Shown piece after piece: positions 1 through 51,830 of a stretch of 51,830 nt of DNA. The notes beneath the pieces were generated by a model. It did not search any database and was not told where the DNA came from. It saw only the letters and a list, made by a program, of their open reading frames with translations. Source of the DNA: Clostridia bacterium (lineage in GTDB: Bacteria; Bacillota; Clostridia; RUG12999); the NCBI GenBank assembly GCA_017467445.1, contig JAFTSG010000014.1, positions 83,198-135,027 on the forward strand, given 5' to 3'. The position numbers and the translations under genes were made by a program. Position 1 is the stretch's first letter. Each line of letters begins with the position of its first letter.

Positions 1-445
1 CAGATACGTTAACGTCGTCTTCAATACCTGCAAGTTTACCAAGTTCCCCTTCAACTACAACTCCTCTTTCGTGAGCGTAGTCAACAACTTTTTTTGTAAG
101 TTCAATATTTTCTTCAAAAGAATATTTTGAACCATCAATCATAACGGATGTAAAACCACCGTCAATACATGATTTACAGATGTCAAATCCGTCACCATGG
201 TCAAGATGTAAGCAGATAGGAAGATCAGTATCTTCAATAGCTGCTTCAACAAGCTTCATTAAATAGATGTGTTTAGCATATTTTCTGGCACCTGCAGAAA
301 CCTGAAGAATGATAGGAGAATTAGCTTCCTTTGCTGCTTCAGTAATACCCTGCACGATTTCCATGTTGTTAACATTGAATGCGCCGATAGCGTAACCGCC
401 TTCGTATGCCTTTTTGAACATTTCCTTTGATGTAACCAACGGCAT
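1..445 (-). CDS. fba: Class II fructose-bisphosphate aldolase, C-terminus cut off by the window edge
   Basis: Glycolytic and gluconeogenic zinc enzyme that interconverts fructose 1,6-bisphosphate with dihydroxyacetone phosphate and glyceraldehyde 3-phosphate in the cytoplasm. The visible 148 residues start MPLVTSKEMFKKAYEGGYAI and contain the class II signature HLDHGD at residues 80-85, with the catalytic Asp at 82 and a zinc-ligand His at 83, and a further metal-site segment VVVEGELG near 130-137. Family members are about 280-310 residues, so roughly half is missing beyond position 1. The start is an ATG at 445 preceded by GGGAGA. The gene has its own promoter (488-516) and is probably separately regulated from the tatD/radical SAM genes upstream. 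Identification is firm. Confidence 0.95.
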   Translation of the reverse strand, partial: MPLVTSKEMFKKAYEGGYAIGAFNVNNMEIVQGITEAAKEANSPIILQVSAGARKYAKHIYLMKLVEAAIEDTDLPICLHLDHGDGFDICKSCIDGGFTSVMIDGSKYSFEENIELTKKVVDYAHERGVVVEGELGKLAGIEDDVNVS

Positions 446-487
446 TTTTTATCTCTCCCTTAAAAATTATTTTTATACATTAAGTAT

Positions 488-516
488 ATTGTACCATTTA
501 TAGTGCCCAAAATCAA
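488..516 (-). promoter_or_regulatory. Sigma-A type promoter for the aldolase gene
   Basis: Read on the minus strand: -35 TTGATT (516-511), a 17-base spacer and -10 TACAAT (493-488). It lies in the 87-base gap between the radical SAM stop and the aldolase ATG, leaving a leader of about 35 bases. Spacing and hexamers are close to consensus. The gap holds nothing else recognisable and no terminator for the upstream operon. Confidence 0.7.
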
Positions 517-532
517 GTAATTTTTAGAATTT

Positions 533-1132
533 TTATCCCTCAAATTTCCTTACGCGGAATTCTACTCCAAGATTTTCGGCAATTTTACTACAAGCGTCTA
601 TATCATCATCGTTTATATAAGTGTCTACCACACTCATAACCACTTTCGGCACATATGCTTTCACCTTTTTTGTAAAATCAAGCATAGCCTCGTATGCGCC
701 TGAAAGTTCCGGTAAGCAGATTTCATTATATTGCGCTTCATTTCTGCCGTTAAGACTTATTGAAATAGTATCAATTCTGCCTTTAAGCTCCGGCGTAACA
801 TCCCTTTTATGTATAAGGTTTGCCTGACCGTTTGTGTTAAGACGGATTTTGAGATTAGATACACTTTTGATGTAATCTGCACTTTTGATAAGCTCATTAA
901 GTCTTATCATCGGCTCGCCGTAGCCGCAGTAAACAATTTCGTCATATTTTGAAAGGTCCACCTTTTTAAGCTCTTCAATAACCTCGTCTACAGACGGATT
1001 ATGGTTAAGCCACAGGTCGTATCCCTGTATGCCTGAAAAATCTCTTATACAAAATTTGCATTTATTTGTGCAGGCATTGGTAAGGTTAATATAAAGACCG
1101 CCGCCATATTCATAAAGAATTGTGTTATCCAT
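533..1132 (-). CDS. TatD-associated radical SAM protein
   Basis: Small radical S-adenosylmethionine protein of about 199 residues. The cluster-binding motif CTNKCKFC (C-x3-C-x2-C) is at residues 21-28, followed by a GYGEPMIR segment like the glycine-rich SAM-binding motif of the superfamily. It is shorter than most radical SAM enzymes and resembles the family known only for being encoded next to tatD. The function is unknown, and the genomic link suggests a modification or quality-control role. Two starts are possible. A GTG at 1141 overlaps the tatD stop as GTGA. The ATG at 1132 has GGGTGA a few bases upstream and gives the family-like N-terminus MDNTILYEYGG, so it is preferred. Translational coupling to tatD is likely. 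Confidence 0.85.
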   Translation of the reverse strand: MDNTILYEYGGGLYINLTNACTNKCKFCIRDFSGIQGYDLWLNHNPSVDEVIEELKKVDLSKYDEIVYCGYGEPMIRLNELIKSADYIKSVSNLKIRLNTNGQANLIHKRDVTPELKGRIDTISISLNGRNEAQYNEICLPELSGAYEAMLDFTKKVKAYVPKVVMSVVDTYINDDDIDACSKIAENLGVEFRVRKFEG

Positions 1133-1137
1133 TTGTA

Positions 1138-1905
1138 TCACCCGATTTTAAAAAGTCTTTTTGCGTTTTCTAAAGTAATTTTTGCAACCTCTTCCGTATT
1201 CATTCCACGAAGACGAGCAATCTCCTCTGCCACAAGCCCTACATAAGCAGAAGTATTTCTCTGTCCTCTGTAGGCCCCGGGCGGAAGGTACGGACTGTCC
1301 GTTTCTATAAGAATTCGCTCAAGCGGAAGGCTTGCTGCAATTTCTTTTAAATTTACAGAATTTTTATATGTTACGGGACCGGCAAAAGAAATATACATTC
1401 CCATTTTTATTGCCTTAAGCGCCATTTCAAGACTGCCTGAAAAGCAGTGAAGTACGCCGCCCGTTTTTGTTAAATCATATTTAGAAAGGATTTCCATACA
1501 GTCGCCATGTGCTTCGCGGTCGTGTATTATGACCGGCATTTCAAGCTCAGCGGCGAGGCGCATTTGCCTGTCAAACCATTTTTTCTGTGCCGGTTTGTCC
1601 GTGTTATCATAATGATAATCAAGCCCGATTTCCCCTATTGCAACAACCTTTTCTTCTGCCGCAAGGGCACGAAGGGTATCAATATCTTCATCCGTCATAT
1701 ATGCCGCATCCGATGGATGCACCCCAACAGATGCATATATAAACGGATATTCTTTAGAAAGTGCAATAGCCCGTTTTGAGCTGTCCATATCCGCACCGGC
1801 ATTAAGTGCATATGTAACACCGGCATCTATAATTTCCTTAATTACCTCATCTCTGTCAGAATCAAACTTTCTGTCGTCAAGATGGGTATGTGAATCAAAA
1901 AGCAT
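1138..1905 (-). CDS. tatD: TatD family metal-dependent hydrolase
   Basis: A 255-residue TIM-barrel DNase/hydrolase of the amidohydrolase superfamily. Visible family motifs are the N-terminal metal-binding DSHTHLDD, the central AIGEIGLDYHYD, IIHDREAH, HCFSG, and the C-terminal ETDSPYLPP. TatD proteins have metal-dependent 3'-5' exonuclease activity on single-stranded DNA or RNA and have been linked to DNA repair, although the true substrate is debated. It sits three bases after tyrA and overlaps the start of the radical SAM partner. In many Firmicutes tatD follows metG, as here with tyrA interposed. Length is normal for the family. Confidence 0.95.
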   Translation of the reverse strand: MLFDSHTHLDDRKFDSDRDEVIKEIIDAGVTYALNAGADMDSSKRAIALSKEYPFIYASVGVHPSDAAYMTDEDIDTLRALAAEEKVVAIGEIGLDYHYDNTDKPAQKKWFDRQMRLAAELEMPVIIHDREAHGDCMEILSKYDLTKTGGVLHCFSGSLEMALKAIKMGMYISFAGPVTYKNSVNLKEIAASLPLERILIETDSPYLPPGAYRGQRNTSAYVGLVAEEIARLRGMNTEEVAKITLENAKRLFKIG

Positions 1906-1908
1906 AGT

Positions 1909-2991
1909 TTATCCTTTCACTTCAAATCCGTTTTCCCTAAAAAGCTTTTTAGCTTTTTCAAGGTCGGCCATACTGCCGAGGCTTATTACAAGCACACCGC
2001 CGTAAAACTCGCGGCTGTTTGAAACGTAAATGTTTTTCATATTGATACCCGCATCGCCGAGTAGCACCGCAATTTGTGCAATAACACCGACTCTGTCGGG
2101 CACATCAAGAATACATTCATAATTACGGTGCGCAAGTGCCGCCGCTTTTTGCGGCAACTTAGTACGCAGTTCCCTTGCGGATGCGTAATACTGTTCAACC
2201 TCGTCCACTTTGTCGGAGTTGATTTTTTCTTTGAAATCTTCAAGATTATCAATAAAGAGTTCCAGCATATTTATAATGCTTTCTTTGTTGGAAAAAGTAA
2301 TATCACGCCACATAACAGGTTCGGATGCCGCAATTCTTGTAACATCACGGAATCCCCCTGCCGCAAATTTAAGGATGTTTCCGTCCTTATCAATTTCTTC
2401 CGCAGTGTTCATAAGAACCGCCGAAAGAACGTGCGGCAAATGGCTTACCGCCGCAACTGCGCGGTCGTGCTCATCCGGAGTCATAACCACCGGAATTGCA
2501 CCGATTTCCTGCGCAAGTTTGAGGAGTACTTCTACTGCCGCATCATCCGATTTTTCGGATTTTGCAAGTATATAATACGTATTTTCAAAAAGGTTTTCGT
2601 TTGCCGCTGAATATCCCGATTTTTCGCTTCCGCTCATAGGATGTCCGCACACAAAACGGATTTTGCCGTTTATACTGTCAGCAAACTCACATATTTCGGT
2701 TTTTGTACTGCACGCATCTGTTATTATACACTCCGGTTTTACTTTGGATGCAATTTCGCTTATCCAGTTTTTAGCCGCAAGTGCCGGTGTGCAAACAAAA
2801 ACAATATCGCTGTCTTCCATTTCGGAAGTAAACTTATCACTTCCGGACTCAATTGTGCCCTCTGCAATTGCAGTTTCAAGACCTGCCTGACTTCTGTTTA
2901 CGGCATATATACTATGTCCCGTCGTTCTTGATTTAATTGCTTTTGCAAGCGAACCCCCAATAAGCCCAAGACCTATAATTGTAATTTTCAT
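1909..2991 (-). CDS. tyrA: Prephenate dehydrogenase with C-terminal ACT domain
   Basis: Catalyses NAD(P)-dependent oxidative decarboxylation of prephenate to 4-hydroxyphenylpyruvate in tyrosine biosynthesis. The 360-residue protein begins with a Rossmann motif GLGLIGGSLA at residues 7-16. It then shows the prephenate-binding segment GHPMSGSEKSGY and the helix H-x-P-H-V of the all-alpha dimerisation domain (SHLPHVLSA). The last 70 or so residues (VPDRVGVIAQIAVLLGDAGI onward) form an ACT domain, the usual site for feedback control by tyrosine in monofunctional Firmicute TyrA. The ATG overlaps the metG stop by one base (TGATG), so coupled translation is expected. It is not next to other aromatic amino acid genes, which is unusual but not diagnostic. 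Confidence 0.95.
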   Translation of the reverse strand: MKITIIGLGLIGGSLAKAIKSRTTGHSIYAVNRSQAGLETAIAEGTIESGSDKFTSEMEDSDIVFVCTPALAAKNWISEIASKVKPECIITDACSTKTEICEFADSINGKIRFVCGHPMSGSEKSGYSAANENLFENTYYILAKSEKSDDAAVEVLLKLAQEIGAIPVVMTPDEHDRAVAAVSHLPHVLSAVLMNTAEEIDKDGNILKFAAGGFRDVTRIAASEPVMWRDITFSNKESIINMLELFIDNLEDFKEKINSDKVDEVEQYYASARELRTKLPQKAAALAHRNYECILDVPDRVGVIAQIAVLLGDAGINMKNIYVSNSREFYGGVLVISLGSMADLEKAKKLFRENGFEVKG

Positions 2992-4904
2992 CAGCTTACC
3001 GCCGTTCCACTTTCAATTTCGCCGTCGGTTGTGCAAACCAGAATATCATCCCCGTCGGATGCCGCAAGGAGCATACCATGTGATTCAACGCCGCGGATTT
3101 TTGCAGGTTTAAGGTTTGCAATTACAATTACGTTTTTACCAACCATATCTTCCGGTTTATAGCTTTTTGCAATACCGGAAACAATTGTTCTTGTGTTGCC
3201 TGCAAGGTCAAGTGTAAGTTTTAAAAGTTTGTCTGCTTTTTCAACCTTTTCTGCCGCAACTACTTTTGCAACTCTTAAATCAAGTTTTGCAAAATCTTCT
3301 ATTGAAATTTCTTCTTTGAGTTTAAGGTCTTTTGCCGGAGGTGCCATTTCACTTTCTATTTCTTCAAGCTTTTTAGCTTCGTCAATTCTTGCAAAAAGGG
3401 CTGACGGCGCACCGACTTTAATTTCGCCTACAGCACCAAAGCTTGCAAGGCTGTCCCATCCGCTTAAATCTTCGCAGTTAATCTGTTTTAAGATTTCCGC
3501 ACTTGCCGACGGCATAAACGGTTTTAAAAGCACTGCAATAAATCTTATTGATTCAATAAGATTATACATAACGGCTTTAAGTCTTTCCTTGCCTGATTCG
3601 TCTTTTGCAAGTGACCACGGCATTGTTTCATCAATATATTTGTTACTGCGGCGAGCGAGTGAGAATATTGCTTCAAGTGCGTCCGCCACTTTGTATTCGT
3701 CCATTTTTTCTTCTGTAAGCTTAAGTGCTTCCATAGCCGCCGATTTAAGCTCTTCATCAACGGAATCAGCCACTCCGTTTTTATAAAGCTGACCATCAAA
3801 ATATTTATTTACCATCGAAACACTTCTGTTAACAAGGTTACCGAGTGTATTTGCAAGCTCGGAATTAAATCTTGCAATAATGGTTTCATAGGTTATTGTA
3901 CCGTCCTGTGCAAACGGCATTTCGGAAAGCAGATAGTATCTGATTGCATCAACACCGAAATGTCTTACAAGATCGTCTGCATACATTACGTTACCTTTAG
4001 ATTTACTCATTTTATCATTGCCGGATAAAAGCCACGGATGACCGAACACTTTTTTCGGCAGGGGCTGTCCGAGTGCCATAAGCATAATAGGCCAGTAAAT
4101 TGTATGGAAACGAAGAATATCCTTACCGATAACGTGTACGTCGGCAGGCCAGTATTTATTGTAAAGGTCGCCGCCGCCATCGCCGTCAAAACCAAGTGCG
4201 GTGATGTAATTTGAAAGGGCGTCAATCCATACATAAACAACGTGTTTATCGTCAAATTCTACGGGGATACCCCATTTGAACGATGTTCTTGATACGCAAA
4301 GGTCCTGAAGACCCGGTTTAAGGAAGTTATTAACCATTTCACGTTTGCGTGATTCCGGCTGAATAAAATCAGGGTTTTCTTCGATATGTTTCAAAAGCTT
4401 ATCCTGATATTTACTCATTTTGAAGAAATAGGATTCTTCCTTGGTTTTTTCAACCTTTCTTCCGCAATCGGGACAGCATCCGTCTACAAGCTGCGTTTCC
4501 GTAAAGAATGATTCGCAAGGCACGCAGTACCAGCCTTCGTATTCGCTTTTATAAATATCGCCCTGGTCGTAGAATTTTTTGAAAATTCTCTGTACGGCTT
4601 TAACGTGATAATCGTCTGTTGTTCTTATGAACTTGTCGTAGCTTGTGTTCATAAGGTCCCAAATATCACGGATTTCGCCCGCAACACCATCAACATATTT
4701 CTGGGGCTCGATACCCTGCTCATCAGCAAGCTGCTGAATTTTCTGACCATGCTCGTCCGTTCCTGTAAGGAAGAACACGTCATATCCTCTTTCTCTTTTA
4801 TATCTTGCAATTGCGTCAGTAAGTACAACCTCATAGGTATTACCTATATGCGGTTTTCTTGATGTATACGCAATCGCTGTGGTTATATAAAATTTTTCAC
4901 TCAC
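2991..4904 (-). CDS. metG: Methionyl-tRNA synthetase with C-terminal tRNA-binding domain
   Basis: Charges tRNA-Met with methionine in the cytoplasm. The 637-residue protein has the class I signature HIGN (KPHIGNTYE, near residue 20) and KMSKSKGNV near residue 300. Its zinc knuckle has two Cys pairs (CVPC ... CCPDCG, about 127-147). The last 110 residues (FAKLDLRVAKVVAAEKVEKA onward) form the EMAP II/Trbp111-type tRNA-binding domain that gives dimerisation. The apparent start is GTG at 4904, with AAAGGGTGA upstream. It lies inside the operon with a 17-base gap to murD, so there is no room for a T-box or other leader. Length and architecture are typical. Confidence 0.97.
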   Translation of the reverse strand: MSEKFYITTAIAYTSRKPHIGNTYEVVLTDAIARYKRERGYDVFFLTGTDEHGQKIQQLADEQGIEPQKYVDGVAGEIRDIWDLMNTSYDKFIRTTDDYHVKAVQRIFKKFYDQGDIYKSEYEGWYCVPCESFFTETQLVDGCCPDCGRKVEKTKEESYFFKMSKYQDKLLKHIEENPDFIQPESRKREMVNNFLKPGLQDLCVSRTSFKWGIPVEFDDKHVVYVWIDALSNYITALGFDGDGGGDLYNKYWPADVHVIGKDILRFHTIYWPIMLMALGQPLPKKVFGHPWLLSGNDKMSKSKGNVMYADDLVRHFGVDAIRYYLLSEMPFAQDGTITYETIIARFNSELANTLGNLVNRSVSMVNKYFDGQLYKNGVADSVDEELKSAAMEALKLTEEKMDEYKVADALEAIFSLARRSNKYIDETMPWSLAKDESGKERLKAVMYNLIESIRFIAVLLKPFMPSASAEILKQINCEDLSGWDSLASFGAVGEIKVGAPSALFARIDEAKKLEEIESEMAPPAKDLKLKEEISIEDFAKLDLRVAKVVAAEKVEKADKLLKLTLDLAGNTRTIVSGIAKSYKPEDMVGKNVIVIANLKPAKIRGVESHGMLLAASDGDDILVCTTDGEIESGTAVS

Positions 4905-4921
4905 CTAAATCACCCTTTATC

Positions 4922-6286
4922 TTAAATTTCGTTTATTATCTGTTTGAATAAGTTGCCGCGCTCTTCAAAGTTTTTGAACAAATCAAACGAAGCGCACGCC
5001 GGCGAAAGAACAACAACGTCGCCTTTCTTTGCCGTTTCGTAAGCGGCTAAAACCGCCTCTTTAAAGTCGCTGCAAACGGAAGTCGGAACGCCGCCCGCTG
5101 CTTCTACCGCCGCTTTTATTTTATCCGCCGTATGGCCTACAAGCACAAGGTTTTTTACTTTTTTACAAATAAGCTCTCCAAGGTCATCAAACGGGATTTT
5201 TTTATCGTATCCGCCGGCAATAAGTATTATCTTTTTATCAAAAGAATTAAGTGCCGCCGTTGTTCTGCTCGGGCTTGATGCAATAGAATCGTTATAAAAC
5301 TTAACGTCGCCAACTTCCCTTACAAACTCAATTCTGTGCGGGACGCCGCCAAAGCCAAGCGCAACCTCTTTTATGGTTTCAGGTTTAACAAAATTCTTAA
5401 CCGCTGCCGCCATTGCCATATAATTTTCAACGTTATGCTCACCGGGAAGTCTTATGTCGGATTTTTCCATAATCTTTTCCGTTTTGCCATCCGAAACATA
5501 AACAATATCATTTCCATGGAGCATTACACCGTTTTCAACTATGCCCGTTCTTGAAAACTTACGTACACCAGCCGCTGATTCTTTATCAAGCTGGTCGGTA
5601 ACATCATTATCATGGTTAAGTACAAGTGTATTTTCGCCGGACTGAAACTTAAATATGTTTTTCTTTGCTTCCAGGTACTCATCCAAATCCGTATGCCAGT
5701 CAAGATGGTTCGGTGCAAGATTTGTAATAACCGCAACGTCGGGCGATTTTTTCATTGTATAGAGTTGAAAACTTGAAAGCTCGAGCACCGCCATATCGTT
5801 CGCTGTAATTTTTTCAATATCACCTATAAGCGGCCGACCTATGTTACCGCCGAGATGGCAGGTATATCCTGCTTTTTTAAGCGTTTCATAAATAAGCGTT
5901 GTTGTGGTGGTTTTCCCGTCGCTTCCCGTAACTGCAACTATTTTGCAGGGACAAAGCTCGAAAAACAGTTCCATTTCACTTGTTACAACACTGCCTTTTT
6001 TTCGTGCCTCAACAAGCTCTTTTACATCGGGGCGCATACCCGGTGTTTTGAATATAATTTCAAAATCAAGATTTTTAAGATAATCTTCGCCGCAGATAAG
6101 TGTTACCCCAAGACTTTCAAGCTTTTTTGCAACCTCGCCAAGTTCGGATTTTGCTTTTTTATCGCACGCGGTTACGTTTGCACCGCACGAAAGCAAAAAC
6201 TCGATAAGCGGTACGTTGCTTACACCAATACCAATAGCGCACACACGCTTACCACACACAAACTGTTTGTATTCGTTAAGTGTCAT
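4922..6286 (-). CDS. murD: UDP-N-acetylmuramoylalanine--D-glutamate ligase
   Basis: Adds D-glutamate to UDP-MurNAc-L-Ala in cytoplasmic peptidoglycan precursor synthesis. The 454 residues follow the Mur ligase plan. An N-terminal Rossmann-like domain comes first (CAIGIGVSNVPLIEFLLSCG). The central ATPase carries P-loop VTGSDGKTTTTT near 115, the family segments LELSSFQL and NHLDWH, and the H-x-x-N-x-x-A-A helix (EHNVENYMAMAAA). The C-terminal domain ends in LSPACASFDLFKNFEERG, the D-Glu binding end of MurD. It is isolated from a dcw cluster and sits instead between metG and the ireB-like gene. Identification is firm. Confidence 0.97.
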   Translation of the reverse strand: MTLNEYKQFVCGKRVCAIGIGVSNVPLIEFLLSCGANVTACDKKAKSELGEVAKKLESLGVTLICGEDYLKNLDFEIIFKTPGMRPDVKELVEARKKGSVVTSEMELFFELCPCKIVAVTGSDGKTTTTTLIYETLKKAGYTCHLGGNIGRPLIGDIEKITANDMAVLELSSFQLYTMKKSPDVAVITNLAPNHLDWHTDLDEYLEAKKNIFKFQSGENTLVLNHDNDVTDQLDKESAAGVRKFSRTGIVENGVMLHGNDIVYVSDGKTEKIMEKSDIRLPGEHNVENYMAMAAAVKNFVKPETIKEVALGFGGVPHRIEFVREVGDVKFYNDSIASSPSRTTAALNSFDKKIILIAGGYDKKIPFDDLGELICKKVKNLVLVGHTADKIKAAVEAAGGVPTSVCSDFKEAVLAAYETAKKGDVVVLSPACASFDLFKNFEERGNLFKQIINEI

Positions 6287-6307
6287 TTAAATTCCCCCGA
6301 AGCTTAC

Positions 6308-6559
6308 TTAAAACTTTTCTACGTAGCTTTTTACGAATTCTTCAAGAAGCTCGTCACGTTCAATTTTTGTTATGAGCGCTCTTGCTCCCTGATGGCTTGT
6401 AATATAGCTTGGGTCGCCGGACATAATGTATCCTACAATCTGGCTTACAGGGTTGTACCCTTTTTCTTTAAGCGCACCGTAAACGGATTCCATAATAAAC
6501 TCAACCTTGTTTTGTTTGTCGTTTTTACTGTGCAGAATTGTGTTGTCCATATTTTCCAT
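6308..6559 (-). CDS. ireB: IreB family regulatory phosphoprotein
   Basis: An 83-residue small protein of the IreB (former DUF965) family. The conserved core is visible: [28 protein letters not shown], then [21 protein letters not shown]. In enterococci IreB is a substrate of the PASTA Ser/Thr kinase IreK and acts as a negative regulator of cephalosporin resistance. N-terminal threonines are the phosphosites there, and a Thr is present here at residue 7. The usual neighbours are alaS and ruvX. Here it lies 21 bases before murD, which suggests a link between kinase signalling and wall precursor synthesis. That link is inference from position only. Confidence 0.85.
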
Positions 6560-6576
6560 ATTACACCTGCTCCTTC

Positions 6577-6942
6577 CTAATGCTGATGGGTAAAATACCC
6601 TTCTAAATTAAGGTATAATCCCCAGCCGTTTTCTTCTTTTTCTGCCGGTTTAAATCCCAGCGTTTTAAAGTATTCATCTTTTGTTCCTGTTTTTGCATAC
6701 ACGTCAAGTATGCCGTGCAGTTCAAGGAAATTAAGTACAGCTTTTCCCATTACATTTTCCATTTCGGTTTTGTCTGTTTTCATATCTTCAAAAAAACCTT
6801 TGCCACCTTCTATGTCAAAACTTGCCGCACCCGTTATACCCTCTTCCTCGTAGCACGCAAGAATCATTCCTTTTGTGTCCGTATTAAGATATGCTTTTAC
6901 TTTATCAAGATCATCCTTAAGTATGGGAATTATCTTAAACAT
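6577..6942 (-). CDS. Small GNAT-like protein of unknown function
   Basis: A 121-residue protein I do not recognise with certainty. The strand/helix pattern and the C-terminal segment [19 protein letters not shown] (alpha-helix then LGF) resemble the end of a GCN5-related N-acetyltransferase fold. The normal acetyl-CoA motif (Q/R-x-x-G-x-G/A) is not evident, so it may be a degenerate GNAT or only a structural relative. No signal peptide or membrane segment is seen. It begins at an ATG with GGTGAG upstream and sits one base after rluB and 17 bases before ireB, so it is a co-transcribed member of this housekeeping operon. Confidence 0.6.
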
Positions 6943-6943
6943 T

Positions 6944-7657
6944 TTATCTCACCAACCTGTTTATTTCTTCTTCGCGAAGATGCCTCCACCTGCCAAGCGG
7001 CAGATTACCAAGCATAATCGGTCCTATTTGTACACGTTTAAGGCTTATAACCGGATGCCCCACGGCATCAAGCATTCGCCTTACCTGCCTTTTTTTGCCT
7101 TCGCCTATTTCTATTTTAACCGTTGACACGTTCTGGTTTCCTTTAACAAGCTCCGCTTTTCCGGGGCGGGTAACATAGTCGCCTATATCCACACCTGCCG
7201 CAAGTGTCTTAAGCGTAGCTAAGCTTGGCATACCCTTAACCTGTGCAATATACACCTTTGTCATATTTTTTGACGGGTGCATAACGTGGTTTGCAAACTC
7301 GCCGTCGTTCGTAAGAAGGAGAAGTCCTTCCGTATCGGCGTCAAGTCTGCCAACGGGATAAATCCTTGCCGAAAGCTCGGTTACAAGATCCATAACGGTA
7401 TGTCTGCCGTGTGTGTCCTGTGCTGTCGTTATGTATCCCGACGGTTTATTAAGCATTATATAATATTTCTTTTCATTTAACCTTATCAGCTCGCCGCCTA
7501 CCTCAACCTTATCGTAGTCGGGGTCTATTTTTGTGCCAAGCTCGGTTACTGTTTTGCCGTTTACCTTAACCTTGCCTTCGGCTATCATTTCTTCTGCATG
7601 ACGTCTTGAGCAAACACCTGCGTTTGCCATAAACTTCTGCAGTCTTATCTCTTGCAT
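6944..7657 (-). CDS. rluB: 23S rRNA pseudouridine synthase, RsuA/RluB family
   Basis: Isomerises a uridine in 23S rRNA, probably the RluB site in helix 89 by analogy with Bacillus; the exact site cannot be read from the sequence. The 237 residues start MQEIRLQKFMANAGVCSRRH, an S4 RNA-binding domain. The catalytic domain follows with VGRLDADTEGLLLLTNDGE, where the Asp of GRLD is the nucleophile, and the GKKRQVRRM motif. The frame extends 15 codons further upstream into dacF, but the ATG at 7657 has GGAG nine bases ahead and matches the family N-terminus. It follows dacF by one base, and the scpAB/dacF/rluB grouping is conserved in Firmicutes. Confidence 0.92.
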   Translation of the reverse strand: MQEIRLQKFMANAGVCSRRHAEEMIAEGKVKVNGKTVTELGTKIDPDYDKVEVGGELIRLNEKKYYIMLNKPSGYITTAQDTHGRHTVMDLVTELSARIYPVGRLDADTEGLLLLTNDGEFANHVMHPSKNMTKVYIAQVKGMPSLATLKTLAAGVDIGDYVTRPGKAELVKGNQNVSTVKIEIGEGKKRQVRRMLDAVGHPVISLKRVQIGPIMLGNLPLGRWRHLREEEINRLVR

Positions 7658-7658
7658 T

Positions 7659-8807
7659 TTACTCAACTCCAAAAAGTGCCAGTATAATTTCCCATATAAC
7701 AACTATAATATTTTTATTTTTCTTTTCTACATTGTCCGACGTTACAACCGGTACCTGCACACTAAATCCGTTTTCAAACGTAACGGACGCCTGCCCCATA
7801 TCCTGACCGCTTGCAACCGGTGCATCAAGTATCCTTTGCTGAACGTCAATCTTTTTGCCTGCCTGTGTGCCATTTTTTACCGGAACATAAACATCCGCCG
7901 CAGTAACAACAGCAACCTCGTTATACTCCCCGCCTTTTACACGGAACGTACCTAGTCCGTCACCTTTAGAGATGACTTTCCGCAGGGTGTATGCACCAAA
8001 CACCTCGTCGTACATATTCATATGCTCATTCCAGTCTTCTTTTGTGCTGTTAAGCGTAACCGCAATTACCCTCCAGCCATCTTTTGATGCAGAAGACACA
8101 AGTGTTCTTCCTGTTTCGGGTGTAAATCCTGGTTTACCGCCATCGGCATAATCATACATACCAAGCAGTTTATTCGCATTGTATATTACCCTTGCCTCGC
8201 GTTCTTCCGGCGGGGTTTCGGTATATACTGATGTCCCCGTAATTTTTACAAAATCCGGATTTTGCATACAGTATCTGAAAATAAGTGCAAGCTCGTATGC
8301 CGTTGTATAATGAGTATCGGCATAAAGTCCGTGCGGATTTTCAAAATGTGTATTTGTAAGTCCAAGCTCGGCAGCTTTATTATTCATAAGCTTGACAAAC
8401 TCCGCTTCGCTACCCGAAATATGCTGTGCAATTGCAACCGCTGCATCGTTACCTGATTTCAGCAGAAGTCCATATACAAGTGTTTCAAGCGTAACTTTTT
8501 CGTTTGGATTAAGATATATACTTGACCCTTCAATCCCCGAAGCACTCGGATGGATTGTTACAACATCGGTTAAATTTCCGTGTTCAAGAGCAAGTATTCC
8601 CGTCATTATTTTTGTTGTGCTTGCCATACCCATAGGCGTATTGTAGTTTCTGCCCATAAGCACGGTGCCACTCATACTGTCAATTGCAATTGCCGCCTGT
8701 GCGCTTCCGGTTTCCCCTTCCGCGTGCACGCAGCTTATCATCATAGTTAGTACAAGCAGACAAACAATAATTCTTTTTAACACCTTTATACCGACCTTTC
8801 TACTCAT
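7659..8807 (-). CDS. dacF: D-alanyl-D-alanine carboxypeptidase (DacF/PBP5 type)
   Basis: Secreted penicillin-binding protein that trims the terminal D-Ala from peptidoglycan stem peptides, likely on the outer membrane face and possibly the forespore. A signal peptide (KRIIVCLLVLTMMISCVHA) is followed by the S11 peptidase domain. The SxxK motif is S63-T-T-K66 and the SGN motif is S118-G-N. The third motif reads K225-P-G instead of the usual K-T-G. A C-terminal domain (about 275-360) ends in a hydrophobic helix (IIVVIWEIILALFG) that could anchor it. ATG at 8807 is used here. A GTG at codon 9 with AAAGG upstream would give a more compact signal peptide (LKRIIVCLLV) and is a real alternative. The KPG change may affect activity. 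Confidence 0.92.
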   Translation of the reverse strand: MSRKVGIKVLKRIIVCLLVLTMMISCVHAEGETGSAQAAIAIDSMSGTVLMGRNYNTPMGMASTTKIMTGILALEHGNLTDVVTIHPSASGIEGSSIYLNPNEKVTLETLVYGLLLKSGNDAAVAIAQHISGSEAEFVKLMNNKAAELGLTNTHFENPHGLYADTHYTTAYELALIFRYCMQNPDFVKITGTSVYTETPPEEREARVIYNANKLLGMYDYADGGKPGFTPETGRTLVSSASKDGWRVIAVTLNSTKEDWNEHMNMYDEVFGAYTLRKVISKGDGLGTFRVKGGEYNEVAVVTAADVYVPVKNGTQAGKKIDVQQRILDAPVASGQDMGQASVTFENGFSVQVPVVTSDNVEKKNKNIIVVIWEIILALFGVE

Positions 8808-8863
8808 AAATTATATCTAAATAATTTTATGAATAACGAGTAGTTTAATATTCCTTTAAGGTG

Positions 8864-9247
8864 TTAGTCGTTTTCTTCTTTTTTTGCTTTATGATTAAGA
8901 AACATATTGTTTACTTTATCAACCATTTCGGGTACAAGGTCAAGCACCTTGTCAACCGTTGTTGTTCCTGTGTTTGCAGGAATAAGTCTTATTTTTTCAC
9001 CTGATATTACGAGGAAAGAAACCGGACTTACTTTAACGCCGCCGCCGCAGCCGCCGCCAAATCCGCTTCCTCCGTTTTTGCTTGGAATATCACTTCCGCC
9101 TGCACCGAATCCGCAGGAAATCTGTGTTACAGGAATAACAAGTGTACCGTCGTCGGTCTTTACTGCTTCGCCCACAACGTTACTTACATCTACCATTCCT
9201 TTTAAAGATTCTACTGAATCTTTTATGAGATCACCTAAGTTGTTCAT
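8864..9247 (-). CDS. ytfJ: GerW family sporulation protein (YtfJ)
   Basis: A 127-residue member of the GerW/YtfJ family, forespore-expressed in Bacillus subtilis and needed for normal L-alanine spore germination. The hallmark is visible: G..V.TDDGTLVIPVTQISCGFGAGGS, a glycine-rich stretch with GGGCGGG, then SPVSFLVISGEKIRLIPA. It overlaps the DUF2953 gene by four bases, and the same pair (ytfI-ytfJ) is adjacent in Bacillus. Together with dacF this gives the operon a sporulation flavour. The C-terminus is charged and there is no membrane segment. Confidence 0.9.
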   Translation of the reverse strand: MNNLGDLIKDSVESLKGMVDVSNVVGEAVKTDDGTLVIPVTQISCGFGAGGSDIPSKNGGSGFGGGCGGGVKVSPVSFLVISGEKIRLIPANTGTTTVDKVLDLVPEMVDKVNNMFLNHKAKKEEND

Positions 9248-9885
9248 TTTACATTTTCCTCCTTAGTGAAAAGTTTTTTAATATTTTTTACTGCTTTCCT
9301 GAGATTTTTATCGCCAATCCAGGCTACCATAACAAGCCCTAAAACCTTGCCCGGCCTTACATATAGTGTGCCTTTATTTTCAAGAATTAACCCCTCACCG
9401 CTTTTGAAATCGTGCGCTATATCAAGGAAATATTCTTTTTTCGGATGCTTTCTCATTATCCCTGCATACAGGTTATTAAGCACGCCGCAAACTATTCCGT
9501 ATGCAACGCCGTTATCCATAGGGTCGGAAAGTGCCACGCGCACATCGGTTTCAAAGCTGTCAATTCCAATTGTTCCTTTAACAAGCTTAAAAAGCACGGA
9601 CGCAATAGGCTTTGCCTCATCTTTAACCATGGTTATATCCGAAAGATTCATCTTTCGGTTTTTCGGTTTTTCGGCCGGTGTTTCCACTGCCGCTTCTTTC
9701 GGTTTCTTATTTTCCGAATCAAACAGCGTTTTGCCGAATACCGTTATTTTTGATTTAAATGTGATTTTGAAATTTTCAAGTTTAAGTTCATAGCTTATTC
9801 TGACTTTTTGCCACAAGACTACAGTAACTGCCGCAATAAGCACAAGAACTACTGCAAGAAAAACCATCATCCGGTTATACCTCAC
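9244..9885 (-). CDS. DUF2953 domain protein (YtfI-like)
   Basis: A 213-residue protein with an N-terminal membrane helix (MVFLAVVLVLIAAVTVVLW) and then a domain of about 190 residues. The pattern LKLENFKITFKSKI...F (pos. 30-55) and the C-terminal GYGIVCGVLNNL/LYVRPGKVLGLVMVAW segments match DUF2953. The function is unknown; association with ytfJ suggests a sporulation or envelope role. The middle (55-85) is low-complexity and rich in Lys, Pro and Glu, probably a disordered linker. It overlaps both neighbours (ytfJ by 4, scpB by 4 bases), so translation is coupled. Confidence 0.75.
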   Translation of the reverse strand: MRYNRMMVFLAVVLVLIAAVTVVLWQKVRISYELKLENFKITFKSKITVFGKTLFDSENKKPKEAAVETPAEKPKNRKMNLSDITMVKDEAKPIASVLFKLVKGTIGIDSFETDVRVALSDPMDNGVAYGIVCGVLNNLYAGIMRKHPKKEYFLDIAHDFKSGEGLILENKGTLYVRPGKVLGLVMVAWIGDKNLRKAVKNIKKLFTKEENVK

Positions 9886-10427
9886 ATATCATAAAAAGTA
9901 AGCTGAAGCGGTACGTTTTCAATGTCGGGAAGTTCTTCAATACTGCTGAGTCCGAATGTTTTCAGAAACTCATAGGTTGTTCTGTAAAGAAGTGGTTTAC
10001 CCGGCGAATCAAGCCTGCCGCATTCTTCAACAAGTCCACGTTCAACAAGTCTTGCAAGTGCCGCATCGCTGTTGACTCCGCGTATAAATTCAATGCTGGA
10101 ACGTGTTACCGGTTGGTTATATACAATAACCGACAGGGTTTCGAGTGCCGCATTTGAAAGGGCGGTCTGACGTTTCGGTTCAACAAGCTTTACAAGATAT
10201 TCATAATATTCCTGTTTTGTTGAAAGCTGATACGCCGATTCCATTTTTTTAAGGATTATCCCGCTGTTTTCACGCTGTTATTTTTCGGAAAGCTGTTGCA
10301 AGGCTTTTAGTACCTCCACATCGCTTTCTCCTGTTATTTCTATAAGCTCCGTTATTTCAACCGGCTCTCCCGCCGCAAAAAGCACAGCCTCAATAGTCGC
10401 TGTCAATTGATTCAAATTCACTTTCAT
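9882..10427 (-). pseudogene. scpB: scpB interrupted by an in-frame TAA stop
   Basis: ScpB is the winged-helix kleisin partner in the SMC-ScpAB condensin that organises and segregates the chromosome. A full 181-residue frame can be read from ATG 10427 (MKVNLNQLTATIEAVLFAAG, overlapping scpA by 38 bases) to the stop at 9882. Codon 50 is TAA (10280-10278), right where ScpB proteins continue with a tyrosine-like position before QRENSGI. Both sides match ScpB: the first winged helix up to LQQLSEK, then QRENSGIILKKMESAYQLST and the second winged helix (LERG.VE..GR.DSPGKPLLYRTT). A 120-codon frame from ATG 10244 covers the C-terminal part. This could be a real nonsense mutation, a sequencing error, or two re-initiated pieces. 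There is no frameshift; one base change (e.g. TAT to TAA) explains it. Confidence 0.85.
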
Positions 10428-11145
10428 CACCGCTTAATCTGCAAATAAGTTTATCATCCTCTTCGGTTATTTCAAGGTTTCCGCGGCGCATAAGTTCAAG
10501 CACCGCAAGGAATGTGGAAACCGCCGCAGGTCTTGTGAAGACCTCTTCAAATATTTCTTCAAATTCAAAGTTATCTTTATCTTTGAAAGCCGAAAACATA
10601 AATTTTATTCGGCTTGCAACAGTTACGCTTTCGCGTTTTACGATAACTTCAAAGTATTCTTTTTTGATAGGGGCTTTACGTTCGTTTCGTTCAATCACCG
10701 CCGCCATTGCTTCCAGAAGTCTTGATACGGGAATTTGTGTTTCCATATACCGCACTTTCGGAATTTCAATATCGTCCGGCGTTTTATAAAAAGTAAGCTT
10801 GTCCATATTCTGACGCGGCTGGAGATAGTCAACCGCATTTTTATATTTGGCATATTCAATAAGCCTGTCAACAAGCTCTGCTCTCGGGTCGCCCTCATCT
10901 TCATCTTCATTGTCGTCCGGAAGTAGCATTTTTGATTTGATATACAAAAGCTGTGCCGCCATTACAAGAAACTCGCCCGTTATTTCCATATCAAAGCGTT
11001 TCATCTCATTAAGATAATCAAGATACTGCCTTGTTATGTCTGCTATGGGAATATCAGTTATGCTAACCTTGTTTTTTTGTATAAGATGAAGAAGCAGGTC
11101 AAGCGGACCTTCAAAGGTTTCCAGCTTAAAAGTTACTGTTTCCAT
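10390..11145 (-). CDS. scpA: Segregation and condensation protein A (kleisin)
   Basis: Kleisin subunit that bridges the SMC head domains and binds ScpB in chromosome condensation. The 251 residues begin with the family signature FEGPLDLLLHLIQKNKVSITDIPIA (residues 10-34) and DYLNEM, followed by AQLLYIKSKMLLP near 70. The acidic linker DDNEDEDEGDP precedes the middle region. The C-terminal winged-helix-like end is VSTFLAVLELMRRGNLEITEEDD. Fifteen bases separate it from the site-2 protease upstream, and scpB starts inside its last 38 bases. Intact and of normal length, in contrast to its partner scpB. Confidence 0.95.
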   Translation of the reverse strand: METVTFKLETFEGPLDLLLHLIQKNKVSITDIPIADITRQYLDYLNEMKRFDMEITGEFLVMAAQLLYIKSKMLLPDDNEDEDEGDPRAELVDRLIEYAKYKNAVDYLQPRQNMDKLTFYKTPDDIEIPKVRYMETQIPVSRLLEAMAAVIERNERKAPIKKEYFEVIVKRESVTVASRIKFMFSAFKDKDNFEFEEIFEEVFTRPAAVSTFLAVLELMRRGNLEITEEDDKLICRLSGDESEFESIDSDY

Positions 11146-11160
11146 ATAAACACCTTTTCA

Positions 11161-11802
11161 CTAAATTATAAGTTTTACAAGAAAATCCGCAATTTCAACC
11201 ATTCCGTTAATCAAAAACCGGAACACCGGATTTATAACTCTGCCAAGCACGCCCGAAAAGCTTGCCAGCATAAGCAACATAAACAGCATATTCTGGCTTT
11301 GTTCCATACGGCATTTTGCATTGTACGGCAGAAAATACATAAGCACCTTTGACCCGTCAAGCGGCGGTATGGGAATAAGGTTAAATACCGCAAGACCTAC
11401 GTTAAGCGATGCAAATGTTGTAATAATCATTCCTGTCCATCCGCCAAGTATAACATTCGGGGCTGTATACACTAAAACAACATACACAATTATTGCGACA
11501 AACGCAAGTACTATATTTGAAAGCGGACCCGCAAGGCTTACCCATATAATTCCGCGGCTGCCCGATTTTGTAAACCTGTACGGATTGACCGGTACGGGTT
11601 TTGCCCATCCGAACCCGAGGAAAAACATTGCAAACGCACCAATCCAGTCAACATGTCTGATTGGATTAAGGCTGAGTCTCCCCATTTCTTTTGCGGTTGT
11701 ATCTCCAAGCTTATACGCAATAAATCCGTGTGCAAATTCGTGTACAGTAAGACATATGAGTATAAGCGGAATTGTAATCAATTTTTGAAGTAACAGTGAC
11801 AA
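11161..11802 (-). CDS. Site-2 protease family membrane metallopeptidase (M50)
   Basis: A 213-residue multi-pass membrane protein of the short M50B group found beside scpA in many Firmicutes. The zinc motif HEFAH is near residue 21 (TVHEFAHGFIAYKLGD) and the second motif NLIPIPPLDGSKV near 142-154 provides the third ligand Asp. About five hydrophobic segments are visible. These proteins are intramembrane proteases of unknown substrate; this one lacks a PDZ domain, unlike RseP/SpoIVFB variants. The frame opens with TTG at 11802, ten bases after GGAGG. A consensus promoter lies just upstream, making it the first gene of the long operon running down to 533. Confidence 0.85.
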   Translation of the reverse strand: MSLLLQKLITIPLILICLTVHEFAHGFIAYKLGDTTAKEMGRLSLNPIRHVDWIGAFAMFFLGFGWAKPVPVNPYRFTKSGSRGIIWVSLAGPLSNIVLAFVAIIVYVVLVYTAPNVILGGWTGMIITTFASLNVGLAVFNLIPIPPLDGSKVLMYFLPYNAKCRMEQSQNMLFMLLMLASFSGVLGRVINPVFRFLINGMVEIADFLVKLII

Positions 11803-11840
11803 AATTCTTACGCCTCCGAAAAATAGATATATATAGAAAT

Positions 11841-11869
11841 ATTATAGCATAAAATCATAGATAAATCAA
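11841..11869 (-). promoter_or_regulatory. Promoter of the site-2 protease/scpAB/.../tatD operon
   Basis: On the minus strand: -35 TTGATT (11869-11864), 17-base spacer, -10 TATAAT (11846-11841), close to the sigma-A consensus. It sits between the pdxK terminator and the TTG start at 11802, giving a leader of about 30 bases that contains the GGAGG ribosome binding site. No other strong promoter was seen before the aldolase promoter, so most genes from 11802 to 533 may depend on it. Confidence 0.75.
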
Positions 11870-11881
11870 CTGTTTTATAGC

Positions 11882-11918
11882 AAAAAAACTGTTGCCGCAC
11901 AATTTTGCAGCAACAGTT
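11882..11918 (-). terminator. Rho-independent terminator after pdxK
   Basis: Arms AACTGTTGC (11887-11895) and GCAACAGTT (11910-11918) pair perfectly. On the minus strand the hairpin is followed by a run of seven T (11888-11882). It ends the nth-uvrB-uvrA-gpsA-pdxK transcript just before the next promoter. Confidence 0.85.
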
Positions 11919-11929
11919 AAAATGCGTAT

Positions 11930-12730
11930 TTATTCAATTTCTTTCAAAAACTTTTCAAAAGCCACGCCGTTTTCCCTTTTTTCGCCGATTTCGAGAGAAT
12001 GTTTTGTTGTTTTATAAACAAATGCAGCACTTTTTTCTACCGCCTCTTTAAGAGGTGTTTCATTCATCATATACCCACAAAGCATAGATGCAAACAAATC
12101 TCCCGTACCCATATAATGCACGTAAATTTCTTCGGATTCGGCAATAAACCTTTCCCGTCCGCTTGCGAAATTTGCAATTCTGCCATTTCTGTGAACACCT
12201 GTAATAACAACGTTTTTTGCGCCAAGTGTATGGATTTTTTCCGCAAGTGCCCAGACCTCTTCATCTGTATAGTTTTCTTTATATTCCGCACCCGCAAGAA
12301 TTGCAGCTTCTGTTGTATTGGGCGTAACAACATCCGCAAGTGAAACAAGGCGTTTCATTTTTTCGCACATTACGGGAGTATATGTGGAATATATCTCGCC
12401 GTCATCTGCCATAACCGGATCAACAAGGACCCAGCTATTTTCCGATTTTTTGATGAAATTTTCAACTATATCAATTTGTTTCTCGCTGCCGAGAAAACCG
12501 GTATAAATACAGTCAAAATCAAGTCCTAAGTTTTCCCACGCATCAATATACGTCATCATTTTATCCGAATAATCGTCAAAAAAGTATGTACCAAACCCCG
12601 TGTGGTTTGATAAAATTGCCGTTGGAACAGGACAGCACTGAACGCCATGAGCTGAAAGCACCGGCAATGCTACCGTAATGGAGCATCTGCCAAAACCCGA
12701 CAGATCGTTTATAGCCGCTACCTTTTTCAT
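11930..12730 (-). CDS. pdxK: Pyridoxal/pyridoxamine kinase
   Basis: Phosphorylates pyridoxal, pyridoxamine or pyridoxine for salvage of vitamin B6 to pyridoxal 5'-phosphate. The 266 residues have the ribokinase-like fold of the PdxK/PdxY group. The N-terminal INDLSGFGRCSITVALPVLSA is typical of Firmicute pyridoxamine kinases. DPVMADDG near 130 is the ATP/substrate site, followed by TPNTTEAAIL. The catalytic GTGDLFASML lies near 220, with Asp as the base. PdxK, PdxY and ThiD-like kinases cannot be separated with certainty by eye, but the N-terminus argues against ThiD. Last gene of the repair/lipid operon, 14 bases after gpsA. Confidence 0.85.
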   Translation of the reverse strand: MKKVAAINDLSGFGRCSITVALPVLSAHGVQCCPVPTAILSNHTGFGTYFFDDYSDKMMTYIDAWENLGLDFDCIYTGFLGSEKQIDIVENFIKKSENSWVLVDPVMADDGEIYSTYTPVMCEKMKRLVSLADVVTPNTTEAAILAGAEYKENYTDEEVWALAEKIHTLGAKNVVITGVHRNGRIANFASGRERFIAESEEIYVHYMGTGDLFASMLCGYMMNETPLKEAVEKSAAFVYKTTKHSLEIGEKRENGVAFEKFLKEIE

Positions 12731-12744
12731 TTTGCTTCGTCCTT

Positions 12745-13755
12745 TCAGATTAATGTATCTTCCGTTTCATGTTTTTTCTGTCTGGTCATAAGTCTTCTTA
12801 CCGCATCTTTTACGGGTTTGTTTTCAAACAGAATTTTATACACTTCGGTTGTGATAGGCATATCTACCTTTGCTTTTTTTGCAAGCTTATATCCTGCAAG
12901 TGCTGCAGGCACACCCTCTACAACCATTTTTACTTCTTTTATAGCTTCATCGGTAGTTTTCCCCTGACCGATAAGAACACCTGCACGACGGTTTCTTGAA
13001 TGCATACTTGTGCATGTAACGATAAGGTCGCCCATACCCGAAAGTCCAAAAAAGGTTTCAGTTTTTGCACCCATTTTTACACCAAGGCGTGCAATTTCCG
13101 TCATACCTCTTGTCATAAGTGCCGCTTTTGCATTATCCCCAAGACCAAGTCCGTCTGCAATACCGGCACTTAGCGCAATTACATTTTTAAGTGCGCCGCC
13201 GTATTCCACGCCCGCCATATCATCGCTGATATAAACTCTAAAAAAGTCACACATAAACAAATCCTGAATCTTTTCAGCAACCTTTTTTTCATCTGCCGCA
13301 ACAACGTTTGTGGTTGCCATTTTTCTGGCAACCTCCTCCGCGTGTGACGGTCCCGACAAAATCGCAAGCCTTACCCCCGGAATATTTTCTTTTATAATTT
13401 CAGAAAGACGTTTATGCGTATCTGCATCAAGCCCTTTTGATACGCTTACAAGTATCTGTTTTTTTACATTAATGTGTTTTGCAAGTGCCGCCGATGTGGA
13501 CGAAACACCTTTTGACGGAACAGCAGAAACTATAATTTCCGTATCTTTTACCGCCTTTTCCATATTGCTTAAAAATTCCACATTTTCAGGAATTTTGATA
13601 CCCGGCAGGTATCTTTTGTTTTCTCTGCAAGCTATAAGCTCTTTTGTTTCTTCTTCAAGAAAAGACCACAGTTTTACATAATTGCCTTTTGATGCAAGAA
13701 GCAGAGCAATTGCAGTTCCCCATCCACCGCTGCCAAGAACAGTAACTTTTGTCAT
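12745..13755 (-). CDS. gpsA: Glycerol-3-phosphate dehydrogenase [NAD(P)+]
   Basis: Reduces dihydroxyacetone phosphate to sn-glycerol 3-phosphate, the backbone for phospholipids. The 336 residues start with the Rossmann motif GSGGWGTAIALLLA (8-21), followed by AVPS, SVSKGLD and LSGPSHAEEVA. The catalytic Lys region is EYGGALKNVIALSAGIADGL, with the substrate motif GDNAKAALMTRG. The C-terminal helical domain (GLSGMGDLIVTC, SRNRR.G) is complete. It follows uvrA by three bases in an operon with repair genes, an arrangement with no obvious functional logic. Length and motifs are standard. Confidence 0.96.
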   Translation of the reverse strand: MTKVTVLGSGGWGTAIALLLASKGNYVKLWSFLEEETKELIACRENKRYLPGIKIPENVEFLSNMEKAVKDTEIIVSAVPSKGVSSTSAALAKHINVKKQILVSVSKGLDADTHKRLSEIIKENIPGVRLAILSGPSHAEEVARKMATTNVVAADEKKVAEKIQDLFMCDFFRVYISDDMAGVEYGGALKNVIALSAGIADGLGLGDNAKAALMTRGMTEIARLGVKMGAKTETFFGLSGMGDLIVTCTSMHSRNRRAGVLIGQGKTTDEAIKEVKMVVEGVPAALAGYKLAKKAKVDMPITTEVYKILFENKPVKDAVRRLMTRQKKHETEDTLI

Positions 13756-13758
13756 ATA

Positions 13759-16587
13759 TTAACCCTCCAGTATCTTTTTAAGATATTCTCCGGTATAAGA
13801 ATTCTTGTTTTTTGCAACCTCTTCGGGTGTTCCCGCAACAACGATATTGCCGCATTTATCACCGCCGTCAGGACCAAGGTCGATTACATAATCTGCCGTT
13901 TTTATAACATCAAGATTATGTTCAATTACAATAACCGTGTTGCCGCCGTCAACAAGTCTTCGTAATACTTCTATAAGCTTGTGAACATCCGCACTGTGAA
14001 GTCCCGTTGTAGGTTCGTCAAGAATATATACGGTTTTGCCGGTTGCACGTCTTGCAAGCTCTGTTGCAAGCTTAACCCTTTGCGCTTCGCCGCCGGACAG
14101 CGTTGTGGAGCTTTGTCCAATTTTGATATAGCCAAGTCCCACATCAAAAAGTGTTTGCAGTTTACGCTTAATTTTCGGCAGGTTTTCAAAGAATTTAAGT
14201 CCTTCTTCAACCGTCATTTCAAGAACATCGTTTATACTTTTACCTTTATATTTTACTTCCAGAGTTTCGCGGTTATACCTTTTGCCTTTACATACCTCGC
14301 AGGGTACATAAACATCGGGCAAAAAATGCATTTCTATTTTAATAATACCGTCACCGCTGCAGGCTTCACATCTGCCGCCGCGAACGTTAAAACTGAAACG
14401 TCCCGCATTAAAGCCGCGCATTTTAGCGTCGTTTGTTGCTGCATAAAGTTCGCGGATATCGGTAAATACGCCGGTATAAGTTGCCGGATTTGAACGGGGT
14501 GTTCTTCCTATAGGCGACTGGTCAATCTGGATAACCTTGTCAAGCAGGTCTATCCCCTCAATTTTATCGCATGCGCCCGGCACAGTTTTTGCACCGTTTA
14601 ATTCAGATGCCAGCTTTTTATATAAAACCTCGTTAATAAGCGAGCTTTTCCCACTGCCCGATACACCTGTAACGGCAGTCAGTACGCCAAGCGGAATTTT
14701 TACATTCACTTTATTAAGATTATTTTCTTTTGCGCCTTTGATATGCAAAAATCCGCCGTTTCCGGCAAGGCGTTTTTCCGGCACTTCAATTTTCTTTTTT
14801 CCGCTTAAATACTGACCGGTAATGGAACGTTCACTTTTCATTATATCTTCAATGCTACCGGCCGCAACAACCTCGCCTCCGTGTACTCCCGCACCGGGAC
14901 CGATATCAACAATATAGTCAGCACTAAGCATTGTTTCTTCGTCGTGTTCAACAACGATAAGTGTGTTCCCAAGGTCACGAAGACCTTTGAGCGCCTCAAT
15001 AAGCTTTGCATTGTCTTTCTGATGAAGTCCGATACTCGGCTCATCAAGAATATAAAGCACTCCGGTAAGGCCGGAGCCTATCTGCGTTGCAAGACGTATA
15101 CGCTGTGCCTCACCGCCTGAGAGCGTACCCGACGCCCTTGAAAGTGTAAGATACTCAAGTCCTACGGTTTTAAGGAACGAAAGTCTTGCATTAAGCTCTT
15201 TTATTATTTCGTGAGCAATTGTTTTTTCCTTTTCCGTAAGTTTAAGATTGTTTATGAATTCAAGTTCGTCAGTTACCGACATATCAGTAAATTCTTTTAT
15301 GCTTTTGCCGCCGACTTTAACTGAAAGTGCTTCCGGACGCAATCTTGCTCCCCTGCAGGATTGACAGGGTTTGTCTGTCATAAGACCTTCAAACTCCGTT
15401 TTAACCCAATCGGAGCTTGTTTCGTTATATCGGCGTTTCAGGTTTGTTATAATACCCTCGAATTTATTTATAAGCTTGCCTTCAAACTTTGATTTTTTAT
15501 AGTTAAGTTCAATTTCCTCGTCGCTTCCGTAAAGGATAATATCCATTATTTCCTTGCTTAAATCCTTTATCGGTGTATCCATAGAAAATCCGTATTTTGC
15601 AGAAAGTGCTTTAAAATAAGTGTTTGCAATACTGCCCTCAATGTTGATGGAGTACCAGCTGCTTGCCTTTACTGCTCCATCATTAAACGACAGGTTTTTG
15701 TTTGGTATAATAAGGTCGGGCGAAAATTCCAGTACAAACCCAAGCCCGCTGCATTCGGGGCACGCGCCGAACGGGCTGTTGAATGAAAACATTCGTGGTG
15801 CAAGCTCGTCAATGCTTATGCCGCAATCCGTGCAGGCATAGTTCTGGCTGAACATAATTTCTTCTCCGCCGAGCACCTGCACCACAGCAAGTCCGCCGCT
15901 GAGTTTAAGTGCCGTTTCAAGAGAATCCGATATTCTGGATTTTGATTCCGCGCGCACAATAATTCTGTCAACAACAATTTCTATATTATGTTTTTTATTT
16001 TTTTCAAGTGTAATTTCTTCTTCAAGCTCGTACATATTGCCATCAACACGTACACGTACAAAACCGCTTTTTTTAGCATCTTCAAAAATTGTCTGATGTG
16101 TTCCTTTTTTGCCACGGACAACGGGCGCCATTATAACAAGCTTTGTCCCCTCTTCAAACGACATTACCTTATCCACAATCTGGTCAATTGTCTGCTGTTT
16201 TATAGGTTTGCCGCATTTTGGGCAATGCGGTCGGCCTATTCTTGCGTATAAAAGACGCAGGTAGTCATAGATTTCCGTTACCGTGCCAACCGTTGACCTT
16301 GGGTTTTTTGACGTGGTTTTCTGGTCAATGGAAATTGCAGGCGAAAGCCCTTCAATATAATCCACTTCGGGTTTATCCATCTGCCCGAGAAACTGACGTG
16401 CATATGCAGAAAGTGATTCCACGTAACGTCTTTGCCCCTCGGCATATATGGTATCAAACGCAAGCGAGGATTTTCCCGAACCGGAAAGCCCCGTCATAAC
16501 AACCATTTTATCACGCGGGATTTCAAGGTTTATATTTTTTAAATTGTTTTCTCTTGCACCTTGTATAACAATTTTATCTTTAGCCAT
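13759..16587 (-). CDS. uvrA: Excinuclease ABC subunit A
   Basis: Damage-recognition ATPase of nucleotide excision repair, loading UvrB at lesions. The 942 residues carry two ABC ATPase modules. P-loops are [13 protein letters not shown] (residue ~32) and [13 protein letters not shown] (~640), with signatures [12 protein letters not shown] and [12 protein letters not shown] and Walker B segments [11 protein letters not shown] and [11 protein letters not shown]. Zinc modules are CPKCG (~120), CTDCG...CPECSGLG and CEACSGDG...CEVCKG. It overlaps the uvrB stop by eight bases, so the two subunits are translationally coupled. Full length with all motifs intact. Confidence 0.98.
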
Positions 16588-18535
16588 TTATGCTTTCACT
16601 TAACTCCTTTATTTTATCACGAAGCGATGCCGCCAGCTCGAAATCAAGCATTTTTGCGGCTTTCTGCATTTCTTTTGTAAGGTTTGCAATAAGTTTTGCA
16701 GCATCTTTTTTACTGCGCTTTGCCGGTTCCTGTGCATCAGGCCGCGTTGCTTCAATAACGTCATATACCGCTTTTATAATGGTTTTCGGTGTTATGCCGT
16801 TTTGTTTATTGTAATCGTCCTGAATTTTCCTTCTTCTGTTTGTTTCATCTATTGCCGCTTTCATTGCAGGTGTAATTTTATCGGCATACATAATAACTCT
16901 GCCCTCGGCGTTTCGTGCCGCACGGCCTATTGTCTGGATAAGCGATGTTTCGCTGCGAAGGAAACCTTCTTTATCCGAATCAAGTATTGCCACAAGCGAT
17001 ACTTCCGGCAGGTCAAGACCTTCACGAAGAAGGTTGATTCCCACAAGCACATCAAACTTACCAAGACGAAGATTGCGGATTATTTCCATACGTTCAAGTG
17101 CTTCAACGTCCGAATGAAGATATTGAACTTTAATCCCCTGTTCGGTTAAGTAGTCCGTCAATGCTTCCGCCATACGTTTGGTAAGCGTGGTTACAAGTGT
17201 ACGCTGATTTTTTTCGATGCCCTCATTTATTTCGTGCAGCAAATCGTCAATCTGCCCTTCTATAGGGCGCACAAAAATTTCAGGGTCAAGAAGCCCTGTC
17301 GGTCTTATAACCTGCTGAACAACTTGCGACGAATGTTCTTTTTCATACACTGCCGGAGTTGCCGAAACATATATTGTCTGGTGTATTTTCTTTTCAAACT
17401 CATCAAATTTAAGCGGTCTGTTATCAAATGCTGACGGAAGTCTAAATCCGTAGTTTACAAGAGATTCTTTTCTTGCTCTGTCGCCGTTATACATTGCACG
17501 CACCTGCGGAATTGTAACGTGCGATTCGTCCACTACAAGCAGAAAATCGTCGGGGAAATAGTCGAGCAGTGTGTACGGAGTAGAGCCTGCCGCACGTCCT
17601 GCCAGGTGGCGCGAATAGTTTTCTATACCGCTGCAAAATCCGATTTCGGAAAGCATTTCCATATCGTATCTTGTACGCTGTTCAATTCTCTGTTTTTCAA
17701 GAAACTTGTCGTTTTCTTCAAAGTATTTAATTCGCTCGTCAAGCTCCTCATTTATATTTTCAATAGCTATGCGTAGTTTGTCTTTCGGTGTTGCATAGTG
17801 TGATGCAGGAAATATTGCTATATGATTTCTTATGCCAATTGTATTTCCCGTAACATAATCCACTTCTTTTATTTTTTCAATTTCATCGCCGAAAAACTCA
17901 ATTCGCACAACGTTTTCGGCACCTGCAGGATAGATTTCAACAACGTCGCCGCGCACACGGAATGTGCCCCTTGCAAAATCCGTATCCGCACGCTCGTACT
18001 GAATTTCCACAAGCTGACGGAGAACTTCATCACGGTCTTTTTGCATACCGGGGCGCAGTGAAACCATAAGATTTTTATAATCCATTGGATCTCCAAGCCC
18101 ATATATACAACTGACTGATGATACAATTATAACGTCTTTTCGTTCAAAAAGTGCCGCTGTTGCCGAGTGGCGAAGTTTATCTATTTCATCGTTTATAGAC
18201 GAATCTTTTTCAATGTAAGTGTCGGTTTGTGCAATGTATGCTTCCGGCTGGTAATAGTCATAATAGGAAACAAAATATTCAACTGCGTTGTTAGGGAAAA
18301 ATTCTTTAAATTCATTGCAAAGCTGTGCCGCAAGAGTTTTGTTGTGTGCAAGCACAAGCGTAGGTTTGTTAACCTTTTCGATTACATTTGCAATTGTATA
18401 TGTTTTTCCGCTGCCCGTTACACCAAGCAGAATCTGCCCGGTTTTACCGCGGAGCACACCTTCAGCAAGCTTTTCAACTGCCTGCGGCTGGTCGCCCGTT
18501 GGTTTAAACGGTGATACAAGTTCAAATTTATCCAT
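16580..18535 (-). CDS. uvrB: Excinuclease ABC subunit B
   Basis: DNA helicase-like subunit that verifies damage and recruits UvrC. The 651 residues contain the P-loop [14 protein letters not shown] near 38-51 and the beta-hairpin region [20 protein letters not shown] near 92-111. The helicase motif V motif-like [14 protein letters not shown] is near 505, and QTIGRAARN is the motif VI arginine finger. The C-terminal UVR domain ([22 protein letters not shown]) binds UvrC. uvrC is not in the window. ATG 18535, nine bases after nth. In most genomes uvrB-uvrA form their own unit; here nth precedes them. Confidence 0.98.
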
Positions 18536-18544
18536 AAGTTTCCT

Positions 18545-19183
18545 CTATTTACTCTTTTTAATGCGTTTTTTACAAAGATGCGCAATCGGACATATTTCGC
18601 ACTGCGGCGAAATTGCTTTGCACACTGCACGTCCGTGATATACAAGGCAATGACAAAACCCAGCGCTTGTAGACGGGTTTAATATTTTCATAAGGTCAAA
18701 CTCTATTTTTGCAGGGTCGGTATTATCAGTAAGACCTATACGGTAAGCAATTCGTTTTGCGTGGGTATCAATAACAACTGCAGGTTTATTATACACATCG
18801 CCGAGAATTATATTAGCTGTTTTTCTGCCCACACCGGGAAGAGTGAGTAGTTCGTCCATGTTATCCGGTACAACGCCGCCAAAATCCGTAAGGAGTTTTA
18901 TGCAGCAGCCTATTATATTTCTTGCTTTATTTCGAAAAAAGCCCGTTGAATGAATATAGCTTTCAAGCTCAGTTACATCAGCCTCGGCAAAATCCTTGGC
19001 TGTTTTATATCTTTCAAACAAAGCAGGTGTTACAAGGTTTACCCTTGCGTCGGTGCACTGCGCCGCAAGCTGTGTTGCAATTAAAAGCTGCAGTGGATTT
19101 TCAAAATCAAGCGAACATTTTGCATCCGCATAAACCCTATTAAAAATCTTTTCAATTTCTGCTGCAATTTCTTTTTTTCGCAA
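18545..19183 (-). CDS. nth: Endonuclease III (base excision DNA glycosylase/AP lyase)
   Basis: Removes oxidised pyrimidines and cleaves abasic sites. The 212 residues show the helix-hairpin-helix LLTLPGVGRKTANIIL with the catalytic Lys in GRKTAN (~119) and the catalytic Asp in VIDTHAKRI. The C-terminal 4Fe-4S cluster is C-H-C...C...C-E-I-C-P...C (~186-205). The start is TTG at 19183 with AGAGGTGA upstream and a family-like N-terminus MRKKEIAAEIEKIF. No ATG is available nearby. First gene of the repair operon, driven by the promoter at 19223-19252. Confidence 0.95.
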   Translation of the reverse strand: MRKKEIAAEIEKIFNRVYADAKCSLDFENPLQLLIATQLAAQCTDARVNLVTPALFERYKTAKDFAEADVTELESYIHSTGFFRNKARNIIGCCIKLLTDFGGVVPDNMDELLTLPGVGRKTANIILGDVYNKPAVVIDTHAKRIAYRIGLTDNTDPAKIEFDLMKILNPSTSAGFCHCLVYHGRAVCKAISPQCEICPIAHLCKKRIKKSK

Positions 19184-19222
19184 GCTTGCTTCACCTCTTT
19201 TTTACATACTTATACATAATAA

Positions 19223-19252
19223 ATTGTACCACTAACAAGGGGCAAATGTCAA
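19223..19252 (-). promoter_or_regulatory. Promoter for the nth-uvrB-uvrA-gpsA-pdxK operon
   Basis: On the minus strand: perfect -35 TTGACA (19252-19247), 18-base spacer, -10 TACAAT (19228-19223). The leader before the TTG start is about 35 bases and contains AGAGGTGA. No SOS/DinR (LexA) box of the CGAAC-N4-GTTCG type was seen near it, so damage control of this operon is not indicated. Confidence 0.72.
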
Positions 19253-19263
19253 GCAAAAACCAA

Positions 19264-19493
19264 GGCTGAGAGAAAATAGTGCAGAATGGACAATTCTTCC
19301 GCCGAAGGCCTTGCCCGAAGGCGTACATCGGTACTCCGAGGGTGAAGGTTGTCCGTAGCATAAAGCGACAAATGAAAAAGGAGTTGCACCGGGGCAACTC
19401 CTTTCATTATTAACTTTGTATAAAAAACCATCATTTTGACAGCCACATCAAGCTTGTCTTCGCTTTATGCGGTCTGTGCATTTTATCTCAGCC
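19264..19493. repeat. Nested inverted-repeat element (possible MITE or structured RNA)
   Basis: Almost all of the 311-base gap between nth and the phosphatase gene is one folded unit. Outer arms are 19264-19284 and 19473-19493 (GGCTGAGA...TCTCAGCC, with a mismatch and small bulges). A second perfect 11-base pair is GCATAAAGCGA (19358-19368) with TCGCTTTATGC (19460-19470). An inner perfect 11-base stem is 19377-19387 with 19394-19404. Inside the left half a separate domain is closed by GGACAA/TTGTCC (19288-19293 with 19349-19354). It holds CTTC/GAAG, CGCC/GGCG and a TCGG-TACT-CCGA hairpin. The GC-rich left half differs from its AT-rich surroundings. Short reading frames here have no family resemblance and are ignored. 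It may be a non-autonomous transposable repeat or an untranslated structured RNA. Confidence 0.6.
19374..19407 (-). terminator. Probable terminator for the exopolysaccharide operon
   Basis: The innermost hairpin of the inverted-repeat element pairs AAAGGAGTTGC with GCAACTCCTTT around a six-base loop. On the minus strand it ends in five T (19379-19375 region). It lies about 90 bases after the phosphatase stop and is the only terminator-like structure there. It may primarily belong to the repeat element. Confidence 0.5.
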
Positions 19494-19494
19494 G

Positions 19495-20196
19495 TTACAG
19501 ATTTAATAATTTTTTTGCATTGGCTTCTATCTTGTCAATATATTCCTGCCCAAGATTTCTTCGAATATAAGCATAACCAATATCCATAAGCGAACATCTT
19601 GAATTCATATTATGCGCATCCGACCCTATAACATGAGCCATACCGTTTCTAAAAAGTTCGCATATAAAATCCAATTTGTCTCTTTTCACAAGAGAACCTG
19701 CATTTATCTGTATATACAGATTTTTTTCCAAAAGCTTAAGCAACAGGTCATTGGGGATACGGTCCACATATCTTTCAAAATGTGCTATTACTATATCCAG
19801 CCTCTTTTCCGTTTTTACAAATTCTATTACGTCAAGCAGTTCTTCATCCCATTCTTTAAGAGGCATTTCAAGCAGAATTGTTTTTGTGTTTTCAATGCAC
19901 AGCTCGCTGAAATCTTCTATTTCATAGAGATGTTTCTTCACCCTTACTTCAAACCCACGTTTGATTTCGGGGATTATAATATTTTCCTGTTTTGCATATG
20001 CAATCAGTTCTTCAATATTTTCATCACGTGCAGCAATCGCCACATGGGGTTTTGCTGCATCTGCATAATAATGCGGTGTTGATACTATGGTTGTAACGCC
20101 CTGTTTAGTGCTCATATTCAGCATTGCCAGCGACATTTCAATATCTTTTGCGCCGTCGTCTATATCGAATAGGAAGTGCGAATGGAAATCTACCAT
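19495..20196 (-). CDS. CpsB/YwqE-type tyrosine-protein phosphatase (PHP family)
   Basis: Manganese-dependent phosphatase that removes phosphate from the tyrosine cluster of the cognate BY-kinase and so controls polysaccharide export. About 233 residues of PHP fold: VDFHSHFLFDIDDGAKD at the N-terminus gives the first metal site (H-x-H). Further motifs are STPHYY, RGFEVRV, LLEMPL, DIVIAHFERY and the terminal HVIGSDAHNMNSR. The frame extends to a GTG at 20205, but that GTG is part of the GGAGGTG ribosome binding site. The ATG at 20196, eight bases downstream, is the better start. It follows the kinase gene by about 20 bases, the normal kinase/phosphatase pairing. Confidence 0.92.
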   Translation of the reverse strand: MVDFHSHFLFDIDDGAKDIEMSLAMLNMSTKQGVTTIVSTPHYYADAAKPHVAIAARDENIEELIAYAKQENIIIPEIKRGFEVRVKKHLYEIEDFSELCIENTKTILLEMPLKEWDEELLDVIEFVKTEKRLDIVIAHFERYVDRIPNDLLLKLLEKNLYIQINAGSLVKRDKLDFICELFRNGMAHVIGSDAHNMNSRCSLMDIGYAYIRRNLGQEYIDKIEANAKKLLNL

Positions 20197-20216
20197 AGAG
20201 TTCACCTCCGGAATGC

Positions 20217-21788
20217 TTATTTTTTATCTTTAAGCCAGTTTAAAAGTCCTGTTTTCTTTTCATTTAAATCAGTTGCCGGAATAGCTTGGGAATCTTTGCC
20301 TTTTGCTTGTTTTTCTTCCTGTTCTACTTCTCGTATAATTTCTTCTTCAAGCTCGCCGTAACCGTAATAATATCCATATTCATTACTTTTCTTGTTTTTG
20401 CTGTAGTATCCATATCTGTATTTATACGCATAACCTGTTCCAACATTATAAACCCTAACGTCGTTAAGTACGCTACCAATGATATTAGCACCCGATTTTT
20501 TAAGGTTTGAAAGTGTTGTCATTATTGTTTTAAGCCTTGCAAAATGCTGTTTTACAACCATAAGAACGCCGTCTGCAAACTTAACTATAACAGATGTATC
20601 GGCGATAATATGTGCCGGTGCAGTATCAAGAATGATAAAATCATAATCAGTTGCATCTAGTTCTGCAAAGAAAGACTGAAGTCTTATAGAGGACAAAAGT
20701 TTTGATGTGCTTTTGATTGATTTTACACACGGAATAATATCAAATCCGTAATGCGAATCAATAATATGTTCTTCAATCTTATCTCCTCTAAATACTGCTT
20801 CAACACCCTCAAGGTCTGCCACATCAATTTCAAGATGTTTTGTTACATGCGGTTTTTTAAGGTCAAGGTCAATAAGAAGCACCTTATGCCCCATATCCGC
20901 AAGGACTGTAGCTGTGTTTATTGATGTTGTTGATTTACCTTCACCCGCAACTGAGCTTGTAATAAGGAGTTTATATGGTCTCTGGTCTGAAAGATGGTTT
21001 TTAAGAGCCGCACCCATCATAAAGTAGGATTCAGTAAATCCGGAGTTGGTTTTATTGGTATACAAAAGCGTTCTTTCAACTTCACTTCTGTAGCTTGCAT
21101 GAGGAATTTCACCAAATACGGTAAGTCCTGTTTTGTATTCAATATCTTCGGAGTTTTTAACCTTCATTGTAAGGAAGTTGATAATAATTATAACAGCCGA
21201 TGAAAGCAGTGCCCCAAGAAGAGCCGAAATAACAATGTACTGAATTGTTGCCGGAGAGTTGGGACGTATTGGAAGTACGGCATAGTCAAGAACATTTACA
21301 CTACCTGTTTCAACAACCTCCATCATAAGCTCCGGCGCAACCTGCATCATTGTATTGGCAATATTTTTTGCCATATACGGGTCTTTTGCAGTTACCTCAA
21401 TTCTTACAACCTGTGTTCCCTCTTCAGGAATAATTTTAATTGAGTTTTTGATATCACTTGTTTCATATCCGATATCAAGTTCATCAATTATATATTTAGC
21501 AATTTTATCACTTGTAAGGATATTGGTATAAGTATCCATAAGTGTTTGTGTAAGGTATACGTCATTAAGAAGAACCTGATCTCCATTATTCGCTCTGCCT
21601 GATGTCTGGGAATTTACAACCATTGATGCCTGTGTTGTATACATAGGTACATATGTAAGGTTATTAAATACATAACCAAGTATCGAAAATATAATTGTTA
21701 TTGAAATTACAATCCATTTCCATTTCATTATCCAGAAGACAATGTCGGACATTTCAATAGCAAAAAATACATTTTTTCTGTTATCCAC
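20217..21788 (-). CDS. Fused Wzz/BY-type tyrosine autokinase for polysaccharide export
   Basis: Membrane protein of 523 residues combining a chain-length regulator and a tyrosine kinase, like proteobacterial Wzc rather than the split CpsC/CpsD of most Firmicutes. The Wzz part has two membrane helices (about 27-47 and 180-204) around an extracytoplasmic domain. The kinase has Walker A SSVAGEGKSTTSINTA, Walker A' VLLIDLDLKKP and Walker B DYDFIILDTAPA. The tail is tyrosine rich, with over a dozen Tyr between about residues 440 and 480 (GTGYAYKYRYGYY, NEYGYYYGYGE), the autophosphorylation cluster. The start appears to be GTG at 21788 after GAGAGGTGA. It lies between the lipoprotein and phosphatase genes. 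Confidence 0.92.
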   Translation of the reverse strand: MDNRKNVFFAIEMSDIVFWIMKWKWIVISITIIFSILGYVFNNLTYVPMYTTQASMVVNSQTSGRANNGDQVLLNDVYLTQTLMDTYTNILTSDKIAKYIIDELDIGYETSDIKNSIKIIPEEGTQVVRIEVTAKDPYMAKNIANTMMQVAPELMMEVVETGSVNVLDYAVLPIRPNSPATIQYIVISALLGALLSSAVIIIINFLTMKVKNSEDIEYKTGLTVFGEIPHASYRSEVERTLLYTNKTNSGFTESYFMMGAALKNHLSDQRPYKLLITSSVAGEGKSTTSINTATVLADMGHKVLLIDLDLKKPHVTKHLEIDVADLEGVEAVFRGDKIEEHIIDSHYGFDIIPCVKSIKSTSKLLSSIRLQSFFAELDATDYDFIILDTAPAHIIADTSVIVKFADGVLMVVKQHFARLKTIMTTLSNLKKSGANIIGSVLNDVRVYNVGTGYAYKYRYGYYSKNKKSNEYGYYYGYGELEEEIIREVEQEEKQAKGKDSQAIPATDLNEKKTGLLNWLKDKK

Positions 21789-21807
21789 TTTATATCACCT
21801 CTCCCGA

Positions 21808-22476
21808 TTAAAATACATAAACAACACCGCACTCGCCGGGGCTGTCAAAGAAAACTCTTACTTCTCGGTCCGAAAGCACCCATTTGCTCTGGAAATATAA
21901 ATTTCCTTCTTCGAACTGTTTATTGTAATAATCAAGAATTTTTTTATCTTCAATATCAAGTGAAACCATCACGGTATTGATTGTTGAGTCGCCGCTTCTA
22001 TACATTTCAGTTGTACATTCGCCGTACTGCATGGTAAGGGCTCTCATAACATTAAGATAGTCATAATATGTGCTTTGTTCTTTGTTGCTTTTTATAACAA
22101 GCGATGTAAGTCTGTTTGTATCCGGATTTGTTCCTGCAAAACTGTATATGTATTCACAATCATTAAGCCACAGATTAAGCGGCTCTGTATTTTCATTTGC
22201 TACAGAAAAAACAAGTTTTCCCATTTCTTCTGTTACAAGTTCTTTTGTTTCATAAGCTTTTACCGCATTTTGTGAAACCGTGCCGTCAAAGCCTTTGTCT
22301 ATAAACAGATTGTCATAAAGTTTTTCCTCTTTAACCTGGTCGCGCGTAATATCTACGCGGTCGTAGTAAAATTCTGCTGTTCGTGCATTTGGATAAATCA
22401 CCTTTCCTATGTGCGCACATCCGCTGAGGCTTAACGCAAGTATCAGCATCATAAGAATGCATATATACTTTTTCAT
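21808..22476 (-). CDS. Predicted lipoprotein of unknown function in an exopolysaccharide operon
   Basis: A 222-residue exported protein. The N-terminus MKKYICILMMLILALSLSGCAH is a lipoprotein signal with the lipobox L-S-G-C, so it should be attached to the outer face of the membrane. The mature part is mixed alpha/beta and does not show a family I can name. It is not an outer-membrane Wza-type exporter by motif. Position between capD-like and Wzz-kinase genes, with 19- to 23-base gaps, argues for a role in polysaccharide assembly or sensing. Confidence 0.65.
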   Translation of the reverse strand: MKKYICILMMLILALSLSGCAHIGKVIYPNARTAEFYYDRVDITRDQVKEEKLYDNLFIDKGFDGTVSQNAVKAYETKELVTEEMGKLVFSVANENTEPLNLWLNDCEYIYSFAGTNPDTNRLTSLVIKSNKEQSTYYDYLNVMRALTMQYGECTTEMYRSGDSTINTVMVSLDIEDKKILDYYNKQFEEGNLYFQSKWVLSDREVRVFFDSPGECGVVYVF

Positions 22477-22499
22477 TTACTCTCTCCCTTTCCATAAGA

Positions 22500-24347
22500 T
22501 TATTTATTTACATCTTTAATTATATATGTTGGCACCAATTCTGCCACTCTCTGTTTAACCTCATCATCAGTTAATGTATCAATTATATCCATAAGGTTAA
22601 GCAGTTTATTATAAAGAATTTCTTTATCTACGTCTATTGGTTTTGCTATGTATATCTTTTCGTGTTCGGTATTTGTCATACCTTCTTCTGCCATCAGCAG
22701 TTCTTCATAAAGCTTTTCACCGGGGCGAAGACCCGTTATTGCAATTTCAATATCTTTACCGGGAACCTTGCCCATAAGCTGAATAAGGTTAACCGCCAAA
22801 TCATATATTCTTACTGGTTTTCCCATATCAAGAACAAAGATTTCACCATTTTGTGCATATACGCTTGCCTGCAATACCAGACTTGCTGCTTCCGGAATTG
22901 TCATAAAGAATCTTGTTATGTCTTTATGCGTAAGTGTCACCGGTCCGCCGTTTTTTATCTGTCGTTTGAATATCGGTATAACAGAACCGTTGCTTCCAAG
23001 CACGTTACCAAAACGCACCGCAACAAAGCTTGTTCTTTCTTTATTGTTAAGTGTCTGGACAAGCATTTCACAAAGACGTTTTGTTGCTCCCATTATGTTC
23101 GTCGGGTTAACCGCCTTGTCAGTTGAAATAAGCACAAATCTTCTTACGCCATATTTTATTGCTACCTGTGCAGTTATCAGCGTTCCAAATACATTGTTTT
23201 TAACCGCTTCTTTAGGGGTATCCTCCATAAGCGGAACGTGTTTATGTGCCTCTGCATGGAATACAACGCTCGGTCTAAATTTATCAAAAGCATTGTCCAT
23301 TGCCTTTTTGTCCCTTACGGTTGCAATTACAACTTCAACCGGCATTCCGGGATATTTTGATTTAAGTTCAAGCATTATATCATATGCATTATTTTCATAG
23401 TTATCAAGAATAACTATCTTTTCAGGGTTGTACTGTGCTACCTGACGGCATATTTCACTGCCTATTGAACCGCCGCCTCCCGTTACCATTACAACCCGTC
23501 CATTTAAATAATCTTCAATTCTGGTTTTATCCAGGTCAATTTTTTCTCTGCATAAAAGGTCTTCAATTTCAACCTCTTTGGCATTGTCAATAAGAGACTT
23601 TGCAGTAAACACATTATTTATTGACGGCAGAATTCTTACTTTACATTCCGTAGATTCGCAGATAGAAATAATCTTTGTTCTTTCTTCTCCGCCAATGGTA
23701 GGAATTGCAATAAGAATATCATCAACGTTTTTTTCTTCACAAATCCTTACAATGTCGTCTCTTGTGCCAAGCACGGAAAATCCGTGAATCATTTTATTTC
23801 TTTTGTCTTCATCATCATCAACAAGACCTATTATTTCATATGTACCAAACGTTAATAGTTCCTGTAAACATATCTCCGCCGCAGAGCCCGCTCCAACAAT
23901 AAGCAGACGTTTTTTCAATTTTTTCTCCACCTTATTCCTGCTTGCGTTCCACATTGCATATCCGCTTTTTATACCAACTCTTGCAATCATACACAGCATT
24001 ACGCCTATTATGATAAAAAGTGCGGTATGGCGGATACCCATAAACTCTCTGGCGGTAAGTATTCCGTTAAGAATTATAAGGATTACGGAAGAAATCATTC
24101 CACCGCTTACAACACGCCACATATCCCTGAATCCTGCATGAACCCACATTACTCTGTATACTTTCAGCACCACAAAAACAAGTATACAAATTACAACATC
24201 AACAATCCAGGTCAGAATTGAAATGGGCTTTGTCATAATTAGAAATGATGCGGGAAATTCATTTGTCAGGAATACTGCCAGAAAATAGCTTATGCTCCAG
24301 CAGATAAAATCCACAAGCATAGTTACCTTGAATTTTTTCTTCAACAT
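22500..24347 (-). CDS. Membrane-bound nucleotide-sugar epimerase/dehydratase (CapD/WbpM family)
   Basis: A 615-residue polysaccharide biosynthesis protein, probably a UDP-N-acetylhexosamine 4,6-dehydratase making a deoxy-sugar precursor. Four membrane helices occupy residues 1-130. A first nucleotide-binding domain follows (LLIVGAGSAAEICLQEL, ~150; GLVDDD). The SDR domain has VMVTGGGGSIGSEICRQ (~284-300) and the active-site segment LISTDKAVNPTNIMGATKR, with Met in place of the SDR tyrosine as is normal in this family. The C-terminal part includes RPGEKLYEELL. The original sugar is not decidable. It is the first gene of the operon, and no glycosyltransferase or flippase genes follow. Confidence 0.9.
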   Translation of the reverse strand: MLKKKFKVTMLVDFICWSISYFLAVFLTNEFPASFLIMTKPISILTWIVDVVICILVFVVLKVYRVMWVHAGFRDMWRVVSGGMISSVILIILNGILTAREFMGIRHTALFIIIGVMLCMIARVGIKSGYAMWNASRNKVEKKLKKRLLIVGAGSAAEICLQELLTFGTYEIIGLVDDDEDKRNKMIHGFSVLGTRDDIVRICEEKNVDDILIAIPTIGGEERTKIISICESTECKVRILPSINNVFTAKSLIDNAKEVEIEDLLCREKIDLDKTRIEDYLNGRVVMVTGGGGSIGSEICRQVAQYNPEKIVILDNYENNAYDIMLELKSKYPGMPVEVVIATVRDKKAMDNAFDKFRPSVVFHAEAHKHVPLMEDTPKEAVKNNVFGTLITAQVAIKYGVRRFVLISTDKAVNPTNIMGATKRLCEMLVQTLNNKERTSFVAVRFGNVLGSNGSVIPIFKRQIKNGGPVTLTHKDITRFFMTIPEAASLVLQASVYAQNGEIFVLDMGKPVRIYDLAVNLIQLMGKVPGKDIEIAITGLRPGEKLYEELLMAEEGMTNTEHEKIYIAKPIDVDKEILYNKLLNLMDIIDTLTDDEVKQRVAELVPTYIIKDVNK

Positions 24348-24469
24348 ACAGTTGTACCCTCTTAAAATAAAATTTCTGCACTTTTAATAATCAGCACTGT
24401 TGTCAAAAAATAATAAACATATTTTTATAAATGCAGTTAATATTTGATTTCCAATCCTTAATTTTAATA

Positions 24470-24498
24470 ATTATATCACAAAAATAAATTTTGTTCAA
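24470..24498 (-). promoter_or_regulatory. Promoter for the exopolysaccharide operon
   Basis: On the minus strand: -35 TTGAAC (24498-24493), 17-base spacer, -10 TATAAT (24475-24470) preceded by TGA, an extended -10. It falls just after the stop of the ABC transporter gene. The leader to the ATG at 24347 is about 115 bases, long enough for post-transcriptional control, but no known riboswitch motif was recognised in 24348-24463. Confidence 0.7.
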
Positions 24499-24505
24499 TA
24501 TCTTT

Positions 24506-26167
24506 TTATAATTTCGTAATTTTTCCGTTTTTCATTGAAATTACTTCGTCGCAAATATCAATGGCGGCTTTTTTATGCGATACTATGATACACATAACTC
24601 CAGGGAGCGCCTTGATATTTTCAAGCACTCTTTTTTCCGTATTTTCATCAAGCGCCGAGGTTGCCTCGTCAAACAAAAGAACAGGGGCATTATGGAGTAG
24701 TGCTCTTGCAATGGCAAGCCTTTGAACCTGTCCTTCGGAAAGCCCGAGTCCTCGTTCACCAAGCACTGTATCAAGTCCGTTTTCAAGACCGGAAATAAAG
24801 TCCCATATATCCGCTGTTTTTGCAGCGGCAATAATTTCCCCTTCTGTAGCATTTTCGTTTGAAAACTTGATATTATCACGCACACTGCCCGACAAAATCA
24901 TATTTCCCTGCGGAACATAAGAAAAAAGTCCGCGGGTGGATGCACCGAGTTTTATTTTTTCGCCCGATTTCATTACTGCATATATTTCTCCGGCAGTCGG
25001 TTTGATAATTCCAAGCATCAATTTTACAAGTGTGCTCTTTCCAAGACCCGACGTTCCTGCAATTGCAACAAAATCGCCTTTTTTTATTTCATAGCTTGCC
25101 CCCTCAAAAATAGGCTCGTTGTCGTATGCAAAGTCAATATTTTCAACGCTTATATGCGAAAGGTCATCATATATTTTTTTGCAGTCGTATATAATTTCGT
25201 CTTTTTCTTCTCCCGGCATACTTTCAAGTTCAATTATTCTTTCAGCCGAAGCAAGCATCGAATAGAACTTTGGAATAAGTGACGAAATGTTGAGAAATGG
25301 TGTCTGCACCTGATTTATCAGCTGGAGATATGCAATAAGCGCACCAACCGTAATTGCTCCCGCAGATAAACGGAATGCTCCCCACGCAAGGGCAATATAG
25401 TATCCCGCCGAGAAGATAAGGTACATTCCTATATTTGCAAAAATACTGATTGTATTTCTTTTTATTTTTACTTTATATCCTTCGTCCTGAAGCAGTGCAG
25501 ATTTATCCACTATATATTTTTCGCTGCTGAAGGATTTGATCATAAGAATATTTTGAACGGCTTCCTGCATAAACGAGCTGATTTTACCGTCGCATTCCTG
25601 GCATTTCTTATGATAGAATTTCATTTTTTTACTGTATACACGGGACGCAAAGAGAACAACCGGACCAAGAACAAGAAATACACATGAGAACAGCGGTTCA
25701 AGATAAAACAGAACCGCAAACCCTGCAATAAGCCTTGTTACAAAGGATAAAAGTGACGGAGCAATATCAACAACACCCGTCACAACAACGTTCACGTCGT
25801 TATTTATGCGGTTAAGCAAATCTCCCGAATGATAGCTACTAACACTTTTATAATCTCTGCCGAGAAGTGTGCGGAAAATATTTTCCTTAAGGCGCACCAT
25901 AAGCTTTCCCGTAATTCTTATTGACACGTTACTGTTTACCGCCTGAAGTATAATCTGCGCAGCAATAAGTCCTATAAGCGCCATGCTGCTCTTTGCAAGA
26001 GAACCCACTGCCTCGCCTGTTGCTATATTGACAACTTCTTTTGATGCAAGCGCAAGCGACACACTGCAAAGCGAAAGCACTATCGCAAGCGCGCAGGTAA
26101 GCCCCACAAGCGGTAATATAAAACTGGAATTTTCAATTATCCATTTCAAGCTTTTGTTTTTCTTCAT
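24506..26167 (-). CDS. ABC transporter, fused permease and ATPase (type I exporter fold)
   Basis: A 553-residue half-transporter that should work as a dimer or with another half not seen here. Six hydrophobic segments span about residues 15-300. The ATPase domain has Walker A GTSGLGKSTLVKL (~368), Q-loop SYVPQGN, signature LSEGQVQRLAIARAL, Walker B VLLFDEATSALD and the switch His in VSHKKAAID. The signature is LSEGQ rather than LSGGQ. The substrate is unknown; no peptide-maturation, lipid or drug signature can be assigned. It is the last gene of the mltG-trmR-trhP operon, 21 bases after trhP. Confidence 0.88.
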   Translation of the reverse strand: MKKNKSLKWIIENSSFILPLVGLTCALAIVLSLCSVSLALASKEVVNIATGEAVGSLAKSSMALIGLIAAQIILQAVNSNVSIRITGKLMVRLKENIFRTLLGRDYKSVSSYHSGDLLNRINNDVNVVVTGVVDIAPSLLSFVTRLIAGFAVLFYLEPLFSCVFLVLGPVVLFASRVYSKKMKFYHKKCQECDGKISSFMQEAVQNILMIKSFSSEKYIVDKSALLQDEGYKVKIKRNTISIFANIGMYLIFSAGYYIALAWGAFRLSAGAITVGALIAYLQLINQVQTPFLNISSLIPKFYSMLASAERIIELESMPGEEKDEIIYDCKKIYDDLSHISVENIDFAYDNEPIFEGASYEIKKGDFVAIAGTSGLGKSTLVKLMLGIIKPTAGEIYAVMKSGEKIKLGASTRGLFSYVPQGNMILSGSVRDNIKFSNENATEGEIIAAAKTADIWDFISGLENGLDTVLGERGLGLSEGQVQRLAIARALLHNAPVLLFDEATSALDENTEKRVLENIKALPGVMCIIVSHKKAAIDICDEVISMKNGKITKL

Positions 26168-26188
26168 ATTACATCCCTTTTTAAAGGT

Positions 26189-27427
26189 TTATTTCTCTCT
26201 TACTTTTCTTATGAGTGAATTTACGGCAACTCTTCTGCCAAAATTCATTCTTACTGTCATTGCCGCGTGCGGCGCATTTGTAATATCAAACCCTTTTTCA
26301 TCCTGCAGGAAATCAACTATGTGGGTTGTAAATCCCGGCACAAGCGGCGAAATTATTTCCACCTCGTCACCAATGAAAAATCGATTTCTCTGTTCAACTA
26401 TTGTAATGCCCGTTTCTTCCTCATATCCTTTTACAATACCGACAATATCATATTCTCGTATATATGATGAGCTGCCGAAAACCTGCCCTACAATACTCGG
26501 CTGACCGAAACAAAATCCCTCCCAGTATTCTCTGTGGCTTACCTTTTTAAGCTCGTCATAAAGTTTCGGGTCAAGCACATAGTTTTCAGGGTCTGCATAA
26601 TAAGCGTCAAGTGCTTCTCTGTATGCTTTAACAACAGATGCAACATAGTATTCGCTTTTAACACGTCCCTCAATTTTAAGGCTTATAACACCAGCCTGGG
26701 CAATTTCCGGAATATGTCTTATAAGGCACAAATCCTTGGAATTGAAAATAAACGTACCTCTTTCGTTTTCATATACAGGCATATATTCACCCGGGCGAAG
26801 TTCTTCCACAAGATTATATTTCCATCTGCACGGCTGTGCACACGCACCCTTATTGCTGTCACGGTCCGCCATATAGTTGCTGAGCAGACACCTGCCCGAA
26901 TACGACATACACATAGCGCCGTGTACAAACATTTCAAGTTCAAGCCCTACGGGAGTTTTATCCCTTATTTCACGCACTTCTTCTATAGTCAGTTCTCTTG
27001 CAAGCACAACACGTTTTGCACCCATTTTATACCACGTCTGTGCGGTGACATAGTTAAGTGAATTTGCCTGTGTGCTGACATGAATATCAATATGCGGTGC
27101 CATTTCGCGGATGATCATAAATACACCCATATCCGCAACAATAACGCCATCAATATCAATTTTAGATAATTCACCTACGTATTTTTTTATTTCGTCAATA
27201 TCACTGTTATGTGCAATAATGTTTACAGTAACATATACCTTTGCGCCGTATTTATGTGCAAAACTAACCCCCTCACGAAGCTCGTCAAGGGTAAAGTTTT
27301 CTGCCGCTTCACGAAGAGAAAACTCCTCGCCGCCAACGTATACGGCATCCGCACCGTACATAACCGCAATTTTAAGTTTTTCAAGACTGCCTGCCGGTGC
27401 CAGAAGTTCTAGCTTATGCATTATCAT
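26189..27427 (-). CDS. trhP: U32 family protein, probable tRNA uridine 5-hydroxylase
   Basis: A 412-residue U32 family protein. In Escherichia coli and Bacillus, TrhP-type members install 5-hydroxyuridine at the tRNA wobble position and need a prephenate-derived input and an Fe-S cluster. The start LELLAPAGSLEKLKIAVMYGADAVYVGG is characteristic. The conserved U32 cysteines are at C-x6-C-x15-C-x3-C (CMSYSGRC...CAQPC, about residues 175-203). It is older-annotated as a peptidase/collagenase, which is not supported here. The ATG at 27427 overlaps trmR by 14 bases, matching the yrrM-yrrN-yrrO grouping of Bacillus. Only one U32 gene is present where Bacillus has two. Confidence 0.88.
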   Translation of the reverse strand: MIMHKLELLAPAGSLEKLKIAVMYGADAVYVGGEEFSLREAAENFTLDELREGVSFAHKYGAKVYVTVNIIAHNSDIDEIKKYVGELSKIDIDGVIVADMGVFMIIREMAPHIDIHVSTQANSLNYVTAQTWYKMGAKRVVLARELTIEEVREIRDKTPVGLELEMFVHGAMCMSYSGRCLLSNYMADRDSNKGACAQPCRWKYNLVEELRPGEYMPVYENERGTFIFNSKDLCLIRHIPEIAQAGVISLKIEGRVKSEYYVASVVKAYREALDAYYADPENYVLDPKLYDELKKVSHREYWEGFCFGQPSIVGQVFGSSSYIREYDIVGIVKGYEEETGITIVEQRNRFFIGDEVEIISPLVPGFTTHIVDFLQDEKGFDITNAPHAAMTVRMNFGRRVAVNSLIRKVREK

Positions 27428-28070
27428 CCGTGCCTTTCCTGCTTATTGCCACCCCATCGCCTATTGGAAGTATTGAGGTGGTAAGTTCTTTATCGTTTGA
27501 AATTTCGTATAAATACTGTTTTAAGTTTGTTATTATTGTCCTGTGCTTTCTTGGGATAAACCCTTCTTTTGCAACACTGCCTCTGTAAAGCACATTGTCG
27601 GACACAAGTATTCCGCCTGTGCGCAAAAGCCTTTTACATTCGGGCAGAAACTTTATATACTGACCCTTTGCGGCATCAATAAATATCATATCGTAGGTGC
27701 CGTTATCCCCTGACATAAATTCGAGGGCATCACCACACACTACAGTTATTTTATCGTCTAGTCCCGCCGATGCAATATTTTCTTTTGCACGGCGTACCAT
27801 ATCCTCGTCACGCTCAATCGTTACCACACTTTCGCATTCTCTGGCAAAATTGATTGCGGAATATCCCACAGCTGTGCCGATTTCAAGGATATTTTTAATC
27901 CCCGCAGACTTAATTACAACACGAAGAAGCTGAACAACCTCCGGCTGTATTACAGGAATATATTCTTCAAGCGCCTCTTTTTCAAGAGTGCGTAAAAACT
28001 CGTCATTCGGCTTAAGGAGAGAGCGCAGATACTGCGTTATCTCTGCCGATGCTACACTGTCGTCAATCAT
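27414..28070 (-). CDS. trmR: tRNA 5-hydroxyuridine O-methyltransferase (YrrM-like)
   Basis: A 218-residue class I SAM methyltransferase of the O-methyltransferase 3 family. Visible motifs: motif I ILEIGTAVGYSAINFA (~62-77), the acidic loop VVTIERDED, and the metal-binding YDMIFIDAAKGQY segment, with Asp residues that hold a divalent cation in this family. The Bacillus homologue methylates 5-hydroxyuridine-34 to 5-methoxyuridine, and the overlap with the trhP-like gene here supports the same two-step pathway. A general catechol-type O-methyltransferase is the alternative. Confidence 0.85.
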   Translation of the reverse strand: MIDDSVASAEITQYLRSLLKPNDEFLRTLEKEALEEYIPVIQPEVVQLLRVVIKSAGIKNILEIGTAVGYSAINFARECESVVTIERDEDMVRRAKENIASAGLDDKITVVCGDALEFMSGDNGTYDMIFIDAAKGQYIKFLPECKRLLRTGGILVSDNVLYRGSVAKEGFIPRKHRTIITNLKQYLYEISNDKELTTSILPIGDGVAISRKGTDDNA

Positions 28071-28081
28071 ATTATTTTCTC

Positions 28082-29059
28082 CTATGGATTTTTGGACAAA
28101 TGTTCTTCATATGTTTTGGAAAAACTGTTTGTCCCATCGCCTGCATCGGAAAAATAGTAATATTCCGACTCGGCAGGGTAAAGTGCCGCATGTATTGCCA
28201 CTGCCCCTGGTGACGCAATCGGTCCCGGCGGAAGCCCCGGCGTTATATATGTATTATACGGCGACTTAACATTAATATCGGCATATGTTAATCTGTCTTT
28301 CGGCTGACGTGTTACATAAATTACCGTAGCGCACGATTCAAGATATTTAAACTGCGGGCTGTTCAATCTGTTATGGAACACCGATGAAACAATTTCTCGA
28401 TCTGTTTTACATTCTTTTTCGATTATAGATGCAAGCGTCATAATTTCGTGGTCGGTCATACCAAGCTCTTTTGCTCTTGTGCGGTATTCTTCGGTATATA
28501 CTTTATCAAACTGCTTAAGGCACATATCAATCATATCGTGCTCGCTCATACCGATTTCAATAAAATACGTATCAGGGAAAAGATACCCTTCAAGACGGGT
28601 TTTGCCTGCCGGTAAATCTTTTACGAAATCATAATCAAACTGCCCGTGTTCAAGCTCGTAATAAAACTTGTCCTTATCTGCACCGGCAAATGCAAAAACT
28701 TCGGCAATCTCGTCAAGGTTATACCCTTCGGGGATGGTTACTTTTACATCCGTACGCATATCGTTACGCAGGATATTTATAATTTCCGTATATCCCATTT
28801 TGGAAGAAAGGACTGCACTTCCTACCTTGAACGGAGCATTTTTTGTATATATTCTGTTTATGATTTTCATTACGGTTTTATTTGAAATAATACCGTTTTC
28901 ATGCAGCATTTCAATAACCTGCGAGTCGGTCATACCAGTAGAAACAACAATTTCTTTTTCTGTTTTCTCAAGAAAAAGTCCGTTATTTAATAAGCATACT
29001 GAAACCAAAAGTATTACGGCAACTACTGCCGCAGCTGCTATGATGCTTTTTTTCTTCAT
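28082..29059 (-). CDS. mltG: Endolytic murein transglycosylase
   Basis: Cuts nascent glycan strands at the membrane and sets strand length. The 325-residue protein has one N-terminal membrane helix (AAAVVAVILLVSVCLL), a LysM-like module around 40-115, and the YceG catalytic domain. In that domain SIIEKECKTDREIVSSVFHNRL contains the catalytic Glu, near 213-218. TYADINVKSPYNTYITPGLPPGPIASPG is the family signature. Its start overlaps the PHP gene stop as ATGA. The mltG-trmR-U32 order is conserved across Firmicutes. Confidence 0.95.
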   Translation of the reverse strand: MKKKSIIAAAAVVAVILLVSVCLLNNGLFLEKTEKEIVVSTGMTDSQVIEMLHENGIISNKTVMKIINRIYTKNAPFKVGSAVLSSKMGYTEIINILRNDMRTDVKVTIPEGYNLDEIAEVFAFAGADKDKFYYELEHGQFDYDFVKDLPAGKTRLEGYLFPDTYFIEIGMSEHDMIDMCLKQFDKVYTEEYRTRAKELGMTDHEIMTLASIIEKECKTDREIVSSVFHNRLNSPQFKYLESCATVIYVTRQPKDRLTYADINVKSPYNTYITPGLPPGPIASPGAVAIHAALYPAESEYYYFSDAGDGTNSFSKTYEEHLSKNP

Positions 29060-30330
29060 CTTTCGCCTCTCCCGATAGATGCAAAATATTTGATTCTATC
29101 GTTTAAATCCGGATAGGTCTGTTTAGCCCAGTCCGAGAACATTGCTTTATTTATATCTTCTGTTGCGGCAATTTCGTGTCCGATAAGCGCCCAGGTAGCT
29201 TCATTAAGATGGGAGAACGCCGGGTCACGCTGCGCCTCGCAGATAAACTTCTGTCTTGGAGTATTTATGTCTTCCCCACTTATCTGGAAGAAACCGTGTT
29301 TTTCACACAGCATTTTTATTCTGTCAAGCTGCTCTTTTGTGTTTCTTGACGGCATATATGTAACCGCCGAGAACCCAACTTCTTTTATACATTCAAACAG
29401 CTCATCTAAATAATCGTCTTCAAATTTCTGTGCTTTTTTATCGCCGGTAACGGAGTTTCCAACGTCGCCAAGATATGCATATGCTAAAATTGCGCCCGTT
29501 TCTTTTGCAAGGGATGCAACATCGCGTATATCAGGACATTCGTCCGTTGCCGGAATGTATATTTTTTCAACCATATCGCTTTTCAAAACGCCAAGCAAAT
29601 CATATTCATAACATTTATTTTCGGTATCAAGCAGGAACCCCTGTATTTTTTCGCCCACTTTGATTCCCATATCATTGCAGAGGAAATCAAGCACGCCCTG
29701 TCCTCTCCCAAATTTTTCCGTTAGTTTGTTTGCAAGCGCAAAAAGAAGGTGACGTTCTGTTACGCTGCCGCCTTTTGCTTCATATGAAATCGGAAGTACA
29801 TCTTTATCAAAATCAAGGTTTATTCCGTAAGGATTCATAACCTCGTTTATTTTAGCGACCATTTTACGGTCCCTTTCAATTCTTGCCGCGTTAAGAGGTT
29901 TGAAAAATTCGCTTACACGACCAATCTGTGTATGTGGAACGCCGTGAAGAGTAACGTATGCAACGCCTTTCTGGTCAGGATTGTTTATTCTTCTGCCTGC
30001 AAGTGCGGTTTTTGACATATCAGCTCTTATTTCAGCACCGATTGTGGATGCCATACCGATTATACCTGCCGCTTCTATAAATTCTTCTGCCCCGCAGATA
30101 CTGTCGTGGTCCATGATACCCGCTGTACAAAGGCCTGAAGTATATGCCATCCATACAGCCGCTGTGGGTGTGTACGGCGAAAACGAATACACACTGTGTA
30201 TGTGGTTATTTACGTCATTTCCCATCACAGGTTTTTCTATTTTCCCCTCATCAATCATAGCTTTAAGCTCACGAAGAGCGTCAAGCCTTATATCTTTATT
30301 TTCATTATTCAATCTTTTTAAAATTTCCAT
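29056..30330 (-). CDS. PHP domain metal-dependent hydrolase of unknown substrate
   Basis: A 424-residue protein with a polymerase-and-histidinol-phosphatase (PHP) fold. The first metal motif is VNNHIHSVYSFSPYTP (H-x-H, ~42-57), the second GIMDHDS (~74-80), and TIGAEIR follows near 97. The long middle insert has no motif I can assign. Family members hydrolyse phosphate esters, but neither HisJ/HisK nor polymerase-type specificity is supported. It is the first gene of the operon containing mltG, trmR and trhP, with ribosome binding site AAGGGGA and a strong promoter. Coupled translation with mltG is likely. Confidence 0.75.
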   Translation of the reverse strand: MEILKRLNNENKDIRLDALRELKAMIDEGKIEKPVMGNDVNNHIHSVYSFSPYTPTAAVWMAYTSGLCTAGIMDHDSICGAEEFIEAAGIIGMASTIGAEIRADMSKTALAGRRINNPDQKGVAYVTLHGVPHTQIGRVSEFFKPLNAARIERDRKMVAKINEVMNPYGINLDFDKDVLPISYEAKGGSVTERHLLFALANKLTEKFGRGQGVLDFLCNDMGIKVGEKIQGFLLDTENKCYEYDLLGVLKSDMVEKIYIPATDECPDIRDVASLAKETGAILAYAYLGDVGNSVTGDKKAQKFEDDYLDELFECIKEVGFSAVTYMPSRNTKEQLDRIKMLCEKHGFFQISGEDINTPRQKFICEAQRDPAFSHLNEATWALIGHEIAATEDINKAMFSDWAKQTYPDLNDRIKYFASIGRGER

Positions 30331-30372
30331 AAATAATTCCCCTTATATAAATAAGTATACATATACTATTTT

Positions 30373-30401
30373 AGTATATCATTTAATAAATTGCTTGTCA
30401 A
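30373..30401 (-). promoter_or_regulatory. Promoter for the PHP-mltG-trmR-trhP-ABC operon
   Basis: On the minus strand: perfect -35 TTGACA (30401-30396), 17-base spacer, -10 TATACT (30378-30373). It is back to back with the methyltransferase promoter in a divergent 141-base region. An AT-rich inverted repeat, ATATACTATTTTAGTATAT (30361-30379), overlaps the -10 and could be an operator or only reflect base composition. Confidence 0.75.
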
Positions 30402-30410
30402 CATTTTAGC

Positions 30411-30439
30411 TTGTTTTTGAGTTTGTTATGTGATATAAT
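30411..30439 (+). promoter_or_regulatory. Promoter for the methyltransferase-rpiR pair
   Basis: -35 TTGTTT (30411-30416), 17-base spacer, -10 TATAAT (30434-30439) with an upstream TGA that makes an extended -10. The transcript would start near 30446, leaving about 25 bases before the ATG at 30472 with GAGG seven bases ahead of it. Confidence 0.72.
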
Positions 30440-30471
30440 AAGTTTGCAAACCTATGAAAAGAGGAAATCCT

Positions 30472-31485
30472 ATGGTTACTGACAATACAAATAAAAAAAT
30501 CGCAAGACTTTTAGACCTTCTTGTATCAATAAACAATTTTGAAGATTTAAGTAAAATAATCGGGCTTTTATTTTCCGATGTGGAGCTTTATTCCCTTGCG
30601 GACAGACTTGAAGCAGCGCTTATGCTTGTGGACGGCGAATCCTACAGCGACGTTGTGGGAAAAACGGATATAAGCGCACTGCTTTTACCTAAACTTTCCG
30701 CGCAGCTTACAGAGGACGAAACCCTTGTCGAGCTTCTTCATCCCGAAGCGCAGAAATATATTTCTTTTGCTTCGGTTTATGATTCACTTACCGACGATGT
30801 TGATTATAAAAAACGTCTTAAATATATCAAATCCCTGTTCAAGCTTTACGGTGCAAAACCAAACCTTGTGCTCGATCTTGCCTGCGGCACCGGCACAATG
30901 ACAACGCTTATGGCAAAAGATGGGTTTGATATGATAGGGGTTGACCTGTCTTCGGAAATGCTTGACATTGCAAAATCAAAGGCAGATAAAGAAAATTTAA
31001 GCATTCTTTACCTCAATCAGCCCATGGAAGAATTTGAGCTTTACGGCACAGTGGATGCCGCACTTTGTCTTCTTGACGGACTTAATTATCTGCCCGAATA
31101 CGAAATGCTTGTAGATACATTCAAACTTGTCCGTAACTATCTTAATCCGGGCGGACTGTTTATTTTTGATATAAACACTAAACACAAACTCAAAAACGTG
31201 CTTGCAGGCAATGTATTCTGTGGCAGCGCACCGGGCGTTTATTACACCTGGGAAAATGCATACGACCCCGAAGAAGATATTTGTGAATTTACACTTGAAT
31301 TCTTTATAAAAGACGGCGAAAAATACTCACGTCATACGGAATATCATTACGAAAAAGCATATACACTCTCGCAGATAAAAAAAGCACTTAAAACCGCAGG
31401 ATTTGAAAGTGTTGATACTTATGATGATCTTACATTCCTGACGCCGCACAAAACAAGCGAAAAAGTATTTTTTGTTGCAAAATAA
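30472..31485 (+). CDS. SAM-dependent methyltransferase with TrpR/YerC-like N-terminal domain
   Basis: A 337-residue protein in two parts. Residues 1-80 or so (LLDLLVSINNFEDLSKIIGL, then DVELYSLADRLEAALMLVDG) resemble the YerC/YecD TrpR-like helical repressor domain. The segment that should be the DNA-recognition helix (TGASTATISR in YerC) is replaced by KTDISALLLPKLSAQL, so DNA binding is doubtful. From about residue 97 (FASVYDSLTDDVDYKKRL) a class I methyltransferase begins, with motif I LVLDLACGTGTMTTLMA, an acidic end of strand 2 MIGVDLSSEML, and the NPGGLFIFDINT segment. The substrate is unknown. An ATG at 30454 is in frame, but 30472 has the better ribosome binding site. Other frames show no hidden YerC recognition helix, so this is not a simple frameshift. 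Paired with an RpiR-type regulator downstream. Confidence 0.75.
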   Translation: MVTDNTNKKIARLLDLLVSINNFEDLSKIIGLLFSDVELYSLADRLEAALMLVDGESYSDVVGKTDISALLLPKLSAQLTEDETLVELLHPEAQKYISFASVYDSLTDDVDYKKRLKYIKSLFKLYGAKPNLVLDLACGTGTMTTLMAKDGFDMIGVDLSSEMLDIAKSKADKENLSILYLNQPMEEFELYGTVDAALCLLDGLNYLPEYEMLVDTFKLVRNYLNPGGLFIFDINTKHKLKNVLAGNVFCGSAPGVYYTWENAYDPEEDICEFTLEFFIKDGEKYSRHTEYHYEKAYTLSQIKKALKTAGFESVDTYDDLTFLTPHKTSEKVFFVAK

Positions 31486-31499
31486 GGAGGGAAACTGCC

Positions 31500-32354
31500 G
31501 TGAATAATTTACTTGAGCATATTTCCGAAAATTTTTCTTCTTTAAGTAAAGGGCATAAAAAAATTGCCTCTTATGTAACCGAAAACACCGATAAAGCCGC
31601 ATTTATGACCGCCGGCAAACTTGCATCGGCAGTCGGTACAAGCGAGGCTACCGTAATCCGATTTGTTTCAAAACTTAGGTTTTCGGGATACGCCGAATTC
31701 CAGAAAAAAATGCAGGAGGTTTTAAGAGGAAAGCTTAACAACCTGCAGCGTATGGAGGTTGCCTTTGAACGTATCGGCAATTCGGATTTACTCCGTAACG
31801 TAATGCACTCCGATGTTGAAAACATAAAACAAACACTTGAACATATAAACAAAGAAGAGTTTGACAAGGTTGCCGATGTTATTGCAAACGCAAAAAATAT
31901 TTACATACTCGGTGTCCGTTCATCCTCCGCACTGGCAAGCTTTTTAGGATATTATCTTGCCCTGTTTTTTGATAATGTCCATCTTGTAAATGCCAATGCC
32001 GCAAGCGAAATTTTTGAACAGATTATGCGAATCGGTCCCGATGATGCGATAATTGTAATCAGTTATCCGAGATATTCAAGTCGAAGCGTAAAAGCGGCTG
32101 AATTTGCAAAAGATAAAGGCAGCAACGTAATTGCTTTTACAGACTCTATGTCATCGCCTATTGTTAAATATGCAACCCACAGCCTTATTGCAAAAAGTGA
32201 AATGGCATATTTTGTGGATTCGTTTGTTGCGCCGTTTTCACTTGCAAATGCGCTTATCGTATCTCTCGGACTTAAAAAACGAAACGAAGTTTATAAAAAC
32301 TTTGAGTACCTCGAAAACATATGGGAAGAATATCAGGTATACGAAAAAATGTGA
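31500..32354 (+). CDS. MurR/RpiR family transcriptional regulator with SIS domain
   Basis: A 284-residue regulator. The N-terminal helix-turn-helix (KLASAVGTSEATVIRFVSKLRFSGYAEFQ, ~38-66) binds DNA. The SIS domain from about 120 to 260 (NAKNIYILGVRSSSALASFLGY, IVISYPRYSSRSVKAAEFAKDKG) senses a phosphosugar. The start is GTG at 31500 with AGGAGG eight bases upstream, 14 bases after the methyltransferase stop. RpiR-type proteins usually control sugar, amino-sugar or sialic-acid genes, but no sugar genes are adjacent, so the target is unclear. Confidence 0.9.
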   Translation: MNNLLEHISENFSSLSKGHKKIASYVTENTDKAAFMTAGKLASAVGTSEATVIRFVSKLRFSGYAEFQKKMQEVLRGKLNNLQRMEVAFERIGNSDLLRNVMHSDVENIKQTLEHINKEEFDKVADVIANAKNIYILGVRSSSALASFLGYYLALFFDNVHLVNANAASEIFEQIMRIGPDDAIIVISYPRYSSRSVKAAEFAKDKGSNVIAFTDSMSSPIVKYATHSLIAKSEMAYFVDSFVAPFSLANALIVSLGLKKRNEVYKNFEYLENIWEEYQVYEKM

Positions 32355-32356
32355 TT

Positions 32357-32386
32357 AAAAAAGCCACTCAACTGAGTGGCTTTTTT
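32357..32386. terminator. Bidirectional terminator between rpiR and the FAD oxidoreductase
   Basis: Six A, stem GCCACTCA/TGAGTGGC, six T, symmetrical on both strands. It stops the plus-strand rpiR transcript and overlaps the TAA stop codon of the minus-strand oxidoreductase, serving that converging operon too. Confidence 0.92.
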
Positions 32387-33953
32387 AATTGATCGGTGCA
32401 TATACCGATATTATTTTTTCCGCAATTTTAATGCCGTCCACTGCGGCGCTCATTATGCCGCCGGCATAGCCTGCACCCTCGCCGCAAGGGTAAATTCCGT
32501 CTGCCGTTTCGGACACAAACTCTTCGTTTCTGCGAATACATACGGGCGAAGATGTTCTTGTTTCAGGTCCCGTAAGGACGCCGCCAGATGCAAATCCTTT
32601 GATTTTCTTATCAAATTCGCCAAATCCGGCTTTAAGCATATCGTTTATGAATTCCGGATAAATTTTGCTTATGTCAGTAAACTCCACTCCTGGAAGATAT
32701 GACGGAGCAGTGTTCCCGCCATTTCCCGTACCGAGAAATTCATTTAAATACTGGCAGGGCGCTTTATAATTTTTTCCACCAAGCGCAAATGCTCTTTTTT
32801 CAATTTCCCGCTGAAAGGCCACACCATCAAGTGCGCCCGAGCCGAAATCTTCGGGGGTAACCGAAACAACAATGGCGCTGTTGGCATTTTCCTTATCACG
32901 CGCGTATTCGCTCATCCCGTTTGTTACAACTCCGCCCTCCTCGGACGCCGCGGCAACAACGCTGCCGCCGGGACACATACAAAAGCTGTATACTCCCCTT
33001 TCGCCCTCTCTGTATGAAAGCGCATAATCCGCATGTGAAAGCTTTGGATGTCCGGCAAAATCGCCATACATCGCACGGTCAATCATTTCCTGTTTATGTT
33101 CAACACGGAAGCCTACCGAAAACGGTTTAGGCTCCATTTTTATTCCTTTTTTAAACAGCATTTCAAACGTATCTCTTGCGCTGTGCCCTATTGCAAGAAT
33201 AAGCACCTCGCATTCCTGCCACTGTCCGTTTATTTTAACCGCTTCGAGGCTATCATTTATACGCACATCTTCAAGCTTTGAAAAAAATCTTATCTCTCCG
33301 CCAAGTGAAATTATTTCTTTTCGCATTTCGGCAACCACGGTTTTAAGCTTATCCGTTCCAATGTGTGGTTTTGCCTGATATGTTATTTCTTCGGGCGCGC
33401 CGAAAGCAGCAAAGGTTTCAAGCACAAAGGTGCATCTTGCGTCATTAATTCTTGTGGTAAGCTTTCCGTCGGAAAATGTTCCTGCGCCACCCTCCCCGAA
33501 CTGAACGTTGTTTTCGGGGTCAAGACCGCCGCCGTTCCAGAACGATTTTACTGCCATATCGCGCTTTTCAACATCGCCGCCACGCTCGATAACAATGGGT
33601 TTGTATCCGTTTTTCGCCAGCACATATGAGGCAAAAATCCCCGCAGGGCCAAACCCTGCAATAACAGGACGTGACAAAAGCTTTTTGCTGCCGTAAACGA
33701 TGGGTCCAGACTCACTCTTTTTCACAATAACCGCATCGGCGCCAAGCTTTGCCGCAAGCTTTTCCTGATTGCAATCAGGGTCAATAATAACGCTGTAGAC
33801 AAATTTAAGCTCGCCTTTTTTTCTTGCATCAACAGATTTTTTTATTATCCTCACATCGCCAATATCGGAAATGCCCGTCTTTTTAATTACGGCTTCTTCA
33901 ATTGTAATATCCGAATTTACCGGAATTTTTATGTTGTTTATACGTATCGGCAT
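32385..33953 (-). CDS. NAD(P)/FAD-dependent oxidoreductase (COG2509 type)
   Basis: A 522-residue cytoplasmic flavoprotein of the large uncharacterised FAD-dependent dehydrogenase family common in Clostridia. An N-terminal domain of about 90 residues precedes the dinucleotide-binding motif AGFGPAGIFASYVLA (~99-113) with IVIERGG. Then come the family segments NNVQFGEGGAGTFSDGKLTTRI and VEHKQEMIDRAMYGD. The C-terminal IYPCGEGAGYAGGIMSAAVDGI contains the second FAD contact. The reaction is unknown. It follows the AAC(3)-like gene by 12 bases and ends at the shared terminator. Confidence 0.88.
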   Translation of the reverse strand: MPIRINNIKIPVNSDITIEEAVIKKTGISDIGDVRIIKKSVDARKKGELKFVYSVIIDPDCNQEKLAAKLGADAVIVKKSESGPIVYGSKKLLSRPVIAGFGPAGIFASYVLAKNGYKPIVIERGGDVEKRDMAVKSFWNGGGLDPENNVQFGEGGAGTFSDGKLTTRINDARCTFVLETFAAFGAPEEITYQAKPHIGTDKLKTVVAEMRKEIISLGGEIRFFSKLEDVRINDSLEAVKINGQWQECEVLILAIGHSARDTFEMLFKKGIKMEPKPFSVGFRVEHKQEMIDRAMYGDFAGHPKLSHADYALSYREGERGVYSFCMCPGGSVVAAASEEGGVVTNGMSEYARDKENANSAIVVSVTPEDFGSGALDGVAFQREIEKRAFALGGKNYKAPCQYLNEFLGTGNGGNTAPSYLPGVEFTDISKIYPEFINDMLKAGFGEFDKKIKGFASGGVLTGPETRTSSPVCIRRNEEFVSETADGIYPCGEGAGYAGGIMSAAVDGIKIAEKIISVYAPIN

Positions 33954-33965
33954 AATTTCCTCCGA

Positions 33966-34748
33966 TTATTTGTATAGCTTTTCATCTATGGGAAGGTCGT
34001 TGTCCAGAAGTTCACCAAAATTATTTTTCTTATAAATTTCCTCTATTACGCGGTACATCTTTTTCGCACTGCAAATCTGCACTTTTGCATTTCCGATATA
34101 TCCGTCTTCAATACAGCCGTGATATCGAAATGGTGCTTCAAATTTTGTAAAATATATGGAAACATCAGGGATTTTACTGTCAAACCAATATAAATATCTC
34201 TTTTCTTCCGTGCCGTCTTCATGGATAATTGTTTTTTCTACCTTAAAATCTGTCAGACGGTCGGGCACTTCAAGCATTTCTTCCACACAATGAATAAACG
34301 TGTTTTTGTTCTGTCCTACGCCAATCAGAAGAACATATCCATCCTCTTCCAAAAGCTTTCCGTAACAGCCTTTCGGATTAGCAGTTGTATCGGCGGTGGC
34401 TTCATTACTTACAAACCATTCCACCCTTTCTCTGTTACCAAACACAGCCATAGAATGTGTGGGATGCAGTGTTCTTATCGCCTTGGGATGCGCCGCCGCA
34501 AGTTTGGATAGTATACCGGTACAGCTGTCGTTTGTTCTTCGGTCATATACATTACTGTTCCATGTATGTGTTGGCACACACAAAAGACCGCCGCCCTGAA
34601 CAAAAAATTCAATCAGTGCAGACAAAAGTGTTTCGCCGCCGCCCTCTATTTCACCCACTGCTTTAAGTGAGGTATGTACTGTAACAATTTTACCCTTGAT
34701 ATGCTGAAATTTTTCCAGTTGCGACATTAATTGTTGTTTTGTAAACAT
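33966..34748 (-). CDS. AAC(3) family aminoglycoside-acetyltransferase-like protein
   Basis: A 260-residue member of the antibiotic-NAT fold family that includes aminoglycoside 3-N-acetyltransferases and YokD. Visible: VTVHTSLKAVGEIEGGGETLLSALIEFF, LLCVPTHTWN, LHPTHSMAVFGN (the His motif) and GYVLLIGVGQNKNTFIHCVEE. Housekeeping Clostridia carry many such proteins with unknown acyl acceptors, so resistance should not be assumed. Its own promoter lies directly upstream, and no mobile element flanks it. Confidence 0.85.
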   Translation of the reverse strand: MFTKQQLMSQLEKFQHIKGKIVTVHTSLKAVGEIEGGGETLLSALIEFFVQGGGLLCVPTHTWNSNVYDRRTNDSCTGILSKLAAAHPKAIRTLHPTHSMAVFGNRERVEWFVSNEATADTTANPKGCYGKLLEEDGYVLLIGVGQNKNTFIHCVEEMLEVPDRLTDFKVEKTIIHEDGTEEKRYLYWFDSKIPDVSIYFTKFEAPFRYHGCIEDGYIGNAKVQICSAKKMYRVIEEIYKKNNFGELLDNDLPIDEKLYK

Positions 34749-34778
34749 TTCAGTTTCCCCTTTATGAATGCTTTATCT

Positions 34779-34807
34779 ATTATATCACGTATTTTCCCTT
34801 TTTTCAA
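34779..34807 (-). promoter_or_regulatory. Promoter for the AAC(3)-like/FAD oxidoreductase operon
   Basis: On the minus strand: -35 TTGAAA (34807-34802), 17-base spacer, -10 TATAAT (34784-34779) with an upstream TGA (extended -10). It follows the SPFH-gene terminator and gives a leader of about 25 bases containing AAAGGGG. Confidence 0.75.
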
Positions 34808-34836
34808 TCACAATGATAAAAATAACCCTCGCAAAT

Positions 34837-34867
34837 AAAAATCCCCACACCGCTGGTGTGGGGATTT
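34837..34867 (-). terminator. Terminator after the SPFH gene
   Basis: Perfect hairpin AAAATCCCCACACC / GGTGTGGGGATTTT with a three-base loop, followed by a T-rich run on the minus strand. It begins three bases after the SPFH stop codon and ends the four-gene operon. Confidence 0.9.
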
Positions 34868-34869
34868 TA

Positions 34870-35811
34870 TTAGTCACAGCATTCGTCTTTTTTAACTGTT
34901 TTCTTTTTTGTTTCTTTTGACGGGGATGTTGAATCGCCAAGACCTGTTGTTTCCGCAAAAACAACATTTGATTTTGCCATGTCCACCGCGTCTGTAGGCA
35001 CAATTATTTTTGCTGCCTTTCCGTCCGACATAGCAACAAGTGCTTCGTATTTTTTAAGTTCGAGCACAACAGCGTCAACACCTGCTTCTTTAAGTGCTGC
35101 AAGACCGTCAGCTTCTGCTTTTTTAGAAAGATATATTGCTTTTGCTTCACCTTCCGCACGGGCAATTCTTGCATCTCTTTCACCTTCGGCAGCAAGAATC
35201 ATTGCCTGTTTATCACCCTCTGCACGTGTGATTGCAGCCGCTTTGTGCCCTTCTGCCTGAAGCATTGTTTCACGGCGGTCACGTTCAGCTTTCATTTGTT
35301 TTTCCATTGCGTTCTGGATTTCTGTAGGAGGAATGATGTTTTTAAGTTCAACACGATGAACCTTTATTCCCCATTTATCTGTTGCGTCGTCCAGAATTGT
35401 TGTCATTTTTCCGTTTATTGTATCACGCGAGGTAAGCGTTCCGTCAAGTTCAAGCTCACCAACAATATTACGAAGTGTTGTTGCCGCAAGGTTTGAAAGT
35501 GCGGAAATCGGACTTACTGCACCGTATGCATAGAGCTTTGAGTCATATACCGCGTAGTATATAACCGTATCAATCTGCATTGTTACGTTATCTTTTGTGA
35601 TAACCGGCTGCGGCGGTGAATCAAGCACCTGTTCTTTAAGAGTAACCTTTTTTGCTATTCTCTCAATGAAAGGCCATTTGAAATGCAGACCTGCAGACCA
35701 TGTTGTTCTGTATTTTCCAAGTAATTCAATAACATATTCATGTGCCTGCGGCACAATTTTTATGTTTGGTATAATAATAACCGCCAAAATTACAATTATA
35801 ACAAGTATCAT
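34870..35811 (-). CDS. SPFH/Band 7 family membrane protein (slipin/QmcA-like)
   Basis: A 313-residue protein with a single N-terminal membrane helix (MILVIIVILAVIIIPNI) and then the prohibitin/stomatin domain (VPQAHEYVIELLGKYRTTWSAGLHFKWPFIE...). The ALSNLAATTLRNIVGELELDGTLTSRD and AMEKQMKAERDRRETMLQAEGHKAAAI segments follow. The latter forms a coiled coil (about 160-240) with AEGE/RAEGEA repeats. Such proteins form membrane microdomain scaffolds. Unlike many, it has no NfeD partner next to it. AGGAGG lies ideally before the ATG. The C-terminal DECCD is unusual and may be a metal or acylation site. Confidence 0.9.
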   Translation of the reverse strand: MILVIIVILAVIIIPNIKIVPQAHEYVIELLGKYRTTWSAGLHFKWPFIERIAKKVTLKEQVLDSPPQPVITKDNVTMQIDTVIYYAVYDSKLYAYGAVSPISALSNLAATTLRNIVGELELDGTLTSRDTINGKMTTILDDATDKWGIKVHRVELKNIIPPTEIQNAMEKQMKAERDRRETMLQAEGHKAAAITRAEGDKQAMILAAEGERDARIARAEGEAKAIYLSKKAEADGLAALKEAGVDAVVLELKKYEALVAMSDGKAAKIIVPTDAVDMAKSNVVFAETTGLGDSTSPSKETKKKTVKKDECCD

Positions 35812-35823
35812 ACTAATCCTCCT

Positions 35824-36531
35824 TTATTGATATGCTCCCGGGAAATATCCCGAATCTGACGGGGTAATTCCTGCAATATAAAGATGCGATGTATCGCCAA
35901 GCTTTTTACATCTGAAATTGGCAATTCCTTTTTCACGTTCTTCGGTTTCCACCCATGTAACAGAGGTTGGTGCCACAAAGAAATTATGCCACATCATTGC
36001 CGCCGACATACCAAGAAGATGCGATAAAACCACAAACTGCACACCGAGGTGACAAAAAAATACCATTGTTTTATCATTTCCCTGTTTGGTTTCGTATATT
36101 CTGCCGTTGCGGATATATCCGTATTTTTCAAGAAGTGCATCAATACCGTCGCAAACTTTTTTATACCCTTCGGTAACATTGCCGGTTTTCATGATTTCGT
36201 TTTGATGCCATTTATCTTTATCGTACAAATCCTCGTACTTTGTCCACAGTGACGGCATAAAATCCCACGGAATTTGTTTTTCGCCGCTTACAGGATTATT
36301 TACTTCAATATAAAATTCACGAAGCCAGTCAAGTGTTTCGGCTGTTCTTCCGATTGCATCAAGGCTCACTTTTGCGGTATCCTGCGCGCGTCCCAAGGGT
36401 GAAACATAAAAATCGTCCACATCCCAGCGTGCTACACGCTTTGCAAGCGCTTCCGCTTCTTTCCATCCTCTTTCCGTAAGTGAATCTATTTCATAATTCG
36501 GGTCTCCGTGACGGATAAATACAAGTTTCAT
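35824..36531 (-). CDS. Histidine phosphatase family protein
   Basis: A 235-residue phosphoglycerate-mutase-like phosphatase. The phosphohistidine motif is MKLVFIRHGDPNY (RHG at 7-9). SLTERGWKEAEALAKRV and VSPLGRAQDTAKVSLD carry the second Arg, and the second catalytic His is in MVFFCHLGVQFVV (~170). The insert between residues 85 and 155 is longer than in GpmB-type enzymes. The substrate is unknown. It lies between the Na/Pi symporter and the SPFH gene, so a phosphate-related role is possible. Confidence 0.88.
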   Translation of the reverse strand: MKLVFIRHGDPNYEIDSLTERGWKEAEALAKRVARWDVDDFYVSPLGRAQDTAKVSLDAIGRTAETLDWLREFYIEVNNPVSGEKQIPWDFMPSLWTKYEDLYDKDKWHQNEIMKTGNVTEGYKKVCDGIDALLEKYGYIRNGRIYETKQGNDKTMVFFCHLGVQFVVLSHLLGMSAAMMWHNFFVAPTSVTWVETEEREKGIANFRCKKLGDTSHLYIAGITPSDSGYFPGAYQ

Positions 36532-36548
36532 GTGTTTTCTCCTAAAAA

Positions 36549-38303
36549 CTATGCCATATAATATTTTTCTTTATATTCTTCGTACATATCGTTATATTCT
36601 TTTTCGTCGCCCTCTTTAAGCTGATTAAGATATTCGTGCGTTTCAAAAGAATCGTTTGCAATTTCAATAAAGCATACGGCAATATTTGAACAATGGTCGG
36701 AAATTCTTTCGTAGTTTGTAAGGAGGTCGGAAAGAATAAACCCAAGTTCCATTGTACAATCTCCCTGGCGGAGTCTTGAAATATGGCCATTTTTGATTTT
36801 TCTTTTAAGTCTGTCGATAACCTGTTCAAGAGGTTCAACACGTTTCGCAACTTCAATATCATCATCTATGAGAGCTTTAGTTGCAAGTTCAAGGATTTCG
36901 TCAACCGCGGCAGTAATAATTTTAAGGTCTTCTCTTGCCTTTTCGGAGAATGTAATTTCCTTATCATGTATTTCCTGTGCCGCTTCCGCAATGTTAAGAG
37001 CCTGGTCGGAAATACGTTCAATATCTCCTATGCAGTGCAGAAGCTCTGTTACAACCTTACTGTCTTTTGCAGACATTTCGGTTGCGGCAATCTTAACAAG
37101 GTATGTGCTTGTTTTATCTTCATATTTATCAACAAGTGTTTCAAGGCGGCCCACTTCATCAAATTCTTCATTGCTGAAATTATCCATAAGATTTGCAGCT
37201 TTTTTGAACGCATCTGCCGATATTTTTGCCATTTCGCAAACAAGGTCTTTACATTTTTCAACCGCAAATGACGGCATATCAAGGAACCTGTCGTCAAGAG
37301 TTGCAAATATATTTTCTGTTCCGTCCTGCTTACCTTTTATTGTAACAACCGCAAGTTTTTCAAGCGGTGTACAGAACGGAACAAGAATAACCGTTGAAAT
37401 AATGTTGAACAGCGTATGTGCAAAAGCAATACCTACTGCATTTGCATGCATTCCCATAAACTCAAAGTTCACAAATGAATGTATGAGATAAAATGCTGCT
37501 GTTACAACAGTAACACCTATCATTTTTATATAAAGACAGGAGAATGCAACTCGTTTTGCGTGCACATTACCGCTGATTGCAGAAATTATAGGTGTTATTG
37601 TTGTACCTATGTTCATACCGAGCAGAAGCGGAAGCGCAACTGAAAAGTTCATATCCACAGATGCTGCAAGTGCTATAAGTACACCGACTGCCGCCGAGGA
37701 TGACTGAATAATTGCGGTAAAAATTGTACCCACAAGAATACCAATAATCGGGTTTTCAAACATTACAAGTATGCTGTTGAAGGCTGTGCGGAGGTTTGAT
37801 ACCGCACTGCTCATTGCATCCATACCGAACATAAGAATTGCAAAGCCTATAAGGATTTCGCCTGTATTTTTTCTTCTGTCATTTTTTGCGGTCATTATCA
37901 TAATAAGACCGACAGCTGCAAGAATTGGCGTAAATGAGCTTGGTTTAAAAAGCTCAAGAAGAAAGCCCGCTCCATCGGGAATATCAGTTGTGGTAAGAAG
38001 CCATGCCGTAACCGTTGTACCGATGTTTGCACCCATAATGATACTTATGGTTTGGCCGAGCTTCATAATACCTGAGTTAACAAAACCTACAAGCATAACT
38101 GTTGTGGCACTTGATGACTGAATAATAGCCGTTACGCCAAGACCGAGAAGGAGTCCTTTCCATCTTGCCGATGTAAGTCTGGCAAGGATTGATTCAAGCT
38201 TGCCGCCTGCAAGTTTTTTAAGCCCGTCGCCCATAAGGTCCATACCGTAAAGGAACAGCGCAAGACCGCCTATTAAACTTAAAATACTGAAAAAGTATTC
38301 CAT
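36549..38303 (-). CDS. Na/Pi cotransporter family protein with C-terminal PhoU domain
   Basis: A 584-residue membrane protein, NptA/YjbB type, moving inorganic phosphate with sodium. Two inverted repeats each carry the QSSSA motif (TAIIQSSSATTVMLVGFVNSG ~60, and TAIIQSSSAAVGVLIALA ~198), with about eight membrane helices up to residue 310. The C-terminal 200 residues are helical with two PhoU-like repeats (VTELLHCIGDIERISDQALNIAEAA and LSDLLTNYERISDHCSNIAVCF). Direction (import or export) is not evident. Operon partner of a histidine phosphatase. Confidence 0.93.
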   Translation of the reverse strand: MEYFFSILSLIGGLALFLYGMDLMGDGLKKLAGGKLESILARLTSARWKGLLLGLGVTAIIQSSSATTVMLVGFVNSGIMKLGQTISIIMGANIGTTVTAWLLTTTDIPDGAGFLLELFKPSSFTPILAAVGLIMIMTAKNDRRKNTGEILIGFAILMFGMDAMSSAVSNLRTAFNSILVMFENPIIGILVGTIFTAIIQSSSAAVGVLIALAASVDMNFSVALPLLLGMNIGTTITPIISAISGNVHAKRVAFSCLYIKMIGVTVVTAAFYLIHSFVNFEFMGMHANAVGIAFAHTLFNIISTVILVPFCTPLEKLAVVTIKGKQDGTENIFATLDDRFLDMPSFAVEKCKDLVCEMAKISADAFKKAANLMDNFSNEEFDEVGRLETLVDKYEDKTSTYLVKIAATEMSAKDSKVVTELLHCIGDIERISDQALNIAEAAQEIHDKEITFSEKAREDLKIITAAVDEILELATKALIDDDIEVAKRVEPLEQVIDRLKRKIKNGHISRLRQGDCTMELGFILSDLLTNYERISDHCSNIAVCFIEIANDSFETHEYLNQLKEGDEKEYNDMYEEYKEKYYMA

Positions 38304-38323
38304 ATTTTCCTCCTGTGTTTATC

Positions 38324-39127
38324 TTATTTAATTATTTCAAAAACGCCCAAAAGCGGACAGTGGTCCGAAGAATTAAGTGCTTTTTCTGAAGTAAGTATTT
38401 CGAATTTTTTTGCTTTTATTTTGTCCGGTCCATAAATAAAAATAAAGTCAAAATCACAGAACGGAAGTGCATCCGGTCTGTTTACATATATACCCTTTTC
38501 TTCGTCAAGCACTGGATAATCGTGATATGTAAAGCCATCTGTTGTTTCTTCTGCAATGTGGCGAATATCCTTAAATCCCTGCTCTATCATATAGTGATAC
38601 GGGGCATCGCCTGTTTCGGCATTTCTTCCGTTATTAAAGTCGCCTGAAACAATAACTGGAATATCATATTTTGCCACAATATAATCACAAGCTTCTTTAA
38701 GCTCGTTTGCGTTCTGGATTCTCTGCTGGTTATCAATTTCTGATTCGTTTTTAAACCAGAAATGAGTTGATCCAATTGCAATTTTTTCACCTGTTTCTTT
38801 ATCTTCAAACACACCCCATGTAAGTGTTTTTGAATTTACGTCATTAAATCCGGTATATACATGATAATCTGCTTCAAGTACGTTGTATTTTTCTTTTTTA
38901 TAGAAAACAGGAGTATAGTTAACGCCTGCTTTTTCAGGACATACTTCCGCATACTTATCGCTCATAAGTACAGGAAGCGGAGTTTCCCCTGTGCGGCTTG
39001 TATTTGGACCGCATTCCTGAAATGCACAAAAATCCGCATCAAACTGCTCAACCATTGAGCGAACAAGCACACTGCGGTTATCAATTGGAAGAACATTCCA
39101 TACATTCTGGTCATAAAGTTTAATCAT
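38324..39127 (-). CDS. Endonuclease/exonuclease/phosphatase family protein
   Basis: A 267-residue hydrolase of the EEP superfamily. It has YDQNVWN at the N-terminus, FQECGP (catalytic Glu) near 43-47, GSTHFWFKN, VSGDFNNGRN (Asp/Asn metal motif) and a terminal SSDHCPLLG with the catalytic His. No signal peptide is present, so it is cytoplasmic. Whether it cleaves nucleic acid, sphingomyelin-like lipids or inositol phosphates is undecided. An in-frame ATG at 39163 exists, but GGAG at the right distance and the family N-terminus point to 39127. First gene of the operon with the Na/Pi symporter. Confidence 0.88.
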   Translation of the reverse strand: MIKLYDQNVWNVLPIDNRSVLVRSMVEQFDADFCAFQECGPNTSRTGETPLPVLMSDKYAEVCPEKAGVNYTPVFYKKEKYNVLEADYHVYTGFNDVNSKTLTWGVFEDKETGEKIAIGSTHFWFKNESEIDNQQRIQNANELKEACDYIVAKYDIPVIVSGDFNNGRNAETGDAPYHYMIEQGFKDIRHIAEETTDGFTYHDYPVLDEEKGIYVNRPDALPFCDFDFIFIYGPDKIKAKKFEILTSEKALNSSDHCPLLGVFEIIK

Positions 39128-39165
39128 AATATCTTCTCCTTTGCAAATTTTCCCATTGTACAATA

Positions 39166-39194
39166 ATTATATCATATATTTCAACCGTTTTCAA
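39166..39194 (-). promoter_or_regulatory. Promoter for the EEP-Na/Pi-phosphatase-SPFH operon
   Basis: On the minus strand: -35 TTGAAA (39194-39189), 17-base spacer, -10 TATAAT (39171-39166) with TGA upstream. It gives a leader of about 35 bases before ATG 39127. No Pho box was recognised in the divergent region 39128-39358. Confidence 0.72.
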
Positions 39195-39269
39195 CAATTA
39201 TTATCTGCACAAAATTTACGTTTTTGTGTTTTTATTTTTGTATTATATGACATTTTTTGTCCAAACCCC

Positions 39270-39299
39270 TTGCAATGTATATATGTTTTGTGATATTAT
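39270..39299 (+). promoter_or_regulatory. Promoter for purC
   Basis: -35 TTGCAA (39270-39275), 18-base spacer, -10 TATTAT (39294-39299). The leader of about 50 bases before the ATG at 39359 has no room for a purine riboswitch aptamer, and no PurR box was recognised. Confidence 0.55.
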
Positions 39300-39358
39300 T
39301 TATATGTTATATTGAAAAGGTTTATTTTTTCACATTAGATACAGAAAGGGCGATTTGT

Positions 39359-40042
39359 ATGAAAAAGATTTACGAAGGTAAAACAAAAGACGTTTACAGT
39401 CTTGATAACGGAAACGTAATGCTGAAATTTAAAGACGACTGCACCGGTAAAGACGGCGTGTTTGACCCGGGCGAAAACAGCGTTGGTCTTACTATTGAAG
39501 GAATCGGTAAGGAAAACCTCCGCACATCCGTGTACTATTTTGATCTTCTTAAAGAAGCAGGAATTAAAACTCACTACGTTTCTGCAAACGTTGACGAAGC
39601 AACAATGGAAGTTCTTCCGGGAAAAGTATTCGGTCACGGTCTTGAAGTTATCTGCCGCCTTGTTGCAACAGGAAGCTTCATCCGCAGATACGGCGAATAT
39701 ATTGAAGACGGTACAGCTCTCCCCGGTGGATACGTTGAATGTACATTCAAAAACGACGAAAAGGGTGATCCGCTTGTAACAGGCGAAGGTCTTGCCGCAC
39801 TTGGTGTTATGTCTCCTGAAATGTTTGAAAGCATGAAAGAACAAACACTTAAAATCACAAAAATTGTTGCTGATGACCTTAAAACAATCGGCCTTGATTT
39901 GTGGGATATCAAATTTGAATTTGGTTACAACAACGGCGAAGTAATTCTTATTGACGAAATCGCTTCCGGTAACATGCGTGTTTATAAAGGCGACCAGATT
40001 GTTGACCCTGTTGAACTTACAAAATTAATCCTCAACAGATAA
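39359..40042 (+). CDS. purC: Phosphoribosylaminoimidazole-succinocarboxamide synthase
   Basis: SAICAR synthetase, the ATP-dependent joining of aspartate to CAIR in purine biosynthesis. The protein is 227 residues, normal for the short bacterial form. Signatures: [12 protein letters not shown] at the N-terminus (ATP-binding), [15 protein letters not shown]-like [16 protein letters not shown], and [17 protein letters not shown] near the end. The frame continues upstream to 39257, but the ATG at 39359 has AAAGGG ahead of it and the correct N-terminus. It stands alone rather than in a pur operon, with its own promoter and terminator. Confidence 0.96.
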
Positions 40043-40068
40043 GCCGCAATAAAAAAGCGAATAATACC

Positions 40069-40103
40069 AAAGGCAGAAACATTAATCGTTTCTGCCTTTT
40101 ATT
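40069..40103 (+). terminator. Terminator after purC
   Basis: Arms AAAGGCAGAAAC (40069-40080) and GTTTCTGCCTTT (40088-40099) with a seven-base loop and a following T-rich end. It stops purC before the converging blaR1-like gene. Confidence 0.9.
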
Positions 40104-40122
40104 ATGACAAATATTCAGTTCA

Positions 40123-42363
40123 TTAATCCCATTCCTCCAGATTTGCAGGCACCCATTCTTCGCCTTTCGGGTTTGCATTTGTATAAAATATTATTTTTCC
40201 GTTTTCATCAACTACCTTGAACTGATAGTTACCATCCTTCGGCATAAGATATTCGGCTTTGTATGTTTCATAATGCGGACTTCCGCTTTCTCTTGCCTCA
40301 ATTATATACTCAACTGTATCGGGGTCTTTATCGTAGTTTTTATCAACCTTTGTATAGTTAAATGTTGCTTCATTTCCGTTTTGTTTCCAGTTTGAAATGC
40401 GAAGGTCAAGAATTTCATAATGTGGTGAGTATATTCTGTAAAACGCACTGTGCAGATGTCCTTTTGCACTTTCATAAAGCGGGGACATTTTAAATTCAAA
40501 GCTTGTAAGCATCATATCAATATCCGACTCTGAAAAAGCATCTGTGTTAAAGAAAAGTACAACATATTCATTCGGTTTATCGGGATATTCAATAAAATAT
40601 CTTGTAAGTTTTCTTGGTACTTCGTGTGAGAGGTGTGACTGATATATCTTATCATTACGGTAGATTGTTTTATCATATCCGTAAACGTCCTTTGTTACCG
40701 AAAGACCCATATCGTAATGTTTTATGTCTTCAACCTTTACTTCTTCCGCAATACCCAGCATATCATCAGAGGTAAGTACAGAAATATCCGGATAATCTGC
40801 CACGTTTGGCACTATGTTTGTTGTCGGCATTACAAATTCAAATCCACCACCGACAAACCGCGAGCGGCTTGGTGCAAACGGATAGTCATTTCTTATAACA
40901 ATACCCTGTTTGTCTGTTGTCACAATTTTTATTCCGTTAACATATCCGGTTTCGGCAAGCTCAAGATAATACTCATTTTCTTCTCCCATAACAAGACTGC
41001 CGCTTCTCCATCCGCCGACAGTATTCCACAGCGGCTGTGCTATAGGCATTGTTTCAATTTTCTTTGCACCTTTTCTTACTCTGCCGTTTCGCAAGTTTAT
41101 TGTATAGTCGTCAAAAGCCTTTATTTCCTCTTCGGGACCGTAGTTTGTAAGCACCGCTGTTTTGCCGTCATTTGATACAGCTATAGAAAGCCCGACAGGT
41201 CCTTGTTGCGGAATACTGCAGTTCAGTTTGTTAAGGTCAAAGCTTCGTTCAATTTGCTTTGTTTCAAAGTTATATACAAAAAGTCCGTTCAGATAATGAA
41301 ATACCGCTTTTTCTTTATCGGCATAATCAATGTCCGCCATAATTGAGCCGACCGGACGTGATATATATTCGGCGTATGCCGCTTCGTCCATTGAATAGTC
41401 CTGCACCGAATTTGTAAGACATACTACTCCGACAATAATTGCAATAACAAGAATTACAGCTGTCCAAATAATAGTAGGTTTTTTAAATCCGGCAATATAT
41501 TTAATTCTGCGCTCTACTTCTTTTTCGCCGTTCTGAAGTGCGGTTGTTCCAATGGCAAACTTATTTTTACGAAGTGCAGTTTTGAGTAGCAGGCTTGCAT
41601 ATTCCTTTTTGCCGCCGGTAATTTTGAGTACTCTTTCGTCGCAGTACACCTCAACATCCTTGCGGAATGCGAAAAACGCATACCACATTATCGGATTAAA
41701 CCAGTTTATGCAAAGCATTGCCGCCGCAAGCCATATAAGAAAAATATCGTTATTTTTTAAATGGCAAAGCTCATGCATTATGATGCTTTTGTTTTCCTCG
41801 TCATCATAACCTGTCGGCATTACAATTTTGGGACTTATAATTCCTGCAAGCATCGGCACATCGCCCAATATAAGCCGTACATTTCTTTTTATGCCAAGTA
41901 CGTTTTTACATTCTTCCAGAATATTTAAAAATCCCTCATCGCTGATTTGAGTTTTCTTTTTTAAAGAACGCATATGCACCGCATATACCGAAATGAAATA
42001 TATAAATAATGCAGCTGCACCAATCATCCACACACCGTATATTATTTCAGGAAGATGCGTTGTTTTCTCTGGCAAAGCAACCACCGGCATTTCATCTTCC
42101 CCGCCGATTATATATGTATCTTCTATCCGAACAGGTTCAACCGGCACATACACACTTTCTGCTGCAGGCGGCGAATCGGGAATGGCGTTAAATACCGAAA
42201 TTTCACTTTGCGGCAAATCGGGAACAAGAAAACGCACCAGCAACAGCGCCCATATCCACATATGCCACTTTGCCGACATTTTTGTTTTAAACAGTCGTTT
42301 GAAAAGCAATATCAGAATTGCCGTAACTGAAACAAATACGGTCATTTCCATTAAATTTGTCAT
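40123..42363 (-). CDS. BlaR1-type M56 membrane metallopeptidase with unrecognised sensor domain
   Basis: A 746-residue signal-transducing protease. The N-terminal third has the BlaR1/MecR1 plan: membrane helices around 5-25, 33-50 and 106-130, zinc motif HELCH at 197-201, NPIMWYAFFAFRKDVEVYCDERVL (zinc-ligand Glu at about 238) and a fourth helix around 290-312. In BlaR1 the extracellular part is a penicillin-binding domain. Here residues 315-746 show no SxxK, SxN or KTG pattern and instead look beta-rich (KAVFHYLNGLFVYNFETKQI, GLSIAVSNDGKTAVLTNYGP), possibly propeller-like at first. The signal is therefore probably not a beta-lactam. Start overlaps blaI as ATGA. It should cleave or trigger loss of the neighbouring BlaI-type repressor. 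Confidence 0.82.
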   Translation of the reverse strand: MTNLMEMTVFVSVTAILILLFKRLFKTKMSAKWHMWIWALLLVRFLVPDLPQSEISVFNAIPDSPPAAESVYVPVEPVRIEDTYIIGGEDEMPVVALPEKTTHLPEIIYGVWMIGAAALFIYFISVYAVHMRSLKKKTQISDEGFLNILEECKNVLGIKRNVRLILGDVPMLAGIISPKIVMPTGYDDEENKSIIMHELCHLKNNDIFLIWLAAAMLCINWFNPIMWYAFFAFRKDVEVYCDERVLKITGGKKEYASLLLKTALRKNKFAIGTTALQNGEKEVERRIKYIAGFKKPTIIWTAVILVIAIIVGVVCLTNSVQDYSMDEAAYAEYISRPVGSIMADIDYADKEKAVFHYLNGLFVYNFETKQIERSFDLNKLNCSIPQQGPVGLSIAVSNDGKTAVLTNYGPEEEIKAFDDYTINLRNGRVRKGAKKIETMPIAQPLWNTVGGWRSGSLVMGEENEYYLELAETGYVNGIKIVTTDKQGIVIRNDYPFAPSRSRFVGGGFEFVMPTTNIVPNVADYPDISVLTSDDMLGIAEEVKVEDIKHYDMGLSVTKDVYGYDKTIYRNDKIYQSHLSHEVPRKLTRYFIEYPDKPNEYVVLFFNTDAFSESDIDMMLTSFEFKMSPLYESAKGHLHSAFYRIYSPHYEILDLRISNWKQNGNEATFNYTKVDKNYDKDPDTVEYIIEARESGSPHYETYKAEYLMPKDGNYQFKVVDENGKIIFYTNANPKGEEWVPANLEEWD

Positions 42364-42743
42364 TTATCGCCGCCTCCCTCCATTTTATCAATTATATCCA
42401 TAAGTTTCTTTGTTTCCTCGTCTGTAAGCTTGCTTTCCGAAGCAAGGTTTGCCATAAGCATTTTTACCGACCCGTTATAAATTCTGTTGATAAGATTTTT
42501 CGTTTCCTTAAGTTTACACTCATTTTCATTAACTAGCGGATAATACAAAAACTGTCCCTTTGAATCATCAATGCCGAGTGCGCCTTTTTTACAAAGCCTG
42601 CGCACAAGCGTTTTTATTGTGGAATCACTCCAGTCGCTATCCGATAGTGCCTCTTTTATTTCGCCTATTGTAAGCATGGGCTTTGCCCACAAAATCTCCA
42701 TCACTTTCCATTCGGTTTCCGCAATATGTATTTCTTTATTCAT
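42360..42743 (-). CDS. BlaI/MecI/CopY family repressor
   Basis: A 127-residue winged-helix repressor. ETEWKVMEILWAKPMLTIGEIKEAL, SDWSDSTIKTLVRRLCKKGALG (recognition helix about 38-55) and the C-terminal dimerisation helix are typical. The GALGIDDSKGQFLYYPLV wing is visible. It has a perfectly placed pair of TACA-N2-TGTA operators over its own promoter, so autorepression is expected. It is the upstream member of a two-gene operon with the BlaR1-like protease. The regulated target, if any beyond the pair itself, is not next to it. Confidence 0.92.
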   Translation of the reverse strand: MNKEIHIAETEWKVMEILWAKPMLTIGEIKEALSDSDWSDSTIKTLVRRLCKKGALGIDDSKGQFLYYPLVNENECKLKETKNLINRIYNGSVKMLMANLASESKLTDEETKKLMDIIDKMEGGGDK

Positions 42744-42758
42744 AATATCACCCTCCGT

Positions 42759-42770
42759 TTACATTTGTAA
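42759..42770. promoter_or_regulatory. BlaI-type operator 1
   Basis: TTACATTTGTAA, an instance of the TACA-N2-TGTA dyad bound by BlaI/MecI/CopY repressors. It lies between the transcription start and the blaI ATG, 26 bases centre to centre from operator 2. Confidence 0.8.
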
Positions 42771-42781
42771 CCTCTAACTAC

Positions 42782-42810
42782 AGTTTACACCTGTAACCCC
42801 ATTTTGTCAA
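42782..42810 (-). promoter_or_regulatory. Promoter of the blaI-blaR1-like operon
   Basis: On the minus strand: perfect -35 TTGACA (42810-42805), 17-base spacer, -10 TAAACT (42787-42782). The -10 overlaps the edge of operator 2, so repressor binding would block polymerase. Confidence 0.75.
42785..42796. promoter_or_regulatory. BlaI-type operator 2 over the promoter
   Basis: TTACACCTGTAA, a perfect TACA-N2-TGTA dyad placed in the spacer and -10 of the blaI promoter. Together with operator 1 it matches the two-site layout of bla/mec-type repressor systems. Confidence 0.8.
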
Positions 42811-42821
42811 GTATTTTTTAT

Positions 42822-42850
42822 AAAAAAAGGCGGATTTAAAATCCGTCTTT
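42822..42850 (-). terminator. Terminator after gtrA
   Basis: On the minus strand, GACGGATTT pairs with AAATCCGCC (one G-T pair) and a run of seven T follows (42828-42822). It overlaps the end of the gtrA stop and lies just upstream of the blaI promoter. Confidence 0.8.
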
Positions 42851-43248
42851 TATTTTCTTGTATTTTCCTGATTCTTATAAACCACAAGTTTGCAGAACAA
42901 AAATTCCAAAACAAAATTTGACAATAATGTTACGGCAAAAACTATGTATTCGTTCACTCCTGCTGTTACCGCCAGCTGTCCGAGGTATGTGGAAACCGGT
43001 GTGAATACGGCATAAAAACCAAACATTTTCGCCATTGCAACAGGAATGTTCACCGCCGATTTGAACGTATATCTTCTGTTAAACGTAAAGTTCCATACAA
43101 TTGACAAAATAAGTGACAACAGATACGCCGGCCAATACGGCCAAACAAGCAATTCATTAAATAAAGCAAACGAAACTGTCTGTATTATCCCTGCCGATAT
43201 GGAAAAGAGTGTAAACTTAATCATCTGCCAGATGGAATCTTTTTTCAT
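42850..43248 (-). CDS. GtrA family membrane protein
   Basis: A 132-residue protein with four membrane helices. Family motifs are FTLFSISAGIIQTVSFALFNEL, WNFTFNRRYTF (the conserved W-x-x-N-R-x-x-T/F-F) and FVLEFLFCKLVVYK. GtrA proteins are thought to flip undecaprenyl-linked sugars or support cell-wall glycosylation. The ATG at 43248 has AGGAGG just upstream, so the ten extra upstream codons of the frame are not used. No adjacent glycosyltransferase is present. Confidence 0.85.
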   Translation of the reverse strand: MKKDSIWQMIKFTLFSISAGIIQTVSFALFNELLVWPYWPAYLLSLILSIVWNFTFNRRYTFKSAVNIPVAMAKMFGFYAVFTPVSTYLGQLAVTAGVNEYIVFAVTLLSNFVLEFLFCKLVVYKNQENTRK

Positions 43249-43262
43249 AATATCCTCCTGCT

Positions 43263-43296
43263 TATAAAAAAGATACAAGACGCGTCTTGTATCTTT
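43263..43296 (-). terminator. Perfectly palindromic terminator after glnQ
   Basis: A 28-base perfect palindrome (43269-43296, arms AAAGATACAAGACG / CGTCTTGTATCTTT), extended by A/T, followed on the minus strand by T. It ends the amino-acid transporter operon ten bases after the glnQ stop and lies 15 bases from the gtrA ribosome binding site. Confidence 0.8.
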
Positions 43297-43305
43297 AATT
43301 TACGA

Positions 43306-44052
43306 TTATAAAACTTTATTTAAAAAGTCGATGGTTCTTGGATGTTTGGGTTCAGAGAAAATTTCTTCCGGTGTTCCTTCTTCAAGGATAACACCCTCAT
43401 CCATAAAGAGTACACGGTCTGCCACCTCACGTGCAAATCCCATTTCGTGTGTTACAACCACCATGGTCATACCCTCTTTTGCCAGCTGTTTCATAACAGC
43501 AAGAACTTCCCCAACCATTTCCGGGTCAAGTGCGGATGTAGGTTCGTCAAAAAGCATAATATCCGGAGACATTGCAAGCGCTCTTGCAATTGCCACACGC
43601 TGTTTCTGACCTCCGGAAAGCTGTGATGGAAAGCTTTCCGCTTTATCGGAAAGTCCAACCGTTTCAAGAAGCCTAAGTGCATTTTCCCTCGCCTCTTCTT
43701 TTGTGGCTTTTTTGAGGTCCACAGGAGCAAGCATAAGGTTTCTCAACACGTTCATATTTGCAAACAAATTAAAGTGCTGGAACACCATACCAATATTTTC
43801 GCGCACCTTGTTTATATCAACCTTTTTATCATTGATAAGAGTTCCGTCAACAACAATTTTCCCTGCTGTTGATTTTTCAAGTTTATTGATACACCTTAAA
43901 AAGGTAGACTTTCCGGAACCGGACGGTCCGATAACGCAAACTACTTCGCCTTCGTAGATATCGGTTGAAATTCCTTTCAGAACCTCATTGTGACCGAACT
44001 TTTTTTCTAAGTTTTCTATATGTATCTTTACATTTCTATTTTTCACGGCCAC
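43306..44052 (-). CDS. glnQ: Polar amino-acid ABC transporter, ATP-binding subunit
   Basis: A 248-residue ATPase powering uptake of a polar amino acid. Walker [14 protein letters not shown] (~40), Q-loop MVFQHFNLF, signature [15 protein letters not shown], Walker [15 protein letters not shown] and the switch His VVTHEMGFA are all intact. The start is GTG at 44052 with AAAGGAG upstream. It overlaps the permease gene by 17 bases. The gene name follows the GlnQ/HisP subfamily; the actual amino acid may be glutamine, cystine, arginine or another. Confidence 0.92.
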
Positions 44053-44710
44053 GATTCAGTCTCCTTTCGAGTGCATTTGCAACCTGCTGCAATGCAAGAA
44101 TAACAACAAGATACATTATCGCAACAATAGCCCACATTTCAAAGGATTTGAATGTAATGGCGATAACGTTCTGCGCTTTGTTAACAAGTTCCGGGAACCC
44201 GATAACCGACAGGATTGACGTGTCCTTTAATGTTATTATAAACTGATTTACAATACTCGGAATCATATTTTTGATTGCCTGCGGAAGTACAACTCTAAAC
44301 ATTGATCTCCAATATGACAAGCCAAGGCTTCTTGACGCTTCCATCTGACCAGGGTCAATTGCCTGAATCCCTGCTCGGATAATTTCCGACATATATGCAC
44401 CGCAATTCAAGGCAAGACAAACTGTACCTGCCTGAAGTGGTGTAAGAACAAATTTTGCTCCAAAAAATGATTTTATACCATACGGCACTCCGTAAAACAC
44501 GAAAAATGCCAGAACGATCATCGGCACACCGCGAATTACATTTACATATATTTTTGAAATTATTCTGGAAACTTTATTGTCTACAACGCTCGCAAGTCCG
44601 AAAACTATTCCCAGTATACATCCGAAAAACAGACCCCACAGCGCAAGCAAAAGTGTTTGCCCCATAGCAGTAAGCAAAAGCGATCCGTATGTATTTATAA
44701 GTTGAACCAT
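44036..44710 (-). CDS. Polar amino-acid ABC transporter, permease subunit
   Basis: A 224-residue inner-membrane permease with about five helices. The GlnP/HisM features are [18 protein letters not shown] (near 60-80) and the EAA coupling loop [25 protein letters not shown] (~128-152). Ribosome binding site GGGGAGG precedes the ATG. One permease gene implies a homodimeric pore with two GlnQ-type ATPases. Separated from the binding-protein gene by a hairpin at 44739-44763. Confidence 0.92.
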
Positions 44711-44738
44711 TGGAGAGCCTCCCCTATACCAAAGATAA

Positions 44739-44763
44739 AGGGCACCGGATAACCCAATGCCCT
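44739..44763 (-). terminator. Intercistronic hairpin between binding-protein and permease genes
   Basis: On the minus strand AGGGCATTGG and CCGGTGCCCT pair over ten positions (two G-U) round a five-base loop, then T-rich sequence follows. Such leaky terminators or mRNA-stabilising stems commonly raise binding-protein levels above the membrane subunits. Confidence 0.65.
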
Positions 44764-44778
44764 GTCAGTTAAATGTTA

Positions 44779-45528
44779 TTAACCAAGATACTTAGCAATG
44801 ATTTCATCGTATTTTCCGTTTTCACGAATATTTTTAAGTCCGGCATTGAAAAGGTCTACAAGTTCCTGTTTGCTTGCATCAAAGATTGCAAATCCGTACT
44901 GTGCAGGTTCATTTTCTGTACCTTCAACAAATTTCATAGCAAGCTCGCCTGTTTTGATGTTGTATTTAAGAATCGGTGTATCATCAAGACATGCATCAAC
45001 CTGACCGCCGATAACTGCCTGATACATATCAGGAGATGTTGAGAAAGTTACAACTTCAAAACCATACTGGTCTTTAATTTCTTCAGCATACTGGTTGCTC
45101 ATTGTACCATTTTTAACAGCAACTTTTTTGCCGTTCATATCAGCAAAACCTGTGATTGTAGAATCTTTTGCAACTGCCATACCCTGTGTAGCATCATAAT
45201 ATCCGTCAGAGAATGTCCAGCCGCTTGCTTTTCTTTCGTCTGTGATTGAAGCACCGGCAATCATACCGTCAGCCTGACCTGCCTGACATGCTGCGATTGC
45301 AGCGTCCCAACCAACGTACTGAAGGTCATATGTAAAGCCCTGGTCTTCAGCAATTGCTGCTAAGATATCCATATCGATACCAACGATGTTTCCTTCTGCA
45401 TCCTGGAATTCAAACGGGCTGAATCCTTTATCGGTTGCAATTACAAAGTCTGCTGTGTTGTTTGTACTGCAGGCAGCAAAGCAAAGACACATAACTGCTG
45501 CAAGCACAATAGCTAATAATTTTTTCAT
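44779..45528 (-). CDS. Polar amino-acid ABC transporter, substrate-binding lipoprotein
   Basis: A 249-residue exported binding protein. The signal MKKLLAIVLAAVMCLCFAACS is a lipoprotein signal ending in A-A-C. The mature part has SBP family 3 features: ATDKGFSPFEFQDAEGNIVGIDMD and AIAEDQGFTYDLQYVGWDAAIAA, then GQADGMIAG near residue 100. Two in-frame ATGs (45534 and 45528) follow AGGAGG. The second has ideal spacing and is used. First gene of the three-gene transporter operon; the ligand cannot be told from sequence. Confidence 0.92.
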   Translation of the reverse strand: MKKLLAIVLAAVMCLCFAACSTNNTADFVIATDKGFSPFEFQDAEGNIVGIDMDILAAIAEDQGFTYDLQYVGWDAAIAACQAGQADGMIAGASITDERKASGWTFSDGYYDATQGMAVAKDSTITGFADMNGKKVAVKNGTMSNQYAEEIKDQYGFEVVTFSTSPDMYQAVIGGQVDACLDDTPILKYNIKTGELAMKFVEGTENEPAQYGFAIFDASKQELVDLFNAGLKNIRENGKYDEIIAKYLG

Positions 45529-45563
45529 TTTCATTATCCTCCTAAAAAAATAACATATATACA

Positions 45564-45592
45564 ATTTTATCTCAAAATGCAGAAAATGTCAA
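45564..45592 (-). promoter_or_regulatory. Promoter of the amino-acid transporter operon
   Basis: On the minus strand: perfect -35 TTGACA (45592-45587), 17-base spacer, -10 TAAAAT (45569-45564). It begins four bases after the stop of the upstream DMT transporter gene and gives a leader of about 30 bases. Confidence 0.75.
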
Positions 45593-45595
45593 TAG

Positions 45596-46519
45596 TTAAC
45601 ACCCAATTTCTTCTTTATTTTTAACTTTCTGGACACCAAACATCTGCACTCCCATAACCCCGGCAATTATCATAACGCCCGAAGCTACAGTTACCGGTGT
45701 TATTTTTTCGCCCAAAAAAATTGCTCCGGCAATAACCGACACAACCGTGGTTATATTTGAAAATGCCGTTGTTTTTGCAACCGGCAAATATGTGTTTGCA
45801 AAATTGAGCAGCAAAAACGCAATTACCGACGAAACAATTCCCAAATATAAAATTGCCGATGTGTATTCAAACGACGCAAACGACTTTATAACAGCTATCG
45901 GATTATTAACGTTTTCAATAATGGCAACACCTAAAAATGAAACAAGTCCTATTAAAGTCATTGCATATGTACGTTCAAGCACTGTAAATTCTGCCGAAAT
46001 TTTGCGGCTTAACGTGTTGTATCCCACCGAAGAAATAACCGCACCAAACAGAAGCACTATCCCCAAAACTGTTACCGTCCCCTCTGCTTTTCCGGCAAGC
46101 GACATAATAACAACGCCCGCTACCGATAATGCCGAAAATACGTATTGCACAGGCGACGGCACCTCGTTAAGAATGAATATTCCTCCTATCATCGAAACAA
46201 CCGGTATCATTGATATCATAATCGAGGAAAATGCACTTGTTGTCATCTGTATTCCGTAGGTTTCAAATATAAAATACAAAACCGGCTGAAATACTGACAT
46301 AAGTGCCAGTTTCCATATGTTTTTATGTAATATTATTTTTACTTTTGTGGCAATCATTACAACCGTAAGTCCCAAAAACGCAACTATATATCTGTCCGCA
46401 ATAACCGTTAGCGGCGATGCATAGCCCAGCGCAATTTTTGTAAACATAAAGCTGAATCCGAAAATTACCTGCGCACCAAGCGCCGCAAGGGTTGCTAATA
46501 ATATTTTATTCTCTTTCAT
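45596..46519 (-). CDS. DMT superfamily (EamA) transporter
   Basis: A 307-residue membrane protein with ten predicted helices and two EamA repeats (ALGAQVIFGFSFMFTKIALGYASPL at the N-terminus, then LYLGIVSSVIAFLLLNFANTYLP in the second half). Such proteins export metabolites or amino acids; the substrate is unknown. The frame extends 43 codons upstream to 46648, but the ATG at 46519 gives the family N-terminus MKENKILLATLAAL. Its ribosome binding site is weak (ACGGAC). A leader of about 105 bases separates it from the promoter. Confidence 0.85.
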   Translation of the reverse strand: MKENKILLATLAALGAQVIFGFSFMFTKIALGYASPLTVIADRYIVAFLGLTVVMIATKVKIILHKNIWKLALMSVFQPVLYFIFETYGIQMTTSAFSSIMISMIPVVSMIGGIFILNEVPSPVQYVFSALSVAGVVIMSLAGKAEGTVTVLGIVLLFGAVISSVGYNTLSRKISAEFTVLERTYAMTLIGLVSFLGVAIIENVNNPIAVIKSFASFEYTSAILYLGIVSSVIAFLLLNFANTYLPVAKTTAFSNITTVVSVIAGAIFLGEKITPVTVASGVMIIAGVMGVQMFGVQKVKNKEEIGC

Positions 46520-46631
46520 AATACCAAAGTCCGTTTCTTTTGAAATTAAACAAATCGCAAATACGTCAATTATAATACCTGCTTTTTTCCGAATAACATA
46601 TTCTCTTAATTTAAAACATGCGAATACATTA

Positions 46632-46660
46632 ATTATATCACAAATCATTCTTATTTACAA
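46632..46660 (-). promoter_or_regulatory. Promoter of the DMT transporter gene
   Basis: On the minus strand: -35 TTGTAA (46660-46655), 17-base spacer, -10 TATAAT (46637-46632) with TGA upstream. The leader from about 46625 to 46520 is AT rich and shows no recognised riboswitch motif. Confidence 0.65.
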
Positions 46661-46683
46661 TCTTTATCTACAAAAGCATTTAA

Positions 46684-46720
46684 ATAAAAATGCCCGAAAC
46701 GGTGAAAGTTTCGGGCTTTT
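46684..46720 (-). terminator. Terminator after the SLH glycosidase gene
   Basis: Arms GCCCGAAAC (46692-46700) and GTTTCGGGC (46708-46716) pair perfectly round a seven-base loop; on the minus strand ATTTTTATTT follows. It ends the SLH-protein transcript 12 bases or so after its stop codon. Confidence 0.9.
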
Positions 46721-46732
46721 GAGTAAATATTA

Positions 46733-49700
46733 TTATTTGTTTAATATTCTATATACGATAACCGCAGTTTCTGCTCTTGTAATATTTCCGAGCGGATTTA
46801 CTGTGCCATCTGCATTTCCTTTTACTACTCCTTCTTCAGTCATTGCAGCAATCGGTTCTCTTGCATAATCTGCAATAAGAGCGTTATCTGAGAATACTGC
46901 AAGTCTGTTCGTATCCGATTTGCCAAGCATAGCTTTATAGGTCATAGCTCTTGCAATGATTGCCATTGCGTCCTGACGGGAAATTGCTTCTTCAGGCTGA
47001 TACATATCGTTTCCGCTACCATTAAGTATTCCTGCTTTTCTTCCTGCAAGAATTGCTTTTGCATAGTATTTGGAAGAATCAACATCACTAAACTGCTGCG
47101 CTTCATATGTATCTATTATTTCAAGAGCGTTCATAAGGAAGTATGCAAAGTCGCCTCTTGTTATATTTTGTGTAGGTGCAAAAGTATTCGGTGCAATATC
47201 GTTTGCAATTCTGTTTAAGCCTACAAACTCAATTTCCTTTGTTGCCCAGTCTACTAATGCGGAATCATCATATTTAGCAAGCTCAAGGTCGGGCATTTCA
47301 ACCGCAACAGAAGGTTTGATTTTATACAAAATTGACTGTCTTGGTTTAAGGTTTACTGTTATAATATTGCTATCACCGGAAATAGTTTTTTCATCGCTTC
47401 CGTTTATAACTGTTCCTGTAAAGCCATTCACAACAACTCTGCCGTTTGAGCTTGTCAGGTCAATTGTTGCCATTGTGTTTTTACCGCTGTCTGCCATTTC
47501 CTGAATCATAAGGTAGATAAATCCGTTTTTAACCCATGAATGGTATCTATATTCAGGAACTTCATACTCATTGAATACAGGGTGTTTTCCTGCAAGGAAA
47601 TGTTCAACCATTTCATCGTATTCGCCTGATTCAAAATAGTGTTTGTAGTCTTCCCACAAGCCGTCGGGTGCTGTGTACATATCTCTTTTACCGTGGTCCT
47701 TAAGAGTAAGACCGTAAAGTCCAAGACCCTTTACTCCGTTCAACGCAAATGAATAGAAACGGTGTCTTAAGTCATCACAGGTATGCATTGTTCCATTTTC
47801 ATGGTCATACTGAACATATGTATCAGTAAGTGCCCATACAGGTTTATATTCCGGTACGCTTGCCATAGCTTCTTCAACACATTGGTTAATATAATCTACT
47901 AACTGCCATTCATAGTTAGCTGCATATGGGTCAATAACAAAAACGTCTGCTGTTTTTGCCGTACGGTAATACGGTTCTTCTACCTGTCCGCGTGATTCAA
48001 GTACATATACGGGATGTACATCATCAATTGCACGGATTTCAATATAGCTTTGTTTAAGCCAGTAAAGCATTTCATCATATGTCTGACACTGTCCGCCACC
48101 TGTACCGTAGTGACAGGTCGGTTCGTCCTGTATCATCCAGCAAAGTACAGCAGGATGGTCCTTGAATGTTTCAACAATCGCTCTTGTCTGCATAACAAAC
48201 GACGGATGACCTGCAGGAATACTTCCGTAAAGCTTTATCGGTACTTTATAGCCCGCTGCCGCAATTTTATCAAGTTCTGGCTTAAGAAGCTCAATGTTTC
48301 GTGTCGAAGAAGATTCACGGAATGCGTTTATACCGATTTCCTTTGCAAGTTCAAGATATTGGTCATTTGTTTCGTATGCTATATACGGATAGAACGGTTT
48401 TCCGTCTACCATAAGTGTACCATCTGCCGTAAGCGTTTTCGGACGGTCATATCTGTATACTTCCCACGGTTCCATTTCCTGAATTACATTGCCGTTTGCA
48501 TCTTTATAAACAGCTTCAAGAATGTATGGGCGTTTCTTTTCCGCAAGAGTCATTACGGGATATTCCCATTCCACATCTCTTTTTGCAGGAAGTACTGCTT
48601 CTGCAAGCACGGTATCTCCGTCTTTAATTTTAAATTCAACAACGCTTCCTTCAATTATCGGGGTTGCAGTGTTATTAATTCTAACACCGGCTTTTGCCAT
48701 TTCGTTTTCTGTATAGAAGAATATATCAGATCTTATTGTTGCAATTTCACCTGCTCTGTAGCCGGGGCCAAATTCAACATCATCAACGTAAATTGCACCT
48801 GCACCATGTATACGGAACAACAGACCGATTCTTGTTGTTTCAGGAGTTACATCAACAACGTATTTAATCTGGTGCCATTCTTCATCATCAAACGGGAATG
48901 CAACAGAAGAAAATTCACCGCCGTGGTTCGGTTCCATTTTCATAAATGCACCTGAACCGTGTATTGGTGTGTATTTTACCCATGCGGTCATAACGTGCTG
49001 ACGTCCAGGGATAAGCTGACCCTGAGCCACATCAACATACTGTCTTACCCAGTTTTTACCGCTTGTTCCCGTTATTTTCATGGATTTTGTTCCCGTATGG
49101 GCAGCTTCATCCGTAACGAAACAGTACTGTCCCCATTCGCCAATTTTTCCCCAGCCTACTGCACCAAGGCCTGTTTCATCAACTTCTTCAAAGCTTGGGT
49201 TGTAAAGCGGATTCGGGAAATCAGCATCTATCTGTGCTGTTGCATCTCTGTTGATGTCTTTTTGTACAAATTCATCACTGATTTTACGGCCCTCTGCAGC
49301 AAGTATCGCTTGTTCTTCTTGCTCTTTGAGATACTGTTCGGTTACATTACCGGTAATTTCAACATCATCATAGTAACCGGTTGCAATACCGTCCATTCTA
49401 AGATGAAGTTTAATACCTGTAGCTCCCTGTGGCGCCTTTACATCTGCAGACATAAAATACCATTCATTAAGCGGTGCACCGTATGCTACAGGTCCGTCCT
49501 GTTCCATAAAGTCTGCACCATATTTGTCTACCCATATAACCTTAATCCACGGACCTTTTGCACCTTTTTCCGTCATGTATATCCATCCGGAAACTGTATA
49601 TGTTTCGCCAGGAATAACTCCACCAACACCGGCAACTGCAGGACTTCTGGCATCAACTGTTTCGCCGACAAGTTTTAAGGATTTTTCGCCGCTGTGAACA

Positions 49701-49879
49701 TAGTCAGTATTCATTGTACCAATACCATCCCATGAACCGTAGCTTGTGCCAAGGGTTTCCATAGAACCTATGCCAAGCAGCTCTGTTCTAACAAGATTTT
49801 CTGCCGCCATTACAGGAAATGCTCCCACAACAGAAAGCATCACTGCAAGACAAATAACAATAGAAATTAGTTTTCTCAT
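46733..49879 (-). CDS. Secreted SLH-anchored probable glycoside hydrolase with carbohydrate-binding modules
   Basis: A 1048-residue cell-surface protein. A signal peptide (residues 1-25, ending VMAAE) is followed by two carbohydrate-binding-like jelly-roll domains of CBM4/9/22 type (about 30-180 and 220-372; each has SGEKSLKL/TGTKSMKI and ends YYDDVEI/YVDDVEF). A linker domain (380-480) precedes a TIM barrel of clan GH-A style (about 485-760): DGKPFYPYIAYETND, then CWMIQDEPT with candidate acid/base Glu 586. A short beta domain (~770-855) follows. Three SLH repeats end the protein (ITRGDFAYFLM ~906, ISRQDAMAIIARAM ~966, ITRAETAVIVYRIL ~1033) and would bind pyruvylated wall polymer. The exact GH family and polysaccharide are not decidable; GH2-like or GH5/39-like are candidates. 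Divergent from an AraC regulator. Confidence 0.85.
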   Translation of the reverse strand: MRKLISIVICLAVMLSVVGAFPVMAAENLVRTELLGIGSMETLGTSYGSWDGIGTMNTDYVHSGEKSLKLVGETVDARSPAVAGVGGVIPGETYTVSGWIYMTEKGAKGPWIKVIWVDKYGADFMEQDGPVAYGAPLNEWYFMSADVKAPQGATGIKLHLRMDGIATGYYDDVEITGNVTEQYLKEQEEQAILAAEGRKISDEFVQKDINRDATAQIDADFPNPLYNPSFEEVDETGLGAVGWGKIGEWGQYCFVTDEAAHTGTKSMKITGTSGKNWVRQYVDVAQGQLIPGRQHVMTAWVKYTPIHGSGAFMKMEPNHGGEFSSVAFPFDDEEWHQIKYVVDVTPETTRIGLLFRIHGAGAIYVDDVEFGPGYRAGEIATIRSDIFFYTENEMAKAGVRINNTATPIIEGSVVEFKIKDGDTVLAEAVLPAKRDVEWEYPVMTLAEKKRPYILEAVYKDANGNVIQEMEPWEVYRYDRPKTLTADGTLMVDGKPFYPYIAYETNDQYLELAKEIGINAFRESSSTRNIELLKPELDKIAAAGYKVPIKLYGSIPAGHPSFVMQTRAIVETFKDHPAVLCWMIQDEPTCHYGTGGGQCQTYDEMLYWLKQSYIEIRAIDDVHPVYVLESRGQVEEPYYRTAKTADVFVIDPYAANYEWQLVDYINQCVEEAMASVPEYKPVWALTDTYVQYDHENGTMHTCDDLRHRFYSFALNGVKGLGLYGLTLKDHGKRDMYTAPDGLWEDYKHYFESGEYDEMVEHFLAGKHPVFNEYEVPEYRYHSWVKNGFIYLMIQEMADSGKNTMATIDLTSSNGRVVVNGFTGTVINGSDEKTISGDSNIITVNLKPRQSILYKIKPSVAVEMPDLELAKYDDSALVDWATKEIEFVGLNRIANDIAPNTFAPTQNITRGDFAYFLMNALEIIDTYEAQQFSDVDSSKYYAKAILAGRKAGILNGSGNDMYQPEEAISRQDAMAIIARAMTYKAMLGKSDTNRLAVFSDNALIADYAREPIAAMTEEGVVKGNADGTVNPLGNITRAETAVIVYRILNK

Positions 49880-49918
49880 TTTTTTCTCTCCTTTTCTTGA
49901 ATATTTTACTATAATTTT

Positions 49919-49929
49919 ATTATATCACG
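49919..49929 (-). promoter_or_regulatory. Extended -10 promoter of the SLH glycosidase gene
   Basis: On the minus strand TGATATAAT, an extended -10, with TATAAT at 49924-49919. The -35 region at the right distance (TGGTAT) is poor, which fits dependence on an activator. The leader is about 35 bases and carries AAGGAGAG before the ATG. Confidence 0.6.
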
Positions 49930-49989
49930 TTTTTTTTTAAAATACCATAACATTTTGTTAATAATTTTTTTCATTTTTATAAAAAGATA

Positions 49990-50018
49990 TTGTTTTTTCG
50001 TAAAATTAGTTGTATAAT
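49990..50018 (+). promoter_or_regulatory. Promoter of the AraC-type regulator
   Basis: -35 TTGTTT (49990-49995), 17-base spacer, consensus -10 TATAAT (50013-50018). A start of transcription seven bases downstream would be 50025, the A of the ATG, so the mRNA would be leaderless or nearly so. Confidence 0.65.
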
Positions 50019-50024
50019 AGGGAT

Positions 50025-50897
50025 ATGAATAATATTATAACAACCTTAAAAAATTTTCAAAAATTTAATAACTTACCATTTCATATTGACATTATTTCCT
50101 CAACAAAGCCAATTGGTCTACATTACCACGACTGTGTGGAAATGCTCTTTGTTAAAAGCGGCAACGTGATTAACTACGCTGATTCTTTCCCTTTTAACCA
50201 TGGTAAAGGTAATCTTTTTTTAATCAGCGGTCAGGTTGCTCACGCTATGCTTGATTTTAAAGACTTCTCTGCATACCGCATTTTATTTGACATGTCAATA
50301 TTCAGCGAACTGGATGATGAGTTAAAAAATTCTCCTGCGTTCATTTCCTTATTTACAATGAGTAATTTAGGCATTGTAAATAACTCTTACCACAGTGTTA
50401 TTTCCTTGGATGAGACATATACCGAACGTCTGATTCGCATTTTTGATGAGATTTTATATGCCTATGATGAAGGCGGAACTTTGGCAGAGGAATATATCAG
50501 ATTATTGTTTTATATGGCGGTATCGTTGATTTCAAATCAGTTTAACGAAAAAATCAGATATAACCAATATCATCCTTTCATTAAGTTATACCGATTTATT
50601 ATGAATAACCTGAACGAACGCATAAATATTTCCGAGTTTGCTGACAAACTCCGAATTCCAAGGGTGCATTTGCATAAACTTTTTGTTAAACACTACGGCA
50701 AAACCCCTATGCAATTTATTGCGGATATGCGTATCCGAAACGCAAAAGCATTACTGACACTGACAGATAAATCAATAACAGAAATTGCTACCTCCTGCGG
50801 GTTTGAAAATCCTGTTTATTTTACAGAAATTTTTAAATCACACGAAGGGGTTCCTCCATCAAAATACCGCAAAAATATGAAAAACGGTGATATTTGA
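50025..50897 (+). CDS. AraC family transcriptional regulator
   Basis: A 290-residue regulator with an N-terminal cupin-like sensing domain (IGLHYHDCVEMLFVKSGN..., ~28-48, HGKGNLFLISGQVAHAM) and a C-terminal pair of helix-turn-helix motifs. The second half shows INISEFADKLRIPRVHLHKLFVKHYGKTPMQFIADMRI and ITEIATSCGFENPVYFTEIFKSHEGVPPSKYRK. The frame can be opened at a TTG at 50010, but that lies inside the -10 hexamer, so ATG 50025 is used. There is no proper ribosome binding site before it. Divergent from the SLH glycosidase gene, which it probably activates in response to a sugar; that target is inferred from position. Confidence 0.9.
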   Translation: MNNIITTLKNFQKFNNLPFHIDIISSTKPIGLHYHDCVEMLFVKSGNVINYADSFPFNHGKGNLFLISGQVAHAMLDFKDFSAYRILFDMSIFSELDDELKNSPAFISLFTMSNLGIVNNSYHSVISLDETYTERLIRIFDEILYAYDEGGTLAEEYIRLLFYMAVSLISNQFNEKIRYNQYHPFIKLYRFIMNNLNERINISEFADKLRIPRVHLHKLFVKHYGKTPMQFIADMRIRNAKALLTLTDKSITEIATSCGFENPVYFTEIFKSHEGVPPSKYRKNMKNGDI

Positions 50898-50917
50898 CTG
50901 CAGTTTCATCTTATAAT

Positions 50918-50952
50918 TCAAAGCTCCCCCTTATGCAAGGGGGAGCTTTTTA
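50918..50952. terminator. Bidirectional terminator between araC-type gene and the M23 peptidase
   Basis: AAAGCTCCCCCTT (50920-50932) and AAGGGGGAGCTTT (50937-50949) form a perfect 13-base stem with a four-base loop, with T runs on both strands. It ends both converging genes; the peptidase stop codon lies within it. Confidence 0.93.
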
Positions 50953-51627
50953 GTCTTTTAAATATTCAATTGGGTCGACACTATTGCCGCCGTAGAGAAT
51001 TTCAAAATGCAGGTGCGGGTTTTGTCCGGATTCGTTAAGGGCGGTATTTCCTGTTTCGCTTATAATATCACCCTGTTTAATCTCTGCACCCTGCTCTACA
51101 TTTTCAATTGTTGACACTCCTGCATACACACTCACAAAATCGCCGTGGTTTATTTCAATAACTCTGCCCATCATTTCGTCTGTATATGCATGTTCAATTA
51201 TTCCGTCTGCAACGGCTTTTACCTCAGTACCAGGCTCGGCATCTATATCAATTCCTTTATGGACGCGCCAGTCGCCGAATGTAGGTGAATATACCATTGT
51301 TTCAAGACTATGGTTTACTGTTATGATACCATTTACCGGCATTATAAGTTTTGTGCTTGCAAGTTCCTGATTTGGAGACGGGTCAGCGGCAACCTCCTGC
51401 ACAGGCTGTGGCGCCGGCGTGGATACTGGTGTTGGTTTAACTTCTACAAACTGTTTTCCATTAATTTTAGGTGTTGGCGATGGAAGAGCCGCTTCATAGT
51501 TTGTATTGTTTCTCACCGACAGGCTGTTTGTAACAACAAAACCTGCTGCAATTACAGCTATACCGCATATAACGCAAGCGAAGTAGAACGATTTATTTTT
51601 CTTTTCTGTATCCTTATTTTTATCCAT
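50950..51627 (-). CDS. M23 family metallopeptidase, SpoIIQ-like
   Basis: A 225-residue membrane-anchored LytM-domain protein. A cytoplasmic basic tail and one membrane helix (YFACVICGIAVIAAGFVVTNS, 15-35) precede a Pro/Thr-rich linker (48-90) and the M23 domain (~105-220). The zinc-site residues are present as HKGID (H123, D127) and HLHFE (H205, H207). The usual Y-x-H-L/M catalytic loop reads YAGVS, without the His. SpoIIQ, the forespore-membrane partner of SpoIIIAH in engulfment, has this single-pass-plus-LytM plan and often a degenerate active site. The promoter is sigma-F-like, which supports SpoIIQ. No spoIIIA genes are nearby. A strong CGGAGG site precedes ATG 51627. Confidence 0.82.
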   Translation of the reverse strand: MDKNKDTEKKNKSFYFACVICGIAVIAAGFVVTNSLSVRNNTNYEAALPSPTPKINGKQFVEVKPTPVSTPAPQPVQEVAADPSPNQELASTKLIMPVNGIITVNHSLETMVYSPTFGDWRVHKGIDIDAEPGTEVKAVADGIIEHAYTDEMMGRVIEINHGDFVSVYAGVSTIENVEQGAEIKQGDIISETGNTALNESGQNPHLHFEILYGGNSVDPIEYLKD

Positions 51628-51637
51628 ATTTTCCTCC

Positions 51638-51658
51638 GTAAGTAATTTTATTACTTAC
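51638..51658 (-). promoter_or_regulatory. 5' leader hairpin of the SpoIIQ-like gene
   Basis: GTAAGTAAT (51638-51646) and ATTACTTAC (51650-51658) form a perfect nine-base stem with a three-base loop at or just after the expected transcript start, three bases before the CGGAGG ribosome binding site. It may protect the 5' end of the mRNA or limit ribosome access. Confidence 0.55.
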
Positions 51659-51687
51659 ATTTTTACCTGATTGACGGCGTTTTATAC
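51658..51687 (-). promoter_or_regulatory. Sigma-F/G-like forespore promoter of the SpoIIQ-like gene
   Basis: On the minus strand: -35 GTATA (51687-51683), exactly 15 bases, then -10 GGTAAAAATG (51667-51658). This agrees with the forespore sigma-F consensus (GYATA-N15-GGNNANNNT). No sigma-A type pair fits as well in this stretch. The -35 lies only a few bases from the probable end of the IS30 element. Confidence 0.6.
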
Positions 51688-51689
51688 AT

Positions 51690-51830
51690 AATGATTTGTC
51701 AAACTAAGTGCAACATTTTTTTGAGTTCGGACTCAAATAAATCTACTGGTTTTTGATAATTTAAAATCTTTTTGGGCCTGGAGTTAATCAACTCCAGGTT
51801 CTTTTTTAATGTTGATGGACTTACCCTCGA
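51690..51830 (-). mobile_element. End of an IS30-family insertion sequence, cut by the window edge
   Basis: The transposase 3' end is followed by a short non-coding tip (GACAAATCATTATG on the minus strand). GTTGCACTTAGTTTGACAAAT (TTGCACTT...TGACAA) is the kind of sequence seen at IS30-family inverted-repeat ends, so the boundary is put near 51690 without precision. The left boundary of the target duplication cannot be checked because the other end is outside the window. Confidence 0.7.
51699..51830 (-). CDS. IS30 family transposase, C-terminal fragment
   Basis: The last 43 residues of a transposase are readable in one frame, with a TGA stop at 51701-51699 (LKKNLELINSRPKKILNYQ, then KPVDLFESELKKMLHLV). 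The N-SRP-K-LN-KTP-E-F-like ending (here INSRPKKILNYQKPVDLF) is the usual C-terminus of IS30 transposases. The catalytic DDE domain lies beyond the window. The protein may be intact outside; nothing here shows truncation. Confidence 0.85.
   Translation of the reverse strand, partial: SRVSPSTLKKNLELINSRPKKILNYQKPVDLFESELKKMLHLV

Follow-up and report, generated by a model that had tools for sequence, protein, structure and literature searches.

A folded, non-coding repeat family of Clostridia, probably mobile, at the 3' ends of genes

At the end of an exopolysaccharide operon of a Clostridia bacterium (GenBank assembly GCA_017467445.1), 230 bases of nested inverted repeats lie in one intergenic gap. 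Are they a terminator, a structured RNA, or a mobile element that has settled there? A preliminary description, made from the window (the whole stretch of 51,830 nucleotides analysed; contig JAFTSG010000014.1, positions 83,198 to 135,027), had proposed a MITE or a structured RNA. Here we describe the fold of the element, its relatives in other genomes, the sites at which they lie, and the explanations that these findings favour.

The window copy and the fold of its family

The element (19264-19493, plus strand, 230 bases, non-coding) lies between the 5' end of nth (18545-19183, minus strand) and the stop codon of a gene for a PHP-type phosphatase (php-like, 19495-20205, minus strand), an ORF at the operon end whose name rests on its own sequence and its neighbours. 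The arms of its outer stem P1 occupy 19264-19284 and 19473-19493, the latter adjoining the php-like stop codon; the outermost 14 nt of each (19264-19277 and 19480-19493) are 93% complementary, the pairing extends inward, and this helix 1 shows compensatory changes across the family. The P2 domain (19286-19354, helices 2-4), which holds the family's consensus and invariant columns, is closed by GGACAA and TTGTCC and contains two inner hairpins, P2a (in V1) and P2b, together with the invariant core CCCGAAG ... CGAG.GGTGAAG. P2b (19320-19337, GGCGTAC-ATCG-GTACTCC, helix 4) lies inside this core and is the most conserved part of the family. The P3 stem (helix 5) pairs its 5' arm (GCATAAAGCGA, 19358-19368) perfectly over 11 bp with 19460-19470, and its tip carries the variable insert V2 (19369-19459), which contains a hairpin at 19377-19404. 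All the nested repeats of the preliminary description are therefore present, namely the outer arms, the perfect inner arms and the hairpin. Its claim of a distinct composition also holds, in that GC content is 0.48-0.56 across 19246-19394 as compared to about 0.31-0.36 in the adjacent flanks (0.44-0.52 farther out, inside nth), and the rise coincides with the conserved two-hairpin domain. Folded as RNA, the plus strand (234 nt) reaches -92.4 kcal/mol with z = -7.8 relative to dinucleotide shuffles, and the minus strand folds less well (z = -5.8).

The covariance model of the family scores the window copy at E = 3e-13 and gives no other convincing match in the rest of the window. A weak match on the minus strand at 40048-40127 (15.9 bits, E = 0.1) is probably due to chance.

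Copies of the family measure about 120-300 bp and fold on one strand into P1, the two-hairpin P2 domain and an optional P3/V2, in the order 5' arm, GAGAAAATAGTGCAGAAYGGACAAAC, V1 hairpin, CCCGAAGGCGTACATAGGTACGTCGAGAGGTGAAGTTTGTTCGTAGCATAAAGC, V2, GCTTTATGCGGTCTGTGCATTTTATC, 3' arm. V2 is about 90 nt long in most members (mean 88 nt), and other members have no P3/V2. The core of P2, CCCGAAG...GUAC-GUAC...CGAGnGGYGA, is almost invariant. Anchored parsing yielded 151 copies, 128 of them with both halves. The covariation set comprised 32 diverse copies, in which 89.6% of cells pair. This share falls to 35-46% when the partners are shifted by 1-3 columns, a comparison inflated by the fact that the structure was drawn from the same sequences. 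Changes on both sides were observed in 39 of 51 pairs (20 expected by shuffling) and in 171 cells (55 expected), and none of 500 shuffles reached as high, although these counts are no probabilities because the sequences are related. All nine pairs of P3 have changed on both sides, and the outer arms, albeit different in nearly every copy of one genome, still pair. Two of the checks proposed in the preliminary description, for multiple copies and for covariation, thus gave a positive result.

G-U pairs exceed A-C combinations in this set (106 versus 36) and, in a second set restricted to two well-aligned P2 pairs, by 66 to 1, which identifies the plus strand as the folding strand. A minus-strand RNA as the folded molecule is disfavoured by these counts and by the z-scores of the two folds. 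No Rfam 15 family matched at the gathering score, and E-value mode gave weak, chance-level matches only. We found no earlier description in a literature search that mostly did not extend to subscription journals, so a prior report is possible. The element is one copy of a folded, non-coding repeat family, previously uncatalogued and, in the best reading, structurally new.

Range of the family and comparison with known repeats

Further copies turned up by DNA search in the window's own genome and in 8 of 60 relatives, and the family proved larger than the preliminary description had supposed. With the covariance model R1, the window's genome, which is 61% complete, contains seven copies, and matches occur in 58 of 391 sampled Clostridia species (34 genera, 14 families), with copy numbers that are lower bounds and weak carriers possibly missed since the scan scored seven candidates per genome. 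The distribution is patchy, even within the window's own family. A fuller search of five species of one genus (g57) gave 29, 59, 41, 33 and 38 copies, the highest number being in G119. A pattern scan of public genomes found at least 119 stretches, and the sources among the matches listed are uncultured Clostridia, Oscillospiraceae, and Clostridiales or Eubacteriales, mostly from the gut of herbivores. Under strict filters, nothing besides the window's own genome scored in a phylum-wide sample of 348 genomes, which suggests that the family is restricted to the class Clostridia, with the reservation that this sample itself includes some Clostridia. The phage and plasmid collections searched gave no match. 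Four IMG/VR contigs labelled viral (L197-L200) carry the core pattern and may be either phage or misassigned bacterial DNA.

Near-identical, recent copies lie at different sites in G142 and G054. In G054, such copies also form head-to-tail arrays with a period of about 242 bp (L050, L052, L053, L054). Several of these arrays stand at contig ends, so copy numbers in draft genomes are likely underestimated.

Integron attC sites are conserved in structure and variable in sequence, lie right behind stop codons, and fold on the antisense strand. The Clostridia family resembles them in placement and in the folded strand, but it has a different fold and no cassette array, and it lies at the native loci of housekeeping genes. 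REP/BIME sequences and the REPINs associated with RAYT are high-copy palindromes, some within 15 nt of stop codons, and REPs, 20-40 bp long, are mobilised by a trans-acting enzyme that recognises DNA in its folded form (PMC2817692, PMC3116915, PMC12306157). The Clostridia copies likewise are numerous and near stop codons, but they are branched folds of 120-300 nt rather than short palindromes with a GTAG-type tag, and show no association with Y1 transposases; a GTAG is present before P3, away from the element ends. Like prokaryotic MITEs, they are short, non-coding, multi-copy and dispersed, with AT-rich surroundings, inverted arms and stem-loops (PMC10969869). Unlike MITEs, they share no terminal sequence, in that the arms pair within a copy and are not common to the copies of one genome, near-identical arms being confined to the recent bursts in G142 and G054; nor was a consistent target-site duplication seen or a parent insertion sequence identified. 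The bcr1-bcr18 repeats of Bacillus cereus, 100-400 bp long, share with the Clostridia family a short length, an intergenic location, copy numbers in the tens, features of mobile elements, a stable structure and a frequent occurrence in untranslated regions (PMC6542083, PMC3446304). However, they are limited to the B. cereus group and linked to a TTTAT motif, whereas the present family spans 14 families of its class, and we saw in it neither a TTTAT-type motif nor any sequence relation to bcr repeats. We do not file the family as MITE, REP or attC because shared ends, target duplication, a parent element or a partner enzyme are not established for it. Bacteria commonly have short interspersed repeats, but few of these combine a branched fold and an invariant core with a distribution across a class and with a position and orientation that are fixed relative to stop codons.

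Placement at gene ends and turnover

By simple ORF calls, 99 of the 117 copies with an assignable 3' neighbour have it on the opposite strand, so that the copy adjoins the 3' end of that gene, at a median of 5 nt from the right-hand stop codon. The left neighbour is on the plus strand in 63 cases and on the minus strand in 45. The neighbours are ordinary housekeeping genes that fall into 141 clusters among 169 genes, and the idea of a preferred neighbour gene was rejected on this account.

The context seen most often is a pair of convergent neighbours (45 of 128). Such a setting would suit a bidirectional terminator or insulator that the host makes between convergent genes and that recombination spreads, the element itself being immobile, and in the G000 and G001 copies the V2 hairpin indeed has A/T tracts. 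For the window copy, where these tracts flank the hairpin on both sides, a role as terminator is plausible from the sequence, as a candidate only. As an account of the family, however, a host terminator is very improbable: many members have no V2, or no GC-rich hairpin at the V2 position, and at pgm in g57 a separate terminator is present beyond the stop codon and the element. Moreover, termination needs no invariant apical core.

Comparison of orthologous gene ends in g57, made by eye and with gene names read from protein sequences, shows both presence and absence. At dnaN, the element is present in G119 and absent in G164, G204 and G068, the last with an unchanged downstream gene. At pgm, it lies between the stop codon and the terminator in G119, G224 and G068, and is absent in G204 and G164. 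Two of five species have it at divIVA and all five at pyrH, and at serA in G068 only the two arms are left. Since orthologous ends carry the element, lack it, or keep its arms only, the family has been both gained and lost. Both flanking genes are common to 24 copy pairs among the g57 species and one is common to 56, mostly the right-hand gene. Copies at these shared sites often differ in the subtype of their inner domain, an indication of conversion or of turnover in tandem arrays, and local tandem duplication of copies is observed. For the window copy itself, the php-like orthologue in G001 (88% identity) is followed by a matching copy (L049); the relatives searched contain no close orthologue besides this one, and hence no empty site for comparison.

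The left edge has a feature of its own. A stem of at least 8 bp ending within 14 nt of this edge is found in 56 of 118 copies; at the right edge the number is 3, and among 294 random positions it is 30, although the compared copies are not independent and significance values for the position tests overstate certainty. In G142, whose copies are almost identical, six of seven bring with them both this hairpin and a spacer of 12 bases; the hairpin has been amplified with the element and thus belongs to the unit in that lineage. This weakens a targeting rule of insertion behind pre-existing terminators. On the left side of copies in G142 (L353-L358) and G054 (L050-L056), a terminator-like palindrome recurs, GGGGCTGTAAA...TTTACAGCCCC or GGAGCCGTAGCAAAA...TTTTGCTACGGCTCC, whose 3' arm resembles the 3' arm of the element, and the two may form alternative pairings.

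These findings bear on the possibility that the family is a functional structured RNA, made from the plus strand antisense to the 3' end of the neighbour, with a core that binds a protein and an action on that gene or in trans. The compensatory changes, the invariant unpaired core, the identity of the folding strand, and the occupation of the same gene ends across species would all suit such an RNA. However, no upstream promoter is evident by eye, the terminator-like hairpin at the left edge (56 of 118) would shield the plus strand from transcription, and the neighbouring genes are varied. Furthermore, 29-59 copies per genome, some in tandem, and loss at many orthologous sites speak against it, and we regard this explanation as unlikely. 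The expressed RNA considered in the preliminary description is not supported so far, the folding strand being antisense to the neighbouring gene.

Probable mobility and the search for a mover

Taken together, the dispersal in many copies, the near-identity of recent ones and the polymorphism of sites are best explained if the family is a structured, non-coding repeat of Clostridia that is mobile and behaves like a MITE or REP. We give this explanation a probability of roughly 0.7. Of the two identities first suggested, the MITE is supported in behaviour, in that the family is multi-copy, covarying, and gained and lost at orthologous sites, and so far not in its hallmarks, as neither a consistent target-site duplication nor a related transposase was found. 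The variation of the outer arms between copies of one genome, unlike the ends of ordinary transposons, speaks against mobility. The flanks inspected show no consistent direct repeat and no exact occupied/empty pair, the occupied and empty sites being too divergent to fix the insertion point.

No autonomous long version and no ORF between the halves was seen among incomplete copies, and no transposase recurs near copies. Using one profile and one cut-off for each enzyme, we found a group II intron reverse transcriptase (TIGR04416) in 15 of 58 carriers and 124 of 333 other species (p = 0.10, in the wrong direction), and a Y1 transposase (PF01797) in 24 of 58 and 165 of 333 (p = 0.26). At the cut-offs used, neither was found in G119 despite its 59 copies. 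Both enzymes were rejected as the mover, as their presence is not associated with the element. Retroposition, in which an RNA of the element would be copied back by a reverse transcriptase in trans that favours terminator-like hairpins as group IIC introns do, could account for the RNA-like fold and for the hairpin at the left edge. Nevertheless, the lack of association with the group II enzyme, its absence from G119, and the G142 hairpin, which is amplified with the element and so is not simply a target, make it quite improbable.

For a mobile repeat, we would propose that the folded core, most likely in the form of single-stranded DNA, is what a trans-acting enzyme recognises. The enzyme would carry the element to the 3' ends of genes, into the interval separating the stop codon from the terminator, where the element would do little harm and join the 3' untranslated region. 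In long-resident copies, purifying selection may preserve the base pairing, or copies may convert one another, or both processes may act. We tentatively favour folded single-stranded DNA as the recognised form over a functional RNA, since the folded strand is not transcribed by the neighbouring gene and no promoter is evident by eye. The full combination, a non-coding element found class-wide, recognised as a folded single DNA strand antisense to the gene, moved by an enzyme independently of group II reverse transcriptase and Y1 transposase, and directed into the few bases that separate a stop codon from its terminator, is a tentative proposal that we would rate well short of an even chance.

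With hundreds of copies and both occupied and empty orthologous gene ends, the family is a natural experiment, and its defined core could be used as bait for a binding protein or enzyme. Many housekeeping genes of gut Clostridia, moreover, receive from it an antisense segment, so far uncatalogued, in their 3' untranslated regions. At an aminopeptidase-like gene of g57 (L293, L371, L372, L381), the coding sequence ends within the element arm, whose TGA or TAA serves as the in-frame stop codon. Downstream of this gene in G204 (L381) lie tandem short degenerate units that resemble the element reduced to its outer stem.
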